DNA of 63,010 nt from a virus: positions 1 to 63,010 of the IMG/VR virus record IMGVR_UViG_3300025301_000010; one strand, 5' to 3'. Position 1 is the first letter of the stretch. The number at the start of each line of letters is the position of its first letter. The position numbers and the translations under genes were made by a program. A model generated the notes under the pieces. That model was not told the DNA's origin. It worked only from the letters and a program-made list of their open reading frames with translations, and ran no database searches. Shown here piece by piece: positions 1 through 63,010 of the stretch.

Positions 1-43
1 GATTATGGTAGAGGACCAAGCGACTCATAAAGGAGGGTACGAT

Positions 44-520
44 ATGAAACGCGTAGGGAGGCGACCAACGCCCACGAACATCAAACTGGTGCAGGGGAAC
101 CCCGGCAAGCGCAAAATCGGCGCAGCCGCGGGCGAGCCTATACCTGCTATCAGGCTGCCACGTCCGCCGGATGGCCTGAGCGCTGCGGCCGTGAAGGAAT
201 GGCGTAGGCTCGGCAAACAGCTCGCAGAGCTCGGCCTGATGTCTCCTTTGGACCGAAATGCTTTCGCGACCTATTGCGAGGCGTGGGCGCAGTGGCTGGA
301 CGCGACCCGAGAGATACAAAACAAGGGGATGCTTATCCGAGCGCCGAGCGGGTATCCTATGGTCAACCCTTTTTTTACGATCGCGCGGCAGTGTGTCAAG
401 CAGATGGACAGCCTTCTCGCCGAGTTTGGGCTAACGCCGGGCGCCCGGACGCGCCTAAAGGCGGCGCCGCCGAAGGCTCCGTCGACGGTCGGGCAGTTTG
501 GTGTTGCTCGTGCTTCTTGA
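44..520 (+). CDS. Terminase small subunit, P27 family
   Basis: Recognises the packaging site on phage DNA and recruits the large subunit. The N-terminus has the basic, proline-rich lead typical of P27-family small terminases (GRRPTPT, then LVQGNPGKRK around residues 15-25), followed by a helical region with LSAAAVKEWRRLGKQL and a C-terminal helix ending in LLAEFGLTPGARTRLK. I chose the ATG at 44 because aaaggaggg lies 7 bases upstream; an in-frame ATG at 5 has no such site. The 158-residue product is of usual length for the family. It overlaps the large subunit by about 20 bases. It sits at the extreme left edge of the window, so upstream context is missing. The right-arm packaging genes have no small subunit in view. 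Confidence 0.9.
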   Translation: MKRVGRRPTPTNIKLVQGNPGKRKIGAAAGEPIPAIRLPRPPDGLSAAAVKEWRRLGKQLAELGLMSPLDRNAFATYCEAWAQWLDATREIQNKGMLIRAPSGYPMVNPFFTIARQCVKQMDSLLAEFGLTPGARTRLKAAPPKAPSTVGQFGVARAS

Positions 521-2222
521 TCCCGTGACCACGTACGCAGACCGCGTGTTAGCCGGGGACGTCGTTGCCGGGCGACCGGTCCGCCAGGCTGCGGCGAGGC
601 ATTTGCGTGACGTTAGCTCAGCCAAGGCTCGCGGTTTAGTCTGGCTCGGCGACGAAGTTGGGCATCTCTTGCAATTCTTTCCGGCGCTCTTGCGTCTCGA
701 CGATGGCGCGCCGTTTGTTCTCCAGCCCGCGCAAGAGTTTATTATCGGCAGCCTGCTCGGCTGGTATAACGCCGACGGCTCGCGCCGGTATCGGACCGCG
801 TACGTCGAAATGGCTAAAGGCGCGGGTAAAAGTCCGCTCGGGGCGGCACTTGGGCTGTATGGCCTGCTGGAGGATAATGAGCCTGCGGCAGAGATTTATA
901 GCGCCGCGGTGACGCGTGACCAGGCGGGCATAGTATTTCGCGACGCGAAAAACATGGTGCAGCAAAGCCCTGAGCTTTCTGGGATCGTCGACCAGAATAT
1001 AAGCAATCTTGCCGTTCTTGAAACGCGGTCTTTCTTTCGGCCGGTGAGCTCGGAGCATAAAAGTCTGGATGGCAAGCGCGTACATATGGCGCTGGTCGAT
1101 GAGATTCACGAGCATCCGTCGCCGCTGGTGGTGGACAAGATGCGCGCCGGAACAAAAGGGCGCACACGCGCCCTGATTTTCGAGATCACTAATAGCGGAT
1201 ACAGTAAGACCTCCGTCTGTTGGGACCATCATCAGTACAGCCTCCAGGTTGTGTCCGACGCCGTGCCTAACGACTCGTGGTTTGCCTATGTGGCCTCGCT
1301 CGATGCCTGCGAGGTCTGCTATGCAGCGGGCTTTATGCAGCCGAACGGCGAGTGTGCAGATTGTGACAATTGGCGTGACGAGGGGGTGTGGCAGAAGGCG
1401 AACCCGCTGCTTGACGTCAGCGTGTCGCGTCGGTATCTGCGCGAACAGGTCGCGGAGGCGGACGGGATACCGGCTAAGGAGAATCTGGTTAAGCGTTTAA
1501 ATTTCTGTCTTTGGACCGAGCAGTCTGTGCGCTGGCTGCCTATGGATAAGTGGGACGCCTGCGCCGGTGAAGTTGAGCCCGCCGCGCTCGCGGGCCGCAG
1601 CTGTTATATCGGAGTGGACCTCAGCTCAACGACTGATTTATCCGCAGTCGTGTTACTCTTCCCGCCTATGGTGGCGGGTGAGCCGTATAGTATCCTCCCG
1701 TATTTTTTTACACCGGCGGACAACGTGGCCCGTCGCCGTGAGCGTGATCGGGTGGACTATCAGACGTGGATTGATAGTGGCGCTATGATCGCGACGCCGG
1801 GCACGGTGGTGGATTACGACCAGATCCGAGGCACGCTGAACGAGTTGGCCGAGACGTACGACGTTATCGAAGTGCCGATTGACCGCTGGAATTCGACGCA
1901 GTTGCAAACACAGCTGCTTGGTGATGGGTTTGAGGTCGTGCAGTTTGGCCAGGGGTTCGCATCCATGAGCGCCCCGACGAAGCGCTTGGAGGAACTCGTT
2001 TTGGGCGCATCATTGGCGCATGCGGGGCACCCTGTGCTGCGCTGGATGGCTTCGAACGTCGCGGTGCAACAGGATGCGGCGGGCAACATTAAGCCAGATC
2101 GTAAGGCGAGCGAAGAGAAGATTGACGGGGTCGTCGCGCTGGTGATGGCGCTGGGGCGCTGTATGGTGCAGCCCCCAAAAACCGACTCGATTTACACGTC
2201 GAGAGGGCTGGTGACGATATGA
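498..2222 (+). CDS. Terminase large subunit (Terminase_1 / HK97-like)
   Basis: Packaging motor ATPase and headful or site nuclease that drives DNA into the A-module prohead. Walker A is KGAGKS at residues 107-112 and Walker B is VDEIHE at about 200-205. The C-terminal RNase H-like nuclease shows GVDLSST near 370, an acidic residue in VPIDRWN, and a late KIDGVVAL aspartate. About 574 residues is normal for this family. The start is uncertain: TTG at 498, GTG at 501 and GTG at 510 are all in frame, none with a strong ribosome binding site, so coupling to the upstream small subunit is likely. Its stop overlaps the next start as ATGA. It belongs to a different terminase type from the right-arm gene at 61455-62993. 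Confidence 0.93.
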   Translation: MVLLVLLDPVTTYADRVLAGDVVAGRPVRQAAARHLRDVSSAKARGLVWLGDEVGHLLQFFPALLRLDDGAPFVLQPAQEFIIGSLLGWYNADGSRRYRTAYVEMAKGAGKSPLGAALGLYGLLEDNEPAAEIYSAAVTRDQAGIVFRDAKNMVQQSPELSGIVDQNISNLAVLETRSFFRPVSSEHKSLDGKRVHMALVDEIHEHPSPLVVDKMRAGTKGRTRALIFEITNSGYSKTSVCWDHHQYSLQVVSDAVPNDSWFAYVASLDACEVCYAAGFMQPNGECADCDNWRDEGVWQKANPLLDVSVSRRYLREQVAEADGIPAKENLVKRLNFCLWTEQSVRWLPMDKWDACAGEVEPAALAGRSCYIGVDLSSTTDLSAVVLLFPPMVAGEPYSILPYFFTPADNVARRRERDRVDYQTWIDSGAMIATPGTVVDYDQIRGTLNELAETYDVIEVPIDRWNSTQLQTQLLGDGFEVVQFGQGFASMSAPTKRLEELVLGASLAHAGHPVLRWMASNVAVQQDAAGNIKPDRKASEEKIDGVVALVMALGRCMVQPPKTDSIYTSRGLVTI

Positions 2223-2734
2223 GGGCCAAAAATGCCGTTTATCCTAAACATGGCACTATCAAGGGCGTACGTACGTGTACGCGTCAGATCGTGCCGTCTT
2301 GGGCCTTTTTTGGGCGTCTTTTTTTCTGGCGGCCCGCAAAAATGCTGCTTTTTGTGCTGGTCGCGCTCGGCTGGGGTCTTTCTGTCGCTGCCTCACACGT
2401 GGCGGCACATCCGACGCCGTGTACCGTCCAGGTGGTGCGAGTTATCGATGGGGATACGCTGGTCGTGAACGAAATGGTCTTGCTAGGGCCACACATGGTC
2501 CCGTGGATCGGGCCGGTCTCGGTGAGGTTGCTACGGGTTGACACCCCCGAGCGTGGCCAGCCGGATTTCGAGCGGGCGAAAGCGGTCCTTGTCGCGCTGA
2601 CCAGGCGCCCGATTGGCCTGGAAATCTTTAAACGCGATTCTTTCGGCCGTTGGTTGGCCGAGCTATATACCTGTACCGGTGCGGGCCGTAAAAATATCAA
2701 CGATAGGCTGCGGAAAGAGTGGCCCGCGCGATGA
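2219..2734 (+). CDS. Secreted staphylococcal-nuclease-like protein (A copy)
   Basis: Predicted calcium-dependent SNase-fold nuclease cutting DNA or RNA. The catalytic set of the family is visible: VIDGDT (calcium-binding Asp), RLLRVDTPERG (Arg, Asp, Thr, Glu) and DSFGRWLAEL (second Arg). A hydrophobic stretch before it (LLFVLVALGWGLSVAAS) looks like a signal peptide or anchor, so the product is likely exported. The ATG at 2219 overlaps the terminase stop (ATGA); an internal ATG at 2342 would begin directly at the signal peptide but lacks a clear ribosome binding site. A homologue lies in the right arm at 60190-60585. Role inferred: degradation of DNA outside the cytoplasm or on lysis; a packaging-linked role cannot be excluded. 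Confidence 0.8.
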   Translation: MRAKNAVYPKHGTIKGVRTCTRQIVPSWAFFGRLFFWRPAKMLLFVLVALGWGLSVAASHVAAHPTPCTVQVVRVIDGDTLVVNEMVLLGPHMVPWIGPVSVRLLRVDTPERGQPDFERAKAVLVALTRRPIGLEIFKRDSFGRWLAELYTCTGAGRKNINDRLRKEWPAR

Positions 2735-2949
2735 CGCGGGGCGGACGTAGCGCGCGGGTATTGGCGGCAATCACGCGGGCGCTAGAGGGGCAGCGCCCGC
2801 AGCTCGACCGTATGCGCGATGTGAGACAGGTCCGAGTGGTGGTCCGCCTATTACCCGACCAACGTGTGCGCGAGGTGCTTGTGAGCGCGGAGACGACGAC
2901 GGACATGTTGCAAGAGAGGGACGGAAGTGGGTATACTGATGGGGCTTGA
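2731..2949 (+). CDS. Small basic protein of unknown function
   Basis: 72 residues, arginine-rich (for example RGGRSAR, DRMRDVRQVRVVVRLL). I do not recognise the family. The ATG at 2731 overlaps the stop of the nuclease gene as ATGA, which suggests translational coupling and supports it being real. No membrane segment or cysteine motif. Position between terminase and portal is common for small accessory genes. Confidence 0.5.
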   Translation: MTRGGRSARVLAAITRALEGQRPQLDRMRDVRQVRVVVRLLPDQRVREVLVSAETTTDMLQERDGSGYTDGA

Positions 2950-3111
2950 TACCTCGCCGTGTCAGGGGGTATCGAGTACGCGCGGGCAGCCTTCGCCGTT
3001 TTGGCGAGCGTAGCCCACGCGGTTGACATATAGCGGCGGGCTACGCGCCCGCCGTGGCGTTACCACACGCCAGACGATAAAAACGGCGAGAGTAAGTAGC
3101 CGCAACAGGTA
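2950..3111 (+). other. Gap between packaging and head genes with a strong hairpin
   Basis: This 162-base stretch has no credible gene. It contains a perfect 8-bp GC-only stem with a 5-base loop at 3034-3054 (cggcgggc / gcccgccg) and a weaker inverted repeat around 2948-2973 (gatacc / ggtatc). Neither hairpin is followed by a T-run, so neither is a typical intrinsic terminator. An RNA-processing or pausing element is possible. Confidence 0.45.
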
Positions 3112-4422
3112 ATGACTGTTTGCGGCTTTTTTGCGTGCAAAATGGGCTGGATACAAAAAATACTAGGAACCGTACGGGCCGGATCTCCGAGTCCGATTGA
3201 TGATTTTTGGTATCGCCCGGCACAGCTGGGGACGGCGGGTCAGACCGTGACGGCTGACACCGCGCTCCAGTCGTCGGCGGTGCTGGCGTGTGTGGTTTTG
3301 CTATCTGAGACGGTCGCAAGTTTGCCGCTGCCGATTTACCGGCGACAGCCGGACGGCGGGAAGGCGCGCGAACCGGGCCATCCGTTAGCCGATATTTTAA
3401 GTCGACGCCCTAATACATATATGAGTGCGTTTGAGCTGCGTCAGCTAATGATGCAACACCTTCTGTTACGGGGCAACGCGTATGCGGTGATCGTTCCTGG
3501 CGCGCGCGGCTCGGTCGACCAGCTGATACCGCTCGCGCCGGACCGGATGACCGTGACAGGTAGCGACGAAGGCTTAGTGTATACGTACCGCGACAGCGCG
3601 GGGACTGACCTCACCTACACGCAAGGTGAAATTTTTCACCTGCGGGGGCCGATGCTGTCTGACGGTGGGATGGTGGGGCTGTCGGTGATCGACTATGCGC
3701 GCGAGACAATTGGCGGGGCGCTAGCGGCCCAGGCGTACGGAAATCGCTTCTATCAAAACGACGCGCGGCCAGGTGTGGTCTTGACGCATCCTGGGCAGCT
3801 CGGCGCCGAGCCGCAGCAACGGCTGAAGGAAGGGTGGCAAAAAGCGCACGGCGGTAACCATCAGCACGGGGTCGCGATCTTGGAAGAGGGGATGGAGGTC
3901 AAGACCCTATCGGTGACGCCGGAACAGGCTCAGTTTTTAGGGTCGCGACAGTATGCCGTCATCGACATCGCGCGTCTTTTTCGCGTCCCGCCCCATCTCA
4001 TCCAGTCGCTCGAAAATGCGACGTTTTCGAATATCGAACACCAAGGTTTAGACTTTCTTACCCACACGCTGCGCCCGTGGCTCGTGCGGTGGGAACAGGC
4101 GATCAACCAACAGTTGATGGTCGCGCCCGATACTTTTTTTGCGGAACATGCGGTTGAAGGGTTATTACGCGGCGACACGAAGGCTCGGTATGACAGCTAT
4201 GCTATCGCGCGCCAGTGGGGTTGGCTTTCTGTTAACGACATTCGGCGATTAGAAAATTTAAATCCAATTGACGGCGGTGACACTTATTTGCAGCCGCTCA
4301 ACATGCAGGACACCGCCACGTCGTCAGCCGCTCCCGTAGGGGATGCGCTGGTCGTGCCGGGACGCGCATTGTCGGCGGAACCGAAGGCCGGGCAAAGGGA
4401 AAATGATGGGACATTACATTGA
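3112..4422 (+). CDS. Portal protein, HK97 gp3 family
   Basis: Forms the dodecameric ring at the unique capsid vertex through which DNA enters and leaves. The N-terminal part carries the family pattern with ALQSSAVLACVVLLSETVASLP and HPLADILSRRPN, then the MQHLLLRGNAYAVIV helix-strand segment. About 436 residues fits the family. ATG at 3112 and ATG at 3142 (giving MGWIQKILG, a usual portal beginning) are both possible; neither has a good ribosome binding site. It overlaps the protease gene by about 17 bases. The right-arm portal (58230-59696) is of a different family. Confidence 0.93.
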   Translation: MTVCGFFACKMGWIQKILGTVRAGSPSPIDDFWYRPAQLGTAGQTVTADTALQSSAVLACVVLLSETVASLPLPIYRRQPDGGKAREPGHPLADILSRRPNTYMSAFELRQLMMQHLLLRGNAYAVIVPGARGSVDQLIPLAPDRMTVTGSDEGLVYTYRDSAGTDLTYTQGEIFHLRGPMLSDGGMVGLSVIDYARETIGGALAAQAYGNRFYQNDARPGVVLTHPGQLGAEPQQRLKEGWQKAHGGNHQHGVAILEEGMEVKTLSVTPEQAQFLGSRQYAVIDIARLFRVPPHLIQSLENATFSNIEHQGLDFLTHTLRPWLVRWEQAINQQLMVAPDTFFAEHAVEGLLRGDTKARYDSYAIARQWGWLSVNDIRRLENLNPIDGGDTYLQPLNMQDTATSSAAPVGDALVVPGRALSAEPKAGQRENDGTLH

Positions 4423-5314
4423 CACACTGATTTATAGTCGGCCTTGGGCGATCCTGCCGGATAAGCTCGCGGACATCGATCGTGCGGTCGCACTATGGGC
4501 CGCCGGGGCTGGACCCGAGGTCACTGAGTGGGGGGCGCAAGCCGCACCCGCAGTGACACGCGCAAATCGAGTTGCGGTGATTCCGGTTTTCGGCACGATT
4601 AGTCAGCGGGCTAACCTTGTGACACATGCGAGTGGGGGCGTGAGTACAGACCAACTCCGGTCGCAGTATCGCGACGCGCTTGCCTCTCGTGATATCGGGA
4701 CAATCGTGCTTGACGTCGATAGTCCAGGCGGGGCGGTGCAGGGCGTGCCTGAGCTTGCGCAAGAGATTTACCGCGCGCGAGGTCAGAAGCGCACAATTGC
4801 TGTAGCCAATTCACTGATGGCTTCCGCTGCCTATTGGCTCGGGTCTGCCGCTGATGAAATCGTTATGACTCCCTCTGGTGAAGTGGGTTCAATCGGCGTT
4901 GTCGCTGTCCACCGCGAACAGAGCCAGGCGGAGACGGCGTCGGGCCTTACGACGACTATTATCAAGGCGGGTAAATACAAAGCCGAAGCAAACGCTAGCG
5001 AGCCGTTGGCGCCGTCGGCTCGCGCTCACTTACAAAGTATGGTCGACACGTTTTATCAACTCTTTGTTCACGCTGTCGCAAAACACCGGGGCGTCTCAGT
5101 CGCTGACGTGCGTGGCGGATTTGGGGAGGGGCGTACGGTCGTCGCTGGTGAGGCGCTGGGCCTTGGCATGGTGGACCGTGTTGACACGCTCCCTGAAGTT
5201 CTGGAAAAACTCGGCGCTGCGGTGCCGACTCGCAGTTTGTCGAAAAAATCTGTCCGGACGCGGGTGCGGCTCGCGCGGGCACGTAGAGAGAATGGAGGTA
5301 GGCAAGATGGATAA
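4406..5314 (+). CDS. Prohead protease, S49 (SppA/ClpP-fold) family
   Basis: Cleaves the capsid N-terminal scaffolding region during head maturation. The SppA-type Ser/Lys dyad is visible: the nucleophile in SLMASAAYW near residue 140 and the lysine in IIKAGKYK near 190. DVDSPGGAV near 104-110 and SGEVGSIGVV around 157-166 are the usual flanking motifs. ATG 4406 is preferred over ATG 4403 because aaaggga ends 5 bases before it. It overlaps the portal end and, by 8 bases, the capsid start. The right arm has no protease and instead carries a separate scaffold gene. Confidence 0.9.
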   Translation: MGHYIDTLIYSRPWAILPDKLADIDRAVALWAAGAGPEVTEWGAQAAPAVTRANRVAVIPVFGTISQRANLVTHASGGVSTDQLRSQYRDALASRDIGTIVLDVDSPGGAVQGVPELAQEIYRARGQKRTIAVANSLMASAAYWLGSAADEIVMTPSGEVGSIGVVAVHREQSQAETASGLTTTIIKAGKYKAEANASEPLAPSARAHLQSMVDTFYQLFVHAVAKHRGVSVADVRGGFGEGRTVVAGEALGLGMVDRVDTLPEVLEKLGAAVPTRSLSKKSVRTRVRLARARRENGGRQDG

Positions 5315-6620
5315 GTTGAAAGAGTTACAAGAGCGGTCGGCGGACCTACATCGGAGCGTGCAGGTCGCATGGGCCGCCGTAGAGGCAGCCGACGGGGACG
5401 AGACCAGCGAGGATGAGATGGAAACGTTATTGTCTGCCTACGATGAGGCAAAGGTCGAGCTTGACCAAGGTCAAGCCACGCTGAAGACGGCGGAAGACCG
5501 GCAGGCGCAAATGAAAGCCCGACTTTCAGCGGCCCGCGAGAGTCAGCCGTTAATGGTGCCACGCCGGTCGGCACGCATCGACGTGACCCAGCCGGTGGAG
5601 GATCGGCCGTTTGACAGTTTCGGTCAGCAGCTCCAGGCGGTCTATCAGGCTGGGCTGAGCGGCGGGCTGGTTGACGACCGCCTGGTGTCACTCCAGGCAG
5701 CCTCCGGCATGTCACAAGGGGTGGGATCAGATGGCGGCTATGCTGTGCAGACTGATTTCCTCTCGGACGTTTACACACAGGCATACAACACAGGCGACAT
5801 TTTATCGCGAGTCCGGCGTCTGCCGCTGTCGGCAAATAGCAACAGCATGAAGATTCCCGCCGTTGACCAAAGTAGTCGCGTGACGGGTAGCCGGTGGGGC
5901 GGGGTGCAAGGTTATTGGGTGGCCGAGGGCGGCTCGGTGACGGCAAGCAAGCCTAAGATGCGGCGTATCGATTTAGAGCTCCACAAGGTCGCCGCGTTGG
6001 GCTACATGACGGATGAACTTTTAGCCGACGCGAGCGCGCTTGAGAGTATTATGTCACAAGCCTTTGCCGAGGAATTGGTGTGGCAAATTGAGGAAGCGAT
6101 CGTCAATGGCGACGGAGCCGGGAAGCCGTACGGCATTATGAGCTCGGCGGCGCTGGTCAGTGTGACGCGGAAGTCGTCCGGCAACGATATCGAAACTGAA
6201 GATATCGTCGGCATGTGGGCACGCCTCCACGGGGGCAGCCGACAGAACGCAGTCTGGCTTGTCAATCAGGACGCCGAGCCTGACCTATACGTAATCACGC
6301 TCGGCAACCAGCCGATGTGGCTGCCCGCTGGCGGCATCAATGAGGCGCCGCGGGCGCGTTTAATGGGCCGCGACGTTATCGAAAACGAGCACTGTGCCAC
6401 GAAAGGGACAACCGGTGATATTATCTTGGTGGACTTGTCGCAGTATATTGTGATCGATAAGGCTGGGCCGAGTTTAGCAACGTCCGCGCACGTGAAATTC
6501 TCCGAGGACGAAATGGCTTTCCGCTTGACGACGCGAGTCGATGGGCAGCCGATGTGGAACAAGGCGGTGACGCCTGCCAAAGGATCGAACACCCAATCGC
6601 CCTATGTGGTGCTAGCATAG
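5307..6620 (+). CDS. Major capsid protein, HK97 fold with N-terminal delta domain
   Basis: Shell protein of head A. The first ~90 residues are charged and helical (KLKELQERS, then DEAKVELDQGQ), matching the delta/scaffold domain that the neighbouring protease should remove. The remainder shows the capsid pattern, with LSANSNSMKIP, GYMTDELLADAS and IEEAIVNGDGAGKPYGI. The ATG at 5307 follows ggagg by 8 bases; an upstream extension of the same frame has no support. 437 residues is typical for the HK97 type with delta domain. The right-arm coat protein is unlike it. Confidence 0.95.
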   Translation: MDKLKELQERSADLHRSVQVAWAAVEAADGDETSEDEMETLLSAYDEAKVELDQGQATLKTAEDRQAQMKARLSAARESQPLMVPRRSARIDVTQPVEDRPFDSFGQQLQAVYQAGLSGGLVDDRLVSLQAASGMSQGVGSDGGYAVQTDFLSDVYTQAYNTGDILSRVRRLPLSANSNSMKIPAVDQSSRVTGSRWGGVQGYWVAEGGSVTASKPKMRRIDLELHKVAALGYMTDELLADASALESIMSQAFAEELVWQIEEAIVNGDGAGKPYGIMSSAALVSVTRKSSGNDIETEDIVGMWARLHGGSRQNAVWLVNQDAEPDLYVITLGNQPMWLPAGGINEAPRARLMGRDVIENEHCATKGTTGDIILVDLSQYIVIDKAGPSLATSAHVKFSEDEMAFRLTTRVDGQPMWNKAVTPAKGSNTQSPYVVLA

Positions 6621-6639
6621 CCGGAGGAGGATAAGGAAT

Positions 6640-7146
6640 ATGGGTACTTTTGACAATTTCGAACTAGGCAGCATCGATGCCGCGATCATCCCGATCGACA
6701 TGCAGGCCGGTGCAAATAATGGCGACTGGGTCGCGTTGACAGACTACCGGTCCTGCGTGGTCGTGCTATATAAGGCGGCTGGCACGGCTGGGGACGACCC
6801 TGTCTATAAATTGCAGCAGGCTACCGCAAATGATGGCAGCGGTGCCAAGGATTTGACTTTCACGACTATTCACGAAAAAGTCGGCACCCTAACCGGGGTG
6901 GCTGCTTGGACTAAAACCTCCCAAACCGCCGCGACCTCTTATACGAACGCAGCGAGCGCGGAATCGCAGGCTATCATGTGCGTACGCGTCAACGATCACG
7001 ACCTCGATGTCAATAACGACTTTACTCACATCCAGTTATCCGTGGCGGACGTTGGAAGTAACGCCCAAATCGGGTGCGGGCTGTACCTGATGGGTAATCC
7101 GCGGCACCGGGTCGCGCTTGCAGATGCGGCCAACGCGAAGGCGTAG
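6640..7146 (+). CDS. Conserved phage protein next to capsid, possible decoration protein
   Basis: 168 residues with a good ribosome binding site (cggaggagg) ahead of the ATG. Segments such as GANNGDWVAL, VVLYKAAGTAGDDP and AYTNAASAESQAI-like stretches recall a conserved family that commonly follows the capsid gene in HK97-type phages. It is predicted mostly beta, without membrane segments or cysteine motifs. A decoration or capsid-stabilising role is inferred from position only. Confidence 0.55.
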   Translation: MGTFDNFELGSIDAAIIPIDMQAGANNGDWVALTDYRSCVVVLYKAAGTAGDDPVYKLQQATANDGSGAKDLTFTTIHEKVGTLTGVAAWTKTSQTAATSYTNAASAESQAIMCVRVNDHDLDVNNDFTHIQLSVADVGSNAQIGCGLYLMGNPRHRVALADAANAKA

Positions 7147-7149
7147 TGG

Positions 7150-7719
7150 ATGTTGACGCTTGTGACCCCACCGACGGTCGAGCCGGTGAGCGTGCAAGAG
7201 TGCAAGGATTGGCTCCGCGTCGACCACTCTGCGGACGACGCGCTTATCCTTGCACTCGCTACCGCAGCACGTCATTATTGCGAGGACCGACAGAACCGGG
7301 CCTACTGTTCGCAAACGTGGAAGGCGTCGCTCGACGCGTACCCTGCCGCGTTTTCGTTGTGGCGTAGCCCCGTGGTGTCGGTTACTAGCGTGCAGTACGT
7401 GGACACCGACGGCGCGACTCAGACGCTGTCGTCGTCAGAATATACGCTGGACGCACTGAGCGAGCCGGGGCGTGTAGTGCCTGCGTATAATGCGAGCTGG
7501 CCGTCCATTCGCGCCGTGCCGAATGCGGTGACGCTGACGTTTGTGTGTGGATATGGCGCGGCGGCTGATGTGCCTGAGATTTTTAAATCCGCGATAAAAA
7601 TGTATGTCGCGGATGCCTACGAAAATCGAGAAAGTATTGTTGTTGGCCCCTCTGTAAATCGGTCGCCGATTACGGTTGACATGATGTTGCAGCCGGACCG
7701 GCTCATGGTGGTCTCGTAA
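7150..7719 (+). CDS. Head-tail connector (gp6-like adaptor)
   Basis: Likely adaptor ring beneath the portal. The N-terminus has the characteristic pattern LTLVTPPTVEPVSVQECKDWLRVDHSADD (shown here only to mark residues 2-30) with paired helices, followed by PVVSVTSVQYVD and the strand segment VTLTFVCGYG seen in gp6/QLRG-type connectors. 189 residues is usual. Its stop overlaps the next start (TAATG). Confidence 0.85.
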   Translation: MLTLVTPPTVEPVSVQECKDWLRVDHSADDALILALATAARHYCEDRQNRAYCSQTWKASLDAYPAAFSLWRSPVVSVTSVQYVDTDGATQTLSSSEYTLDALSEPGRVVPAYNASWPSIRAVPNAVTLTFVCGYGAAADVPEIFKSAIKMYVADAYENRESIVVGPSVNRSPITVDMMLQPDRLMVVS

Positions 7720-8033
7720 TGCAAGCGGGCAAACTGAATCGCCGTGTCACGGTGCAGCGCGTGTCAGAAACGCAAAACACTTTTGGTGAGGTGACCGAGA
7801 CATGGACACACCTGGTTTCGACGTGGGCACAATGGCTGCCCCTGAAGGGGACCGAGAAGTTTACGGCGCGCCAGTTTGCGCCGGAACTGTCCGGTGAATT
7901 TAGGATGCGATATCGCGAGCTGACGCCTAAGGATCGTATAGTCATGGACGGCCGCATCTTTGACGTAGAGGGCGTGATCGATGTCGATGACCGGCGCCGC
8001 GAATTACGGTGCACAGTCGAGGAGCTTGTCTAA
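7719..8033 (+). CDS. Head closure / head-tail joining protein
   Basis: 104 residues of the phage head-tail joining family (SPP1 gp16-like). It starts with AGKLNRRVTVQRVSE and has the internal motif TWAQWLPLKGTEKFTA followed by RYRELTPKDRIVMDG, all typical. It lies between the connector and the HK97 gp10-like gene, the usual place. Start and stop overlap its neighbours as TAATG. Confidence 0.88.
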   Translation: MQAGKLNRRVTVQRVSETQNTFGEVTETWTHLVSTWAQWLPLKGTEKFTARQFAPELSGEFRMRYRELTPKDRIVMDGRIFDVEGVIDVDDRRRELRCTVEELV

Positions 8034-8569
8034 TGGCTCTCGCCTCGTCCATGACTGTTGACGCTAAAGCGTTGCACGACCAATTTGCTGCCATTAAAAA
8101 AGGCATGTCAACGGCAACGCTGCGGCGGGCTGTGCGTGCCGGTGGAAAGGTCGTGCAGAAAAAAGCCGCACAGAATGCCCCGGTGGCGAACGCACGCGCC
8201 CGGAAGCGCGTGACCTTCAAGGATGGATCCAAGAAAAAACGACTGTCCAAAAGTATCCGCGTTGTGAACCAAAAAGGCGCACGTGGTGCGACCGGTACGG
8301 TCAAAGTCGACATCGGCTGGCTGCGGTCCGCGTTCCACGGCAACATGATCCACGCGGGCGCGAAATCAGCGACGTACGGCCCGTCGAAGCTGGCGTTTAA
8401 AATGCCGAAAGGCGGGAAGTATCCGTTTGTGCGCGGCAGGATTACAGTCCCGCGCCGCCCGCCTGACAAGTTTTTACAGCGGGCATTTAACAGCGAAAAA
8501 AGCCGAGCAAACCAAGAAATCCGGCGTGTATTAGACCAGGCGCAACAGCGGGCGGTGGCGTCCTCGTGA
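8033..8569 (+). CDS. HK97 gp10-like neck / tail-completion protein
   Basis: 178 residues. The start at 8033 follows cgaggag by about 8 bases and overlaps the previous stop. The N-terminal helix (DAKALHDQFAAIKKGM), a basic middle (ARKRVTFKDGSKKKR) and a C-terminal segment ending PPDKFLQRAFN match the HK97 gp10 family, which caps or joins the tail to the neck. Function by family and synteny. Confidence 0.82.
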   Translation: MALASSMTVDAKALHDQFAAIKKGMSTATLRRAVRAGGKVVQKKAAQNAPVANARARKRVTFKDGSKKKRLSKSIRVVNQKGARGATGTVKVDIGWLRSAFHGNMIHAGAKSATYGPSKLAFKMPKGGKYPFVRGRITVPRRPPDKFLQRAFNSEKSRANQEIRRVLDQAQQRAVASS

Positions 8570-8988
8570 GCTTTGTCGAGGAAGGATTGTACGGTTTTTT
8601 GCGCGCTCAGCCGGGACTCGCTGGCTTAGTGGGAGACCGTATTTATCCGCTTGTAATTCGACAGTCCGTCGGCGATAAGGCGAGCGTTATGCCCGCGGTG
8701 ACATACCGGCGGACCGGGACGACATACGAAGACCCGACGCTGACCGGCATTTCGAACCTCTACACGGCGGATATCGACATCGAGTGCTGGTCGGATAGTT
8801 ACGCCGAGGCGAAGCAGGTCGCGGAGGAAATCGAGGTTTCTCTTAATGGGAAAACAGACGCTATTCTGGGGCCGTTTGTTGTCGGCCAAGCGCTCCAGCG
8901 CAACTTAGCCGACCAATACGAAGTCGACTTAGATTTGTTTTTTATTGTCGGCAGCTGGACGTTTTCGGCGTGCCGACAGCAGGAATAG
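8566..8988 (+). CDS. Tail terminator / DUF3168-like tail-completion protein
   Basis: 140 residues starting at GTG 8566, overlapping the stop of the upstream gene. The pattern FLRAQPGLAGLVGDRIYPL near the N-terminus, PAVTYRRTG in the middle and WSDSYAEAKQVAEEI after it are typical of DUF3168 proteins, which act at the head-proximal end of long tails. Position directly before the tail tube genes agrees. Confidence 0.83.
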   Translation: MSFVEEGLYGFLRAQPGLAGLVGDRIYPLVIRQSVGDKASVMPAVTYRRTGTTYEDPTLTGISNLYTADIDIECWSDSYAEAKQVAEEIEVSLNGKTDAILGPFVVGQALQRNLADQYEVDLDLFFIVGSWTFSACRQQE

Positions 8989-8997
8989 GAGGCTACT

Positions 8998-9504
8998 ATG
9001 GCATTGACGGGCGAAGTGATTTTTAAGGTGAACGGCACATATACAAGCTCGAAGGATTTGTCGACCGTGACAGATCCGTTTGCGCTCAGCAACAACATCG
9101 CGATTTCCAGTGGGACTGGGGCCAATCAGGCGGACTTACTCTTTCATGACCAACGCACGATCGCTGCGTCGTCGAACGAGGACCTTGACCTCGCGGGCGG
9201 TCTGACCGACAGTTTCGGCGCCACGCTGACGTTTGTGAAGATCAAAACGATTTATGTTTCTGCGGCCAGCGCGAACACTAACAGCGTGGTCGTGGGAGGC
9301 GCGGCGAGCAATCAGTTTATCAACTGGGTGGGCGATGCGACCGACAAGATCAATATTTTGCCGGGCGGGGCCTTCATGATTTGCGCACCCAGCGCGGCCG
9401 GATATGCCGTTACGGCGGGTTCGGGTGACTTGCTACGTGTTGCAAATAGTAGCTCGGGGACGACGGTCACCTATAACATAGTGGTCGAGGGCACGTCCGC
9501 ATAA
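8998..9504 (+). CDS. Conserved beta-rich structural protein, role unknown
   Basis: 168 residues behind a strong aggagg site. Rich in Ala, Ser, Thr and Val and predicted all-beta, with IKTIYVSAASANTNSVVVGG and GDATDKINILPGG as distinctive stretches. I recognise the sequence style as common in tail or decoration modules but cannot give a function. It precedes the tail tube gene, so a tail surface or second tube-like protein is possible. Confidence 0.5.
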   Translation: MALTGEVIFKVNGTYTSSKDLSTVTDPFALSNNIAISSGTGANQADLLFHDQRTIAASSNEDLDLAGGLTDSFGATLTFVKIKTIYVSAASANTNSVVVGGAASNQFINWVGDATDKINILPGGAFMICAPSAAGYAVTAGSGDLLRVANSSSGTTVTYNIVVEGTSA

Positions 9505-9649
9505 ACTTGCGCTTGCTTGGCGGCTAGGGTCGCGCCCGAAACGCCCCACGACCGAGCCGGGGGGCTTGCCGCCAATATGTTCACGCTCGTAACTCGCTCG
9601 GGAACAACTGTATTTGATGTCACTTCAAGTGACGTCAGGAGGTCACAAA
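9505..9649 (+). other. Gap upstream of tail tube gene with long hairpin and palindromes
   Basis: 145 bases without a gene. A perfect 8-bp inverted repeat (ttggcggc at 9517-9524, gccgccaa at 9568-9575) encloses a smaller stem (agcc/ggct). A 15-base near-palindrome gtcacttcaagtgac lies at 9619-9633 and the palindrome tgacgtca at 9630-9637, just before the ribosome binding site caggagg. These may tune tail tube expression or mark an RNA processing point. No clear promoter was found. Confidence 0.4.
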
Positions 9650-10081
9650 ATGAGCACCAACGCCTTTCTTGGATCGGGCGCCACTCTCGCGGCCGGAGAC
9701 ACGGGTTCCGCTGCCAACTTTGTCGCTATTTCGGAAATTCGCACGTTAAGCGGACCCTCCGCAGATAACCCGACGGTTGAGGTTACACACCTAGGTAGCT
9801 CGAGCGCCGAGTTCGTCTCCGGGCTTGCGAGTCAAGGGGCGATCAATTGCACGGCCAACTTTGACCCTAGTAGCGGCTCACACTTTACCGCCGCGAAGGG
9901 CATACTCGGTGAGTTTACAAATAAAACCGTGCGTTATTGGCGTATCACTTGGAACGATACGGGCAGCACAACTGCCACGTTCCAGGCGTTTGTGAGTTCG
10001 CGTTCTATCGAGACGCCGCCAAATGGGGCTGTTGAGCTGTCCTTTGATTTGACGATCACTGGACCGGTCACCTGGGCCTAG
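9650..10081 (+). CDS. Major tail tube protein (A)
   Basis: 143 residues. ATG 9650 follows caggagg by about 7 bases. The pattern is that of siphovirus tube proteins: an N-terminal SGATLAAGDTGS, then FVAISEIRTLSGPSADNPTVEV and THLGSSSAEFVSGL, then a C-terminal FDLTITGPVTW. It polymerises in hexameric rings around the tape measure. The right-arm tube (51759-52964) is a 401-residue protein of another tube family. Confidence 0.88.
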   Translation: MSTNAFLGSGATLAAGDTGSAANFVAISEIRTLSGPSADNPTVEVTHLGSSSAEFVSGLASQGAINCTANFDPSSGSHFTAAKGILGEFTNKTVRYWRITWNDTGSTTATFQAFVSSRSIETPPNGAVELSFDLTITGPVTWA

Positions 10082-10099
10082 TAGCACAGAGGGACATAT

Positions 10100-10513
10100 A
10101 TGCCGAACCCCCTACGCGCGGAAGTGACCTGGGAATGGGACGACGAGGAATATACGCTTAAGCTATCAAACAACGACCTCTTGTCGCTCGAGGCGTCGCT
10201 AACCGCCTCCGCGGGCGAGCTTTTGGAGCGGTTCACCGAGAACCGCTACTCGCTCCGCGATAGCATGCAGATCCTACAACGGGCACTCATTACCGGCGCA
10301 AAGCTGGGCCGGAAGGAGGCGCTCAGGATCTGTGAACAGGTCAGCTTAATGGACCTTGTGCCCGTGGTGTTAGAGGTCCTGATGGCCTCGTATGGCATCA
10401 CTGATCGCAAGGACGAGGACGGCGATGAAGATGGCGACGACGAGGAACCGGCGCGGGGAAAGACACGACCCGTCCGGGCGGTGAGACCGAAGCTGACCGA
10501 CGGCGTTTCGTAG
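10100..10513 (+). CDS. Tail assembly chaperone, short form (gpG-like)
   Basis: 137 residues, helical, with a strongly acidic tail (DEDGDEDGDDEE around residues 103-114). It binds the tape measure protein during tail assembly, by analogy with lambda gpG. A ribosome binding site (agaggga) precedes the ATG. It contains the slippery heptamer GGGAAAG at 10456-10462 in the correct phase, so a fraction of ribosomes should continue into the downstream frame to give the longer GT form. Confidence 0.82.
   Translation: MPNPLRAEVTWEWDDEEYTLKLSNNDLLSLEASLTASAGELLERFTENRYSLRDSMQILQRALITGAKLGRKEALRICEQVSLMDLVPVVLEVLMASYGITDRKDEDGDEDGDDEEPARGKTRPVRAVRPKLTDGVS
10456..10462 (+). promoter_or_regulatory. Programmed -1 frameshift site GGGAAAG
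   Basis: In the reading frame of the upstream chaperone gene the heptamer reads G GGA AAG, which is the X XXY YYZ arrangement and the same heptamer known from lambda gpG-gpGT. The -1 frame is open from 10429 to 10887 and overlaps the zero frame until its stop at 10513. I see no convincing downstream pseudoknot, only short GC-rich pairings. Confidence 0.82.
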
Positions 10514-10887
10514 TCCCGTGGTCGCGCTATTTCCGGATCTGCGTAGGGTCGATCCATATAATGCCCGAGGATTTTTGGGGCATGACATTACCAGAGACCG
10601 CTCTCGCTATCGAGGGACATGAGCGCCAAGAGGCGCGCGCCTTTTTGCGCGCCGGGACGGTTGCCGCGATGGTCGTCGAAGTCAATCGCGACAGTAAGAA
10701 GCGGTCACGCCCGTATTCTGCTGAGGATATTTTCCCGCACATTAAACAACTTTTGATCGATGCGGAGACTGCTGCCGCGCGTGAACCTAAACAGTCAACG
10801 CAAAGCGTCGAACAGCAGATCGCGATGGCGAAAGCGTTGATGGGCGGAGAGGGTGCGTCTCTGCCTCGCCCAAAGGAAACCGATTAA
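10462..10887 (+). CDS. Tail assembly chaperone, frameshift extension (gpT-like part of GT)
   Basis: Encodes the C-terminal part of the fused chaperone made after -1 slippage at 10456-10462; 141 residues are added. An internal ATG at 10561 exists but has no ribosome binding site, and the open frame continues upstream through FVVPWSRYFRIC to the slip site, so fusion is the better reading. The part contains MPEDFWGMTLPET and a charged helix ending in GGEGASLPRPKETD. It directly precedes the tape measure gene, the standard position. Confidence 0.78.
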   Translation, partial: DTTRPGGETEADRRRFVVPWSRYFRICVGSIHIMPEDFWGMTLPETALAIEGHERQEARAFLRAGTVAAMVVEVNRDSKKRSRPYSAEDIFPHIKQLLIDAETAAAREPKQSTQSVEQQIAMAKALMGGEGASLPRPKETD

Positions 10888-13800
10888 GTGGCTCAAACAC
10901 TAGAGGAACTGCGCGTCACGCTGACGGCGACTAACGAGAAGTTTGACAAAGCCTTCCGCGCATCGGACGCGCGTCTAAAGGTCTTCGAGAAGACGATGAA
11001 GCGGCAAGCCGCGCAGACGCGTAAATCGCTCGGTGCCGTGACTGCGGCCGCCACAAAAATGAAGAAAGCCTTTATTGGCTTAGCGAGTTTGGCCGTTATT
11101 AAACGATTTGCGAGTTTTACGAAAGAAGCCTTTGAGCAGACAAACGCGCTACAGGATACGGCGGACAAGATTGGACTTAACGTAGAGTCTTTGCAAGAGC
11201 TCCAGCACGCCTTCTCAACCACTGGGGTTGAAGCAAAAACCGTCAACACAGGACTTCAGCGACTCGGCCGACGCCTCTCTGATTTTGCAACGACCGAAGC
11301 GGGCGCGGCAAAAGAGGCGTTTCTTGCCTTGGGCATTTCCGCAGAAGATGTCCGCACGAAATATTCGACGCTAGAAACCGTCATCCCGAAACTTGCCGAT
11401 GAAATAGCGGGTTTAGCAAGCGACGAGCAGAAACTTTCTGTTGTACAAAAATTGGTCGATAGTGAGGGCGTCGCAATGCTGACGACGTTTTCGCAGGGGT
11501 CGGCTGCGATGGCGAGGCAGCGACAAGAAGCGCGCGACCTAGGCCGAGTATTAGAAGAGGAGTTGACGCGGAAAGCTGCGGCACTCAATACCGCCTTCAA
11601 CGTCGCGGCCGCGGCACTCGACACGCAGTTTAAGCGGGCGCTGATCGAACTGGCTCCGTTTATCAAGCGGTTCACGCAGGGTATCACGGGGCTAGTGTCT
11701 GTTTTTTCGAAACTGATCGGTGAGGTGAAGCGAGTATATAATGAAACTGTTGTACGTAACCAGCTGTTAGCCCTGAAAGCCCAGAAAAAAGAAATAGAAA
11801 ATATAGAAAAGTTAATCGCTCTAAAAAAACTGGAGATTGAAGCGGCCCAGAAGCTGCGAACAGCAGGGATGCGGGAGCGTGTCGGGGCTGCTAGAGGGGT
11901 GGAGCTCGATAAGCTCAAAGACCAGCTGGGGGCGGCTAAGGTCGGATATCAAGAGATTAAGGATATACTCATCGAACTAAACGACGCGTTGGTTGACGAT
12001 ACGGAGGCGCTCGCGAAACACGGCGAGGCGCTTGAAAAAACCAAGGACACAAACGCGGCGAGCGTGGCGAGTCTGGAGAAGGGGACGGCGTTACTTAAGG
12101 CCGAGACGGCAGTGCTCGAAGAAGCGATCGCTCTGGGCTTGACGGCGCGTGAAACTGAATTTCGGTTGACGCGGGCGCGTTTAGTTTCGGCCGCAGCGGT
12201 GGACAAACTGACGGACGCCGAGATCGCTGCTATCGATGCGCGCATGGAAATTGTCCGCGCAAACGAGCAGGTGACGCGCACTTATGACGCGATGGTTGAG
12301 GGCCAGGAGGAGGCGACAGAGGCGGTCAAGGAGGGCACGATTGATCTCGCGAAATACTTCGACCAGGCGGTGGAAGGGATTATGGCGGGCACGCTCCGCC
12401 TGGGTGACTTTTTTAAACAGGCGGGGCAGGCGCTCGCGCTCGATTTCGGAAAGTCGTTTATCATGGGAAAAGGCAAATCGCTAGACGTTCCGCTGAAGGC
12501 AAACGCCCTAGGATTGGTAGGGCCGAACGGAATTGTAGGAGATATCCTGGGCAAAGGGGGGTTACTGGCGGGGACGTCGTTCGGCAAGAACTTTCTTGCG
12601 GGCTGGGGGGTGAATGTCAAACAGATGATGGCCGGAGCAAAGGACATTTGGGCGCTGGCCGGGGTCGGCGATTGGTCGACTATTTTTAAGCTCAACCCGA
12701 GCCAAGGTCTCGGCAAAATGTTCCACGGGCTGGGCAAGGCGGGCGCCGGGTTGTTGGGGTTTGGGCTAGCGGAAGGAATGAAAGGTATCTTCGGCATACT
12801 GGGGTCAGAGGAAGCCGCTATGGGAGGTAAGGTCGGCGGCATGGTCGGCGGCATTATTGGTAGTATTTGGGGCCCGGTAGGGTCTTTTGTCGGGGCCTTT
12901 TTGGGTGACCTTATCGGCTCGGTTTTTGGTAGCCTTTTTGCTCACAAGCCCACGAAGGGCACACAAATCCGGAAGGGTGTCCGTGACTGGCTCAAGGACC
13001 TGGGCGTCGTCTTCGCGCAGGAGCTAGACCGTAAGGATTACTTTTTTGACGAGACAAAAGCGATGCGCGACCGGATGGGATTGCGTGGCGGTTCTGGGTT
13101 TTTGATTGCGAGCAAAGAGGTGCTCGCGCAGTCTGGTGTGCGCGAGGACTTACGACACCAGCTCGTCGCACTTGGAGTCGCGGTGACAAAAGATATGGCC
13201 ATCGATCTCGGCAAAAACTTGGAACAAACAGGCGTCACGTTTGCGAACATGCTGATTGATAATCTGGGCGGCGACGAGAAAAAACTGTCGGCGTTTATTG
13301 CGGACCTCGTGTCAAAGGCCGGGATTGAGCTGGGGGGTCTTGTGACAGAGCTCAACGACGCGATGGCGCGGGGAGCGATTGGGACGGAACTGTACCATGA
13401 GGCGCTACAAGGCGCGCTCTCGCTGTTCCTCGTCGACCTCCCGGCAGGCATTGACGCGTTCGGCATCGCAATGGACAGTATGACCGAGCAGGGGATTTTA
13501 GATCTTGAGGTCTTCGGGGACAAGCTGGCCGAAGTGATCGAAAAGTTCAAAAACCTGCCGCCGCTTTTGGTTCAAATCCGCCAACTGATGATCACGTTAC
13601 GGCAGCAAATGGTTGAGTCGGAGATGGCATTTTTAGCTCGACTTGTGACCATGGGGGTCGCTGGGCAGGGGGACATGATTAACGCGCAAATGCAGCCGAT
13701 ACGCGGCGGGCTCGCGAGCTTCTATGAGCGTTTTAACCTCCAATTTAACCCGACACACCGGCGACCCGAGACGGTGGCTCAGATGCCGTCCAGGCTCGGG

Positions 13801-14934
13801 AGCTTGTCGCCGGACCGTATGCGCGAGCTAGGACACGAGCCGGTTAGTGTGGCCGAGATGATGGCGGCAATTGATGATTTGGGCCGCTTACAAGATCTCC
13901 TCGTTGAGCAGTTTCAGATGCACGCCGAGCAGATCCGCGCAGAGTACGCGCTTAAACGCGAGAACCAGCAGCGAGTGATAAATAATCTGAGGGACGAGCG
14001 GAGCGAGACGGAAAAGCTATATCAGGTGCAAATCGAGGGGCTGCGCGAACGGCTCGCGATTGCGAAGGCGTACGAGCAGCAGGCTGACGCCTTGCAGTCC
14101 ACGCTGACTCAGCTAATGACTGGCGGGACATCGCCGCTCTCGGGACAAGAGCAGCTGTCTTTCTTGCAGTCGCGAGCAGCAACGCTCCGCGCCCAGATAA
14201 CAGGGGCCAGCGACGCAGAGCGCCCAGCGCTTATGGGTGAGCTGTCTACCGTGCTCCAAGGTATGCTCGGTCTCGGCGTCTTTCAGCGGCCATCACCGGA
14301 ACACGCCGCGTTATTTAACGATGTGGTTGCCGAGATAGAGGCGTTACAGCAGTCCGCCCGCGATGAGGCAGATAAGGCGATCGCGATCGAACAGCAAATC
14401 CTTGACACCGAGCTTGCGATGCAGGTCGCGTTGAGTAGCATCGACCAGCAGATCCACCATCAGCAGCTCGCGCTGGAGCGCCTCTCAGGGCAAGAACAGC
14501 AAGCCATAAATAGCGCGAGGGCGGCGACGGTGGCCGCGATTAGCGACCTACGGGATCAACAAATCGAACTCGGCCGTGTGGCGGGATTGAAGCTCAAAGA
14601 CGCGGAAACGGCGATCGTTGAAGAGCTTGAGGCGCTGGGGTTGCCGACCGATCTCGACACGGCGACAATTGCGGTTCTCGATCGGCTCGACGGAACGCTC
14701 GACACTCTCGATACGACGCTCAACACGTTACTGTCGCCCGCGTCGAATAATAACGGCAGCCAGTCGGACGGCGTGACATTTGATATGACCGGGATGCAAA
14801 TATCGGCGACAACTACCGGAAACGCGCAGCAGGACGGCGAGCGTCTAGGCCGCGGCTTTGCAGCTGCGGTGGTGCACGAGTACAGGACGGGCGAGCTAGG
14901 GCGTGTTGTACGCCAAGACATGGAGCGGCACTAG
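10888..14934 (+). CDS. Tape measure protein (A), 1348 residues
   Basis: Sets tail length and is ejected with DNA. It begins at GTG 10888 with aaagga about 10 bases upstream. Long alpha-helical coiled regions dominate (residues ~1-60, 270-330, 1000-1250). A glycine-rich hydrophobic zone lies at about 620-690 (GKVGGMVGGIIGSIWGPVGSFVG), as expected for the membrane-active part. The C-terminal third has SFLQSRAATLRAQITGASDAE-type helices that match the right-arm tape measure, showing common descent. By the usual scaling of about 0.15 nm per residue the tail would be near 200 nm; that is inference. Confidence 0.92.
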   Translation: MAQTLEELRVTLTATNEKFDKAFRASDARLKVFEKTMKRQAAQTRKSLGAVTAAATKMKKAFIGLASLAVIKRFASFTKEAFEQTNALQDTADKIGLNVESLQELQHAFSTTGVEAKTVNTGLQRLGRRLSDFATTEAGAAKEAFLALGISAEDVRTKYSTLETVIPKLADEIAGLASDEQKLSVVQKLVDSEGVAMLTTFSQGSAAMARQRQEARDLGRVLEEELTRKAAALNTAFNVAAAALDTQFKRALIELAPFIKRFTQGITGLVSVFSKLIGEVKRVYNETVVRNQLLALKAQKKEIENIEKLIALKKLEIEAAQKLRTAGMRERVGAARGVELDKLKDQLGAAKVGYQEIKDILIELNDALVDDTEALAKHGEALEKTKDTNAASVASLEKGTALLKAETAVLEEAIALGLTARETEFRLTRARLVSAAAVDKLTDAEIAAIDARMEIVRANEQVTRTYDAMVEGQEEATEAVKEGTIDLAKYFDQAVEGIMAGTLRLGDFFKQAGQALALDFGKSFIMGKGKSLDVPLKANALGLVGPNGIVGDILGKGGLLAGTSFGKNFLAGWGVNVKQMMAGAKDIWALAGVGDWSTIFKLNPSQGLGKMFHGLGKAGAGLLGFGLAEGMKGIFGILGSEEAAMGGKVGGMVGGIIGSIWGPVGSFVGAFLGDLIGSVFGSLFAHKPTKGTQIRKGVRDWLKDLGVVFAQELDRKDYFFDETKAMRDRMGLRGGSGFLIASKEVLAQSGVREDLRHQLVALGVAVTKDMAIDLGKNLEQTGVTFANMLIDNLGGDEKKLSAFIADLVSKAGIELGGLVTELNDAMARGAIGTELYHEALQGALSLFLVDLPAGIDAFGIAMDSMTEQGILDLEVFGDKLAEVIEKFKNLPPLLVQIRQLMITLRQQMVESEMAFLARLVTMGVAGQGDMINAQMQPIRGGLASFYERFNLQFNPTHRRPETVAQMPSRLGSLSPDRMRELGHEPVSVAEMMAAIDDLGRLQDLLVEQFQMHAEQIRAEYALKRENQQRVINNLRDERSETEKLYQVQIEGLRERLAIAKAYEQQADALQSTLTQLMTGGTSPLSGQEQLSFLQSRAATLRAQITGASDAERPALMGELSTVLQGMLGLGVFQRPSPEHAALFNDVVAEIEALQQSARDEADKAIAIEQQILDTELAMQVALSSIDQQIHHQQLALERLSGQEQQAINSARAATVAAISDLRDQQIELGRVAGLKLKDAETAIVEELEALGLPTDLDTATIAVLDRLDGTLDTLDTTLNTLLSPASNNNGSQSDGVTFDMTGMQISATTTGNAQQDGERLGRGFAAAVVHEYRTGELGRVVRQDMERH

Positions 14935-15690
14935 ATGGGCTATTTGTACGCGTCGACATTTTTGAGCTATACGCCGACCGCCACAACCGCGCATAGCGAC
15001 TATCCCGTAACACGCCTTGCGGATCTTGCCGCGCATCCTTATCTCCGCGCCTGGCGTAGCACAGCGGTGACGCTCACCGACTTAACCTTGGACCTTGGTA
15101 GCGACCAGAGTGTTGGGGGAATAGCGTTGTTCAACGTGAACGCCACGTCGTGCGAACTGGCGTTCGCGACGGCCGCGGGATCGCCGTCCTATACCGGGTG
15201 GGGGCCTAACGCCGCACAGCCTTCGTACCAGATCACTCAAAACACGCCCGGTCCTTATTATAATTTGTGCGTAACCGAGCCGATCACGGCGCGGTATATA
15301 AGGGTGCGGTTTCCTGCCTCGACGGCTCGGCATACAACAGACGCTTATTATTCTGTCGGCTGTATCGTGGTCGTGGGCGCATTCCTCCCGATCCAAACCC
15401 CGCGCGTGGGGATGGTCGAGCGTTTGCAGTCACGATATTTGGAAAACGCACACCTTGTGACTCGCACGGGCGAAGAGTGGAGCGAGGAAGAGTGGGATGC
15501 TATTTTATTGCCTGAGAATAAGGATAGTGGTTTCGCCGTGATGGCGCTGGGAAAAGCGGCGAATGTCGTGATGTTTAGAAACCAAGGGGACCGGGCGGAG
15601 GTCAAGTTGATGCGACGGACCGGCGATATCCAGGTCGCCCATAACGCCACCCACTACACGACCCAGCAGACATGGAGGGAGCACACATAA
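14935..15690 (+). CDS. Distal tail-type protein (discoidin-like beta domain)
   Basis: 251 residues, starting directly at the tape measure stop (TAGATG). It has a jelly-roll-like start: YPVTRLADLAAHPYLRAWRS then TLDLGSDQSVGGIALFN, as in carbohydrate-binding F5/8-type domains. The second half has AVMALGKAANVVMF. The right-arm protein at 43887-44618 is homologous in position and pattern (YPVTNLNSDSANPILEQYRS, then LTLDFGAAKTIVLTAVL). A distal tail or tail-surface role is likely. Confidence 0.6.
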   Translation: MGYLYASTFLSYTPTATTAHSDYPVTRLADLAAHPYLRAWRSTAVTLTDLTLDLGSDQSVGGIALFNVNATSCELAFATAAGSPSYTGWGPNAAQPSYQITQNTPGPYYNLCVTEPITARYIRVRFPASTARHTTDAYYSVGCIVVVGAFLPIQTPRVGMVERLQSRYLENAHLVTRTGEEWSEEEWDAILLPENKDSGFAVMALGKAANVVMFRNQGDRAEVKLMRRTGDIQVAHNATHYTTQQTWREHT

Positions 15691-15992
15691 TGGCAGATGA
15701 TCGCTCGAATCCCGACAGCGAACGCGATAGTGCGGCTGTCACAATAAACGGACACCAGCCCCGCAAACTTTCTCCGACCGAGCGACTCCGCCTTCAGCTC
15801 GCGCACACGCAAGTGCAGCTTGCGAAAGTGACCGGCGAACGCGACCAGCTGGCCGCACGCATTCGCGCTGCGGAATCGCAGACAATGCTTGAAGAACAGC
15901 ACGCCGCCATCATGGCGGCGCATGGGGTCACAGCTTCGACGCCGTGGGTGTGCGATATAACCAGTGGTGAGTTTGTTCCGAAAGGCGGTTAG
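15690..15992 (+). CDS. Small coiled-coil tail protein
   Basis: 100 residues. ATG 15690 overlaps the previous stop (TAATG) with ggaggg 10 bases upstream. Residues 27-70 form a charged coiled coil (LSPTERLRLQLAHTQVQLAKV), and the C-terminus reads WVCDITSGEFVPKGG. The right-arm gene 43637-43870 has the same place and a similar helical make-up. Function unknown. Confidence 0.55.
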   Translation: MADDRSNPDSERDSAAVTINGHQPRKLSPTERLRLQLAHTQVQLAKVTGERDQLAARIRAAESQTMLEEQHAAIMAAHGVTASTPWVCDITSGEFVPKGG

Positions 15993-15994
15993 GT

Positions 15995-17293
15995 ATGGCA
16001 ACGACGACAAGCCTGGGAATCTCGAAGCCCGCACGCGGCGAGACAGGTTGGCACACGCTGTGGAACGCGAACGCGGACCTTTTAAACGGCCTATTGGTCG
16101 GGACGAGCAGCTCGCTTTTTATTGCCGCAGCTCGCGTCGGAGTCGGTCACACAACTGCTACGTGGGGCCGGTTTGCTGCCCACGAAAATAGCGCGACGGT
16201 AGCGACGGCGGCTCTCAGTCAAGGCAACTCGAGTGGCAACGTGCTTGAGCTAAACAATGGGAGTTCGGATTTAGCAGGGAACCTGATGGTCGTGACGGGA
16301 GCGGGTAAACTGGGGATCGGGACAACCGCGCCTGACGCGCTCCTGCATGTAGAAGAGGGTGCCGGGTCATTCAGTTGGACCCCAGATGCCGGGACGATGG
16401 CCATCATCCAACGAAACGCATCGACGGGCAATGGGGTCGCGCTGTCTCTCATCAGTGGCACAGGCGGTGACTGCGCCCTTAACTTCGGAGACTCGTCAGA
16501 TGAGAATGATGGTGCAATCCTGTATGACCAGGCCTCCAACGTCCTCTCGTTCCGGGTTAATGCCGCCACGAGGATGACGCTTAACCAGGACGGAAAACTC
16601 GGCGTTAATGAAACAACGCCAGATGCGATGGTCGATATCGTGCCGACTGGCACCGGTGTGATTTCGCTGCTTGTCGATACGGCGGCGAGCGCTACAGCGA
16701 AGAGTCAGGAGTGGCACTACAACGGCAGCTCACGCGCATGGGTGAAACAGACAGCCGCCGTCAGCGAATTGAGGTTCGATCCTATCGACATCGCTGGCAC
16801 CGTGCCTGGCCCACTGCTTTACCTGGACCGTAATGTCGGCACCGAGGTCGGGGCTAATACACCTGCGCCGGGTGCTGTAGGTTTTGTGACGGACGCGAAC
16901 GTCGTGCACTACATCTGGTGTGACACCGGGCTGCTACGTATGCACACAGTGCAGCCGACATATAACACACGCGAGCATGGCGACGAGGTCGGAGGGCAGT
17001 CCTCATATTTAGGCGCAAAGAATATTATCCGACAATGGGGGGACCCGACGGACGCGCTTGAAGCTGTTCTTGATACGGGGGTTTACGATTTTACCTACAA
17101 GGACGGAAAATATAACTGTGAACAATTTACCGGAATTGTAACGGATTGGGCGCCGTGGGCGGGAAAAGAAAAAACCGAAGATTGCCCCCACGGGCGTCAG
17201 CTCAATATGGTCAACGTGACCGGATACCATACGTTAGCGATTCAAGCGCTCTCAAAAAAGATTGAAGACTTGGAACGACGACTCGCCAGCTAA
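15995..17293 (+). CDS. Tail fibre-like protein (A)
   Basis: 432 residues, beta-rich and low in charge, with fibre-type motifs such as GKLGIGTTAPDALLHVEEGA and GKLGVNETTPDAMVDI. The C-terminus is a short coiled coil (LAIQALSKKIEDLERRLAS), as in trimeric fibres with a terminal bundle. The right-arm gene 41617-43653 has matching motifs (VGIGTAAPAAPLHV) and a similar ending, but carries an extra repeat block. Probably contacts the host surface. Confidence 0.68.
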   Translation: MATTTSLGISKPARGETGWHTLWNANADLLNGLLVGTSSSLFIAAARVGVGHTTATWGRFAAHENSATVATAALSQGNSSGNVLELNNGSSDLAGNLMVVTGAGKLGIGTTAPDALLHVEEGAGSFSWTPDAGTMAIIQRNASTGNGVALSLISGTGGDCALNFGDSSDENDGAILYDQASNVLSFRVNAATRMTLNQDGKLGVNETTPDAMVDIVPTGTGVISLLVDTAASATAKSQEWHYNGSSRAWVKQTAAVSELRFDPIDIAGTVPGPLLYLDRNVGTEVGANTPAPGAVGFVTDANVVHYIWCDTGLLRMHTVQPTYNTREHGDEVGGQSSYLGAKNIIRQWGDPTDALEAVLDTGVYDFTYKDGKYNCEQFTGIVTDWAPWAGKEKTEDCPHGRQLNMVNVTGYHTLAIQALSKKIEDLERRLAS

Positions 17294-17306
17294 GAGGAGC
17301 AAGCCC

Positions 17307-17726
17307 ATGCTAAAGCTAAGCCAGCCCATCACAGTCGGAGCTCAGACTTATACGCACTGTAAACTTGTTGCGGCGCGCTGGGTTGCAAACGCCGAAACGC
17401 TAGAGCGACTTGTCTACCAGCTGTGCACAGTCGAGGGTGGCATCATCCGGGTAGGGAGTATCGTCCAAAGCGACGACGCCCCCACGGTTGTGACTGACGC
17501 ACCCACGGCTTTTACCATAGACAGGGTGAAGAACGAGGCAGATTCCGCAGATATTTTTTCCGGCTTGCACGGGATCGACGCTTTGATCGATGCTTACCTG
17601 GCGGCTCAACCGCCTCAAATATTTTTGGATGGGGAAACCACGACCGTTCTTGAGGCGACTGTCGAGGCTGCCCCTAACGGTGAACTGCCAGGGCGTGAAA
17701 TAATCGACAACCGCACAGAGGACTAA
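17307..17726 (+). CDS. Conserved tail-tip accessory protein
   Basis: 139 residues with a gagg site before ATG 17307. By eye it is very similar to the right-arm protein at 41175-41612 (same beginning MLKL..PITVG..TYTH, same middle YQLCTVEGGIIR.GSIV, same end REIIDNRTED; roughly three quarters of positions). This is the closest pair between the two arms. I do not know the family. It lies between fibre and FN3 tail protein in both arms, so it is probably a fixed part of this tail tip. Confidence 0.6.
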   Translation: MLKLSQPITVGAQTYTHCKLVAARWVANAETLERLVYQLCTVEGGIIRVGSIVQSDDAPTVVTDAPTAFTIDRVKNEADSADIFSGLHGIDALIDAYLAAQPPQIFLDGETTTVLEATVEAAPNGELPGREIIDNRTED

Positions 17727-17735
17727 CCGCCGCGC

Positions 17736-20441
17736 ATGCCGAACCTGATATCACTGCTAGACGTATATGGGGCTACCACGTATCAATGGGCGGACCGCGT
17801 AGAGGATGGCGCCTTTCCGGGGTACGAGCATATGTTGACCGGGCCGTTTGCAATGACGCAACGTTTGCCCGGCTCGACGGCGCGCGCGATTGTCCAACAG
17901 TCGGTGGAGGCTGCGCTTAATAATGTCCCTGCCGCGGTTGCATTCGGAGGGGCGCTCTATGGGGTGGCGCCGGACGGAACCGACAGCGGCTACGGCGACC
18001 ACCCGTACGGCGGGGGCGGCCCACAAACACTGTCGGAAATTGCTCGAACGGAAGATCTGCTTGGTACACGGGCGCGGGCGCGCCTGTATGACCTAGACGC
18101 CAGTTCGGTCGTTTGGACGATCGAAGGCCAGGTTACCGGGATTTCGCGATCACTGAGCGAAGCGACTTTGACGATCCAGACGGTCGATTTAGAGGCAGCA
18201 CAGAACCCGGTCCCAGCAAAAACGGTCGCGAGTGTTTTTGCGAGCGCGGATCTCTCCGGGACCGATGCGACGAGCGCGCCCGTGATCGTCGTGTTTGGCG
18301 TCATGCGTAAGGTGCGGCTCGTGTTATGCCAGTCCGTCGCCGACACGTCCTATGACTATGGCCCGTTTCGTAAACCGGCAACGGGCTCACTTGTAGTGAA
18401 CAACGTTTATCGCAATGGGCGGCTCGTGGCTGGCGCAGAGTATAGTCTCGTCGAGTCGCCGACCGGGTACCATCTTATTCGGTTTGCGGTTGCACAAACC
18501 GACGCCAACGGGTCGCCGATGACAATCCAGGCGGACGTTACCGCAACAGAGTTTGTCAACCCGGCGCTTGCTATAAAGTTTCTACTGTCCGACGCAAATT
18601 ACGGGCTCGGCAAGAGCGTCAACGCAGCCTCCTTTACCGCGGCCGCGAGCGCGTATACGTCCGCCTCGCTGGCAATCGTTGGGGGTCTCGGCGCTCAGCG
18701 TCCGTGTCTCGATGTCCTCGACGACCTCCTCTTGCACGGCGCGTCACTCAATAAAAACCACGCGGGCGAATTCCTGCTGACGGTCGATCAAGCCTCAATA
18801 CACACGGCGGCGTCTGTGTCCGTCGGGTGCGGCGACGGGGAATGGGAGAACCTGGACGCCGACTCTATTAGTGATAACACGCCGCAAACTTCGGAAGTTA
18901 TCCAGACTTTTATTTTACGCGGCTTACTCGATCCGGGGTTTAGCGGGCACGGGGGTAGCCAATATCTGATCTCCTCGACGCGCACCGATGCGACCCAGGC
19001 GGGCCGGACAGAGACGCGGGACAACCCCTTCTTGGGGACGGCGGCCGTCGTTGAGCGCGAAGGACATTATCGGTGGCATCGGATGATACGCGAGCGCACA
19101 ATGGTCGAGGCTGAGGCGACTTTAGACCTGTCCGTGGTGACGCTCGGAGAGCTCGTGACGATCCATATCCCGGCGCTTTACTATACGGGGCAAGTGCGCG
19201 AAGCGCGGCAAATCGGCTGGCAGTCGAGTCAGCGCGATACCACAATAACGGGCCATTATACCGTTCAGCTCGTCGACTACGACGCGGAGATTTTCACCTT
19301 TGCCGCAGGGGTGGCCACGACGACTACGCACGCCGGGGCCACGGCATTGACTGACTACTACTTTACGCCGCCTGGGGTGGCGTCGAGCTTTACCGTCACG
19401 TCAAGCGGGAGCCTAGGCGGGGCGGGTGGCGATGGTAGCGCGGCGTCAATCGTCCTCTGTCAAGCAACTGCGCCTGCGGTCAACGTTTCGCACCTCCTCT
19501 TCCGGGCGCACCGAGCGAGTCAGGCCGCATACGTCGCCGAAATACAAGTCCCGGTTGCCGCGAGTGCGACGGTGACCGCTGAATTTGAACTCACACCGGG
19601 TGTCAGCTATGACCTGCGCGTGTATGCACAAAATATTGCTAATGACCCGGGCGCGCAGCTGGCAACGGCTGTGGCCGTGACTGGTCATACAGCAGCAGGG
19701 GACGTGACGGCACCGGACAATATCGCGAACGTCGCCGCGACACCCGGAACGGGTAAGGCGGTTGGCGTGTCTTGGGATCGGCTCGATGATCTGACGCTTG
19801 CTGAGTACATTATTTACCGCGACACGTCTGCCGACCCAACGGACGAGCATGCGCGCAGCCGGACAAACTCGTACACCGACACCGAAGTCGCCTATGGGAG
19901 CACATACCACTACCGCGTCAAGGCGATCGACCACAGCGGCAACCCTTCCGACGATTTCAGCAACAACGATAGCGCAAGCGTTGTGCAGGTGGGTAACGCT
20001 GATAGCGCGATCACGGCGAGCGCGCTGACGGCAGGGACACTAACGGTGAATACCTCTGGTGTGAAGATCTCGGCCACGGGTGATTCTGCGCTCAGCTTTA
20101 CCTTTGGCGCGTTTGCTAAAATCAAATGGTGGGCAACGCCGTTCGATGCCGGAACAAATAGCGAGAAAGCCCATATCGGGGCAGGGTCGGCGGGCGGGTT
20201 TAGCGGGTTACAAATTGTTACACCCTCATCGACGAGCGACAATATCCGACTCGGGACGTCCGGTAATTCCTTCACGAATCTTGGGTTGTGGATGACAGGG
20301 AACATCCGCAGCTCAACTAGCATTTTCGACGGGGTGGGTGACAACCCACCCGGCGAGTCATCACCGAACCGCCGGATTAAAATTGAGACGGATGCAGACC
20401 CACCGGTGTTGGTGGGGTACATCTGGGCGAGTGATACATAG
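17736..20441 (+). CDS. Tail tip protein with fibronectin type III domain (A)
   Basis: 901 residues. The N-terminal 550 residues form the hub-like part; around 660-750 there is an FN3-type domain (TAPDNIANVAATPG, then LAEYIIYRDTS, then TYHYRVKAIDHSGNPS). The C-terminal 150 residues are a beta-rich receptor-type region (FAKIKWWATPFD, then AHIGAGS). The right-arm 1125-residue protein matches over its C-terminal half and in the NPALAIKFLLSD..YGL..SVNAA segment. Probably a central tail-tip or host-specificity protein. Confidence 0.75.
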   Translation: MPNLISLLDVYGATTYQWADRVEDGAFPGYEHMLTGPFAMTQRLPGSTARAIVQQSVEAALNNVPAAVAFGGALYGVAPDGTDSGYGDHPYGGGGPQTLSEIARTEDLLGTRARARLYDLDASSVVWTIEGQVTGISRSLSEATLTIQTVDLEAAQNPVPAKTVASVFASADLSGTDATSAPVIVVFGVMRKVRLVLCQSVADTSYDYGPFRKPATGSLVVNNVYRNGRLVAGAEYSLVESPTGYHLIRFAVAQTDANGSPMTIQADVTATEFVNPALAIKFLLSDANYGLGKSVNAASFTAAASAYTSASLAIVGGLGAQRPCLDVLDDLLLHGASLNKNHAGEFLLTVDQASIHTAASVSVGCGDGEWENLDADSISDNTPQTSEVIQTFILRGLLDPGFSGHGGSQYLISSTRTDATQAGRTETRDNPFLGTAAVVEREGHYRWHRMIRERTMVEAEATLDLSVVTLGELVTIHIPALYYTGQVREARQIGWQSSQRDTTITGHYTVQLVDYDAEIFTFAAGVATTTTHAGATALTDYYFTPPGVASSFTVTSSGSLGGAGGDGSAASIVLCQATAPAVNVSHLLFRAHRASQAAYVAEIQVPVAASATVTAEFELTPGVSYDLRVYAQNIANDPGAQLATAVAVTGHTAAGDVTAPDNIANVAATPGTGKAVGVSWDRLDDLTLAEYIIYRDTSADPTDEHARSRTNSYTDTEVAYGSTYHYRVKAIDHSGNPSDDFSNNDSASVVQVGNADSAITASALTAGTLTVNTSGVKISATGDSALSFTFGAFAKIKWWATPFDAGTNSEKAHIGAGSAGGFSGLQIVTPSSTSDNIRLGTSGNSFTNLGLWMTGNIRSSTSIFDGVGDNPPGESSPNRRIKIETDADPPVLVGYIWASDT

Positions 20442-20450
20442 GAAATAATC

Positions 20451-20846
20451 ATGAGCGAGACTTGTGGGCCTGGGCACAAATTGCAGACTGCCGAACATTG
20501 CAGGGTGGTAGCGTACATCGATGCGGCGGGCCAGCCGCAGAAGGTCACGCGGAACCATTGGGTCGTGTGGACGTGCCAGGTTAACACGCTGGAACATCGG
20601 GTCGAGGTGGGGTTCACCTCTTGTTACCATACCGCCGACGGGTGTCACCCGAATCTGACACAAGCTGACCCGCAGGTCACGCATTTGATGCTTACGGACA
20701 ACGAGGACCTCTCGACCGAGCGTAACTACTGGGCCGAGTTGCTCGCCACTGTAGGCGGTGACCCATTCGCCATATCTTCACAAACTGTGCTCGACTACGT
20801 GGCAGATGCTGGGATTCTCCCTTGCGTACCGGAGTCGATCGCGTGA
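20451..20846 (+). CDS. Conserved cysteine-containing phage protein (A copy)
   Basis: 131 residues. It begins MSETCGPGHKLQTAEH and has WVVWTCQVNTLEH, TSCYHTADGCHPNL and a C-terminal DPFAISSQTVLDYVADAGILP. The right-arm gene 37389-37787 shows all these motifs. The repeated Cys and His residues could bind a metal. It follows the FN3 tail protein in both arms. No function known to me. Confidence 0.6.
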   Translation: MSETCGPGHKLQTAEHCRVVAYIDAAGQPQKVTRNHWVVWTCQVNTLEHRVEVGFTSCYHTADGCHPNLTQADPQVTHLMLTDNEDLSTERNYWAELLATVGGDPFAISSQTVLDYVADAGILPCVPESIA

Positions 20847-21151
20847 GCGACATGGGCGAGCTGTTTCGGGGTGAGTATGTCTTGTGGCGGACGTTCGCCT
20901 GGGTGGTCGGCGGACTCTGCTCTATCGCGCTGAGTTTCACTATCGTGCTGTCGCACGTACACGGCGTCGCGCACGCTGAAGCAGAAAAACGGCGCCAACA
21001 AGACGCCGCTCACGTCGACCAGCAAGTCGCTGACGTACGGGCCCAACAGGTCCGTATTTCAGAAAGAGTGGATGTCAATATCCAGTCGCTACGGGACGAG
21101 ATAACCGAGACGCGTAATCTAATCATCGAAGAGATTCGCAAGGGGCGTTGA
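20843..21151 (+). CDS. Membrane-anchored coiled-coil protein (holin- or i-spanin-like)
   Basis: 102 residues. GTG 20843 overlaps the previous stop (GTGA), with ggag upstream; ATG 20852 is an alternative. One membrane segment (TFAWVVGGLCSIALSFTIVL, about residues 13-33) is followed by a long charged coiled coil to the C-terminus. The right-arm protein 60892-61152 has the same design and the similar ending NIEEIRKGR/GALRELQYGR. An inner-membrane spanin subunit or lysis accessory is plausible; no endolysin is visible in module A. Confidence 0.5.
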   Translation: MSDMGELFRGEYVLWRTFAWVVGGLCSIALSFTIVLSHVHGVAHAEAEKRRQQDAAHVDQQVADVRAQQVRISERVDVNIQSLRDEITETRNLIIEEIRKGR

Positions 21152-21170
21152 CCGGTGAGACGGCCCGCGG

Positions 21171-21359
21171 CTACAGAGTGGCGCGTCGTGCCATTTCGTC
21201 GGCGATGAGCCGCCGGACAATCGCCGAACCGTTTGTCTGCGCGCGTAGCCATGCGCGCTGACTAGCTAGAACTTTAATATGGATGGCCTGCGTCTCCTCG
21301 CTCTCGCTCAGGCGTTCCCGTCCGGCGGAATATGTCCGCCTCTCACCTTTTTTGGGCAT
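21171..21359 (-). CDS. Ribbon-helix-helix-like regulator, divergent
   Basis: 62 residues on the opposite strand to all neighbours. The stretch AIHIKVLASQRAWLRAQTNG followed by SAIVRRLIADEMARR fits a beta-ribbon plus two helices of the RHH (Arc/CopG) type. It starts close to a candidate promoter with almost no leader and no ribosome binding site, as for leaderless messages. Its neighbour is a promoter with a perfect palindrome, the likely operator. It probably represses or tunes the early genes. Function inferred. Confidence 0.55.
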   Translation of the reverse strand: MPKKGERRTYSAGRERLSESEETQAIHIKVLASQRAWLRAQTNGSAIVRRLIADEMARRATL

Positions 21360-21367
21360 CGTTAAGA

Positions 21368-21394
21368 GATATACGTCTAGGCGGACCCAGTCAA
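21368..21394 (-). promoter_or_regulatory. Candidate promoter for the divergent regulator
   Basis: On the minus strand TTGACT (21394-21389) and TATATC (21373-21368) are separated by 15 bases. The spacing is shorter than ideal. Transcription would begin within a few bases of the regulator start codon, which fits the missing ribosome binding site. Confidence 0.3.
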
Positions 21395-21434
21395 GCCCCG
21401 CTGAGCCGCAGTAGGTGCGCGCTGCGTAAAGGTG

Positions 21435-21463
21435 TTGACGTTTACCCTTAAGGGTGCTACATT
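21435..21463 (+). promoter_or_regulatory. Sigma70-type promoter of A early genes
   Basis: TTGACG at 21435-21440, a 17-base spacer, and TACATT at 21458-21463. It lies in a 150-base non-coding stretch between the divergent regulator and the first early gene, and is followed by an AT-rich leader and a double GGAGG-type site. Spacing is optimal and both hexamers match consensus in at least four positions. Confidence 0.65.
21444..21455. promoter_or_regulatory. Operator-like perfect palindrome in the promoter spacer
   Basis: acccttaagggt is a perfect 12-base palindrome lying exactly between the -35 and -10 boxes. A dimeric protein bound here would block RNA polymerase. The ribbon-helix-helix-like gene next door is the obvious candidate. 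Binding is inferred. Confidence 0.5.
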
Positions 21464-21513
21464 AAGAGCATAACAAAAACCCTAAACCAAAGAGGAGGAA
21501 GGAGGAAACACTC

Positions 21514-21678
21514 ATGAACATGCGCCAATATGACCGAACACTAAAAGATAAGGATTATTACAACGCATTACGCTACATTGCGGTGTCACGTCGATACCGT
21601 CTACGCGGAGACCAACACACGGCCGACCTTTACCTGCTAAAAGTCGCCAACTTGCGAAAGCGCATGTCAGCCAGCTAA
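21514..21678 (+). CDS. Small early protein, 54 residues
   Basis: Short gene right after the early promoter with a doubled ribosome binding site (aggaggaaggagg). The product is basic and tyrosine-rich (RQYDRTLKDKDYYNALRY, then VSRRYRLRGDQHTADLYLL). It looks like two helices with no cysteine motif. Unknown function; first-gene position suggests an early takeover or regulatory role. Confidence 0.6.
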   Translation: MNMRQYDRTLKDKDYYNALRYIAVSRRYRLRGDQHTADLYLLKVANLRKRMSAS

Positions 21679-21776
21679 GCCACCCACAACAAAAGGGGTC
21701 AGACATGGGCAAGCTATTAAGCGGAAGATCAAGAGCCCGGGGCACTCCCGGCATCCGAGGAGGAGGAGTAGTTCCC

Positions 21777-21965
21777 ATGCGGAAACCGAAAGATTACGAG
21801 CTGATTCGGTGTCCCGAGGCACGATCTAAGCGCACGCATAAACCAGCGCGGGTCTTCGAGGACGGGACGTTCGGTGTCTTGGGGCAACACGGTCATGGGC
21901 ATGCGGTGCCGCGCTGTCCCTATTCAAAACTGCCTGTCCGGATCATTCCACAGGAGGGCCGATAA
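21777..21965 (+). CDS. Small early protein with Cys/His residues
   Basis: 62 residues. ATG 21777 has gaggaggaggag 8 bases upstream; an in-frame ATG at 21705 with a weaker site would add 24 residues. It contains LIRCPEARSKRTHKP and GQHGHGHAVPRCPYSKLP, so a small metal site is possible. Unknown function. Ends directly before the next start. Confidence 0.5.
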   Translation: MRKPKDYELIRCPEARSKRTHKPARVFEDGTFGVLGQHGHGHAVPRCPYSKLPVRIIPQEGR

Positions 21966-22658
21966 ATGGAGAGAGGGCAGTACGGAGAGATACAGAGGGG
22001 GACGATACGGCCGCAGACGCTCAAAACCTTGGACCGGCTGTTGCGGGGGGCTAGCCGATCGGAGCACATCGATGAACACGGCGGCTGGGTTTTCGATTGC
22101 GACTTCGACAGGCACGGCCGCGGCCACGCGACGAATTACGACTATTACGGGTACGGACGGGACTGCCATAGTCGTCGGCTGCTAGCTGTCATACAGATAC
22201 GCAGATTTACCCGGCAACGGAAAAACGGGTGGGGCAATCAGCGGAAATCGTATTTCTTGATCGGACGCAATGAGGACGAAACGTATTTCGCGCACCCGGT
22301 CAGCGCGGGCGTCATCCATAGCGCGATCAAATCCGGTCGCAATGTTGTTCGCGCCTGCCAGGATTGGATTTTCGGCGGCGATTATGGCCGCATGGTGCGC
22401 CAAGGCGACTTCGCGTTTCTGCCCGTACGGAAGCCGGGCGCAGATGCGCAGTGTGTCGCACCAGCGCGCATCTTGCAGGAAAGCCACTATCTTATTGCCG
22501 ACGAGGCGCGAAAAAACGGGCACCTCTACGCGAAGAACCCGAGCCTGTATCATCTGCCGGGGACGCATCCTGACCTCGAGAATCTTCCGGGATGGTGGCG
22601 GCTCATAGAGGGCCGACGCGGGCGCTTTTGGTCTTTCGCCGCGCCGACAGTGGATTAG
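21966..22658 (+). CDS. Unknown early protein, 230 residues
   Basis: Strong ribosome binding site (ggaggg). Distinctive segments are DFDRHGRGHATNYDYYGYG, KSYFLIGRNEDETYFAHPV, MVRQGDFAFLPVRKPG and the end GWWRLIEGRRGRFWSFAAP. The QGDFAFLP stretch followed later by ADEARKNGHLYAKNPSLYH recalls small beta-rich phage proteins, but I cannot assign a family. No membrane segment. It is the longest unknown gene of the A early region. Confidence 0.6.
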   Translation: MERGQYGEIQRGTIRPQTLKTLDRLLRGASRSEHIDEHGGWVFDCDFDRHGRGHATNYDYYGYGRDCHSRRLLAVIQIRRFTRQRKNGWGNQRKSYFLIGRNEDETYFAHPVSAGVIHSAIKSGRNVVRACQDWIFGGDYGRMVRQGDFAFLPVRKPGADAQCVAPARILQESHYLIADEARKNGHLYAKNPSLYHLPGTHPDLENLPGWWRLIEGRRGRFWSFAAPTVD

Positions 22659-22682
22659 GTGGGGAGTCTTAAAAAAACGAAC

Positions 22683-22714
22683 CCCGAGGATCGCCCGTAC
22701 GGGACGATCTCGGG
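22683..22714. terminator. Extended hairpin between early genes
   Basis: cccgag..ctcggg arms with gatcg/cgatc pairing (one bulged G) close on the palindrome ccgtacgg. The stem is about 10 base pairs plus the inner 4. An A-run (taaaaaaac) lies before it rather than a T-run after it, so on the minus strand it would look more like a terminator than on the plus strand. Tentative. Confidence 0.35.
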
Positions 22715-22731
22715 CCACCCTATGTCTAGGC

Positions 22732-22986
22732 ATGGGCACGAATTGGGGTAATATGCGGGTAGCGACGAGTTTTGGTTGTGAGAGCTGCGGGCAAATTAGT
22801 CCGGCCTGTAGCAAAGGGGTGTGCAGTGTATGCGGATCGGCCGCGGTATACTGTCTGGCGCGACGGTCAGCCGCCGAGCAAGACCATTGGGACCGACAGC
22901 AGCGATACCACCGGCGCCGTGCGTACAGCAAAAGGCGGCGTCAAATCCTGCTGCCGGAGGCGCATCCGCGCGAGGAGGAGAGGTAA
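22732..22986 (+). CDS. Small zinc-ribbon-like basic protein
   Basis: 84 residues from ATG 22732, or 77 from ATG 22753. FGCESCGQISPACSKGVCSVCGS holds four or more cysteines in CxxC spacing, typical of a treble-clef or zinc ribbon. The C-terminal half is very basic (RQQRYHRRRAYSKRRRQ). Likely nucleic-acid binding. Neither start has a strong ribosome binding site. Function unknown. Confidence 0.45.
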   Translation: MGTNWGNMRVATSFGCESCGQISPACSKGVCSVCGSAAVYCLARRSAAEQDHWDRQQRYHRRRAYSKRRRQILLPEAHPREEER

Positions 22987-23223
22987 ATGGTTTTACATTA
23001 CGGGTGTGGATGCCGCACGACGACACGGCGGACAGTAGGCGTGGTGTATGTCCCGCGCGTGTGCCAGCTCCACGAGCTGCCCCGTGTGACCGTGGAGAAG
23101 AAGTGTCAGCGGTGCCACAATTGGCATGCTGGCCGCTGTCGGGGCGTACCGATCGAAGTCGCGCTGATCGTGATCGGGTTGGTCGCGCTGATGGCTGCCT
23201 CTATCGTCGCCTGGACAATATAA
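22987..23223 (+). CDS. Small membrane protein with cysteine motifs
   Basis: 78 residues behind gaggagagg. The N-terminal half has CGCRTTTRR, then KKCQRCHNWHAGRC (CxxC and a later Cys/His pair). The C-terminal 22 residues (VALIVIGLVALMAASIVAWTI) form one membrane helix. A tail-anchored metal-binding protein; a lysis or membrane-takeover role is possible but unproven. Confidence 0.5.
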   Translation: MVLHYGCGCRTTTRRTVGVVYVPRVCQLHELPRVTVEKKCQRCHNWHAGRCRGVPIEVALIVIGLVALMAASIVAWTI

Positions 23224-23237
23224 CGCCCGCGGAATTC

Positions 23238-23266
23238 TTGACGGCGGTAGGCGGGTCGGGTACTAT
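23238..23266 (+). promoter_or_regulatory. Second sigma70-type promoter
   Basis: TTGACG at 23238-23243, 17-base spacer, TACTAT at 23261-23266, in the gap 23224-23361. The -35 hexamer is identical to that of the promoter at 21435. It would drive the genes from 23362 on. The spacer is GC-rich and has no palindrome, unlike the first promoter. Confidence 0.6.
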
Positions 23267-23285
23267 GGGGGTCAACCTTCTCTCC

Positions 23286-23323
23286 GCGGCGGGGGCCACT
23301 CTTCTCCTGGTGCCGCCCGCCGC
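23286..23323 (+). other. Hairpin in the leader after the second promoter
   Basis: A perfect 8-bp stem gcggcggg (23286-23293) / cccgccgc (23316-23323) encloses a second partial stem (ggccac / gtgcc). It begins about 13 bases after the expected transcription start. A C-run follows rather than a T-run. A structured leader that protects or controls the message is possible. Confidence 0.4.
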
Positions 23324-23361
23324 ACCCCCCCCTTGCCGGACAGGTAGAGTGCCTACAGACT

Positions 23362-23892
23362 ATGGGGGGCAACAAAAACAAAACTGTATCACGACCGGTG
23401 GCCGCCACAGCGAGTGGCGAGGCGGTGGCGAGCCTGGTATACCTACAGGCGCGTATGGCCGACCGCGCCGCCGAAAGGCTACTGGCTGCCGATTTGTTGC
23501 CGCCGGACCTGCCACACTCCCAATCCCACTCGCACGGGCGGTCGGCTGCTCCGATACGTGGGCCGCGGCTCACGGGGCATGCGGCAGGGCCGGAGAAAAT
23601 CTGCTGGGCGGTGCTTATGCGGGCGTTTGACGACCTCGACCGAGGGGGCCGGACAGGGGCGGCAGTCGGGACAAAACGGCAAAATGTACTAGCCGCACGC
23701 GATGCGCTGCGGTGGGTCTTACGGCCAGACCTGCCGTGTTTATTTTCGTTTTCAGAGGTTTGTTCTACGCTCGGCATTGACGTCACAGCAGCGCGCGCCT
23801 ACGCGCGGGACGTAGTGGCGCCCATTGTCGACCAGATGTACCCGCCGCACGCGACGGGGCGAGACGTGAGGAGGCGATATGGATTGGGATGA
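23362..23892 (+). CDS. Phage protein of the W-x-A-V-L...VC family (A member)
   Basis: 176 residues. The C-terminal half has KICWAVLMRAFDDLD, an arginine-rich link, LAARDALRWVLRPD and LFSFSEVCSTLGIDVTAARAY. The same pattern occurs in two right-side genes (34377-34793 and 34784-35146). I know this pattern as a widespread small phage family of unknown function, often near late-gene switches or terminase, with a helix-turn-helix-like end. A regulatory role is a guess. Ribosome binding site is weak. Confidence 0.5.
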   Translation: MGGNKNKTVSRPVAATASGEAVASLVYLQARMADRAAERLLAADLLPPDLPHSQSHSHGRSAAPIRGPRLTGHAAGPEKICWAVLMRAFDDLDRGGRTGAAVGTKRQNVLAARDALRWVLRPDLPCLFSFSEVCSTLGIDVTAARAYARDVVAPIVDQMYPPHATGRDVRRRYGLG

Positions 23893-24289
23893 GTTCGTGG
23901 TCGAAGAAAAGAAGTACATGAGCACTGACGATGTCCCGGACGTCGGCGAAGTGGTCACGGTCACAGAGTGTGGCCGCGAGGAGATGGCTAACCGCAAGGC
24001 TGAGCAGGACCCGCGTGCGCCCGCGTACGTGACGAAACTGGTCTTGCATTTCGCCGAAAAAACGCCGGGCTTTGTCTGCAATCGTACACAAACGCGCGCG
24101 CTACAGCGGATCGTCGCGCCGAGTCCTGACACCGATGCGCTGATCGGACGTCAGATAATCCTGCGCCGCGTACCACTGCCGCAGGCATACAACGGGCATA
24201 GTCATACAGTCGAGATCGTGGCCGTGCCGTCGAGCCTCCCAGCCGCCCCGCCGCCGAGCGCACCTACAGCAGCGCCGGTGCCGCGCTGA
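23879..24289 (+). CDS. Unknown early protein, 136 residues
   Basis: Good site (gaggagg) before the ATG. It starts acidic (DWDEFVVEEKKYMSTDDVPDVGE), has AYVTKLVLHFAEKTPGFVCN and ends in a proline/alanine-rich tail. The order beta-strand, LIGRQIILRRVPLP suggests a small beta-barrel. Its place before a nuclease and a primase suggests a replication or single-strand-binding accessory. Not assigned. Confidence 0.5.
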   Translation: MDWDEFVVEEKKYMSTDDVPDVGEVVTVTECGREEMANRKAEQDPRAPAYVTKLVLHFAEKTPGFVCNRTQTRALQRIVAPSPDTDALIGRQIILRRVPLPQAYNGHSHTVEIVAVPSSLPAAPPPSAPTAAPVPR

Positions 24290-24375
24290 GGCGACGTCGA
24301 CGCGGTCGGGGGTGACCCGCAGGACATCATTCAGGGAGACTGGCCTATAGTCCAACGGAAGAGGAGGAGGTCGAG

Positions 24376-25062
24376 ATGAAGTGGGACGAATTCACTCGGA
24401 CATTAAAAGTTCACCAAAAGTACCACATCGGCGGTCAGCAGGTGCCGTCCGTCACAACAGTTTTGCAAAATATCGGGTGGAAGACGGCTGGCTTGCTACG
24501 GTGGGCCGAGCGGATACACGCGGAAGACCGCGACCAAAACCAAGAACGGGACGCGGCTGCCGCCGTAGGGGCCACTGCGCATTATTTGGTGCAATGCTGG
24601 GTCAATGAGACGGAGCCTGACCTATCGAGGGTCGCGCCGATCCATGCGGAATTCGCGATGCAGGCTTATGCCAACTTCCAGCGGTGGGTGGGGCAAACCG
24701 AGGTGCAGCCGATAGCATCCGAGGTTAAAGTCTTGTCGGCCCAGTATCGCTATGGTGGGACCGCGGACCTGATATGTCAGATCGACGGCGTGCGGACGCT
24801 CGTCGACCTGAAAACGTCCGGCGGGGATACCGTGTACGCCGAAAGCAAAATCCAAGTGGCCGCCTATGCTCTCGCCTACAACGAGGAGCACGACGACGCG
24901 CCGGTTCGACGTCTGTGTGTGCTACAGATGGGCCGCGAGACGGGCGCCTGCGTCGCCCACTTTTTGTCGCCGGAGGAGTGGGCCGCCGGACAAGACGCGT
25001 TCCTGCGCGCGCGAGACTTGCACGAGCTACGCAAGACCCTCAACAAGAAGGCCCGCCGGTGA
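24376..25062 (+). CDS. PD-(D/E)XK nuclease (RecB/Cas4-like)
   Basis: 228 residues with gaggaggagg before the ATG. It shows the RecB-type order: a histidine (TAHYLVQCW), the aspartate in YRYGGTADLICQI (about residue 133), the D-x-K pair in LVDLKTSGG and the glutamine/tyrosine motif QVAAYALAY. That is a complete active site for a restriction-fold DNA exonuclease. It is coupled to the primase gene by a 4-base overlap, so a role in replication or recombination of module A is likely. Confidence 0.82.
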   Translation: MKWDEFTRTLKVHQKYHIGGQQVPSVTTVLQNIGWKTAGLLRWAERIHAEDRDQNQERDAAAAVGATAHYLVQCWVNETEPDLSRVAPIHAEFAMQAYANFQRWVGQTEVQPIASEVKVLSAQYRYGGTADLICQIDGVRTLVDLKTSGGDTVYAESKIQVAAYALAYNEEHDDAPVRRLCVLQMGRETGACVAHFLSPEEWAAGQDAFLRARDLHELRKTLNKKARR

Positions 25063-27224
25063 CGCCGGAGCGGTTTTTGGGGCTTGTGCGAGACCACGTC
25101 CCAGGGCTGACCGCGACAAAAAAAGAGGGTGAATATCTTGGCACGGTGCCGTGGCGGCCGGACACGCATCCTTCCTTAGCCGTAAATGTTACTAAAATGT
25201 GTTGGGTTGATCGCGGCACGCAAGACGCCGGTGGCTGGCTCAAATTTTGCGAGCGCGTCGGCGTGTCCGCTGATGATCTGCGCCGCGATGATAACTCGCA
25301 ACCGCAACCGCAACCGCAACCGCAACCGCGCACCGCGAGGGATGATCTCGACAAACTCCTTACCGACCGTAAAAAGCAGGGAGAGGCGGGGCTTCTTCCA
25401 AAGCCGCAACCGCGGCGGAATGGGAACCTGCCAGGGGCGACGATCGTCGAGACCTACGACTACACCGACGCGGCGGGGGCGCTGGTGCATCAGGTCGTGC
25501 GCCTGGAGCCCAAAACGTTCAGGCAGCGGCAATCCGATGGGAACGGGGGTTGGCTGTGGCATGCGCGCGGAGTCGAAACAGTCCCCTATCGACTGCCCGA
25601 GCTGTTAGACGCGGACAGGGTCTACATATGCGAGGGCGAGAAAGATTGCGACCTATTGCACGATCTCGGGTTCGCTGCCACTACGAACCCGATGGGCGCG
25701 GGCAAATGGCCGGAGCATTTCGCGCCGCATTTCCTGGACAAAGAAGTGGTATGTTTGCCAGATAACGACAGCCCAGGGCGTGCCCATATGCAGCAGGTCG
25801 CGGCCGCGCTCGAGCCGGTCGCACGTCGCGTGGTAGTGTGTACGCTACCGGGGCTTGCAGAGAAAGGGGACGTCGCTGACTTTTTGACCTCATACGGCGA
25901 AGAGGAGTTGCGCGAACATGTTGCGCTCGTGCTCGCGTATACGCCCACGGTAACGGTTGAAGCCGCGCCCCCGACGGGGCCGCCGGACTTGCTATGTCCT
26001 GACACAGTATGGTCTGGGCCATACTATAGCGCTGTAGCCGATACGCTCGGTGTCCGGTCGTGGGGGGTCTGGCTAGGGGCAACCGTTGCGGCTAGCGCCT
26101 GGCTCGGTCGCGCGGTGCGCACGCTATACCACGGGCCGCTACATTGTAACGTGTTTGGCCTGCTGGTGAGTGGGACCGGCGCAGGCAAATCTATTTGCAC
26201 AGAGACAGCGCGGGCGTTGCTCCCCCCAACGGTTCGGGCCGGAGACTCCCCACAGTCAGGCCAAGCGCTCGGCAACCTCATCGCGGACGTGGAGCGTGAC
26301 GGCGGCGAGATTATCGTAACACCGCAACCGGCGACGATGATCTGTGAAGAGTGGTCTAAACTAGCCCGACTCGGGAAAATGTCATACTCACACCTGTTAG
26401 AGGACATTAATAAACTGTATGACTTCCCCGTCGACCTAGAGCTAAACCGCTCCGATCGGGATAAGAAAGGTGGGCGTATCGTGTATCCGAACCCGGAGCT
26501 GACGATCTGCGCGACGACAACGACAGGACTGTTCCGCGAGGAGACAGACCGGCGGTTCATTCAGGGCGGGTTTATCAATCGTTTTTTGATTTTGCCGGGA
26601 GAGCAGCGGCGGTGGGCCTTCCACGATACGGGCCGGGCGTCGATGGACTATGCAAGGCTACCACCGATCCAACAGGCACTCGGGCCGCCGCCGGTCTGGC
26701 AGAGCCGAACGTCGATCTGGGCACACTATACACCCGACGCGGCCGAACGGCTGGTGGAATGGGGCAAGCGCTTCGAGGCCGAGATAATGAACGCCGTAGA
26801 CCAGCCGCCGGAGCTGGACGCATACAAACGCCTGCACGTCTATGCGCATAAGCTGTCGATGCTGTACGCGGCGCTCGACAAGCGGGATACGATAACCGTC
26901 GCCGACGTAGAATGCGCCGTGAGCGTGGTAGATACCTCCTGGCTGTGGTTGGATTTTTTGCTCGAAGATGTGGGCGTCCCAGAGCCGCCGTGGGTCGTAT
27001 ACGAAATGGAGCTCGCGGCAAAAGTGCGCCACAAGGTGGTGTCGCGTCCCGGCGAGTACACCCGGCGCGAGCTAAAAAAGCGCATACGGGGCGACAGCAA
27101 AAAGATCGGCCAAATTATAGAAACGCTCATCGAGGAGCACGACCTCATAGAAGACGTCAACCCTGCGCGCGGACATGCACTGCGCTTATACCCCCCGAGC
27201 GAGGGGTCAGCTGACAGGAGCTAG
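25059..27224 (+). CDS. Primase-helicase-like protein (Toprim + DUF3987)
   Basis: 721 residues from GTG 25059, overlapping the nuclease stop (GTGA). The N-terminus (residues 1-70) looks like a degenerate CHC2 primase finger without the cysteines. A QP repeat (81-90) is a linker. Toprim follows: the glutamate in CEGEKD near 192 and the D-x-D type motif in CLPDNDSPGR near 235. Then a RecA-like DUF3987 ATPase with Walker A SGTGAGKS at 371-378. Likely primes and unwinds DNA for module A. The second replication set from 28536 on uses DnaB instead. Confidence 0.85.
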   Translation: MTPERFLGLVRDHVPGLTATKKEGEYLGTVPWRPDTHPSLAVNVTKMCWVDRGTQDAGGWLKFCERVGVSADDLRRDDNSQPQPQPQPQPRTARDDLDKLLTDRKKQGEAGLLPKPQPRRNGNLPGATIVETYDYTDAAGALVHQVVRLEPKTFRQRQSDGNGGWLWHARGVETVPYRLPELLDADRVYICEGEKDCDLLHDLGFAATTNPMGAGKWPEHFAPHFLDKEVVCLPDNDSPGRAHMQQVAAALEPVARRVVVCTLPGLAEKGDVADFLTSYGEEELREHVALVLAYTPTVTVEAAPPTGPPDLLCPDTVWSGPYYSAVADTLGVRSWGVWLGATVAASAWLGRAVRTLYHGPLHCNVFGLLVSGTGAGKSICTETARALLPPTVRAGDSPQSGQALGNLIADVERDGGEIIVTPQPATMICEEWSKLARLGKMSYSHLLEDINKLYDFPVDLELNRSDRDKKGGRIVYPNPELTICATTTTGLFREETDRRFIQGGFINRFLILPGEQRRWAFHDTGRASMDYARLPPIQQALGPPPVWQSRTSIWAHYTPDAAERLVEWGKRFEAEIMNAVDQPPELDAYKRLHVYAHKLSMLYAALDKRDTITVADVECAVSVVDTSWLWLDFLLEDVGVPEPPWVVYEMELAAKVRHKVVSRPGEYTRRELKKRIRGDSKKIGQIIETLIEEHDLIEDVNPARGHALRLYPPSEGSADRS
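25299..25328 (+). repeat. Five tandem copies of CAACCG
   Basis: A 30-base hexanucleotide run encoding the Gln-Pro linker between the N-terminal part and the Toprim domain. Such repeats change length readily in frame. A related AACCGC piece recurs near 25408. Confidence 0.9.
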
Positions 27225-27236
27225 AGGGCAGCTCGG

Positions 27237-28298
27237 GTGAGAGAACTGTCCCTATTTTCAGGCGTAGGAGGCGGCCTCTTAGGGACGGGAACGTTAGGGT
27301 GGAGGTGTATTGGATATGTCGAAAACAACACGTATTGCCAGCGCATCCTCGGACAGCGGATCGCCGACGGCATCCTCGACGCCGCTCCGATCTTTGGCGA
27401 TATCCGAACATTCAATAGTGACGGGTACGCCGCGAGCTATACGGGCCTGGTTGATGTCGTCAGTGCAGGTTTCCCCTGCCAACCCTTCTCCACCGCAGGG
27501 CAGCGCAAAGGGGCAACCGACGAACGTAACATGTGGCCGTCCACCAGGGATACCATTCGTCTCGTTCGACCCCGCTACGCATTCTTGGAAAACGTCCCTG
27601 GACTTATTTCCAGCGGATATTTTGACACGATCCTCCGTGACCTGGCCGAAATCCGGTATGATGCACGATGGACAGTGCTGGGAGCGCACCATGTTGGTGC
27701 CCCGCATAAGCGGAACCGGCTCTGGATACTCGCTACCGACGCCGAGTGCGGTGAGCTACGGCACCAATCAGGGCGGGGGCATGGGGCGGACAGGGCCGCT
27801 GCGTCTCTGGACACGATGGCCCGTCAGAACATGTGGCCGACGCCAAGCGGTCACCGCCGGGGGGGCGGAAGCCACTCCACCCAGCCGTCTTCGGCCCAGC
27901 GGTCACAAGCGGCAGATCACCCTGCAGGATGCGGTGCGGTGGCCGAGCCCCAAGGCCAGCGACTCCAAGGGGACGGGACCAGTTGGCAGCAAGAGCCAAA
28001 TACACGACAACCGAAAAAAGAATCTGAGAGGCATAACGGCTCTATGGGCGACACCGAACACGGGCGATGCGACCAGGGGCTCGCCGGAGACAGCCGACGA
28101 CAAGAGAGCGAGAGGGGCGCATACCGGGGAAAGCCTAATAGACCAAACTGGTGGGCAACTGAACCCGCCGTGGGTCGAGTGGCTCATGGGGTGGCCGCTC
28201 GGGTGGACCGACTTAAAGCCCTTGGGAATGGACAAGTACCGGCAGTGGCAGCAGCAGCATGGCGTATATTAACCGACATGGAGGACGTAAAGAAATGA
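27237..28298 (+). CDS. C5 cytosine DNA methyltransferase
   Basis: 353 residues, transferring a methyl group to cytosine C5, probably to protect phage DNA from restriction. Motif I is LFSGVGGG (6-13), motif IV PCQPFS (80-85, nucleophile Cys81), motif VI FLENVPG (116-122), motif VIII VGAPHKRNRLW (about 153-163), and motif IX/X VDRLKALGNGQVPAVAAAAW near the end. GTG 27237 is used; agaggg overlapping the upstream stop codon is its likely ribosome site. The region between VIII and X is low in recognisable target-domain features, and nearly the whole gene also encodes another protein in the +1 frame. Its stop overlaps the next start as ATGA. Confidence 0.9.
   Translation: MRELSLFSGVGGGLLGTGTLGWRCIGYVENNTYCQRILGQRIADGILDAAPIFGDIRTFNSDGYAASYTGLVDVVSAGFPCQPFSTAGQRKGATDERNMWPSTRDTIRLVRPRYAFLENVPGLISSGYFDTILRDLAEIRYDARWTVLGAHHVGAPHKRNRLWILATDAECGELRHQSGRGHGADRAAASLDTMARQNMWPTPSGHRRGGGSHSTQPSSAQRSQAADHPAGCGAVAEPQGQRLQGDGTSWQQEPNTRQPKKESERHNGSMGDTEHGRCDQGLAGDSRRQESERGAYRGKPNRPNWWATEPAVGRVAHGVAARVDRLKALGNGQVPAVAAAAWRILTDMEDVKK
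27316..28272 (+). CDS. Nested +1-frame gene inside the methyltransferase gene
   Basis: 318 residues fully inside the methyltransferase gene, offset by +1. It has its own ggagg at 27301-27305, 10 bases before ATG 27316. It is not random: FDPATHSWKTS, VTWPKSGMMHDGQCWE, LVPRISGTGSGYSLPTPSA, RWPSPKASDSKG and LNPPWVEWLMGWPLGWTDLK follow a pattern I know from a separate phage protein family usually annotated as DNA methylase-like or hypothetical, found beside cytosine methyltransferases. Biochemical role unknown. A partner, specificity or regulatory subunit is speculation. Confidence 0.68.
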   Translation: MSKTTRIASASSDSGSPTASSTPLRSLAISEHSIVTGTPRAIRAWLMSSVQVSPANPSPPQGSAKGQPTNVTCGRPPGIPFVSFDPATHSWKTSLDLFPADILTRSSVTWPKSGMMHDGQCWERTMLVPRISGTGSGYSLPTPSAVSYGTNQGGGMGRTGPLRLWTRWPVRTCGRRQAVTAGGAEATPPSRLRPSGHKRQITLQDAVRWPSPKASDSKGTGPVGSKSQIHDNRKKNLRGITALWATPNTGDATRGSPETADDKRARGAHTGESLIDQTGGQLNPPWVEWLMGWPLGWTDLKPLGMDKYRQWQQQHGVY

Positions 28299-28573
28299 CC
28301 ACTCGTTTACATCTCGCAACAGCCGTCTTATGCGGCAATTCGATCTGTCAAAATCCTGCAGACGTTTGCCAGGAAATCTACGACATTAACGATCCGTGTT
28401 GTCCTGGATGTGGGAGCTACACGTCCCACCCGATATCGATGTGGATTCCGGCATCCAGTCCCCCACGGCAATTGATGGAGGACCGCCGCGAACACGCAAT
28501 CCCGTTACTGGACGTCATCACCGAAGGGAGTACCGATGGAACAGAAAGAGACCTGGTTAGCACAACGCCGTAA
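28295..28573 (+). CDS. Small cysteine-rich protein
   Basis: 92 residues. ATG 28295 overlaps the methyltransferase stop (ATGA) with ggagg about 10 bases upstream. AVLCGNSICQNPADVCQEIY and DPCCPGCGSYTSHP suggest a zinc ribbon. The rest is hydrophilic. Unknown function. It overlaps the exonuclease gene by about 38 bases, so one operon is likely. Confidence 0.5.
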   Translation: MTTRLHLATAVLCGNSICQNPADVCQEIYDINDPCCPGCGSYTSHPISMWIPASSPPRQLMEDRREHAIPLLDVITEGSTDGTERDLVSTTP

Positions 28574-29492
28574 GTGCATTACCGCAACCGATGTGGCAAA
28601 AATCTTAGGGCTGGCCCCGTGGGGATCACCCCACTCTGTTTGGCGCGATAAATTGGGCCGAGAGGAAGATGGTCCGCCCAGCCCAGCTATGCGTCTCGGC
28701 GTGGAAATGGAGCCGCGCATCGTGGACGATTACGTCAGCAGACATGACGGTGTCGAGTTGATCGATCCTGGCCGATACCAGCTGGTGACCCATCCCCAGC
28801 ACCCCTGGATCGCTTGTACCCCTGACCGTGTCTATGCCGATCGCTCCTGCGGTCTGGAGTGCAAATACGTCCTTGGCAGTCAACGCTACTGGTCCGAAGA
28901 GAAACCTGCCAACCACGCTTTTCTGCAGGCACACTGGTGTATGATTGCGATGCAAATCCCACGATGGGATATCGCCGCCTGGGTGGGCAACCGCTACTAT
29001 GAATATAACCTCGTCGCCAACGCAGAACTCCACAAAACCTTGGTTGACCAGTGTCAAGCCTATCTGGACCGCTACATCCTTGGCGATGAAGAGCCCGATC
29101 TTGACGGATCGCCGCAAACATCCGCCTATCTCTCAAACCTATTCGAGGACATCACGGAGGAAATGTTGGTCCCCCCCGAGGCGGTCACCGTCGATGCCCG
29201 TCGCTACCGCGATATCCTTGCGGAGGAACGAGATCTGAAAACCGAAAAAGAGCATCTCAAACAAGGATTTGCCAAAAAGATAGGGGACGCCACAGGATTT
29301 GAAAGTGAGGAATTCGTCCTGACGTATCGACGGACAAAGCCGTCTCAGAAGATCGACATACGCACATTTGTTGCCTCAGTAGAGGATGTCTTAGGGCAGG
29401 ACAAAACTGCAGATCTTGTCCAACGCCACACCACAGAAACCCCAGGAACACGTCGTATTGCACTCAAATTCAGGGAGGATATCAATGGCTAG
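28536..29492 (+). CDS. YqaJ-type viral recombinase exonuclease
   Basis: 318 residues, lambda-exonuclease fold. Ribosome site gaaggga precedes ATG 28536. The PD-(D/E)XK core is visible: GVEMEP (55-60), CTPDRVY with the aspartate near 97, and GLECKY with Glu108 and Lys110, then a glutamine in LQAHWCM. The N-terminal WLAQRRKCITATDVAKILG is the YqaJ signature. It resects ends 5' to 3' and works with the RecT annealase just downstream, an SSAP pair for recombination-dependent replication. Confidence 0.93.
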   Translation: MEQKETWLAQRRKCITATDVAKILGLAPWGSPHSVWRDKLGREEDGPPSPAMRLGVEMEPRIVDDYVSRHDGVELIDPGRYQLVTHPQHPWIACTPDRVYADRSCGLECKYVLGSQRYWSEEKPANHAFLQAHWCMIAMQIPRWDIAAWVGNRYYEYNLVANAELHKTLVDQCQAYLDRYILGDEEPDLDGSPQTSAYLSNLFEDITEEMLVPPEAVTVDARRYRDILAEERDLKTEKEHLKQGFAKKIGDATGFESEEFVLTYRRTKPSQKIDIRTFVASVEDVLGQDKTADLVQRHTTETPGTRRIALKFREDING

Positions 29493-30210
29493 TCTCAGCG
29501 AATTTTTACACGGCTTAGTTCCGACACTCGTGGAATCCATGGAGGACGGGAGCGAACAACAAGCTAAACGCCTCTGTCAGCAATTACTGGGCGCAGCCCG
29601 GAATAACCCCCGCATCGCGCAATGCGATGGGCGGTCTGTTGGGCAGGTCGCTGTCCAGCTTGCCACACTCGGGTTTGAACTGCGGGACGGAGAAGTCTAT
29701 TTGGTGCCGCGAGGAAAAACCCTCACCCTTGAGGTCGGCTACAAGGGCATGATTGGTGCCTTATACCGTGGAGCGGTCATCGAGTCGATTAACGCTGGCG
29801 TACGGCGGGAGGGAGACGAGTGGGACTGTGATCGCGGATCACAGGCATTCATTCGGCACAAACCTGCAATGGGCCCAGAGCGCGGCGAGATCACCGACTA
29901 TTACGCCCTCGCGATCTTGGAGGGCAGTGGGCGGACACTCTGGGAGTCGATGACCGTCGAGGAAATCGAGGAGATCCGAAATTTAGCGCCCGGCGGGAAG
30001 AGCACCGCTTGGCGGAACCATTTTGACGAGATGGCAAAAAAGACCGTCTTAAAACGACTAATGAAGGTCTTACCCCGGAAAAAAGGGAACGCACTCTTAG
30101 CAACTGTGGAAGAACATGATAACATGGCATATCGGGAACATTCCGGCGACCAGGCCGATGACATTATCAACCACATAGCAGAGGAGGGATCAAATGGCGA
30201 CCGAAATTGA
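29485..30210 (+). CDS. recT: RecT family single-strand annealing protein
   Basis: 241 residues. ATG 29485 (agggagg upstream) overlaps the exonuclease stop. The family motifs are clear: LLGAARNNPRIAQCD, GQVAVQLATLGFELRDGEVYLVP (about 55-77), LEVGYKGMIGALYR and the C-terminal AKKTVLKRLMKVLP. It coats single strands and anneals them to complementary DNA. Coupled with the YqaJ-type nuclease. Confidence 0.93.
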   Translation: MASLSEFLHGLVPTLVESMEDGSEQQAKRLCQQLLGAARNNPRIAQCDGRSVGQVAVQLATLGFELRDGEVYLVPRGKTLTLEVGYKGMIGALYRGAVIESINAGVRREGDEWDCDRGSQAFIRHKPAMGPERGEITDYYALAILEGSGRTLWESMTVEEIEEIRNLAPGGKSTAWRNHFDEMAKKTVLKRLMKVLPRKKGNALLATVEEHDNMAYREHSGDQADDIINHIAEEGSNGDRN

Positions 30211-30523
30211 TGTGTCCATCGATCCGGCACGGGTGCGTCCGTACAAGGGGAAAGAGGGCTCAAAACTTAAAGCATTTTGCAATGTCACCATCGGGCCGGT
30301 CACAATCAATAATTGTCGGATCGTTGATGGTATGCATGGACCATTTGTTGGCTTCCCGGAGGGGGAAGTCTACACCGATAAAAACGGCGATGAGAAGCGT
30401 CAGCGGTATATATGGATTGAGGATAAAGCCGTGATGGACGCCTGCAATGAAGAGGCGGAACGGGCATTAGAAGCTCTCGGTGATCATGGGACGGAAGCCC
30501 CATCCGATGACATCCCGTTCTGA
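30194..30523 (+). CDS. SpoVG-like DNA-binding protein with SSB-like tail
   Basis: 109 residues with gaggaggg before the ATG. The core VTIGPVTINNCRIVDGMHGPFVGFP has the SpoVG layout (beta-sheet, then a glycine-phenylalanine turn), which binds nucleic acid. The C-terminus ends acidic with DDIPF, the form of tail by which SSB proteins recruit replication partners. It lies between RecT and the initiator, so it probably acts as the single-strand or partner-recruiting protein of this module. The combination is inferred by eye. Confidence 0.7.
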   Translation: MATEIDVSIDPARVRPYKGKEGSKLKAFCNVTIGPVTINNCRIVDGMHGPFVGFPEGEVYTDKNGDEKRQRYIWIEDKAVMDACNEEAERALEALGDHGTEAPSDDIPF

Positions 30524-30729
30524 CTGTAGGGGTCACAATGATTGCATCTCACGGCACCCCGAGTACCCCTCTCGGATGCCTGGGGAGCGGACGACGGGGG
30601 TCGGTTTCATCTCCCCCGCCTCCTTGTCGTCCGCCATAACGGGACCAGAGGGCTTTACATCCTTTCGGCCCTCTGGCCCGTACAACAACCTGATAGGAAG
30701 TTCATTTTGCACTGAGGAGTACCACGAGC
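30524..30729 (+). ncRNA. Structured intergenic region with two strong hairpins
   Basis: No credible gene in these 206 bases. Hairpin 1: gcggacgac (30587-30595) pairs with gtcgtccgc (30626-30634), extended inside by ggggg (30596-30600) and ccccc (30613-30617). Hairpin 2: ccagaggg (30645-30652) pairs with ccctctgg (30669-30676), extended outside by cggg/cccg with one bulged A. Neither is followed by a T-run. It may be a structured leader of the initiator gene, a processing element or a small RNA. Expression is not shown. Confidence 0.4.
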
Positions 30730-31521
30730 ATGGCGCTACGATATAATTGGCACCGCATATCCCACGAGTTTAACCGCGATCCTGAAATCCGATCTCTCCG
30801 TGAGCAGTACCACGACTGGATGGCGCTGGTCTGGATCGAAATGCTCTCCCAGGCTGACCGGCACGAAGGTGTCATCAAAGGCACCTACGACGAGATCGCG
30901 CTACAATTGGCGTACATTTCCAACTCAAAGCGGCCCAGTACAGCAGTGAAATGTATCCGAAATGCGCTGGATTTCATGGAGGAACGTCAATGGATTACAC
31001 GACAAAGTGGGTCTGTTCTCGTAGTTAAGTACCCGGAATATCATACAAACCAAATAGCCAAAAAACAAAAACGGCGGCGACAACAAGACAAGACTATACA
31101 AGACAAGACTATACACCAAGAGAAAACCAACAAAGAAAGTGTGGTGGGCGCGGGAGAAACATCAATTGCGGCTTATCCCGAACGATTCATCCCCGTATGG
31201 GAGGCATACCCTATCGGCAAGCGGGTGCGGATGGGTGATGCCGAACGGGCGTGGAATAAGATTCAGGGGTGGAATCATACGGTGCCAATCCTATCCGGAA
31301 TCGCACGGTGGCTGGCTTCGCCTAACTGGACGGCGGATGACGGGCAGTACATCCCCCGCATCGCCGACTTCTTATTGTGTAAAATCTACCTGGATACGCC
31401 CCAACCGCCCATGACCGAACATATCGTGGACGAGATAGACGACGATCTCGATATTGAGGATGAGATGACCGACGTGGCTAAAGTGGGTGAGGTGGGTGGA
31501 GCGTGCCATGGAGACGTATAG
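30730..31521 (+). CDS. Phage replication initiator / helicase-loading protein
   Basis: 263 residues, gaggag site before the ATG. The N-terminal half has a winged-helix layout (RYNWHRISHEFNRDPEIRSLR, then DEIALQLAYISNS and QWITRQSGSVLVVKYPEY). A basic, Gln/Lys-rich linker follows, then a C-terminal DnaB-loader-like part with AWNKIQGWN and IPRIADFLL, and an acidic end. This is the lambda O / DnaT type order. Directly followed by dnaB, with 14 bases of overlap. The linker-coding DNA holds direct repeats and may be the origin. Confidence 0.72.
   Translation: MALRYNWHRISHEFNRDPEIRSLREQYHDWMALVWIEMLSQADRHEGVIKGTYDEIALQLAYISNSKRPSTAVKCIRNALDFMEERQWITRQSGSVLVVKYPEYHTNQIAKKQKRRRQQDKTIQDKTIHQEKTNKESVVGAGETSIAAYPERFIPVWEAYPIGKRVRMGDAERAWNKIQGWNHTVPILSGIARWLASPNWTADDGQYIPRIADFLLCKIYLDTPQPPMTEHIVDEIDDDLDIEDEMTDVAKVGEVGGACHGDV
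31084..31113 (+). repeat. Tandem 15-bp repeat in A-rich DNA, candidate origin
   Basis: caagacaagactata is present twice in perfect tandem at 31084-31098 and 31099-31113. It sits in an A-rich stretch (about 31050-31140) inside the initiator gene, between the DNA-binding part and the C-terminal part. In lambdoid phages the origin iterons lie in the same place in gene O. It may equally be a simple coding repeat (QDKTI). Confidence 0.4.
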
Positions 31522-32815
31522 CCACGAAGCTGCCCTCCTCTCGTGCATCCTGATGGACAACACGGTCCTGGATGCGTGCCGCACGCAAGTCGAACCCGAT
31601 GATTTCGGCTATCTACCGCATCGTAAAATATGGGAGTCGATGTGTCAGTTAGGCGACCAACGCGATGCTATCGATCTGGTGACCGTCGAGCATGGGCTCC
31701 GCACGGCACGAGAGTTAGACAGCATTGGCGGGGTCACCTATCTACTCACCGTACAGGAGGCCGTCCCGAGTGCGGCTAATTACGGGGATTACCTCAAGCT
31801 CACACTGGAAGACGCGAAGCGCAGAGCGGCAGATCGTCAGGCGCAGAAAGTGCTGGAAGTCGCAGATGGAGATCGAAAACTCGATGCGCTGGGGGCGATT
31901 GAGGACATTGTCCGAGACCGGGCGACTATCGGCCGTCCAACCTACTGGACGCTGGAACAGTCGATTCGTGAGACGTTAGAGAAAGTCGATGCGCTTGATG
32001 GCCATACCGGAGAGCTGACCGGACTCCCGTCCGGACTGATTGATCTGGATCGCATTACCTGCGGATTTCAGGATTCCGAGCTCGTTGTGATTGCTGCGCG
32101 ACCAGGGCTCGGGAAGACATCACTCGCCTTACAAATCGCGATACGGACCGCACGCGAGACGGGGAAACGGGTCGCCTTTTTCTCCTTGGAAATGGCACGG
32201 GCAGCGATTACACAACGCATCCTCTGCAGTGATGCCCGTATTGACTCGAACGTGGTTCGGGCTGGGCGCATGAATGCGGAAGAGCGTAATCGTCTAGCAG
32301 AATCCGCCCTGCGGAATTCACCGCTCCCCGTGGTCATTGAAGACCGGAGTGATCTCACCCTCGACAATATCCGCGCCATGGCGCGATCACTGACACGAGA
32401 AAAAGAGGTGTCGTTAATCGTGATCGACTACCTCCAACTGATGCGCGGTCAGCGGCGAGATGGGCGGCAACAAGAAATTGCAGAGATTTCGCGTGGTCTG
32501 AAGGGCCTCGCAAAAGAACTCGATATTCCCATTGTCGCTCTCGCGCAGTTGAACCGCCAGAGCGAATTGCGGACAGATAAACGGCCGGTATTGGCGGATC
32601 TACGTGAGTCTGGCCAGATCGAGCAGGATGCGGATCTCGTGATTTTTTTATATCGCGATGAGATGGTCAATCCTGACAGTCTGGACACTGGTATCGCAGA
32701 GTTGATCGTTGCCAAACATCGCAACGGCCCAACCGGATCAGTCAAAGTCCGATTCACTCCGGTGTGGACACGATTTGATAATCTCGCCGCCGTAGAGGAG
32801 ATGGACTATGCCTAA
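31508..32815 (+). CDS. dnaB: Replicative DNA helicase DnaB
   Basis: 435 residues. ATG 31508 has ggag 8 bases before it and overlaps the initiator gene. The N-terminal helical domain shows EAALLSCILMDNTVLDA and DFGYLPHRKIWE. The RecA-like domain has Walker A AARPGLGKTS (about 197-206) and Walker B LIVIDYLQLM near 308, followed by LAQLNRQSELR and ESGQIEQDAD. It is full length for DnaB and unwinds DNA 5' to 3' at the fork. Confidence 0.96.
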   Translation: METYSHEAALLSCILMDNTVLDACRTQVEPDDFGYLPHRKIWESMCQLGDQRDAIDLVTVEHGLRTARELDSIGGVTYLLTVQEAVPSAANYGDYLKLTLEDAKRRAADRQAQKVLEVADGDRKLDALGAIEDIVRDRATIGRPTYWTLEQSIRETLEKVDALDGHTGELTGLPSGLIDLDRITCGFQDSELVVIAARPGLGKTSLALQIAIRTARETGKRVAFFSLEMARAAITQRILCSDARIDSNVVRAGRMNAEERNRLAESALRNSPLPVVIEDRSDLTLDNIRAMARSLTREKEVSLIVIDYLQLMRGQRRDGRQQEIAEISRGLKGLAKELDIPIVALAQLNRQSELRTDKRPVLADLRESGQIEQDADLVIFLYRDEMVNPDSLDTGIAELIVAKHRNGPTGSVKVRFTPVWTRFDNLAAVEEMDYA

Positions 32816-33269
32816 TGAGGACGGTCACTTGCGTCTCAAGCCTATCACGCTGAGAGAAGCTAGTGCTTACGTTAAGGCTTATCACCGACACCATAAACCC
32901 TCTATCGGACATAAATTCTCTATTGGAGTGGTGGATGGAACTTCTTTGGAGGGTGTAATTACCGTAGGTCGTCCCGTAGCCCGTAATCTAGACAATGGCT
33001 GGACAGCAGAAGCTACCCGCTGCTGTACTAATGGACGGCGCAACGCCGCCTCTATGTTGTATGGTGCAGCGCGTCGTGCCGCTAAGGCGATGGGCTATAG
33101 ACTTATTATCACCTACACGCTGGCGTCAGAGCCAGGCACCTCGCTGAAAGCAGCGGGATGGCAATCAACGCCCCTGAAAATGAGAGGGGAATGGGATTGC
33201 CCTAGTCGCCCTCGACAGATTGGATTGTTTCCGGCTGAATCTAAGATCAGATGGGAAAGTATACTATGA
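32808..33269 (+). CDS. XF1762-like protein (GNAT-like fold)
   Basis: 153 residues, gaggag site before ATG 32808, overlapping dnaB by 8 bases. It shows LREASAYVKAYHRHHKPSIGH, then VITVGRPVARNLDNGWTAE and a C-terminal YRLIITYTLASEPGTSLKAAGW, the last with the acetyl-CoA-type glycine turn. The family is common in phage genomes and of unknown substrate. It ends overlapping the next start as ATGA. Confidence 0.8.
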   Translation: MPNEDGHLRLKPITLREASAYVKAYHRHHKPSIGHKFSIGVVDGTSLEGVITVGRPVARNLDNGWTAEATRCCTNGRRNAASMLYGAARRAAKAMGYRLIITYTLASEPGTSLKAAGWQSTPLKMRGEWDCPSRPRQIGLFPAESKIRWESIL

Positions 33270-33469
33270 ATAGTAACCGCGCTGAGACACTCAACGAATT
33301 CCGCCGTGTGGCGTGCAAAAATGACCACCACCCCACGTTCGTCGCTGCACGGGAGGATGGGTATTGCCGCGACTGTCATATGTATAGGGTGGAAACAGAG
33401 AACCGAGGGTGGCGATTCCTGTTTACCCTGTTCAGTGGGATGACGATCGCCTATCTCATATTCGCGTAA
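33266..33469 (+). CDS. Small zinc-finger-like membrane protein
   Basis: 67 residues. ATG 33266 overlaps the previous stop. The N-terminal part has VACKNDHHP and GYCRDCHMY (CxxC plus His), and the last 20 residues (FLFTLFSGMTIAYLIFA) form one membrane helix. It resembles in layout the A early protein at 22987-23223, though not in sequence. Function unknown. Confidence 0.5.
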   Translation: MNSNRAETLNEFRRVACKNDHHPTFVAAREDGYCRDCHMYRVETENRGWRFLFTLFSGMTIAYLIFA

Positions 33470-33478
33470 GGAGAGATT

Positions 33479-33967
33479 ATGAAAGTCCAAAAAACAAACG
33501 CACGGGTGCAGGGGATTTCCGATGAAATTCGGTGCGTGTATCCGCATATTACAAAAGGCTTCTCGAAATTGGAACGAGGGACTATCCTCCGCGCCTACTA
33601 TCGGCCGCTCCTGGAAGTATCGACGGACTACTGGGACGCTATTATGGAGGAATTCCACCGCCTCTCCCGGTATGTGCGACCCGCGAACATGTATGAGGCC
33701 ATTGAAACCATTGTAGGCGCAGAGTATCCCGAACCCCGTCCGAGTCTCCAGCGCACGCAACATACGGCATTCGAGGAGCTGCAAATCCATGAAGGTCAAG
33801 ATCGCAGATGGGAACAAAGGCGACGGCAGTGGGTCAGGGACAAAATATCACGCGACAAAAATCAGAAACTGGGAACGAGTAAGACGCCCGTGCCCAGCGT
33901 GCAACCAGGCGATGTATCTAATGGACACGCCACAGCACAAATCCTGGAGATGCGACCCGTGTCGTAG
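33479..33967 (+). CDS. Unknown phage protein with overlapped 3' half
   Basis: 162 residues, site aaggaga before the ATG. The first ~100 residues look structured and helical (TDYWDAIMEEFHRLSRYV, EAIETIVGAEYP). The last 60 residues (RRWEQRRRQWVRDKISRDKNQ and on) are basic and disordered-looking and are encoded on DNA that also encodes a zinc ribbon in another frame (33789-33995). The C-terminal part may be an unselected extension. Confidence 0.55.
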   Translation: MKVQKTNARVQGISDEIRCVYPHITKGFSKLERGTILRAYYRPLLEVSTDYWDAIMEEFHRLSRYVRPANMYEAIETIVGAEYPEPRPSLQRTQHTAFEELQIHEGQDRRWEQRRRQWVRDKISRDKNQKLGTSKTPVPSVQPGDVSNGHATAQILEMRPVS

Positions 33968-33995
33968 TCTGTATATCGGCTGGTCTATTGAATGA
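33789..33995 (+). CDS. Zinc-ribbon protein in an overlapping frame
   Basis: 68 residues. gaggag lies about 10 bases before ATG 33789. The C-terminal half is a clean zinc ribbon: RPCPACNQAM, then WRCDPCRSLYIGW. Its stop overlaps the RusA start as ATGA. These points make it more convincing than the 3' end of the gene it overlaps by 179 bases. Probably nucleic-acid binding. Confidence 0.65.
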   Translation: MKVKIADGNKGDGSGSGTKYHATKIRNWERVRRPCPACNQAMYLMDTPQHKSWRCDPCRSLYIGWSIE

Positions 33996-34423
33996 GCCAA
34001 GCGGCATCTCCAAAGGATCAGCAGTTTTTTATCCCCGGCGTTTTTCCGTCAGAAAACCAATGGCTGGGCTGGGCGAAGAAACATTGGTCCGTCTACAAAA
34101 AGGAACATGACGCCCATAAAGGACGGGTGATGGCTGCGCTAATAGAGGCACGGATTATCGCGCCCCCAGCGTATCCTGTTATACTGATATTCCGGTGGAT
34201 AGAAAAACACGGAAGACGGGATTTGGATAACGTCGCCGCCGGAGGTCGCAAGATTATCATTGATGGGTTGGTGGATAGAGGTGTGATGCCGGATGATACA
34301 AGGCGGTACGTATGCGGATTTACAGACGAGTTCCCGACCCCTGACAAAGAAAAGTCAGGGGTCTGGGTCACGATACGTGCGGCGGAAATCACCACTGTTG
34401 GGCCTCACGGCATGGCCGACTAA
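33992..34423 (+). CDS. RusA-type Holliday junction resolvase
   Basis: 143 residues, coupled to the zinc-ribbon gene (ATGA). RRDLDNVAAGGRKIIIDGLVDRG-type core (residues ~74-97) and MPDDTRRYV give the three conserved aspartates of RusA. The N-terminal FFIPGVFPSENQW is also typical. It resolves branched DNA before packaging and fits the YqaJ/RecT recombination system upstream. Confidence 0.88.
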   Translation: MSQAASPKDQQFFIPGVFPSENQWLGWAKKHWSVYKKEHDAHKGRVMAALIEARIIAPPAYPVILIFRWIEKHGRRDLDNVAAGGRKIIIDGLVDRGVMPDDTRRYVCGFTDEFPTPDKEKSGVWVTIRAAEITTVGPHGMAD

Positions 34424-34793
34424 AGCGTGGCAAGGCCGAGGACCATCCATCGACGTACTCGACATTGCCGGAGTTGCCCCTCTCCAAGCCACGTCGCCGG
34501 AACAACATCTTTGGCAAGCCGTTCTCGCGGAAGCATTGCGTTGCGTGCTGATGGGTGCCTATGTGAGAGATCGTGTCTCACAAGACCGTCCCGCTGGCCG
34601 AATGCGGTTACGGGACGAAGCGATTGCCTGGGTCAATTCAGACGAAGAGGGGTTCCCCTCAGTCTGTGAGTTTGCGGGAGTAGAGCCCTCCTATATCCGG
34701 AAGTTATTCCAGGGATTCCTTCAGCCTAGCACTCGCCAGAATCGAACAGCCCGAAACATTCTCACCCGTGTGCGGCGGAGGTCATGGGGGTAG
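34377..34793 (+). CDS. Phage protein of the W-x-A-V-L...VC family (first middle copy)
   Basis: 138 residues from GTG 34377; the start is uncertain because no ATG with a good site lies in frame after 34293. It shows HLWQAVLAEALRCVLMG, then RLRDEAIAWVNSD and FPSVCEFAGVEPSYIRKLF, the same order as in 23362-23892. The last part looks like a helix-turn-helix. Function unknown; placed at the end of the early operon, so a late-gene activator is conceivable. Confidence 0.5.
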   Translation: MRRKSPLLGLTAWPTKAWQGRGPSIDVLDIAGVAPLQATSPEQHLWQAVLAEALRCVLMGAYVRDRVSQDRPAGRMRLRDEAIAWVNSDEEGFPSVCEFAGVEPSYIRKLFQGFLQPSTRQNRTARNILTRVRRRSWG

Positions 34794-35146
34794 CTGTGGC
34801 CCCGAGCTTTATTGACCCTGCTGTCGAGGATGCCTCCCGCCCATCTTCGCCTGCCTGGCAGGACATGGGCGAATATCGTCTAGTGCAGCGTCTGATGTAC
34901 GACGCTTTTTTCCTCCGTTACCGACTCATCCAATGTCATTACGACGGAGGGCGAAAAACAAAAACACAGCACCGGGTTGACCGACAGTGGGTGCGTTCAG
35001 AGAGCCGCGCTGCGTTTTCGTTTTGTTGGTGCTGTGAGGTCTTGGGCCTTTCTCCCGGCTATACTCGGACTGCGTATTGGGCGGCAGAGCCCGTCGTCCC
35101 GCTCAACCACTCAGCAATGCTCCCCGATGTCAAAGGGTCATATTAA
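34784..35146 (+). CDS. Phage protein of the W-x-A-V-L...VC family (second middle copy)
   Basis: 120 residues with cggagg just before the ATG; overlaps its neighbour by 10 bases. The C-terminal part RSESRAAFSFCWCCEVLGLSP followed by GYTRTAYW repeats the FSF..VC..LG..P pattern of the two other family members. The N-terminal part (YRLVQRLMYDAFFLRYRL) replaces the W-A-V-L helix. Tandem divergent copies suggest a pair with different targets. Role unknown. Confidence 0.5.
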   Translation: MGVAVAPSFIDPAVEDASRPSSPAWQDMGEYRLVQRLMYDAFFLRYRLIQCHYDGGRKTKTQHRVDRQWVRSESRAAFSFCWCCEVLGLSPGYTRTAYWAAEPVVPLNHSAMLPDVKGSY

Positions 35147-35211
35147 TTCAATTATCGTATTAATTTGAATAGTCCGTAAAAACAGGGACTTAAAAGAGGT
35201 GCTCGAGGCGA
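35147..35211. other. AT-rich imperfect palindrome before the last early gene
   Basis: attcaatta and taatttgaat (about 35147-35170) form an inverted repeat with one extra base in a strikingly AT-rich stretch. It could be an operator or a promoter (tattaat-like -10), but no matching -35 is evident. Confidence 0.3.
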
Positions 35212-35487
35212 TTGTTATTAGTGTACGGTGTGGGAGAAATCACGGAACTCGATACCTGCGATAAAATGGAATATGCTATGACAGTACGTACACCGCAGCA
35301 CCATCACGTCTCGCGGACCGACAGTCGAGACCAGATTCTCGCACTCCCCCATACCATCGATCAGGAAGGTACAATCGAATTCTTGCAAATGGGCTTTGCA
35401 TGTCAGGCAGGACAATGGTCCCCGGATGATATGGACGGCGCACTCTTCGTCAACCATATGTTTGTATCATTACGACTCCGCACCTAG
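35212..35487 (+). CDS. Unknown protein at the end of the early strand
   Basis: 91 residues from TTG 35212; ATG 35266 and ATG 35278 are in-frame alternatives and none has a strong ribosome site. Segments: HHHVSRTDSRDQILALPHT, then QMGFACQAGQWSPDDMDG. No family recognised. Its stop overlaps by 4 bases the stop of the convergent metallophosphoesterase gene, so early and late transcripts meet head-on here. Confidence 0.4.
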   Translation: MLLVYGVGEITELDTCDKMEYAMTVRTPQHHHVSRTDSRDQILALPHTIDQEGTIEFLQMGFACQAGQWSPDDMDGALFVNHMFVSLRLRT

Positions 35488-36305
35488 AGGGTGACCACGT
35501 CGATTTTGTTCTTTTTCCGTACTGCCCGATAGACCTTCCCGTACACGTGCGTCCGCATGCGCGAAGCCGCTTCCTTGATATAGAGAAGCTGCTCGACGCG
35601 AAAATATCCCCCTTCAGAGAAATCAATCAGGCTAAATCCGTTTTGCCATTTACTGTACCCAATCCACCGCGACGTATTGCGGACATCATGGATTGCGGGG
35701 ATCTGTTCTAACGTCGCATTCACAAAACTGCCCAGGATCGACTGACTGTGAGAAAATTCCTGATGATAGTACGAATCAAAGCGGTGGTGATGACCACACA
35801 TCGAATTGCCGCTCCGATGCATAAAATTCATTTTTGCCACATGGGCCGCTCGTGTGTTGATTTCATGCCCGTGGAAAAACCACATCTTTTTGACACGCAT
35901 GGGTGTCTGTCGCACATGGAGGATATCCGTCGCGTCAAATTGAAACAGATGATTCATGGTGAGAATGTTGAGATCCTCTTCCTGTAGCGCGGCCAGTTCT
36001 GGCGTGCGTTGCCAGATGTGATATTCCAGTCGCTCTTCGTGATTGCCGTTAAAATAGGTGATGGGAATATCACCCACAGTGTTCCGCAGGGCGCGGAGTT
36101 CTTTGCGGGAGTGTCGGATCTGATCCCCTAACGCGAGTTTCTCATGCGGGGCGGCTTTGAAAATAGAAAGTGGTCCCAGGTCAATAACATCCCCGCCCAG
36201 GATGACATGATCGATGGGCAGATCTTTCAGGATCGCTTTTGTAAGTGCCCAGGCGTAGGGGCATTCGTGATCAAAATGGATATCTGATAAAAATGCGAGG
36301 AGCAT
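35484..36305 (-). CDS. Metallophosphoesterase
   Basis: 273 residues. The start at 36305 has a G-rich ribosome site (ggggggag) directly upstream; an extension to 36380 is not supported. All calcineurin-type motifs are visible: SDIHFDH, GGDVIDLG, NGNHEE, HGHEIN and GHHHRFDS. It should hydrolyse phosphoester bonds using two metal ions. Phages use such enzymes on DNA ends, nucleotides or signalling molecules; the substrate here is unknown. It is the last gene of the B late strand. Confidence 0.87.
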   Translation of the reverse strand: MLLAFLSDIHFDHECPYAWALTKAILKDLPIDHVILGGDVIDLGPLSIFKAAPHEKLALGDQIRHSRKELRALRNTVGDIPITYFNGNHEERLEYHIWQRTPELAALQEEDLNILTMNHLFQFDATDILHVRQTPMRVKKMWFFHGHEINTRAAHVAKMNFMHRSGNSMCGHHHRFDSYYHQEFSHSQSILGSFVNATLEQIPAIHDVRNTSRWIGYSKWQNGFSLIDFSEGGYFRVEQLLYIKEAASRMRTHVYGKVYRAVRKKNKIDVVTL

Positions 36306-36333
36306 AACTCCCCCCTTCCGACTCCCCTTTCGG

Positions 36334-36657
36334 CTACACCACGCGGCGGTCTTTGATAGAGACCTTCGGGATGGTGACATCGCCCCCAGCAGCGTCGTCC
36401 GTCACGGACGAGACTAGGGTGATAAAATCATTGGTTTCGTTGACGAGAAACCCGACGGTATGGACAATGGCGGGTTCTAAATCCGCAATGTCTTGCGGAG
36501 AACTCCACGGGCTTGTGAGGGAGGCGGAATCGATCCACTGGACATAGTGGACTTCACACATGTCTTCATTGACTTCTTCACTGATTTCTTCGTCATCCGA
36601 CGATTCCTCCTGGCCCTCATTGTTCGCTGCTAGTATCAGGTCCGCTAGTTTCGTCAT
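36334..36657 (-). CDS. Unknown phage protein with acidic N-terminus
   Basis: 107 residues. Residues 15-33 are strongly acidic (EGQEESSDDEEISEEVNED). The rest, VHYVQWIDSASLTSPWSSP and HTVGFLVNETNDFITLVSS with a final IPKVSIKDRRV, matches a small beta-fold common in phage genomes (W-D...G-W...TVG-x-L...I-x-L). Function unknown. Overlaps its upstream neighbour by about 40 bases. Confidence 0.5.
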   Translation of the reverse strand: MTKLADLILAANNEGQEESSDDEEISEEVNEDMCEVHYVQWIDSASLTSPWSSPQDIADLEPAIVHTVGFLVNETNDFITLVSSVTDDAAGGDVTIPKVSIKDRRVV

Positions 36658-36883
36658 GTTCAGCCTCCGCGAGATGCTGCAATATCGGCATCAGTCTGGC
36701 GGCTTGCTGCGCCACCCGGTCAGCAAAGATCTTTTGCTTTTTGGATGACTTTTCTCCGTCCATGATGATTGTCAAAATAATAGCGGCGGCGTGGTGACGC
36801 TCCGCTTCGGCGAGTGAATCGAATACATGCCCGTCCGGTGCGCGGTACTGGTGCGTTACCGCATCGGATATCACTCGTAACAT
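36617..36883 (-). CDS. Small unknown protein
   Basis: 88 residues with ggggag before the start. It has YRAPDGHVFDSLAEAERHH, a pattern seen in small phage proteins that recognise a D-G-x-x-F-x-S-x-x-E-A motif, then a helical region and a polar tail. No function assigned. Confidence 0.5.
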   Translation of the reverse strand: MLRVISDAVTHQYRAPDGHVFDSLAEAERHHAAAIILTIIMDGEKSSKKQKIFADRVAQQAARLMPILQHLAEAEHDETSGPDTSSEQ

Positions 36884-36895
36884 ATTGTACTCCCC

Positions 36896-37300
36896 CTAAT
36901 AGCTGCTCAGTGTCGCGTGGTCCCACACCGCCTGGAATGCCTGTCCCGATGATGGCGTGAAGGTCACAATCAGCCGATAGACTCGTCCGGCTGTTGGGAC
37001 GATTGATCCTACCGCATCGTATCGAAAATTGTATCCAGTGGTATCGGCTATCCATCGTGCGTCCGTCTGGAGCGTATCAAAGACCACGCTGGCTACCGTC
37101 ATCGAGCCGGTGGTGGTGGCTGTCTGCGGGGCGTTACTGGTGCGGTCATAGACGGCATACGTAATGCTAGAGGTTGCACTCTGTGTGATGGCGGCACCGT
37201 CGTGTCCTACGATCCGTGCGAGAATAGTAAATCCCCGTCCGGCATACCCGGTTGAATCGCTTTCCGTGGGGCCTGGTGTTGTATCAATTGTGAGTGTCAT
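36896..37300 (-). CDS. Beta-sandwich tail-associated protein
   Basis: 134 residues from ATG 37300, coupled to the short upstream gene by ATGA. FTILARIVGHDGAAITQSA, ITYAVYDR and RVYRLIVTFTPSSGQ look like an immunoglobulin-like beta-sandwich. Position after the tail tip genes suggests a tail decoration or a receptor-contact protein. Family not recognised. Confidence 0.45.
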   Translation of the reverse strand: MTLTIDTTPGPTESDSTGYAGRGFTILARIVGHDGAAITQSATSSITYAVYDRTSNAPQTATTTGSMTVASVVFDTLQTDARWIADTTGYNFRYDAVGSIVPTAGRVYRLIVTFTPSSGQAFQAVWDHATLSSY

Positions 37301-37392
37301 GTGAGCACCTGTGTTGCGATGACTCCCGCTGTATGGACCTGTGTTTTCTTCGCGCCAGCGATGTGTACTTGGATTGCGTGTACGTGTGTCAT
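37297..37392 (-). CDS. Very short coupled gene, 31 residues
   Basis: Begins in ATGA overlap with the stop of 37389-37787 and ends in ATGA overlap with the start of 36896-37300. gaggaggc lies just ahead. The peptide starts MTHVHAIQVHIAGAKKTQVH, alternating His and Val as in a beta-hairpin. The perfect coupling at both ends is the main support. It may only serve to carry ribosomes to the next gene. Confidence 0.45.
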   Translation of the reverse strand: MTHVHAIQVHIAGAKKTQVHTAGVIATQVLT

Positions 37393-37787
37393 TCAGCCTC
37401 CTCAGGGACCGTGGGGAGAATCCCGGCATTCGCCACGTAATCGATCACCACCTGCGGTGAGATGGCGAAGGGGTTCCCATCCACCATTGCGAGCAGCTCG
37501 ACCCACGGGTTCTTGCCGTATGCCTCATCGACTGCATCCACGAGTGTGACGTGCGTCATTTGCGGGTCGGAATCGGTGAGGTTTGGATGACACCCGTCAG
37601 CGTCGAGATGGTAACACGACGTGAGTCCCATCTCGATCACATGTTGCAGCGTATTGATTTGACACGTCCAGACCACCCAATACCCCCGAGTGACCTTCTG
37701 CGGCTCGCCGTCCGCGTCAATGATCGCCATCACCTTCGCATGCTCGGCGGTTTGAGATTTGTGGCCATCGGGACAAGTATTGCTCAT
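37389..37787 (-). CDS. Conserved cysteine-containing phage protein (B copy)
   Basis: 132 residues, homologue of 20451-20846: shared MS.TC..GHK.QTAEH, WVVWTCQ.NTL.H, TSCYH..ADGCHPNL and NPFAISPQVVIDYVANAGILP. By eye about half of the positions agree. Located after the FN3 tail protein as in the left arm. Confidence 0.6.
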   Translation of the reverse strand: MSNTCPDGHKSQTAEHAKVMAIIDADGEPQKVTRGYWVVWTCQINTLQHVIEMGLTSCYHLDADGCHPNLTDSDPQMTHVTLVDAVDEAYGKNPWVELLAMVDGNPFAISPQVVIDYVANAGILPTVPEEAE

Positions 37788-37796
37788 CGGATTCCT

Positions 37797-40700
37797 TTAC
37801 GACTCGGAGCACCAAATATAATACGGTCCACCCGTCGTTGTATCAATCTTGATGCGGCGGTTAGGGAGTGCGAGCGCGGTTGTTCCACTCGGCGTAGTCA
37901 CGGTGACGGTGGAACTACTTGCGGCGGCAGTTGTCCCGTCGAAAATATGTTCAGACGCTTTAATGTCCCCGTCAAAAAACAGCCCCAAATTTGCAAACCG
38001 CTCACCTGAAGTGCCGAGTCGTATATCATAGCTGGTGTTTCGTACAACCAGTTGCATTCCCTTAAACCCATGAGTTGCAAAGACATCACCCGCACCGATA
38101 TGTGCTGCCTCGTCACCGGAAAACGCGCTCGCCCACCACTTGATCTTTGCGAAACTTGAGCCGAAGTTGATGCTAATAGCGGAATCCCCGGTTGCTGAAA
38201 TTCGGACATTACCGGAAGTGACCGTCAGGTCACCTGTTGTGATTTTCGCCGCACTCAGGTCGTTATGCACTTGCAAGTTCTGCACGGCCCCATCTTCGAT
38301 ATCGGGGGTGTCTACCTTTGTGACGGCAGCGCTGGCGTTGTTGCTAAAAGCCGAAGACACGTTGCCGCTGTGGTCGATGGCTTTCACTCGGTAGTGGTAG
38401 GTCGTGCTATAGGCGACATTGGTATCGGTAAACCGATTGGTCCGCACCCGCGCATGCTCGTGAACTGCCGGATCACTGTCGGACCCTGGGTTGGCGGACG
38501 TGTTACGGTAAATGATATATTCCGCGAGTGTGGCATCAGCAAGCACGGTCCATGACGCCTCAATGCTTTTACCGGTGCCAGCAGTAGCTGCGACACTTGC
38601 GACAGTACCGGGTGCGGTGGTATCACCTACCGCCGTATAGGGATCATCCGACGCGCCTATAATCGCACTCGCCCCTGCTCCGCTCGACCAGGCTTGTGCC
38701 GCAAATTCATACTGTACGCCGGGCGTGAGATCATCGACCCGAGAAGTCCCGCTGCCGGAACTTAGCTGGTCGGCAATTTGATATTGGGATGTGCCATTTC
38801 TGCGGTACAAGATATTGATAACACTTGCCCCACTTGGCATGCCGGGGACGTTCACCACGATGAAAGAAAAGGCCGTCCCGTCAAGGGCATTGTACGTGCC
38901 TTCGGCGTTTTTTGAGATTGCTGCTGGGTTGCTGGGTGCAGTAGTCGATGCTCCCGCCGAGCCCGTGGCATTAACGGACGATGTTGCTGCTGATTTTAAC
39001 TCCGTTGTATTGACGGCTTTAATCCAGTAGTACCGCCGGGTTGTCCCAGCAAGGCCATCGATAAATTGAGACGCCCGTACTTCAGCTAAAGGCGTGCCGC
39101 CAGGAAAAGAATCCCCATTTGCACGGAAGACCTGATATTCACTGAAATCCGATTCAGTATTATCGTCCCAATCCAAGACAATAGATTCGATAGCCGCTGT
39201 TGCGGAGGGATTTTGAGGGACAGCGGGAGCCACCGGTGCTCCTGTCGATTGCGCACTGAGGGTCACAGGTGTCGAGCTGCGCTTCCCATCGACGTTGTTG
39301 CTGTTGAGGATGACGGCTTGATAATCGAGGGTGAGACCAGGCTCCAGGTCGAAGGTTGTCGTATGTGCGCCTGCCCCTGTTATCTCGATGACCCGCCGCT
39401 CCTTGCTGACCGCACTTCCGTTTGGATACACGACAAAAATAATATCCGTCCGATTGACGGCAGGGGGTGTCACCGTCAGCGTCACATGGGCAATGACGGT
39501 CCCATCAGTCGCCCTGGTCGTAGTGGTAGCCGCAGCAAAACTGGTCCCAGGCCCCGGCACGGTGTGGGAATAATCAGTGACCTCCGCTGCGCCCGGTAAC
39601 AGCACGGTATCGGCGGGGTCCGCCGTCGCCGTATAAATTGACGCATCATACGGCACGGTACTACACGAATATCCGCCGGATATGTGGGCGCTCGCTTCAT
39701 CGCCGGACCAGGACATGCCGAGAGACCGGATCATCCGTGATCCTGAAATGGTCCGGTGGGGGATATTGGCCGTCACCACTTCTCCCAGGACCAGCGCTTG
39801 TCCACGGAGATCGATGTCACAATCGAGGACACGATCCTGTAGACGCAGTGCGCTGAGCGCATAGCCGCATTCTTTCTCGGCGGTGGTCCGGTCCAAAAAC
39901 GGATTGTCCCATCGGCGGACAGTGCCGAGTTGCGTGACGGTTTTTGTCGCAAGCCCGAGATATTTGCCACTGCCGTCAAACCCAGGATCAAAGGCAAAAC
40001 CCACCTCTAATGTTTTGGTGAGATCATGCACGTTGCCGCGCCGGGAGACAAGAGAATCGGGAATGATGGTCTGCACACCACCTGATGCGCCCATCTGAAA
40101 AGGGAGACTTGATGCAGGATGCGCCGACGCTTGATCCACGACGGGATACCACTCATTTGAGGTATTGCGGGAAAGATACGTGCCGCGCACCAAGAGCTGT
40201 AAGAACAAATCCTGGGCGGGAAACCGTTCATAGAGACCACCTGTCGCAGCATAGGATAACGCATGGAGGACATTACTTTCCGTCGTAAACGCCGCAGCAT
40301 TCACGCTCTGTGCGGGGGAGAGGCCGTAGTCCGGGTCCGATAACAAGAACTTCACAAATTCGAGAGTATTTCTGAATTCGGTGGATGTGAGATCCGCATG
40401 CATCAGGATTTGCTCATCGGCATTGGGTTCATCATCGAGTGTGATGTACTTCACCGATTTGCCGTCAATGGTCTCGGTGGTGACGGTGTATTCGCTGGGG
40501 AGGAGGACCGCTTTGTTGAGGTACACAGTTGTCCAGGTCAGCGTGCCGCTCGCTGGTGACCGTACCACGCCCCACTTTGTCCCATCAGCAACGAGTTGGA
40601 CAAGCGGCACTTTTCGGCTCACGCCACAACATACGTATACTGGCGGGTCCGCCTCTTCGATGGACCCTCTGGTCAGCACGGCAGCGTCGAAAAGATCTCT

Positions 40701-41174
40701 GATTTTTTGGCGCGGTAATTCTTGTTCAAACAAAGCCGTATCCACCGTCCCGATCCGAAACGTCCCAGACGTATTATCCGTGTCGCCTTCTTCCGTCACG
40801 ACACCATCGATACGCCGGATGTCGCTTCCGCCGGACACATTACGCAGTCGCGCCATCGCCGTTTGTCCGATCAGCGTCCCGTCTAGACGGATACCATCTA
40901 ATGTCGCCTCGAAGCCGCCGGAATATCGAGTAGGTAAGCCATATGCGGACGGTGGACCATATGTGGGGGCCTGATCGTAATTACGGAACCGGACTTCGAC
41001 AGACCGTTCCGGCAGAAACCCGTCCATTGGTAAGGGGAGGCTTTCTTCCCATGCCCCGAACGGACCAATTAGCCGCGCCGGGTAATCGGGCACATCAGGA
41101 TGGCGTTTGAACGCCGCCTTGTACGTCGTCCCATCGACGGTCAACGTGATTTGTTGATGTGGGGCGTCTGCCAT
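37797..41174 (-). CDS. Tail tip protein with FN3 domains (B), 1125 residues
   Basis: The N-terminal ~550 residues form a hub-like part. It is followed by two or three FN3-type domains (SIVLDWDDNTESDFSEYQV, then APGTVASVAATAGTGKSIEAS with LAEYIIYRNTS and TYHYRVKAIDHSG). The C-terminal ~160 residues (FAKIKWWASAF, AHIGAG) match the end of 17736-20441. It has one or more extra FN3-like units compared with the left-arm protein (901 residues). Likely a host-contact protein at the tail tip. Confidence 0.78.
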   Translation of the reverse strand: MADAPHQQITLTVDGTTYKAAFKRHPDVPDYPARLIGPFGAWEESLPLPMDGFLPERSVEVRFRNYDQAPTYGPPSAYGLPTRYSGGFEATLDGIRLDGTLIGQTAMARLRNVSGGSDIRRIDGVVTEEGDTDNTSGTFRIGTVDTALFEQELPRQKIRDLFDAAVLTRGSIEEADPPVYVCCGVSRKVPLVQLVADGTKWGVVRSPASGTLTWTTVYLNKAVLLPSEYTVTTETIDGKSVKYITLDDEPNADEQILMHADLTSTEFRNTLEFVKFLLSDPDYGLSPAQSVNAAAFTTESNVLHALSYAATGGLYERFPAQDLFLQLLVRGTYLSRNTSNEWYPVVDQASAHPASSLPFQMGASGGVQTIIPDSLVSRRGNVHDLTKTLEVGFAFDPGFDGSGKYLGLATKTVTQLGTVRRWDNPFLDRTTAEKECGYALSALRLQDRVLDCDIDLRGQALVLGEVVTANIPHRTISGSRMIRSLGMSWSGDEASAHISGGYSCSTVPYDASIYTATADPADTVLLPGAAEVTDYSHTVPGPGTSFAAATTTTRATDGTVIAHVTLTVTPPAVNRTDIIFVVYPNGSAVSKERRVIEITGAGAHTTTFDLEPGLTLDYQAVILNSNNVDGKRSSTPVTLSAQSTGAPVAPAVPQNPSATAAIESIVLDWDDNTESDFSEYQVFRANGDSFPGGTPLAEVRASQFIDGLAGTTRRYYWIKAVNTTELKSAATSSVNATGSAGASTTAPSNPAAISKNAEGTYNALDGTAFSFIVVNVPGMPSGASVINILYRRNGTSQYQIADQLSSGSGTSRVDDLTPGVQYEFAAQAWSSGAGASAIIGASDDPYTAVGDTTAPGTVASVAATAGTGKSIEASWTVLADATLAEYIIYRNTSANPGSDSDPAVHEHARVRTNRFTDTNVAYSTTYHYRVKAIDHSGNVSSAFSNNASAAVTKVDTPDIEDGAVQNLQVHNDLSAAKITTGDLTVTSGNVRISATGDSAISINFGSSFAKIKWWASAFSGDEAAHIGAGDVFATHGFKGMQLVVRNTSYDIRLGTSGERFANLGLFFDGDIKASEHIFDGTTAAASSSTVTVTTPSGTTALALPNRRIKIDTTTGGPYYIWCSES

Positions 41175-41612
41175 TTAGTCCTCTGTGCGGTTATCGATGA
41201 TTTCACGCGCTGGGAGTTCGCCAGCAGGGGCAGCTTCGACAGTCGCCGCAAGCACGGTTGTCGTTTCCCCGTCTTGGAAGACTTGAGGCGGTTGGTCCGC
41301 CAGGTAAGTATCGATCAGAGCATCGATCCCATGCAAGCCGGAAAAGATATCTGCGGAGCCTTCGTTGTTCTGGACCCTGTCTATGATAAAAGCCGTCGGT
41401 GCGTCAGTTACAGTAGGCTGCGCGGGTGGCGCAGCGTCAACCAGATCGTTGTAAACGATACTCCCGATCCTGATGATTCCGCCCTCGACAGTACAAAGCT
41501 GATACCGTAGCCGCTCCAGCGATTCCGCGTTTGCACGCCAACTTGCCGATACCAGTTTAGCGTGCGTATACGTTCTGTCACCCACAGTGATAGGCGTGTT
41601 CAATTTTAGCAT
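41175..41612 (-). CDS. Conserved tail-tip accessory protein (B copy)
   Basis: 145 residues with gaggaggag before the start. Very similar to 17307-17726; the main difference is a short insertion after GSIV (NDLVDAAPPAQ region). High similarity between arms shows that both tail tips descend from a common ancestor. Function unknown. Confidence 0.6.
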   Translation of the reverse strand: MLKLNTPITVGDRTYTHAKLVSASWRANAESLERLRYQLCTVEGGIIRIGSIVYNDLVDAAPPAQPTVTDAPTAFIIDRVQNNEGSADIFSGLHGIDALIDTYLADQPPQVFQDGETTTVLAATVEAAPAGELPAREIIDNRTED

Positions 41613-41616
41613 TGTC

Positions 41617-43653
41617 CTACTCCTCCTCTAGGGCCTTGAGACGGGCGTGTAATTCTTGGCACGCCGCAAGCGCAAGAAAGGCTGGCTCTTTGGCTGCGAT
41701 ACCCGCCCGGTATTCCCCCTCGCCGTCCTTGTTTGTCACCATCCTCGGCTCCTCCCCGATCCCAAATATCTCGTAAAATTCTTCCGCGGACGTGCCGAAC
41801 GAATAGGGCCGATCCTCCGGCCCGTTGGCTGCACGGTATGTGCAAATTCTCAGCGCACTGAGGGTGTCACAAATGGTGCCATAGCGGTCTGTATAATTGT
41901 CGTCAAACAGTTTGTTGATGCCAGCGGAGGAGTCTGTCCACACGCCAGCAGCGGTTAGCTGCCCGTACACATTTGGGGCTACCGCCCCGTTATAAGCACC
42001 CGCAGCGTCAACGCCGTTGCAGCAGTAAAAAAGCCAGTCGCTTGAGTACCCATCCACAAGTCCGTCTCCACCCAGTGATCCGATATTTGTTGTGCGGTGT
42101 TTGATCGCGCCCGACGACACATAGTACGTATCATCAGCACCGACAGTACGCATATCAAAGCTCGTCACGACATCGTTGTTTGCAGGTGAAGCCGAGCGCT
42201 GGTCAAAAGCGTGCATCTGCCCATAGGCGTCAGCGCGTGCGCTGTGGACTGTGATAGCGCGGCTGAACGTGGCAGTCGTGCCGATATCAATATGGAGCAT
42301 CCCACTACCTGCGGGCGCAACCACGCCGCTGGCGCTGGTGTCAAAAATATTCACCTGGTCGTCCGAGAAATAGGTTGTGCCGACCACATGCAGTGGCGCG
42401 GCAGGAGCAGCGGTTCCAATCCCCACCTCGCTCGCGGCATCAATTGTCAATCCCACCGTGCCGTTACCCGACGTAAGTTGGAGCACGCCCCCGGCCTTGT
42501 TTGATCCAAGCTTAAAAAGGTCGCCATCATGATTCCATGCGATCCGCGCATCCCGAGAGCTGCCACCCGGCGAGCCGAAAAAAATTGAGCTTGATTGATC
42601 GTCGTTGGATAAAATGGTCATGCCGCACTCCGTCCCCTCTAGCACTAACTCGTCCGCCCCGCCATCAGCGGCCACAGTTCCTGCCGTGCCGGATATCACA
42701 TGCAGTGTCCCGTCTGTGGGCGTACCCGCACCAATGCCCACTCTGCCCGCCGCTTGAATCGTCATGCGCGTCACATTGGTTGTTTCAAACCCGAGGTCGT
42801 AGGCATCTGTATTTCCTAGCGTGCGAGCAGCGCCCCCCGCATCTCCTCCGTTGCTGAAGTCGCCCCCTCCTCCACCTGAGGCCGTCTCCCAAGTCGCGTC
42901 ACCGTCGGCGTCGCTTTGGAGGATTTTTCCAGCGCCCGGTGAGCCGCCCGTTATTTTGACCGTGCCGACTTCCAAGGTAGTGAGAGTTGGTGTGGCAGTC
43001 CACGCGCAATCACCGTCCGCGTCGGAACTCAACAATTTGTTGGCTGCCGCACCAGTGGTCACTTTGAGTGTGTCAACTTCCAGTGAGGTCAGGTTCGGGG
43101 TCAGGGTCCACGATGCGTCTCCGTCCGCATCGCTCACGAGTACGGAATTGGCACCAGCACCAGTTGTCACTTTGAGTGTGTCTACCTCAAGTGAGGTCAA
43201 ATTAGGTGTTAGGGTGTAAGTCAGATCCCCGTCGGCGTCAGAGACGAGCAATTTATTGGCACCAGCGGAAGTTGTGACTTTTAATGTATCAACTTCAAGG
43301 GAAGTCAAATTAGGCGTGAGGGTGTATGTCAGATCTCCATCCGCATCGGAAACGAGGAGCTTATTGGCACCAGCGGAGGTGGTGACCTTGAGCGTATCGA
43401 TTTCGAGAGATGTCAGATTCGGGGTGAGCGTATAGGTGAGATCTCCGTCCGCATCACTCTGGAGGATCTTATTGGCCCCTGCCCCTGCCGTGACCTTGAG
43501 TGCCGCTGTGACAACATTCGGGTGGGCAGCAGTTCCGGCTTCGAGCGTGTCGATGTACGAAAACAGATTATTGATCATCAACGCCCAGTTTTCGGTCTTG
43601 GTCCCCACGTCCGCAATGGGGAGGCTGTTGAGATTGCTAAGTGTTGTCGCCAT
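41617..43653 (-). CDS. Repeat-containing tail fibre protein (B)
   Basis: 678 residues. Residues ~52-258 are six copies of a 36-residue unit (consensus core LLVSDADGDLTYTLTPNLTS). Downstream beta-rich region has VGIGTAAPAAPLHVVG and fibre-like repeats; the C-terminus is a short helix (LAACQELHARLKALEEE). The left-arm fibre (432 residues) lacks the repeat block. It is the likely trimeric fibre or shaft; repeat number could tune its length. Confidence 0.7.
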   Translation of the reverse strand: MATTLSNLNSLPIADVGTKTENWALMINNLFSYIDTLEAGTAAHPNVVTAALKVTAGAGANKILQSDADGDLTYTLTPNLTSLEIDTLKVTTSAGANKLLVSDADGDLTYTLTPNLTSLEVDTLKVTTSAGANKLLVSDADGDLTYTLTPNLTSLEVDTLKVTTGAGANSVLVSDADGDASWTLTPNLTSLEVDTLKVTTGAAANKLLSSDADGDCAWTATPTLTTLEVGTVKITGGSPGAGKILQSDADGDATWETASGGGGGDFSNGGDAGGAARTLGNTDAYDLGFETTNVTRMTIQAAGRVGIGAGTPTDGTLHVISGTAGTVAADGGADELVLEGTECGMTILSNDDQSSSIFFGSPGGSSRDARIAWNHDGDLFKLGSNKAGGVLQLTSGNGTVGLTIDAASEVGIGTAAPAAPLHVVGTTYFSDDQVNIFDTSASGVVAPAGSGMLHIDIGTTATFSRAITVHSARADAYGQMHAFDQRSASPANNDVVTSFDMRTVGADDTYYVSSGAIKHRTTNIGSLGGDGLVDGYSSDWLFYCCNGVDAAGAYNGAVAPNVYGQLTAAGVWTDSSAGINKLFDDNYTDRYGTICDTLSALRICTYRAANGPEDRPYSFGTSAEEFYEIFGIGEEPRMVTNKDGEGEYRAGIAAKEPAFLALAACQELHARLKALEEE
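42880..43500 (-). repeat. Six tandem ~108-bp repeats in the fibre gene
   Basis: Each unit encodes 36 residues containing SDADGD. Units 2 and 3 are nearly identical in protein; units 1, 4, 5 and 6 have drifted. The last unit has two or three extra bases-worth of residues (GGSPGAGK). Recombination between units could expand or contract the fibre. Confidence 0.88.
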
Positions 43654-43870
43654 TGTTCTCCTCCTGCCCCAACGTCCCTCGATGATCCTGCAAGACGGCC
43701 ATTTGCCACGCTAAGGTCTCAGCTTGTTTTTGTGCCGCCAGGCATGCCGCTTGGGCTTCGCGCTGCTGGATCTCTAATATTTTTAGCTGGATGTCGATAT
43801 CTTCCGTCGTCGTATACTGTGCCCGAATCCGGTCCAATAACCCCATTTCTCCGTTTAACTGCGCTGCCAT
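43637..43870 (-). CDS. Small coiled-coil tail protein (B copy)
   Basis: 77 residues, gaggag before the start. The middle is one long coiled coil (DIDIQLKILEIQQREAQAAC) and the end is polar (GQEENNGDNT). It is the positional counterpart of 15690-15992. It overlaps the fibre gene by 17 bases. Function unknown. Confidence 0.55.
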   Translation of the reverse strand: MAAQLNGEMGLLDRIRAQYTTTEDIDIQLKILEIQQREAQAACLAAQKQAETLAWQMAVLQDHRGTLGQEENNGDNT

Positions 43871-43886
43871 CGTAGACTCCTCTTGT

Positions 43887-44618
43887 TTAGATCAATTCTA
43901 AAAATTCCATTGATCCACTTTGCATGGTGCTGCCGAGACTAATACTCTCCTCTGCCGACATCCGTCGTCCGTAAAAGACGGGTAGCTGTGATGGCGAATC
44001 CAGATCCACGATCATAATTTTGGTGGCCGGGCTGATTGCACGGAGGGCATCAAAATCGCCCGTTCCTGCCGCATATTCGACCTCATCGCTAAATTGCAGT
44101 GTGCGGTAGGCATCGCCGGGAATCAGGTCTTGTACGTCCGTTCCGGCCTCTAAAACGGGATCTATGACCTTGATCGTTGCCCCTGCCAGCATCCCCCGGC
44201 TCAAGACATTCAATTTGCCCGTTTCGACACATAAAATCTGACCGATTTTGAAGTACCCCGCACTATCGATAGGCGTGGCAACGCTGACCACCACCACCAT
44301 CGTATTCGATGCGCTGACGGTTTGCAGGAGGGCATTGCCATAGTGGGAGGTGAGGGCATTCTTCGTCAACGTCTTCGCGGTGCCAGCGAGCGTCATCGCC
44401 GTGAAATTCGTGCCGAGAACGGCGGTCAAGACAATCGTTTTCGCAGCCCCGAAATCCAATGTCAGCGTCTTTGTGCCTGACGCATTAAGAGACCGATACT
44501 GCTCTAAAATCGGATTGGCCGAATCGCTGTTCAGATTCGTGACGGGGTAGTCCGCAGAGACGGCATCACTGGCTGTCACCGTATAGGACAAAAATTCTGT
44601 CGCGTAGCGTAGGTCCAT
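43887..44618 (-). CDS. Distal tail-type protein (B copy)
   Basis: 243 residues starting in TAATG overlap with the tape measure stop. DLRYATEFLSYTVTASDAV, YPVTNLNSDSANP and TLDFGAAKTIVL correspond to 14935-15690. The C-terminal half has PATKIMIVDLDSPSQLPVFYG. Same position and order as in the left arm. Probably the distal tail adaptor. Confidence 0.6.
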   Translation of the reverse strand: MDLRYATEFLSYTVTASDAVSADYPVTNLNSDSANPILEQYRSLNASGTKTLTLDFGAAKTIVLTAVLGTNFTAMTLAGTAKTLTKNALTSHYGNALLQTVSASNTMVVVVSVATPIDSAGYFKIGQILCVETGKLNVLSRGMLAGATIKVIDPVLEAGTDVQDLIPGDAYRTLQFSDEVEYAAGTGDFDALRAISPATKIMIVDLDSPSQLPVFYGRRMSAEESISLGSTMQSGSMEFLELI

Positions 44619-47600
44619 TAATGTCCTTTCTTCAGGACGCCGCGCAGCCGTCCGCTCTCCATCGACCTGATGATACCATCTTCGATTTGCCGGTACACCT
44701 GCTGCCCGACGGCTTTTCCATTTGCGGCACCAGAAACATTGATTGTGGGGGCGATGGTCAGATGCAGCGGCCCAGGCACCGACTCTCCGACGGGCGTAAC
44801 CTGTACATGCTCTGGTCCCCGTTCCGCGACCTGAAACCAGGTTGGTCGTGACACCATACCGCTGTACCCTGATGCTGCGGACGTGAATCCCTGCCAGTTA
44901 TTCCAGTTATTCCAGTTATTCCCACCCGTCTGGTTATTCCCGTTCGGCGCGGGGGGATTAGTCAGGTCGGTAAGGTGGATGTTCAGTGTTTCAATCGTCT
45001 CGTCGAGGCTATTAAGAGTACCTTCCAATTTTTGATTCATGTCCTGCTCTGCCAAGAATCTCTGCTGAGATTTAATTTCAATCCCCCTCCAGACCTGCAT
45101 TTCGCGGATGTGGAGTGCGTGCAATCTCGCAACTGTCTCCCTACGCATCTGATCCACCGCAGCGGTAGACCGATCCTGCGCGGCTTCGATAGCGATCTTA
45201 GCAGCGCTATTAATACGGTTCGCCTCTTCTTGCAAACTCGTGATCAAATCGGTATCTGCTTCGATGCGATTATCGATGGAAGTCAGGGTGTTGTTCATGT
45301 CCCGTTCGATGTTCCGCTGGGCCACCGCCGCCGCCAACGCCTGGGTTTGGAGGTCTTCCAGTTCTTGCAGCGTGGTATTGGTCTCGTCGGTCAAGGCAGA
45401 TCCTTGGTTCCGCGACATTTTCAACTGGGCGACAAGATTGGCCGCGAGCTGGTCGAACAATTCGGGTTGGTCTTCCGCCCCTGCCCCTGCCAGCGCCGTG
45501 CGGAGTGAGGCTTCCTGGAGTTGGAGCACCCCGAGCCGTTCGCCGGTAGTGAACGCACTCGATCCGGTGGCAATGGTGCGGATCATATCGCCGATCTTAT
45601 CAGCAGACTGTTCAAAATTTTTCGCGAGTGCCTTAGCTTCTTGCGCGAGCTGGGCGATCTCAGCCCGTTCCTCGCGTGCCAGTGTAAGGCGGTCATTCGC
45701 CGCCTTGACCAACTCTGCGTTGGCTTCTAAGTCGGCTTCCCGTCGGTCATTGATACCGTCGATCTCGTCTTGCAGCCGACGCTGTTCCGCTGCGGCACGC
45801 GCCTGGAAGAGATCAACTTCCGCCTGTCGCATATTAGCAAACGCCTGTGCCCAAGCGTGTAACCCCTCCATCGAACTTTGCTCTAGATCCCACACCCCGC
45901 CCTCGTGCAGGTTCAGACCACTATGTATGCCAAGTTGGGAGCTAGTACGAGCATGTTTTTGCTGCTGAAGATCAAGGGCGCTGCCAGCACCGATAGCCAC
46001 GAGATTTGCGGCAAACGCGAGCTGCACGTCGATGATCTGCTGCTTGATTGCGACGAGCGCGTTGTTCAGCACGTTCATCTCAGCACTCGCGGCCCCAATC
46101 GTGTTAGGCAATAAATTAGCCGCTTCCAGCAGGGCGTACAGTTGCTCCGCTGCGATCCCGATTCCGCTGGCGAGATCCTGAAATGCATCAGAGGACATAT
46201 CAATCGGCTTGGTAAAGTCAAAATCTTCAAACAACCCAGCCAGGTTCTCCTCGATGAAGGTCGCCATCGCCTTTTCTTGCAACGCCGCACGGAAGACTTC
46301 TCTGAATCCGGCCTCTGCGGCGGCGGCGACATCCCCACCTTTTAATCCGGCTTCCAGACCTTTGGCGAAGGCGGCACTCATCCCCTTCAGTGCCTGGGCT
46401 GACTGTTCCATCGCCCGTGTGAGTTCTTCTTCAATTTGATCTGCGTCCAACTCAATATTTTGGATACGGAGAGACGTGATCCCGATATCGTGCAGTGCGC
46501 CAATAGCGTCTTCAATATTGAGATCACCCGAACGGATACGATCTTCCAAACTCGCCAGATCCTCATCAAGCAGTCCAGCGGTTTCCCCCGCTTCCCTAAA
46601 GGCGTCCGCAAGATAGCGGTTCGAGAGTGCTGTCGCATCGATCAGCGGGTTGAATTTCGTGGCAATCTCGATGCCCCCCTTGAGCATCTCACTCAAGAAC
46701 AGCATCTCATTCCCTGACCGCCCGGTCTCTTCCAGCTCTTCGCGGAATTCCGCGAGATTGGTTTCCTCCGCAAATTTGTTAATTTGCTCGACCACTGTCC
46801 CAATCGTGAACCCCATCTTTTCCGCGAGTTCGAGCACCTTCTCATTGGCTTCTTCCATCGTCAGACCCGCTTCGAGGAATCCGACCTGGAACTGATTCGT
46901 AAAGCGCTTCATGGTGCCGAATACATGCTCAATCTTGTCGTCCAGATCCACATACATTAACGAGAGTGCCGCCAAGCCGCCTTGTTGTTCGGCGAACTCG
47001 ACGTCCGCCTGTTGATGCCGAATCGTCAGACTTTTGCCGCCCTGCGGATCGACACCGGAGAGGCCGATTTCTTTTGCGAAGGCCCGAATCTCGTCTTTAT
47101 CTTGCTTGATCCGTCCTGGTGCCAATAGAGCCCCGAGCAGTTCCTCCATCGCAAATCCAATGAGGAACCCAAGGCCGGGGATAATGTAGTTCGCCAACTG
47201 TCCAGCTAACTGCCCAAAGGTGTTGGAGAGAAATGCAATGATTGGTTTTGATATAGCACTAATGGACATCGCCATCGTACCAACCGTAGCACCGATATGA
47301 CCGCCAGTTCCTTTATACCCGGCGAGGCTGGCAATGCCACTAACCGCTGCCCCGCCCATTCCTGCACTGCCCCATGGCGTGACACCACCGGCAGCGGCAC
47401 CACCGGGATTAATAATATTACCCTGCCATCCAGGCTTCGGAGCACCCCATTGCACGTTTTGCATGCTCTGTGCATACGCTGATGAGCCACCACCAGCACC
47501 GCCCCAAAAATTCTGCATGTCCGACACGCCAATACCGCCCCAACTGCCAATGCCGCCGGTGCCCGACGCAAAGGAACCCGGTGCGCGAGTTCCACTACGA

Positions 47601-50600
47601 ATAGCCTCCCGCATAGCCGGATCAACAAACGGCATGTTGTTCCAATGCTGACTGCTGCTCCACTGAGGAGCGGCAGGACCACCGCCTGCGCCTCCGCCTC
47701 CCCAGGGCGGTGTCCAGACACCCGCACCACCACCGCCACCCGCGCCACCACCGCCGCCGAACAGTTTCCGAATCCCTTTGATAAAATTATCTCCGAACGC
47801 TTTGGCCCCTGCTATTCCACCATCTTTAAACATACCCAGAAGCCCGGTCTCTCCGAATAAGTCCTTAAGATTTGCGGTAAACCCCGCATCAAATTCAACC
47901 TGCTTCCCGAAAAGAAACGAATGGGCGAACTGTTTAACCATATTTTTGCCAGCCATCTCGAACACGTCGCCCAATTCTTTAACGCCACTTTCGATAGACT
48001 CAAAAGACTTGTCAAAGATCTTCACGAGGTCAATAGTGTTCCTTTCCAGAATGGCGACATGATCCTGCACATCCTTATTGAGTTTCTTATTCAATCGCGT
48101 TTGCCGCAGCATATTTTGTATTTGGTGCTCTTGGTACTTCTTAATTATCCTCCCCTTCTCGTCCTCAACTTCCATACGGCGTAATGACATCTCGTACAGC
48201 CGCATATCCAATTCAAGTTGCCATTCCTTGGCATTATTGATGTCATTTTCGGTGATGAGCATCTCCATCATAATGGCGTTTTCCTGCAACGTCGCCTCCA
48301 TCTCATAGGCTTCCTCTAACTTCCGCCTCCGCAATGTCTCGCTATTTTGCTTCTTTAATAGCCCCGTATACGCAGCCGTCCTTTGTGCCTTTTGCTCATC
48401 CGTAATCTTCCATGCCCCAAAATTAGCAATGGTTGCTTCCTCTTCCACTCTTGCCTCTATTAGTGCCGCTCCATATAGCCCGATTTCTCTAGTCTGTTTT
48501 ATTATGCCTTGCGTTCGCTTATTCCAGGCGGAAATCGCAGCTTTTTCCGATTTTGTTAATTCCTTGTTCGCCTTCCCGGTTTCGCCCAATAGTTTGAACA
48601 TCTTCTGTAGGTTTTTCTCTAAGTCCTCCAGCGTTCCAGGGGGAAGTGCTCCTGGGATCTTTTTCAGTTCTTCCCATATGTTCGTCAGCTCTGTCCGGAA
48701 ATCCTCGAGAGCCTCTGCAGCAAAGGCATTCTTCACGTTCTTACCAGTTTCCGTTAATTTTCCCTCTAGAATGTCTATCCTTGCTAAAGTTTCTTTTACT
48801 TCCTTCTCAGTCATCCCCAGAGACTCCGCAGGATTAAATCCTTGCCTGAACTGTGACCTAATTGCGGGGAACCATGCTACAAGATTTGTCCAAAATTCTT
48901 TGGTTTTTTGGAGACTATCTAATTTGAGCGACAGCTCTAGCGCCCCCTTCTCTACCTGGGCCATGATCTTGATCACGCCGTGCCATGCTGTTTTCGCCGC
49001 CGCCACGATAAGTTTCCCAAACGCCACAAAAGCCGCGTAGGTATGCCCTATCGCCACTACCAGATGATTCAGTCCCCCCATATTCGCAGTCATTGTCATA
49101 ATCATGGCTGTGAACTTGATAATAAGCGGCGTAAGACCCACAAGCCCTTCCACCAGTTCCCCCGCTATTACTCCTACTAAATCTCCGAATTGTATTATCA
49201 ACTGCGCTATTGCTGCCGATAACTTCTTCATATCCTCTTCTGGTATTGTAAACGCGGACATCAGCCCTGCGAAGCCGAAAGTCTCTTGTGCAGTTTTATT
49301 GCTATCGTGCCATCCCGCCGGTAGCGCCACAGCCTCCCATTTACCCGCTGCCTTTGCCGCTGCCTTTTCCTCATCCGACATCCCAAACTGTCGCTGCAGC
49401 TGGAAAAATGCCCCTAATTCATCCCGCACCCCGATGATAATCTGCTTGAGTGCCTGAAACGGCAGGGTTAAGTCATCCCCGAATATTAAATTCCGAAAAA
49501 CTTTCATCGCGTCTAATAGCTGTGTCCAGGTATTCGCCATATCGAATGACGCCGCCTGGAAAGCTAGGGCTTGCCTATTCATCTCTCGAATCAACATGCC
49601 TTGGTTTTTATAGATACGTAACCGTTTGATATCGATGCCCATCGTTTCCAGAATCGTCTGACCCTGTCTTCGATTTAACTCGAAGATCTGACGAATTTCA
49701 GTCAACATCTTCTCGCCGTGCAGCCCTAACATTTTAGACATCTGCACGAGATTGGCAGTCAATATGATCCGTTCCCGGTCAGTGGCGATCTGCTGTGACC
49801 CAAAGGCCAACACCCGCTGTGAGGCGTCCAGTAGCTCCTCTGCCGTCCCGGCAACCCGTGTCGATAAGAGCAGCACTTCCCGCTGGAATGCAGCCGCTCG
49901 CCCTAAGTTAGCCTTATAGACTTTTGTGGCCTCCCCTAATGAAGCGAAATGCTCCGTTGTTTTGGAGGCATTTCCCATAATAGCGGCCATTGCGAACCTG
50001 GTCCGTTCTAAAGTGTTAAGGAAGCTGAATGTTTCCTTCACCATCTTGGTCATAAACCGTAGGGCCATTTGCAACTGCCGAACATACAGTCGAATAATTC
50101 CCGTTATGAGCTTCCAGGCCCCGAACCCAGCGCCAATTTTCAGCCCCGTCTTCAGGAGCCCACTCATCGTGACGGCTTCCTTATTGAATTTTTTGACCGA
50201 CTGGGTGGTTTGTTTTATTTTGGTATTGAATTTCCTTGTTTCCGTGGTGCCTTTTTTCGTCTCCTGCCATAATTGTCGGTGGGCATTTCGCAGATCTTTA
50301 TTCTTCGCCTCTAATCGCGCCAATATCGCGGCTTGCGCCCGGTACGCCCCATTCGACTGCAATGTGACCCGTCGCATTTGAACTGCCAGCTCCCGCTCCG
50401 TCTTCTTGCTGCTGAGGGCACTCTTTATTTCTATTTGGAGCTTCCGTTGGAGAGCAATCTCTTTCTGAAGTTCCGCCTTCCCCTGCTTCTTTGCCTTAAC
50501 GGCCTCACTCTCAACCCGTTGGACTTTCTGAGTCGCCGCCTGCACACCCCCCATCGTTTTGATGAGTTGGCGGAACAGTGCCTCAACATCTTTGAGTTCC

Positions 50601-50644
50601 TTCTGTCCCTTGACGACAATATTGAGGCGTATGGATTCGGCCAT
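44618..50644 (-). CDS. Tape measure protein (B), 2008 residues
   Basis: Very long helical protein, half as long again as that of the left arm. Coiled coils run over residues ~1-150, 600-800 and 1500-1900. A glycine-rich stretch lies near 960-990 and a hydrophobic zone near 1140-1200 (MAMSISAISKPIIAFLSN, then IIPGLGFLIGFAMEELLGAL). The end region contains FTTGERLGVLQLQEASLRT and a glycine/asparagine linker. C-terminal parts match the left-arm protein. A tail near 300 nm would follow from usual scaling; that is inference. Confidence 0.93.
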   Translation of the reverse strand: MAESIRLNIVVKGQKELKDVEALFRQLIKTMGGVQAATQKVQRVESEAVKAKKQGKAELQKEIALQRKLQIEIKSALSSKKTERELAVQMRRVTLQSNGAYRAQAAILARLEAKNKDLRNAHRQLWQETKKGTTETRKFNTKIKQTTQSVKKFNKEAVTMSGLLKTGLKIGAGFGAWKLITGIIRLYVRQLQMALRFMTKMVKETFSFLNTLERTRFAMAAIMGNASKTTEHFASLGEATKVYKANLGRAAAFQREVLLLSTRVAGTAEELLDASQRVLAFGSQQIATDRERIILTANLVQMSKMLGLHGEKMLTEIRQIFELNRRQGQTILETMGIDIKRLRIYKNQGMLIREMNRQALAFQAASFDMANTWTQLLDAMKVFRNLIFGDDLTLPFQALKQIIIGVRDELGAFFQLQRQFGMSDEEKAAAKAAGKWEAVALPAGWHDSNKTAQETFGFAGLMSAFTIPEEDMKKLSAAIAQLIIQFGDLVGVIAGELVEGLVGLTPLIIKFTAMIMTMTANMGGLNHLVVAIGHTYAAFVAFGKLIVAAAKTAWHGVIKIMAQVEKGALELSLKLDSLQKTKEFWTNLVAWFPAIRSQFRQGFNPAESLGMTEKEVKETLARIDILEGKLTETGKNVKNAFAAEALEDFRTELTNIWEELKKIPGALPPGTLEDLEKNLQKMFKLLGETGKANKELTKSEKAAISAWNKRTQGIIKQTREIGLYGAALIEARVEEEATIANFGAWKITDEQKAQRTAAYTGLLKKQNSETLRRRKLEEAYEMEATLQENAIMMEMLITENDINNAKEWQLELDMRLYEMSLRRMEVEDEKGRIIKKYQEHQIQNMLRQTRLNKKLNKDVQDHVAILERNTIDLVKIFDKSFESIESGVKELGDVFEMAGKNMVKQFAHSFLFGKQVEFDAGFTANLKDLFGETGLLGMFKDGGIAGAKAFGDNFIKGIRKLFGGGGGAGGGGGAGVWTPPWGGGGAGGGPAAPQWSSSQHWNNMPFVDPAMREAIRSGTRAPGSFASGTGGIGSWGGIGVSDMQNFWGGAGGGSSAYAQSMQNVQWGAPKPGWQGNIINPGGAAAGGVTPWGSAGMGGAAVSGIASLAGYKGTGGHIGATVGTMAMSISAISKPIIAFLSNTFGQLAGQLANYIIPGLGFLIGFAMEELLGALLAPGRIKQDKDEIRAFAKEIGLSGVDPQGGKSLTIRHQQADVEFAEQQGGLAALSLMYVDLDDKIEHVFGTMKRFTNQFQVGFLEAGLTMEEANEKVLELAEKMGFTIGTVVEQINKFAEETNLAEFREELEETGRSGNEMLFLSEMLKGGIEIATKFNPLIDATALSNRYLADAFREAGETAGLLDEDLASLEDRIRSGDLNIEDAIGALHDIGITSLRIQNIELDADQIEEELTRAMEQSAQALKGMSAAFAKGLEAGLKGGDVAAAAEAGFREVFRAALQEKAMATFIEENLAGLFEDFDFTKPIDMSSDAFQDLASGIGIAAEQLYALLEAANLLPNTIGAASAEMNVLNNALVAIKQQIIDVQLAFAANLVAIGAGSALDLQQQKHARTSSQLGIHSGLNLHEGGVWDLEQSSMEGLHAWAQAFANMRQAEVDLFQARAAAEQRRLQDEIDGINDRREADLEANAELVKAANDRLTLAREERAEIAQLAQEAKALAKNFEQSADKIGDMIRTIATGSSAFTTGERLGVLQLQEASLRTALAGAGAEDQPELFDQLAANLVAQLKMSRNQGSALTDETNTTLQELEDLQTQALAAAVAQRNIERDMNNTLTSIDNRIEADTDLITSLQEEANRINSAAKIAIEAAQDRSTAAVDQMRRETVARLHALHIREMQVWRGIEIKSQQRFLAEQDMNQKLEGTLNSLDETIETLNIHLTDLTNPPAPNGNNQTGGNNWNNWNNWQGFTSAASGYSGMVSRPTWFQVAERGPEHVQVTPVGESVPGPLHLTIAPTINVSGAANGKAVGQQVYRQIEDGIIRSMESGRLRGVLKKGH

Positions 50645-50657
50645 TTAGCGCAGCCTC

Positions 50658-51077
50658 TCACGATGGAAGTTTTGCAGCAGTCTTAACTTTCTTCTCTCGG
50701 TCTCGCAGCTTATTCTTCGCCCCAAACTTGCCATTTTCGATAGCGCGGACCCCACGAATGTAGAGTTCGAGCATGCTGCGATTATGGACGTTATGATAGT
50801 CGGTAAGGTACGAGCGGATCGTGGCATGCGGGATAAAACTTTCGCCCATGCCGCCTTGGGCATCTGGGAGAAGGTCATAATAGACGCCCACAATTTGCGC
50901 CTGGAACGGATTAAGATGAGGCCGACCTTGGAGCGTCTTGCGTATCGGGACGGATTCGGGATCGTCGGCGTCAGCAAGTTCGGACCTCAATTCACGTTGG
51001 AACTGTTCGATGAGTAATTCCCCGGTGGCTTCATTTTTCTGGTGAAGCACCTCCGTCCACTCGCCGAACGCCCTCAG
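50658..51077 (-). CDS. Tail assembly chaperone, frameshift extension (B)
   Basis: 139 residues added when ribosomes slip -1 at 51077-51083. The first residues after the slip read LRAFGEWTEVLHQKNEATGE. A GTG inside (51050) has GGAGG directly abutting it and no usable spacing, so independent starts are unlikely. The remainder has NPFQAQIVGVYYDLLPDAQGG and a basic C-terminus. It directly precedes the tape measure gene. Confidence 0.75.
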   Translation of the reverse strand: MRAFGEWTEVLHQKNEATGELLIEQFQRELRSELADADDPESVPIRKTLQGRPHLNPFQAQIVGVYYDLLPDAQGGMGESFIPHATIRSYLTDYHNVHNRSMLELYIRGVRAIENGKFGAKNKLRDREKKVKTAAKLPS

Positions 51078-51628
51078 TTTTTTTCCATTTCCTCAATCTC
51101 TTCCTTGCGGAAGTTTTCCTGATTAAGGGCCTGTTGCATGATGAACGCGAGGAGGGTGCGGTCCGCACTAATCAGCGCCTTCCAGAGATTATTCTCGTCA
51201 AAAGGGCGATCTTCCCGTGATCCATCTTCACTTGTGAACTTAATATTCTTCCAGTCGGACACGAGTGCTTGTGAGCGTTTCGCGGTGACGTAGTTCTGGA
51301 CTTTTTCGGGGATATTGTCGAGTTGGTAGTTAGACCCGAACCGATCCACGAGAAAATCTTCCATGCGCTTATTGACGTCCATCGACTTCTCGCATCCCGC
51401 TCGCCGCACTTTCAGTGAGGGGCCATCCGGTCCATACCGACCTTCATCGAGCGGACACCATACCCCGTCATCCTCTTTCCCTTGATCGAACACATTGTCA
51501 CCGAGAGAGAAGACCTCGAAGGTTTTTCCGTCCTTGGTAACTTTATGCTTCCCTTCCTCGAATTTCTGCAGATCTGCATCTACGGCTTCAAGCGTCTCCA
51601 TAGGCTCCACTTTCTTTTTTGCTGCCAT
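51074..51628 (-). CDS. Tail assembly chaperone, short form (B)
   Basis: 184 residues, acidic and helical; VFDQGKEDDGVWCPLDEGRYG and VNKRMEDFLVDRFGSNY are notable. The C-terminus is KEEIEEMEKN, and the message ends in the slippery run plus UGA. The ribosome site gggag is paired in a hairpin with upstream sequence (51632-51691), so translation may be kept low relative to the tail tube. Confidence 0.78.
   Translation of the reverse strand: MAAKKKVEPMETLEAVDADLQKFEEGKHKVTKDGKTFEVFSLGDNVFDQGKEDDGVWCPLDEGRYGPDGPSLKVRRAGCEKSMDVNKRMEDFLVDRFGSNYQLDNIPEKVQNYVTAKRSQALVSDWKNIKFTSEDGSREDRPFDENNLWKALISADRTLLAFIMQQALNQENFRKEEIEEMEKN
51077..51083 (-). promoter_or_regulatory. Programmed -1 frameshift site AAAAAAC
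   Basis: On the minus strand the zero frame reads A AAA AAC followed directly by UGA. This is a canonical X XXY YYZ heptamer with the stop codon next to it. The -1 frame continues without stop to 50658. It parallels the left-arm site but uses a different heptamer. Confidence 0.82.
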
Positions 51629-51631
51629 ACC

Positions 51632-51691
51632 AGACTCCCATTGTCACTTGCGTTATTTCCCTCAGCAAGTGGTGAGGGGGAGAGGGAGTCT
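51632..51691 (-). promoter_or_regulatory. Nested hairpin covering the chaperone ribosome site
   Basis: Outer arms agactccc (51632-51639) and gggagtct (51684-51691); inner arms cacttgc (51645-51651) and gcaagtg (51665-51671). Both are perfect. In the minus-strand message the outer 3' arm contains the gggag ribosome site 6 bases before the start at 51628, so the structure should hide it. Confidence 0.6.
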
Positions 51692-51712
51692 AATCCCCCC
51701 CCTCCATGTGGC

Positions 51713-51746
51713 GGTGGGGCGCAGCAAGTTCGGAAAGAACCCCACC
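51713..51746 (-). terminator. Hairpin after the tail tube gene
   Basis: ggtgggg (51713-51719) and ccccacc (51740-51746) form a perfect 7-bp stem with a 20-base loop, starting about 12 bases after the tail tube stop. No clear T-run follows, so it may attenuate or protect the 3' end rather than terminate fully. Confidence 0.4.
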
Positions 51747-51758
51747 TGCCCACACCGT

Positions 51759-52964
51759 TTATGCGTCAACCATGGACACGCACATTGTGTATGTCGATGG
51801 AATCCCGGCGGCTGCTGCTTTGAGTTTGCAGCCGATGTTGAAGTTGACGAGAATATCGTCATCAATGCCACCCGCTTGCGGTGTTCCGTCACTTAGGAAA
51901 TAGAACGCGGGGAGTTCGACAAAAATGGCATTCCCGGCAGCATCCTGGGCGTTGTAATGCAGACGCCGAGACGTGTGTGCCACGAAGTCACTGACTTCAT
52001 CCAACCGGCTATAGAAGATCCCCAGTGTCCCGGTGACCTCAAACGAACCCGCGTTAATGAACCCTGCGCCCTTTTGCCCGATCACGGACGGTCCGCGCAT
52101 CGAGTTATTGACCGTGAGGTTCACCGATTGCACCTGCACCGAACTAGCGGAGAGCTTTAGTCCGTCTAGCCGCACGGCTCCCGCATTCGCGGAGGCGGAC
52201 ATCACCGTATTCGATGATGCGGCAGTCGGAGCGTCATCCAAATCAGTGTCACTTGTGGTCATCGCCGTGCCCATGAAGTCATAGTTCGACTCGATGACGG
52301 CACCAGCGGCGAAGTTCAAATTCCAACTATTCACACGCATCCCGGTGAAGCGTTGAAATGAGTTCGCTGCCGTATCGGCTTGCTCTTTCTGGATGTAGTA
52401 AGACCGCGCCGTGGTGCCGTTAATGACCCGCTTGGCTGTCGCAACAGCAAGCGTAGCCCCTGATTCATTCACCAAGTCGGTTTCTTCTTCCGCTAAAAAA
52501 ATCTCGCTGTCCGTCACGGTTTTGACCATCTTGATGCCGTTATTGGCGCTATTCGAAAATCCCGAAATATTGATGGCCTGTCCCGCGACAATATTTCCCG
52601 TCGTATTAAATGATGGCGATGTGCCGGTGTTATCTATGCGCCGTGTCGAGGCAGTCATAATTCCGCCGGGTATCCCCGTTAATGCGGTAGCCGCATACGT
52701 GCCGCGCATGCTCGATTCAATGAAATCATCGTGAGCGGCATAACTCAGCTCATCGTTGAGCCCACCGGTGGCTTGGACCGCGGTTTCTATCCAGTCCGGC
52801 ACCTGTGCGTCACTCCGAATCCGCTGGGATCGTGAGGTTGTTTTGTTATGGGTGAGACTCTCCGATACCACTTCTTTGGTGGTCATATCGGGCGCGCCGG
52901 GAATCGTGTTGAAATCCGCTTCACGCTCAAATTGCACGGACACTCGATTGGTTTCGCCTGGCAT
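51759..52964 (-). CDS. Major tail tube protein (B), long type
   Basis: 401 residues, aaggac-type site before the start. ETNRVSVQFEREADFNTIPG, KTTSRSQRIRSDAQVPDWIE and ELSYAAHDDFIESSMRG are the typical opening of the long phage tube family, followed by FQRFTGMRVNSWNLNF and AGFINAGSFEVTGTLGIFYS near the end. The domain insertion (residues ~110-200) resembles an Ig-like loop. It is of another tube family than 9650-10081. Confidence 0.87.
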   Translation of the reverse strand: MPGETNRVSVQFEREADFNTIPGAPDMTTKEVVSESLTHNKTTSRSQRIRSDAQVPDWIETAVQATGGLNDELSYAAHDDFIESSMRGTYAATALTGIPGGIMTASTRRIDNTGTSPSFNTTGNIVAGQAINISGFSNSANNGIKMVKTVTDSEIFLAEEETDLVNESGATLAVATAKRVINGTTARSYYIQKEQADTAANSFQRFTGMRVNSWNLNFAAGAVIESNYDFMGTAMTTSDTDLDDAPTAASSNTVMSASANAGAVRLDGLKLSASSVQVQSVNLTVNNSMRGPSVIGQKGAGFINAGSFEVTGTLGIFYSRLDEVSDFVAHTSRRLHYNAQDAAGNAIFVELPAFYFLSDGTPQAGGIDDDILVNFNIGCKLKAAAAGIPSTYTMCVSMVDA

Positions 52965-53105
52965 ACTGCACGTCCTTCCTCAGTCCGCGATATCAAATCG
53001 CATAGGTAGAGTAGCTCCCACAATCGGGGGAGACGGAGGTCGCGCCGAATCGGAGCGTTGCCTACCGTGTAGGATAGCAGATACGGACGCGGGAGGGGGG
53101 AGGAT
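52965..53105 (-). other. Gap upstream of tail tube gene (B)
   Basis: 141 bases without a gene. One small hairpin at 53015-53032 (ctccc / gggag, 8-base loop) and one at about 53075-53087 (cctac / gtagg). No clear promoter. It mirrors the non-coding stretch before the left-arm tail tube gene. Confidence 0.35.
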
Positions 53106-53312
53106 TTACACCTCGAAGACTTTCTTGCATCGGCACCGAAACCTACCGGCCAAAATCTCGTTGGAATTTTGATAGGCGCAGACCCGTCCGCACTGGGGAC
53201 ATTTGGCCACCCAGATTTCAGCATCGACGTCCTGGACGTAGCGGCGTTCGAGTTGGATGCGCGGGACGTGTTCCCGCCTGTGTTCGTCCAAACGGGTCAC
53301 TTTGGCAGACAT
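53106..53312 (-). CDS. Zinc-ribbon protein in the tail module
   Basis: 68 residues from ATG 53312. Cysteines in WVAKCPQCGRVCAY and FRCRCKKVFEV give a CxxC...CxC zinc site. The N-terminal half is basic. A small zinc protein between terminator and tube genes is unusual; role unknown. The ribosome site is weak. Confidence 0.5.
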   Translation of the reverse strand: MSAKVTRLDEHRREHVPRIQLERRYVQDVDAEIWVAKCPQCGRVCAYQNSNEILAGRFRCRCKKVFEV

Positions 53313-53320
53313 GGATGCGG

Positions 53321-53779
53321 TTACGTGTACCGACGTTGTGCGGTGAACCGGGAGCGGATGGCTTGTTGCAGCCAACTCTCCTCTTCCCGTTCCGAGCCGA
53401 TATCGACATGCCGGTCAAACGTAATCTGACAATCCGTTTGTGAGCCGACGGTCAAATCGGTCATCCGCAAGATACGGGCGGCTTTCGAGGCAAGGAGGTT
53501 AATGGTGTCCCGCCCACTTTCACGGGGAACGTAGAGTACGCAGGTGGCAAGCCCATTGGCTCGGAAGCGGGGATTACTGGACCCGATACTCTCCTGACGT
53601 TCTTCGCCCCACTCGACCCTGAACCAGCACCAATTGATAGCACGTCCCGTGTCATCGACCTTATCGATCTCTGGGACGTTGACCATTTGCACCGCCGTGG
53701 TGGTGCCCCACTGCGTGAGGAAGTGGCCTTCGACGGCTTGTCGTTCAAAAGAAAGAATCGTGTCCGCGCTTAACGGCAT
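53321..53779 (-). CDS. Tail terminator-like protein
   Basis: 152 residues. LSFERQAVEGHFLTQW, FRVEWGEERQESIG and ATCVLYVPRESGRDTINLLAS resemble the strand-helix order of tail terminators, which cap the tube at the head side. Position between the gp10-like gene and the tube agrees. It overlaps its neighbour by 1 base. Confidence 0.62.
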   Translation of the reverse strand: MPLSADTILSFERQAVEGHFLTQWGTTTAVQMVNVPEIDKVDDTGRAINWCWFRVEWGEERQESIGSSNPRFRANGLATCVLYVPRESGRDTINLLASKAARILRMTDLTVGSQTDCQITFDRHVDIGSEREEESWLQQAIRSRFTAQRRYT

Positions 53780-54273
53780 TAGCCACGCCCTCGCTCTATT
53801 TTCGCACGGAGTTCGTCCACGGCATCGTGGGCAGCGAGCCGGATAAAGCCGTCAGGCGCTTGATTACTATACCCATCTTCCAGATCTGCCATGTATTCAA
53901 TATCAGAGACGAATTGGATCTTTGCCCCTTCCAGGTAGTACAAATCCCCGATAGCAGATCGAGCCTCACTACGTGCTGCATGATAACTAATGGGACTACT
54001 GCCTGTCCGGTCAGTCTCAACGCCGCCGCCAAAGACCTCGATATTGAGCAGGTCATCCCCACTCCCAGCCCCCACATCAATATACCACGACTGCTGGGCG
54101 TTCCCAGAAAACTCGTAGTCTGTTCCTTTGACGTTGTATGGGGTCCGTGACACGATCTTCCCATAGAGGTCTGCTGCCGTGAGACCTGCCTGCCGCCTGA
54201 CCCCACCGGGTAAATCTTTCGCCTGTTTCAAGAGACGTTCCGTGGCTTTTTTAAAATTATCAAATTCGATCAC
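53779..54273 (-). CDS. HK97 gp10-like neck protein (B)
   Basis: 164 residues. The N-terminal helix FDNFKKATERLLKQAKDLP, the strand KIVSRTPYNVKGT and ADLEDGYSNQAPDGFIRLA (the small-residue plus glycine motif before the C-terminal helix) are typical of gp10/neck proteins. Overlaps both neighbours (ATGA type). Confidence 0.75.
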   Translation of the reverse strand: MIEFDNFKKATERLLKQAKDLPGGVRRQAGLTAADLYGKIVSRTPYNVKGTDYEFSGNAQQSWYIDVGAGSGDDLLNIEVFGGGVETDRTGSSPISYHAARSEARSAIGDLYYLEGAKIQFVSDIEYMADLEDGYSNQAPDGFIRLAAHDAVDELRAKIERGRG

Positions 54274-54629
54274 GACGCACCTCCCGCGTAGTTGCGTATC
54301 GGGTATGCCTGGGGAAGCCAGGTCGCCGCCTTGATCAGCGCCACGTCATGGGCGTATTCATCGCACAGTTGAACGGTTTCCACTTGGGTCCGCGCCAGTT
54401 TCCCTTCCCATTGCTCCAGATTTGTCACGTAGCACCACGCCCCGTCCGTTGCCTCACCGGACATCGGATGGGAGCCTTCCGTCCAGATGGGCTTCAGCGT
54501 CCGCACGAAGATGTCACGGCCTCGCAAAAACGCCGGGACCACTGCCATATCGCGGAAGACAGCCAACCGCCACGGCGGTGTCGTCGCATCAAAAAAAGTC
54601 CTGTTGGTGCGGCTATCACCCATCCTCAA
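54270..54629 (-). CDS. Unknown head-tail region protein
   Basis: 119 residues. DMAVVPAFLRGRDIFVRTL and VETVQLCDEYAHDVALIK are characteristic. Start may be the second ATG (MGDSRTNR) two codons later. Coupled to its neighbours. Its place suggests a connector or minor neck protein; I cannot assign it. Confidence 0.5.
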   Translation of the reverse strand: MRMGDSRTNRTFFDATTPPWRLAVFRDMAVVPAFLRGRDIFVRTLKPIWTEGSHPMSGEATDGAWCYVTNLEQWEGKLARTQVETVQLCDEYAHDVALIKAATWLPQAYPIRNYAGGAS

Positions 54630-55036
54630 TCCTCTTCCTCGTCAACCAACTGCACGGAAACGTCGCGTGCGTCGTCTGCTGCTGGGGCGGGGCTTTTCAG
54701 CGCGGCCAGGGCAGCAGAGACTCCTGCGATGGCTTCCTTGACGTGCTCTTCCCGATCTGAGGCTAGGAGGCTCATGTCCATCGACTGATAATAGCTCATT
54801 CCGGCACGGTAGGCGTGACTATGGGCAGCACCGACAGACGGCGCACTAAGCCGTTGTTCGCCCGACTGCATCCCCGCGCCCCACCGACGCTCCCACTCTT
54901 TTTCATCCATTTCTTTCTTGTCCGTCGCGAGTCGCACCGCCCAGCGCAGCCAAATCCGGTCATCCGACCATTTATCCTCTCCCGGCAGACGATCCGCCAA
55001 CGCTAACATTAGTCCATGTAGCATTTCTATATCCAT
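54626..55036 (-). CDS. Unknown head-tail region protein, helical
   Basis: 136 residues. Start 55036 has gaggagg just ahead; an upstream extension is not supported. It contains WSDDRIWLRWAVRLATDKKE, MDEKEWERRWGAGMQ and an acidic tail (QLVDEEED). Possibly a minor head protein. Not assigned. Confidence 0.5.
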   Translation of the reverse strand: MDIEMLHGLMLALADRLPGEDKWSDDRIWLRWAVRLATDKKEMDEKEWERRWGAGMQSGEQRLSAPSVGAAHSHAYRAGMSYYQSMDMSLLASDREEHVKEAIAGVSAALAALKSPAPAADDARDVSVQLVDEEED

Positions 55037-55047
55037 CACTCCTCCTC

Positions 55048-55434
55048 TCACACCAAGACCACATGACATGACCAAATCGCGTCTCCGCCGAGCAAGTGGG
55101 CCTCGCGGATCTGCCACGTCACGCCGTCGTCCTCAATGCGATCTTTATTCGGGCGAATACGCACCCCTGGCAGATCTTCGGCCAGTAGATAAATCCGCCG
55201 TTCCCGTCCCGTGTGGGGGGCCGTTGTCGTGCTCTCGTCCCCGTCCTGCCGGGCAGTCGCTCGCATCATCCGCACGGTCCAGGTCGATTCACTGCGCGTG
55301 ACATTGCCCGTCGTGGCGTTATTCGCGCCCACCACGACTCGGCGGAACACGGCAGCTGAGACATGGCCGCGATGTGCGGTAAAGACACGCCGCGCTGCCG
55401 CTTGGGTGCCGCTCTGCAACCCTAATAAGCTCAT
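55048..55434 (-). CDS. Head closure-like protein (B)
   Basis: 128 residues with a beta-barrel look: VFRRVVVGANNATTG, TWTVRMMRATARQ, RIYLLAEDLPGVRI and VTWQIREAHLL. Position after the adaptor points to a stopper or head closure protein. Overlaps the adaptor gene by 4 bases. Confidence 0.55.
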   Translation of the reverse strand: MSLLGLQSGTQAAARRVFTAHRGHVSAAVFRRVVVGANNATTGNVTRSESTWTVRMMRATARQDGDESTTTAPHTGRERRIYLLAEDLPGVRIRPNKDRIEDDGVTWQIREAHLLGGDAIWSCHVVLV

Positions 55435-55994
55435 CCTTGGATAATCCCCACGCTATGCTGCCCGAGTTCGATATACCCAAAGGGGGCAAACAAGGCTTGG
55501 ACATCCGGCGTGACCGATCCACGCAGCGGGTCCGTGCGATCTAGGGGGTTATTCGCAACTTTCACGCGACTCGTCTGTTGGTCGATGCGATCTTCCCGTT
55601 CCGCGACATCAACCGGGTCGTAGATCTCCCCGTCGATGCCCACGCTCCGTGACGCCACGCGCAGCATTGCGCCGACCATTTCTTTCTGCCCGGACTGCAC
55701 GTCCGTGGGAATGGTGGTGTAATCGACGGAGTTTCGGTTGCGGTCAATCAGACCGGACCTTGGGAACGACAAGGACTGGGTGGTCTCTACGAGACTGCCC
55801 CACCAGACGCCCCAGCGCGTCATGATCTCGGTTGCCCGTACCATGTACCGCAAGAGGGTGGCTTGGTCCACGTCTTCCGCAAGATCCGTATATAATGTCG
55901 AATTGAGGAGCCAGTCCCGTTGCTGCGCCTCCGTGACGAAGGTATTCGCACCGGCCACCACGCTCCCCGTTTCTACCACAAGGGTAATCGCCAC
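55431..55994 (-). CDS. Head-tail adaptor (DnaT-like family, phage connector)
   Basis: 187 residues. AITLVVETGSVVAGANTFVT, then WLLNSTLYTDLAEDVDQATL and WWGSLVETTQSLSFPRSGL are the typical pattern of the phage connector family sometimes labelled DnaT-like. It stands in the gp6-type adaptor place after the coat protein. Confidence 0.72.
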   Translation of the reverse strand: MAITLVVETGSVVAGANTFVTEAQQRDWLLNSTLYTDLAEDVDQATLLRYMVRATEIMTRWGVWWGSLVETTQSLSFPRSGLIDRNRNSVDYTTIPTDVQSGQKEMVGAMLRVASRSVGIDGEIYDPVDVAEREDRIDQQTSRVKVANNPLDRTDPLRGSVTPDVQALFAPFGYIELGQHSVGIIQG

Positions 55995-56006
55995 ACTCTC
56001 ACCCCT

Positions 56007-56180
56007 TTACATGCGGGATTTATCATCCGCTTTCCGTTTGCGAGACAGTGCGGAGGAGACTTTTGACCGAGCAGGTGGCCGTTCGTCGTACTTTGTATGG
56101 ACGGCAGGGTCATAGTCCGATTCATTAATCAGCATATAGCCCTGCCCATTTTGCACCTTCACGGTTTTTGCTTCAGCCAT
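56007..56180 (-). CDS. Small protein next to the coat gene, 57 residues
   Basis: Start at 56180 after a ggagg site. VKVQNGQGYMLINESDYDP followed by AVHTKYDE is the conserved motif of a small phage family found right after coat genes. The C-terminus is basic (SALSRKRKADDKSR). Role unknown; perhaps head completion. Confidence 0.6.
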   Translation of the reverse strand: MAEAKTVKVQNGQGYMLINESDYDPAVHTKYDERPPARSKVSSALSRKRKADDKSRM

Positions 56181-56204
56181 ACGTCTCCTCCCTCACTGTT
56201 TCTG

Positions 56205-57314
56205 TTATCCGGCAATCCGACACGCCAACTCACGACGCACCAGCGTGGCACCGTACAGCACGTCAAAGCTGTACCGGGTCCGTTTGTGCTCGCGTGAGAC
56301 TTCCAGCCGAAGCGTCAATCCGCTCACCGGATCAACGGCGGTTCGGGCAATTCCGTTCAGGCCATCTTCAATGCCAGCCAACGGGCGCGTTGCAAACGCG
56401 AACGCATCGCGGTGGAAGAGCAGGTTGACAGCGTGTGTCGCTTTGAACGTCACGGCTGCGTTATCGGCCCAGGCCACTTTGGCCGCCGGGTACATGGTGA
56501 TCACCGTGGCAGTCGAAGACGCCACCACATAGGTCTGCGTATCGCCCGCGACGGTAAACACATCACCTTCCGCTGGAGCGGTGCCGCCACCATCCCAGGT
56601 CAGGGTTGTATCGCCCACGGACACGGAGGCGTCGTTCACCAAGATGGTGCCGGTGCCGGTGTTCGTGTGGGTCGGCGCGTTCTGGTCCATGAACCAATCA
56701 GCTCCAACCTTGGTGCCGATATTGCCGCGCATGATCACGCCAGCACCGCCGCCAAAACTCGCGTCTTGGAACGCACGGAGCAGGAGGGCGTTGCCTTCCG
56801 CCGACGGGTCGAGAACAACCCGACGATCATCCAGCGGGGCGAGTTGGGTGTTGAGTGTTTTCCGCGCATTGGTGTACTCGGTCAACGCGGACGCGAAGGG
56901 AGTCGTCCCGGCAACTCCTGCGTAGCCGTAAATACCTTTGTATTTGCCAAGAATGTAGCTATCGATGTTGTTCGACAGCGCCTTGATGGCTTCCGACGCT
57001 TGCATCGGGATGGTGCCAGCCATGACTTCGCCCAGTTCCTTGTCAGACAGATGGAACGGCGCTTCATACCACTGGTCCAAATTCACGCTGACGGATGTCG
57101 GCGTTACGTCTGCGGTTGAAGGCGGGGTCGCCCCAGGGCTGACCGCCGCAGCGGTGATCGAAGAAGGAATCGGAATATCGACTGCCTTCCCGCGTTCTCC
57201 AGCGATGGATTCGTAGCCTCGATTCACGAGGCGGGGCATAATGGAATTCTCGCGGAGGGCCAATAAGCCTTGCGCGAGGAGTTTTGGGGTGACTTCGGTC
57301 AGGGTATTCGCCAT
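56205..57314 (-). CDS. Major coat protein, P22-like
   Basis: 369 residues, aggagg site before the start. Opening pattern LTEVTPKLLAQGLLALREN followed by IMPRLVNRGYES, then VDIPIPSSI and YEAPFHLSDKELGEVM, agrees with P22-type coat proteins (HK97 fold with an extra insertion domain). The inserted region (residues ~225-290, VNDASVSVGDTTLTWDGG) looks like an added Ig-like or I-domain. No protease is present; a scaffold gene lies directly upstream in transcription. Confidence 0.85.
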   Translation of the reverse strand: MANTLTEVTPKLLAQGLLALRENSIMPRLVNRGYESIAGERGKAVDIPIPSSITAAAVSPGATPPSTADVTPTSVSVNLDQWYEAPFHLSDKELGEVMAGTIPMQASEAIKALSNNIDSYILGKYKGIYGYAGVAGTTPFASALTEYTNARKTLNTQLAPLDDRRVVLDPSAEGNALLLRAFQDASFGGGAGVIMRGNIGTKVGADWFMDQNAPTHTNTGTGTILVNDASVSVGDTTLTWDGGGTAPAEGDVFTVAGDTQTYVVASSTATVITMYPAAKVAWADNAAVTFKATHAVNLLFHRDAFAFATRPLAGIEDGLNGIARTAVDPVSGLTLRLEVSREHKRTRYSFDVLYGATLVRRELACRIAG

Positions 57315-57490
57315 GATAAATCCTCCTGGGATTCGTTGAGCTGACCCTCAACAACACCACGGGCATTACCCAGAGGGGGGTGGTAGACATCTAAAGCGGC
57401 AGCCCCAGTTCCCGATCAACGTGATCCCCGTCTGCGCGACGGGCGGGGCGCTCCTCCGACAGCTACCTTATCAGGCGGTTAATAGATTGA
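57315..57490 (-). other. Gap between scaffold and coat genes with two hairpins
   Basis: 176 bases without a gene. Hairpin at 57427-57443 (cccgtc / gacggg, 5-base loop) and hairpin at 57335-57352 (gttgag / ctcaac, 6-base loop) located just ahead of the coat ribosome site. The latter is placed like the 5' stem-loops that protect abundant phage messages. No convincing promoter. Confidence 0.42.
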
Positions 57491-58240
57491 TTACGAGACC
57501 GTTATTTGTCCTTTCGCAATCGCTTCAAGATTCCGTCCGAATGTCAGGGGATCGTTCGCATCGATTTTCTGCGACTGAATCCCTTCGTTCGCGGCGTTTG
57601 CGCCCTTCGAGCGCTTGAACAAATGCGGTGCTTGTGGCAGCAGTTGTTCCTGTATCCAAATTTGTGGGGTCATTAATTTCGTCGGTTCCCGTTCGCTGTA
57701 GCGCGGGTTCCCCTGGTCATCGACAGCCACGGTTGCCCCATCGACAAATCGCAATTCTCGTTCCGCACGGAGCTGCACATCCGTCACACCGGAGTCCGAG
57801 ACACCGGTTTCCGTACACGCCGAGGCGACAGAGGCTTTCACCCGCTGTTGATCCAGGTCCCGCAGGGCCTGTGTCCGCTCTGCCTCCAGTTCCTTTTCTC
57901 TGGCACCCGCCTGTTCTCGGTACGTGTCGAATTGGGAGCGGAGTTGTTGGACTTGCGCTTCCAATTCCTTACTGCCGTTGGTGCTCTGTTGCTGGATCTG
58001 TTCTTGCATCTTCCGGTACTGATCTGGATCGATTTCCCGTTTACTATCGATCTCGTCCTTCAGTTTCGCAACGGTGGAGTTCAGATCGCGGTTCGAATTC
58101 CGAAACTCATTCAACCGGGTGCCATCGACAAAGCCTTGCACCTGCAAGACGTACTCGCCGCTGCGCTCATCTTTAACCACACTATCCTTGGCCCACTCTG
58201 GGACCGATTGTTCGTCCGGAAACCTAGAACTAATCGCCAT
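57491..58240 (-). CDS. Scaffold protein
   Basis: 249 residues, aaggag site before the start (58240 preferred to 58243). DEQSVPEWAKDSVV opening, a long central coiled coil (KLKDEIDSKREIDPDQYRK to KELEAERTQALRDLDQ) and a C-terminal DPLTFGRNLEAIAKG with a basic/aromatic end, typical of internal scaffolds. It should guide coat assembly and leave the prohead. It overlaps the portal gene by 11 bases. Confidence 0.85.
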   Translation of the reverse strand: MAISSRFPDEQSVPEWAKDSVVKDERSGEYVLQVQGFVDGTRLNEFRNSNRDLNSTVAKLKDEIDSKREIDPDQYRKMQEQIQQQSTNGSKELEAQVQQLRSQFDTYREQAGAREKELEAERTQALRDLDQQRVKASVASACTETGVSDSGVTDVQLRAERELRFVDGATVAVDDQGNPRYSEREPTKLMTPQIWIQEQLLPQAPHLFKRSKGANAANEGIQSQKIDANDPLTFGRNLEAIAKGQITVS

Positions 58241-59696
58241 CATTAACTCCTTCCACTCCCGTTATACTACGATTTGCCTCTGATGGGGGGGCGGTTGCTC
58301 CCCGCACCGCATCCAACTCCTGCTCCACTGTCTTATCAGGGCGCAACGCTTCGCCCTTTTTCATGTTAAAAAGAAGGGTTTCGTGGGAGATTGCCCCGTT
58401 TTGCCAGGCAGATACGAGCTCGCGCAGGGCATTCGGGTCTAATCCGACTGGGACAAAGTCTTTTTCCATCACAAAATGTTGATCCGCCACAAAAGCCGGG
58501 CTTTCTCCCGCCCACCAGAGCATCCATTGTAAGACTTGGGTCATCCCCTTCTCGTGGGCGTTCGCAATGTCCACCAACGTCGCATTTTCGCCGCTGGCAC
58601 GCAGCATATGGGTCTCGGTCGCTTCCACGAGCTTCCGTGGCGTCTCCAGCAGTCGCGATCCCAATAACGCCATGTTTTCTCGGCGCATATTCAGCGGATC
58701 GCGGAGTGCAATGAGCGATTGCGGGTCCGTTCCGGCGATTTCCATCTTTCCTTGACTGCCCAGGATGATGGCTTTGTCCCCGCCGAGCCGAATCGCCTGA
58801 ATGTTGCCTTTATCGACGTCCCGTTTGGTCGCATCGTCAAAAATGGCGAGTGTAGGGTCCGAGAGGCGGTAGCGTGCGCGTTCATACGACGCTGAGGCGC
58901 GGTAATGGGCCATGTTTTCGTTGACAAGATCAAGTATTGGCGGCGTTTGGATGTCCGAGGACGGATGATCGCCCGATTGGAAGAGGTAAAAAGGAACGAA
59001 ATCCAGCCGCTCGCCATTGCGCGTGGGAAATTCACGCAGCGATTCTTCTTCCTGATAGCGTTCGATGGCCTGATTCTCTGTGGGCAGCTCCAAAAAGACG
59101 CGTTTGATCAGCAAACCGTCCGCATCGAGGTCATAGACCTGGACCCGGCCGCGATACGTCACCTGGAATTCGTCCTGGGGGTCCATCTGCGGGATAGCAT
59201 CACGGAGGCGGACTTGCCGGATTCGGCGTTGTCCGTCTGGGCCGACATCATCCTGTATCCCGAGGATTTGTTCTGCCGTCCAGTTGGTCGCATAGGGAAT
59301 TTGTTCCGGTCCGCCGTCACCCTTGCCGACTAACACGCCGTGGTGGCCGATCAAAATCTGTTCGCGCCCCACTTGCTGCGAGAAGCGCAGAATATCTGTG
59401 CCTTGCCGGTCAAAATTATTCAGCCGTTCCGCGAAGCGCGGCGTTAATGGCGGGACCATGGGAGGGCGGCGGAAGAGCGTGCCGGTGAGACCGCGCAGGG
59501 TCCGTCCCGTCGCGCCGAAAAAGGTCGCGGACTCCAGATAAAATCCGTACACCGCATCGTCCTGCATGGCAGGGGGGCTGGGGAGATACCGCACTCCCCG
59601 CTGTTTGACGGCATCTTGTCCCGCATCCGCATCGCGGCACCGCTGCCAGATGGGAAGCCAATAATATACGTTTTTATCAGGTGTCTGGACTGGCAT
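58230..59696 (-). CDS. Portal protein, DUF4055 family
   Basis: 488 residues, gaggg site before the start. WLPIWQRCRDADAGQDAVK, then LRGLTGTLFRRPP and RQVGREQILIGHHGVLVGKG-type segments fit DUF4055 portals; the helix MRRENMALLGSRLLETP is also typical. Forms the portal ring of head B. Unlike the HK97-type portal at 3112-4422. Confidence 0.85.
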   Translation of the reverse strand: MPVQTPDKNVYYWLPIWQRCRDADAGQDAVKQRGVRYLPSPPAMQDDAVYGFYLESATFFGATGRTLRGLTGTLFRRPPMVPPLTPRFAERLNNFDRQGTDILRFSQQVGREQILIGHHGVLVGKGDGGPEQIPYATNWTAEQILGIQDDVGPDGQRRIRQVRLRDAIPQMDPQDEFQVTYRGRVQVYDLDADGLLIKRVFLELPTENQAIERYQEEESLREFPTRNGERLDFVPFYLFQSGDHPSSDIQTPPILDLVNENMAHYRASASYERARYRLSDPTLAIFDDATKRDVDKGNIQAIRLGGDKAIILGSQGKMEIAGTDPQSLIALRDPLNMRRENMALLGSRLLETPRKLVEATETHMLRASGENATLVDIANAHEKGMTQVLQWMLWWAGESPAFVADQHFVMEKDFVPVGLDPNALRELVSAWQNGAISHETLLFNMKKGEALRPDKTVEQELDAVRGATAPPSEANRSITGVEGVNDGD

Positions 59697-59698
59697 AA

Positions 59699-60208
59699 TT
59701 AGGCCCTCAGTTTGTAAAACGTGTGATCGCCAATCACCGCTGTGATCTTTTGCTCATTCGCCCACCGGGGCAGTGATCCATTCCGCCATTTTTTGACCAG
59801 CGGAACATTGAGGTAGTGGTCGGCCCCGTGCGTGGGGTCGAGATGCGGCTCCCCGCTATAGTCTCGCGCCGCCGCGCCATCGGTACGCCATACGTCCCAC
59901 ACGCGCACCCAGTGGACAAAATCCTGCCAGTTTTCTTTGTGGACCAATCGGTCCTCTGACCCCACGGCTCCCAACACCCACTGAAAATTCGGGTCCACTT
60001 GGCGCGTCCAGCTAAATTGGAGGCGTTGGAGAATCACGCCGCGCATCGTATCCGGCCAGCCGCGCCGGTGGGAACGATTATAGACCACCCAATCGACCGC
60101 CTCCATGCCCAGCAGTCCTTGGTTCCGCGCCTCACACAAAATATTCGCGGTGCGGAGATTGACGGCAGACCATTGATGTATCGGACTACTCATTTTGTAT
60201 ATATCCAT
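59699..60208 (-). CDS. Cell wall hydrolase, SleB-like endolysin
   Basis: 169 residues (164 if ATG 60193, which overlaps the nuclease stop as ATGA, is used). The Hydrolase_2 pattern is clear: LRTANILCEARNQGLLGMEAV with the catalytic Glu, VVYNRSHRRGWPDTMRGVI, and ADHYLNVPLVKKW with IGDHTFYKL at the end. It should cleave peptidoglycan at lysis. It is the only peptidoglycan hydrolase visible in the window. A lytic transglycosylase activity is expected from the family. Confidence 0.83.
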   Translation of the reverse strand: MDIYKMSSPIHQWSAVNLRTANILCEARNQGLLGMEAVDWVVYNRSHRRGWPDTMRGVILQRLQFSWTRQVDPNFQWVLGAVGSEDRLVHKENWQDFVHWVRVWDVWRTDGAAARDYSGEPHLDPTHGADHYLNVPLVKKWRNGSLPRWANEQKITAVIGDHTFYKLRA

Positions 60209-60585
60209 CCTTGCTCGATCATCATGTCGTTAATCGAGCGCTGTACGATACCGGTTTCACCTTGCATACACAGCGAGACTTCGGCCAGCCACCGTCCAAA
60301 TGAATCCCGCTTGGTGACGGCAAGGGCGACCCCTTTGGAGACCAATGTTTCCAGCATCTTTTTGGCGCGTTGATAATCCGGCTCCCCACGCTCCGGCGTA
60401 TCCACCCGCAACAGGCGAACCGAGGTGGTGGAGATAATCGGCAGATGTCCTTCCCCGAAGATCACGAGTTCGCGGATCTTAAACGTATCGCCGTCAATGA
60501 CGCGCACCACCGGAATGGTGCAGCCCGGTTCATGTGCTAGAGCCGTTGTCGCCAGAGCAGCCAGCCAAAAGACCGCACACAACAC
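60190..60585 (-). CDS. Secreted staphylococcal-nuclease-like protein (B copy)
   Basis: 131 residues from GTG 60585. The signal peptide LCAVFWLAALATTALAHE precedes VIDGDT, RLLRVDTPERGE and DSFGRWLAEV, so all catalytic positions are present. It resembles the left-arm protein (2219-2734). It lies between endolysin and DUF1353 gene, so action during or after lysis is likely. Overlaps the DUF1353 gene by about 49 bases. Confidence 0.82.
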   Translation of the reverse strand: MLCAVFWLAALATTALAHEPGCTIPVVRVIDGDTFKIRELVIFGEGHLPIISTTSVRLLRVDTPERGEPDYQRAKKMLETLVSKGVALAVTKRDSFGRWLAEVSLCMQGETGIVQRSINDMMIEQGWIYTK

Positions 60586-60902
60586 CAGGCTAAATATGCC
60601 TGCACACGTCGCGCTCCATCGCGTAATAATAGTTCGTAATAGTATTGGTCTGCCTCCTTCCGCGTTGCCAGGTCATCATCTGCACGGGCATAGCAATAAT
60701 CGTGTATACAGGACGCCCCCAGATACTGGCCGGGTGACAGTCCACCGAGAGTCCAGAGTGTACGGGGGACACTGGCCCCATCCCACGCAAAGCCCACAGG
60801 CGCACGCACGTGACCATACCGATAGGGCTCCACCAGGACGAACGAGCGTCCGCCCCTTTCTGTCGTTTGTGTAAACACAGGGCTCGAAAAATCATCGGCC
60901 AT
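60537..60902 (-). CDS. DUF1353 protein
   Basis: 121 residues, gggag site. VRAPVGFAWDGASVPRTLW and GASCIHDYCYARADDDLA are the DUF1353 signature, with the conserved D-G-A-S-x-P and H-D-x-x-Y motifs. The family is frequent near phage lysis genes and of unknown function; a periplasmic or wall-related role is guessed. Confidence 0.83.
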   Translation of the reverse strand: MADDFSSPVFTQTTERGGRSFVLVEPYRYGHVRAPVGFAWDGASVPRTLWTLGGLSPGQYLGASCIHDYCYARADDDLATRKEADQYYYELLLRDGARRVQAYLAWCCVRSFGWLLWRQRL

Positions 60903-61152
60903 ACTGCAACTCCCTCAAGGCACCTAAGATCTCTTCCGAATTGTCCGTAATGCTGCTTTGCACCGTGTCGAGTTTATTTTCAATCCGGTCCACCTGGGAC
61001 TGGACCACATCGACATCTCGAATACTCGCACTGGCCGGATGCGGATTCTCCGCGAGCGCATGATGTTCGACCTGACCGAGCGCCACCGCCAACACCACGC
61101 CGATAATCGCCAACAATCCGGCCGCCACCGCCAACTGCCCCTGTTTCGTCAT
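60892..61152 (-). CDS. Membrane-anchored coiled-coil protein (B copy)
   Basis: 86 residues. A membrane helix (AVAAGLLAIIGVVLAVALG, about 7-25) and a coiled coil (VVQSQVDRIENKLDTVQ, then EEILGALREL). Same design as 20843-21151. Overlaps the lipoprotein gene stop (ATGA). With that lipoprotein it could form a spanin-like pair; a holin-type role is the alternative. Confidence 0.5.
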   Translation of the reverse strand: MTKQGQLAVAAGLLAIIGVVLAVALGQVEHHALAENPHPASASIRDVDVVQSQVDRIENKLDTVQSSITDNSEEILGALRELQYGR

Positions 61153-61412
61153 GGGAACGATACCTCTATCGCGGCCCGCGCACAGTCAAAGCGGAGATAC
61201 ACGCCGTTGTCTTCGCGCACTTTACGGGCACGCGCAACGAGGAGTGAATCGCCGGAACAGACGCTTTCCTGGATCTTCCGGAATGCCGCCATATACGCCG
61301 CCTGCGCCACCGTGCCGCGCCCGTCCACTTGGGACCAGCGATCAATTACGGCGCTACAGCCGACTAAGACCATCGCGACAATCGTCGCACATACGATCAC
61401 CCGTATGAGCAT
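61149..61412 (-). CDS. Small lipoprotein, possible outer-membrane spanin partner
   Basis: 87 residues from ATG 61412. The N-terminus MLIRVIVCATIVAMVLVGCS is a signal peptide with a lipobox (LVGC). The rest is soluble and has two more cysteines. It is longer and less proline-rich than typical Rz1, so the spanin call is tentative. Coupled to the membrane/coiled-coil gene. Confidence 0.5.
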   Translation of the reverse strand: MLIRVIVCATIVAMVLVGCSAVIDRWSQVDGRGTVAQAAYMAAFRKIQESVCSGDSLLVARARKVREDNGVYLRFDCARAAIEVSFP

Positions 61413-61454
61413 CCTGCTCTCTTGCGCTTCGTTCACATGCATATTCGCCGCTCC

Positions 61455-62993
61455 TCACCACTGCACCGACACGATCTGGGCGGGACGGAATCCGCCGCTG
61501 ATGTCTGCAAATGCCATGACACAGGCATCGCCCATGTCCGTCGATCTTTTCAGCCGCTTCCGCACGTCGTCCTTGCTTTCAATCGTAATGCCGCCGAGCG
61601 TATTACGGTATTGTGGGGCCGTCAGGTCCATCTTCAACTGCGGGTCCGGGGGCAAGGCTACTTGCTCCGTCCCGCTATCGGGGTCCAGCAGCTCCCGCAT
61701 CATCCACCACAACTCCGCCCGTTTGTTCCGCATTTTCAGCAGTCCGCTCTTGTCGGTCTCGTCGGATCGCGCTGAGGCGACCACCGGATTGACGTGCGAA
61801 AAGCCGTCCGTGCCTAGCAAACTGTCATACACTGAACTGCCGACCCCGATAATGTCCAGGTTAATAAGCGCCTGATCTTGGTACACATCGGCAATGTATT
61901 TCACCACCGCTGGCCCGTCCGGCGTCTCACTCCCGGCATAGGTAATTAACTCGTCCATCCACGGCCCATGCCGTTTGGCAATCACCGTGGCGTCCCGGCC
62001 ACCGCGACTCGGGTCCACCCCCATCGCATGCAGGGGATAGCCGTCCGGATTATGCGGCTTCCACCGATCCATGGCGGCTTGGACCCAGGCACTCGGAATC
62101 ACCTGATATTCCCCGTCACTGCGGCTAAAGGTCCAGATGCCTTTCAGCAACTGGCTCCGCAACGGTTCGGGCAGGTTCATCAGGTTGGCTTCGTAATCCG
62201 TCCCCGCTAAATATTTATTATCTTTCAACCGGCCAGGGATAAACGTCCGACTGCGGGGGGTGAGGCGTTCTTCCTCGCCTGTGGCGGTGGTAAAATCATA
62301 CGGGTCGCCATCCGGCCGTTCCACCTCTTCGCCGTCTTCCATGCAGTACCAGCGGAGTTCGCCGGGGGCTGCTGGATTCGGATGCTCGGGATCAAGCCAC
62401 GGAGCCCAGCGCTGAATGACCCACTCCCCGGCTGCATCAGGATTCGGGTTCGTTGCCCCGATAATGCGGACCCGCTGCGCTGGCGATGTGGACCGTGCCC
62501 AGCCGATCACCTGGGTGTATTGCCGCTCCTCGAATTCCGTGAGCTCGTCAAAAGCAAACAGGTCGTGTGACTGGCCTTTATGCTTCTTCCAGTCGTCACT
62601 TTCCTTCATCGCCGCCAACTGGATCATCCGCCGTCCCGGCACATCGCGCCAAAACAACCGTTGGCCGTTCCACTTCGGCTGTTCCCGTCCACTGCCCGTC
62701 AATGGGTCCAACAAATCATGCAATTCATCAATCATGCCGTTCAATTGCGTCAGTTCACGCCGGAAAATCTTTGTCCGCTTATGCGCCGTGAGGGCGAGCC
62801 CGAGAATTAAACTGGACTTCCCCGCTCCCGCCGCCCCGCCGTACAGCGTTTCAAATGCCGCGCTGTGGTACGCCTGCGCCTGGGGACCGTCCTGGGGCTC
62901 CCATAACGGCGCGCTCACTTCCGTGTCTACCGCGACCAGGTTGGCAAGAGAATGATACTTATTGCGGCCCGGTTGGAGTTGGACGGAGGACAT
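61455..62993 (-). CDS. Terminase large subunit (Terminase_6 type)
   Basis: 512 residues. Walker A GGAAGAGKSS (52-61), Walker B LFAFDEL (about 145-151), coupling motif GATNPNPD, and a nuclease domain with GVDPSRGGRD, LDIIGVGSS and DMGDACVMAFAD. Drives packaging into head B. No small subunit is visible; it may lie beyond the right edge. The start has no strong ribosome site. Ends at the first base of the right-hand border region. Confidence 0.92.
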   Translation of the reverse strand: MSSVQLQPGRNKYHSLANLVAVDTEVSAPLWEPQDGPQAQAYHSAAFETLYGGAAGAGKSSLILGLALTAHKRTKIFRRELTQLNGMIDELHDLLDPLTGSGREQPKWNGQRLFWRDVPGRRMIQLAAMKESDDWKKHKGQSHDLFAFDELTEFEERQYTQVIGWARSTSPAQRVRIIGATNPNPDAAGEWVIQRWAPWLDPEHPNPAAPGELRWYCMEDGEEVERPDGDPYDFTTATGEEERLTPRSRTFIPGRLKDNKYLAGTDYEANLMNLPEPLRSQLLKGIWTFSRSDGEYQVIPSAWVQAAMDRWKPHNPDGYPLHAMGVDPSRGGRDATVIAKRHGPWMDELITYAGSETPDGPAVVKYIADVYQDQALINLDIIGVGSSVYDSLLGTDGFSHVNPVVASARSDETDKSGLLKMRNKRAELWWMMRELLDPDSGTEQVALPPDPQLKMDLTAPQYRNTLGGITIESKDDVRKRLKRSTDMGDACVMAFADISGGFRPAQIVSVQW

Positions 62994-63010
62994 CGTTATG
63001 CAGTCTACAC

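Follow-up and report, generated by a model that had tools for sequence, protein, structure and literature searches.

At positions 27237-28298 of the DNA studied here, the 63,010 nucleotides of IMG/VR virus record IMGVR_UViG_3300025301_000010 (by "the window" we mean this whole stretch), one gene region is truly read in two frames of the same strand. Both frames, which we call alpha (frame 0) and beta (the +1 frame), are coding and under selection; beta has a conserved start of its own, and the motifs of a C5-cytosine DNA methyltransferase are split between the two. Our reading, to which we give a probability of about 85%, is that this is a phage-borne two-subunit C5 methyltransferase, whose two subunits are read from one stretch of DNA in different frames and which probably acts against host restriction. 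Alpha would form the catalytic domain, with the AdoMet site, the PCQ nucleophile, ENV, motif VIII and helix X. Beta would be initiated separately on the same mRNA, from its own ribosome binding site, and would supply target recognition and motif IX; alpha and beta would then assemble into one enzyme that shields the DNA of the phage from host restriction by modifying it. The sequence leads us to expect that beta is translated in vivo, that the heterodimer forms and methylates DNA, and that it counters restriction.

Two open frames and their start sites

The +1 frame is free of stops over 27310-28272, and ORF analysis gives ATG 27316 as its best start, from which the frame runs for exactly 957 bases to 28272. 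This is the extent of double reading that had been proposed in a sequence-only reading of the window, and every motif quoted there was found in the sequence. The ribosome binding site that it had assigned to beta was also confirmed: ggaggtg lies 8 nt before ATG 27316, and only 2 nt from the other possible start, TTG 27310. When the alpha gene of the window was resampled synonymously by local codon usage, the +1 frame contained a mean of 6.7 stops and was open in 0 of 200 resamples; across the family, the same resampling gives a mean of 8.4 stops and an open frame in 0.2%.

Three start arrangements are seen. One, that of the window's subfamily, places the beta start about 80 nt into alpha. In the main family, alpha starts with (A/G/T)TG and the beta ATG follows 4 nt later (ATGAATGAG). 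Among the 142 main-family loci with enough upstream sequence, the beta start is ATG in 127 and GTG in 6, and a stop codon stands directly before it in 118. With starts only 4 nt apart and ends that usually lie no more than a few codons from each other, the main-family gene carries two coding frames along its whole length. The Bacteroidota and actinophage branches have an SD-like sequence and an ATG embedded in the alpha codons for (K/R)G..(D/N)(D/E/N)R (RKGxDDR; 61 of 64 distinct genes), and here the first residue of (D/N)(D/E/N) is coded by GAT in 57 of the 64, against a GAT background of 44%.

Six loci (L023, L067, L025, L050, L055 and L079) have the beta ATG and no ATG, GTG or TTG at the usual start of alpha (e.g., TTAAATGAG); their alpha perhaps starts at a TTG two codons on, or upstream. 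That some family members are without an obvious alpha start codon counts against our main reading.

Table 1. Features of the dual-coding region, in window coordinates
Feature	Position	Strand	Remarks
Alpha ORF, frame 0	27237-28298	+	GTG 27237 to TGA 28298, 353 aa; predicted catalytic subunit, C5-cytosine DNA methyltransferase motifs I-VIII and X
Shine-Dalgarno-like ggaggtg for beta	27301-27307	+	Within alpha codons; from sequence; same ggaggtg in the related locus L081
Beta ORF, +1 frame	27316-28272	+	ATG start, 957 bases, 318 aa; TRD-like region and motif IX
Alpha motif IV, GFPCQPFSTAG	27468-27500	+	Catalytic Cys
Beta conserved core, FDPATHSWKTS ... VTWPKSGMMHDGQCWE	27550-27684	+	Over alpha motifs VI-VII
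Alpha motif VI, FLENVPG	27582-27602	+	Bases common to beta WKTS
Alpha motif VIII, VGAPHKRNRLWI	27693-27728	+	
Beta TRD-like region	27730-28158	+	Three (L/W)(P/A)(T/S)P repeats; selection on beta; alpha here is a linker predicted to be disordered
Beta motif IX, LNPPWVEWLMGWPLGWTDL	28159-28215	+	Near-invariant across the family; aligns with Smooch gp6
Alpha motif X, RVDRLKALGNGQVP	28200-28241	+	

Partition of the methyltransferase motifs

Alpha matches phrog_363, Pfam PF00145 (DNA_methylase; E 6e-33, confined to residues 1-170) and, with its catalytic domain, the PDB profile of M.HhaI (E 2e-25). In its AF2 model, residues 1-175 are confidently folded, residues 182-331 mostly have a pLDDT <50, and the C-terminal helix of motif X is again confident. 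The suggestion that one frame has every main motif holds for I, IV (PCQ), VI (ENV), VIII and X, all of which are in alpha, and fails for motif IX and a folded TRD, which motif inspection and AF2 showed to be absent from it. The TRD and motif IX, expected within the catalytic chain of a C5-methyltransferase, both sit in beta, and only alpha and beta jointly have them all.

Beta carries the LPTP-repeat, TRD-like region and then motif IX (LNPPWVEWLMGWPLGW). Its LNPPWVEWLMGWPLGWTDL is the counterpart of LHPAFPEWMMGWPAGWVT in Moonbeam gp69, where LHPAFPEWMMGWPAGWVT precedes motif X in a single chain. Beta matches phrog_1008 "DNA methyltransferase" (E 1.6e-28), and its profile matches Smooch gp6, a chain with a TRD-like region, IX and X (hhalign 99%, E 2.4e-18; BLASTP 4e-13). 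Both alpha and Smooch gp6 match methyltransferase PHROG 116, alpha at profile positions 211-376 and Smooch gp6 downstream of these, at 441-482. Against a mixed actinophage alignment, hhalign with the beta profile gave only a short match of 47 columns, because in the actinophages some of the TRD-like region is itself encoded by the +1 frame. Searches of Pfam and NCBIfam with beta gave no significant match, a PDB sequence search with the beta profile gave none, and the AF2 model of beta by itself has a low pLDDT (56); the poor model and the lack of a Pfam or PDB match count against the two-subunit reading.

At the 3' end, two motif pairs had been thought to come from the same bases. Shared bases do exist there, and the picture can be refined: IX in beta is followed by X in alpha, with their cores successive on the DNA and an overlap of only 16 nt between their coding sequences. 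The assignment of beta to a separate phage protein family had to be given up. Because beta has the recognition region and the motif IX that are absent from alpha, it is in all likelihood the other subunit of this methyltransferase, and not an unrelated phage protein.

Selection on the two frames

The stretch of alpha upstream of the beta ATG is an internal control, which also deals with relatedness. In the window's subfamily, whose alpha proteins are about 50% identical, the third bases at conserved residues of alpha agree no more often than by chance before the beta ATG (0.278 vs. 0.268 expected, z 0.5), whereas from this ATG onward the third bases of alpha are strongly constrained (z 8 to 29; 12.8 for 27316-27551). 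At 54 columns, third-base conservation is 0.68 vs. 0.36 expected; the columns under WVEWLMGW are biased by retrieval, and the others are unbiased.

Selection ratios were calculated from 34 disjoint, deduplicated close pairs, with the virtual +1 frame of the flanking genes as the control. For beta, dNN/dNS is 0.58 (0.49-0.68) vs. 0.90 (0.80-1.01) in the control, and dSN/dSS is 0.29 (0.25-0.34) vs. 0.68. In the TRD stretch (0.55-0.85 of the family), beta is constrained (0.45) and alpha is near neutral (0.86, with a CI that includes 1); alpha evolves here as a near-neutral linker, and selection acts on beta. Purifying selection in both frames, the mark of a functional overlap, is thus present, and the proposed conservation of the second frame is supported both by this selection on beta and by the third-base constraint from its ATG onward.

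The signal for beta is mixed in the family's N-terminal third (dNN/dNS about 1, dSN/dSS 0.28). The window and L081 show 32 differences, which are confined to 27237-27551, the first 315 bases of the gene, and fall mostly at alpha third positions; the remaining 747 bases are identical. The N-terminus of beta may therefore be less important, a point that we count against the main reading. The split of the differences at 27551 looks like a recombination junction inside the gene.

Relatives and distribution

A search of IMG/VR with beta gave at least 599 relatives. Among the matches listed, 83 loci have a beta ORF, and in nearly all of these the alpha frame is open across the whole of beta and the third forward frame is broken. 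Homologues with an intact methyltransferase and a broken +1 frame had been named beforehand as the observation to look for against dual coding; at the 76 assessable loci of an independent alpha-motif search, beta is open over >85% of alpha in 74, and the two exceptions have one stop (L131) and an apparent single indel (L159). The L159 indel (locus 2501-3313), a mutation or a sequencing error, fuses the N-terminal half of alpha to the TRD and IX of beta in one frame, with motif X lost. Both frames of an E. coli prophage copy (L089, 1498-2259) are interrupted by a stop at one common position, and this copy is annotated as a pseudogene.

Nesting was found in 69 of the best 80 loci in GTDB genomes, whose record titles include Pseudomonadota, Verrucomicrobia, Planctomycetota, Spirochaetia, and others, several being MAGs. 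The Bacteroidota phage type is nested, with PCQ in alpha, in 26 of 32 cases, and in the actinophage type the +1 frame is open for a median of 167 aa vs. 46 aa for the +2 frame. Three actinophage methyltransferases (L097, L179 and L180) have motif IX in the alpha frame and the TWPKTG/LPTP region in the +1 frame, so the branches do not all switch frame at the same point. Matches number in the hundreds among viral contigs and prophages, and most of those sampled are dual-coded, many of them end to end. Long overlap of two conserved proteins, which had been described as rare, is common in the cytosine methyltransferases of phages and prophages. In most annotated records a single frame is shown (alpha in ABMM1, S9-5, E. 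coli PT62 and Moonbeam; beta in SOVA965; both in Bloom), and because annotation usually keeps only one, a nested pair is easily missed. In the literature that we searched for dual-coded phage methyltransferases we found no description of the wider pattern, which does not prove that none exists.

Alternative explanations

The sequence-only reading as a whole was right about dual coding, the ribosome binding site and conservation of the second frame, and went astray over rarity and over beta, which it took for a protein unrelated to methylation, overprinted on a complete methyltransferase. This last idea draws on the missing Pfam match, the low-confidence fold and the N-terminal extension, without known relative, of many members; we nevertheless think it very unlikely, because alpha is without the TRD and IX, and beta has both and matches the C-terminal chain of a methyltransferase. 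About as unlikely is a single polypeptide made by programmed frameshifting, with I-VIII read in frame 0, a +1 shift for the TRD and IX, and a shift back for X. Such a product would preserve the motif order, since the core of IX (from 28159) precedes that of X (from 28200) on the DNA, but two opposite shifts would be needed, and the coding of IX and X overlaps here; moreover, the start and SD that beta has for itself are conserved in three forms, and constraint on beta is seen well before a shift would make sense (27316-27551, z 12.8).

We find it scarcely credible that the +1 frame codes for nothing and only shadows a conserved methyltransferase. Resampling predicts 8.4 stops and almost never an open frame, the third-base constraint begins at the beta ATG, and beta is constrained where alpha is not, although shadow frames of conserved genes do show weak similarity and the dSN/dSS of the flanking genes is itself below 1. 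The unrelated overprinted protein, the frameshift fusion and the shadow frame were all rejected on the grounds given above, in favor of the two-subunit methyltransferase.

Comparison with known methyltransferases

M.EaeI is, like M.EcoHK31I, a heterodimeric YGGCCR C5-methyltransferase, and the M.EcoHK31I subunits have 309 and 176 aa, with beta nested in alpha in another frame. The larger subunit of M.EcoHK31I has motifs I-VIII and X and the predicted TRD, and the smaller polypeptide has motif IX (PMC3404938). By this published partition the alpha/beta family is alike, with I-VIII and X on the larger and IX on the smaller subunit, and its smaller gene too is nested in the larger in another frame. 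It differs in that selection on the TRD region acts through beta, with alpha close to neutral there, that beta here has 318 aa, or 90% of alpha, with an end-to-end overlap in the main family, and that the pair is phage-borne with no restriction partner seen. In a blastn search of plasmids with the Kluyvera copy, no copy linked to an EcoHK31I/EaeI-like restriction enzyme was recognised. A Bacillus prophage methyltransferase is predicted to share the M.EaeI site (PMC4722110).

In the M.AquI-type split, I-VIII are on alpha, and a TRD-like region and IX are on a second chain (PMC3404938); mycobacteriophage Smooch gp7/gp6 is arranged alike. Unlike in the window, motif X is on the second chain in both, and the Smooch overlap is only about 209 nt. 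Paenibacillus phage Bloom_56/Bloom_57 shares the nested +1-frame beta, with both frames annotated as DNA cytosine methyltransferase, but its beta starts later, at the RKG.(D/E)DR site, and its sequence is distant. M.HhaI and other single-chain C5-methyltransferases have a catalytic domain like that of alpha, but all their motifs and the TRD are in one chain.

Genomic context and significance

Alpha and beta lie among genes for phage replication and recombination (PD-(D/E)XK exonuclease, primase/helicase, YqaJ/RecE-like exonuclease and RecT), and given this company an orphan modification enzyme that guards the phage DNA is the likely role. The PD-(D/E)XK exonuclease ORF (24376-25062) overlaps the start of the primase/helicase ORF (24774-27224), whose Arg-rich N-terminus suggests that its true start is further downstream. 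A second DNA modification gene lies 4.5 kb downstream of the methyltransferase, at 32808-33266, and encodes a Mom-like protein (phrog_1384, E 4e-36).

In dsDNA phages and bacteria, it has seldom been established that two conserved proteins share a long overlap on the same strand; here such an overlap recurs in hundreds of genomes and comes with an internal selection control. We lean, if only slightly, to the view that the cytosine methyltransferases of phages and prophages are, across several phyla, usually coded in two frames, that many "complete" enzymes are one subunit whose partner is unannotated in the +1 frame, and that the long, often end-to-end overlap is maintained by selection for co-inheritance and co-expression. 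If this is true, many phage "DNA methyltransferase" entries would be half-enzymes, a possible reason for expressed proteins without activity and for specificities that have not been assigned. The gene pair would also offer a tractable system for the co-evolution of two subunits that share their bases: constraint acts on both frames in one region and on the recognition subunit alone in another.
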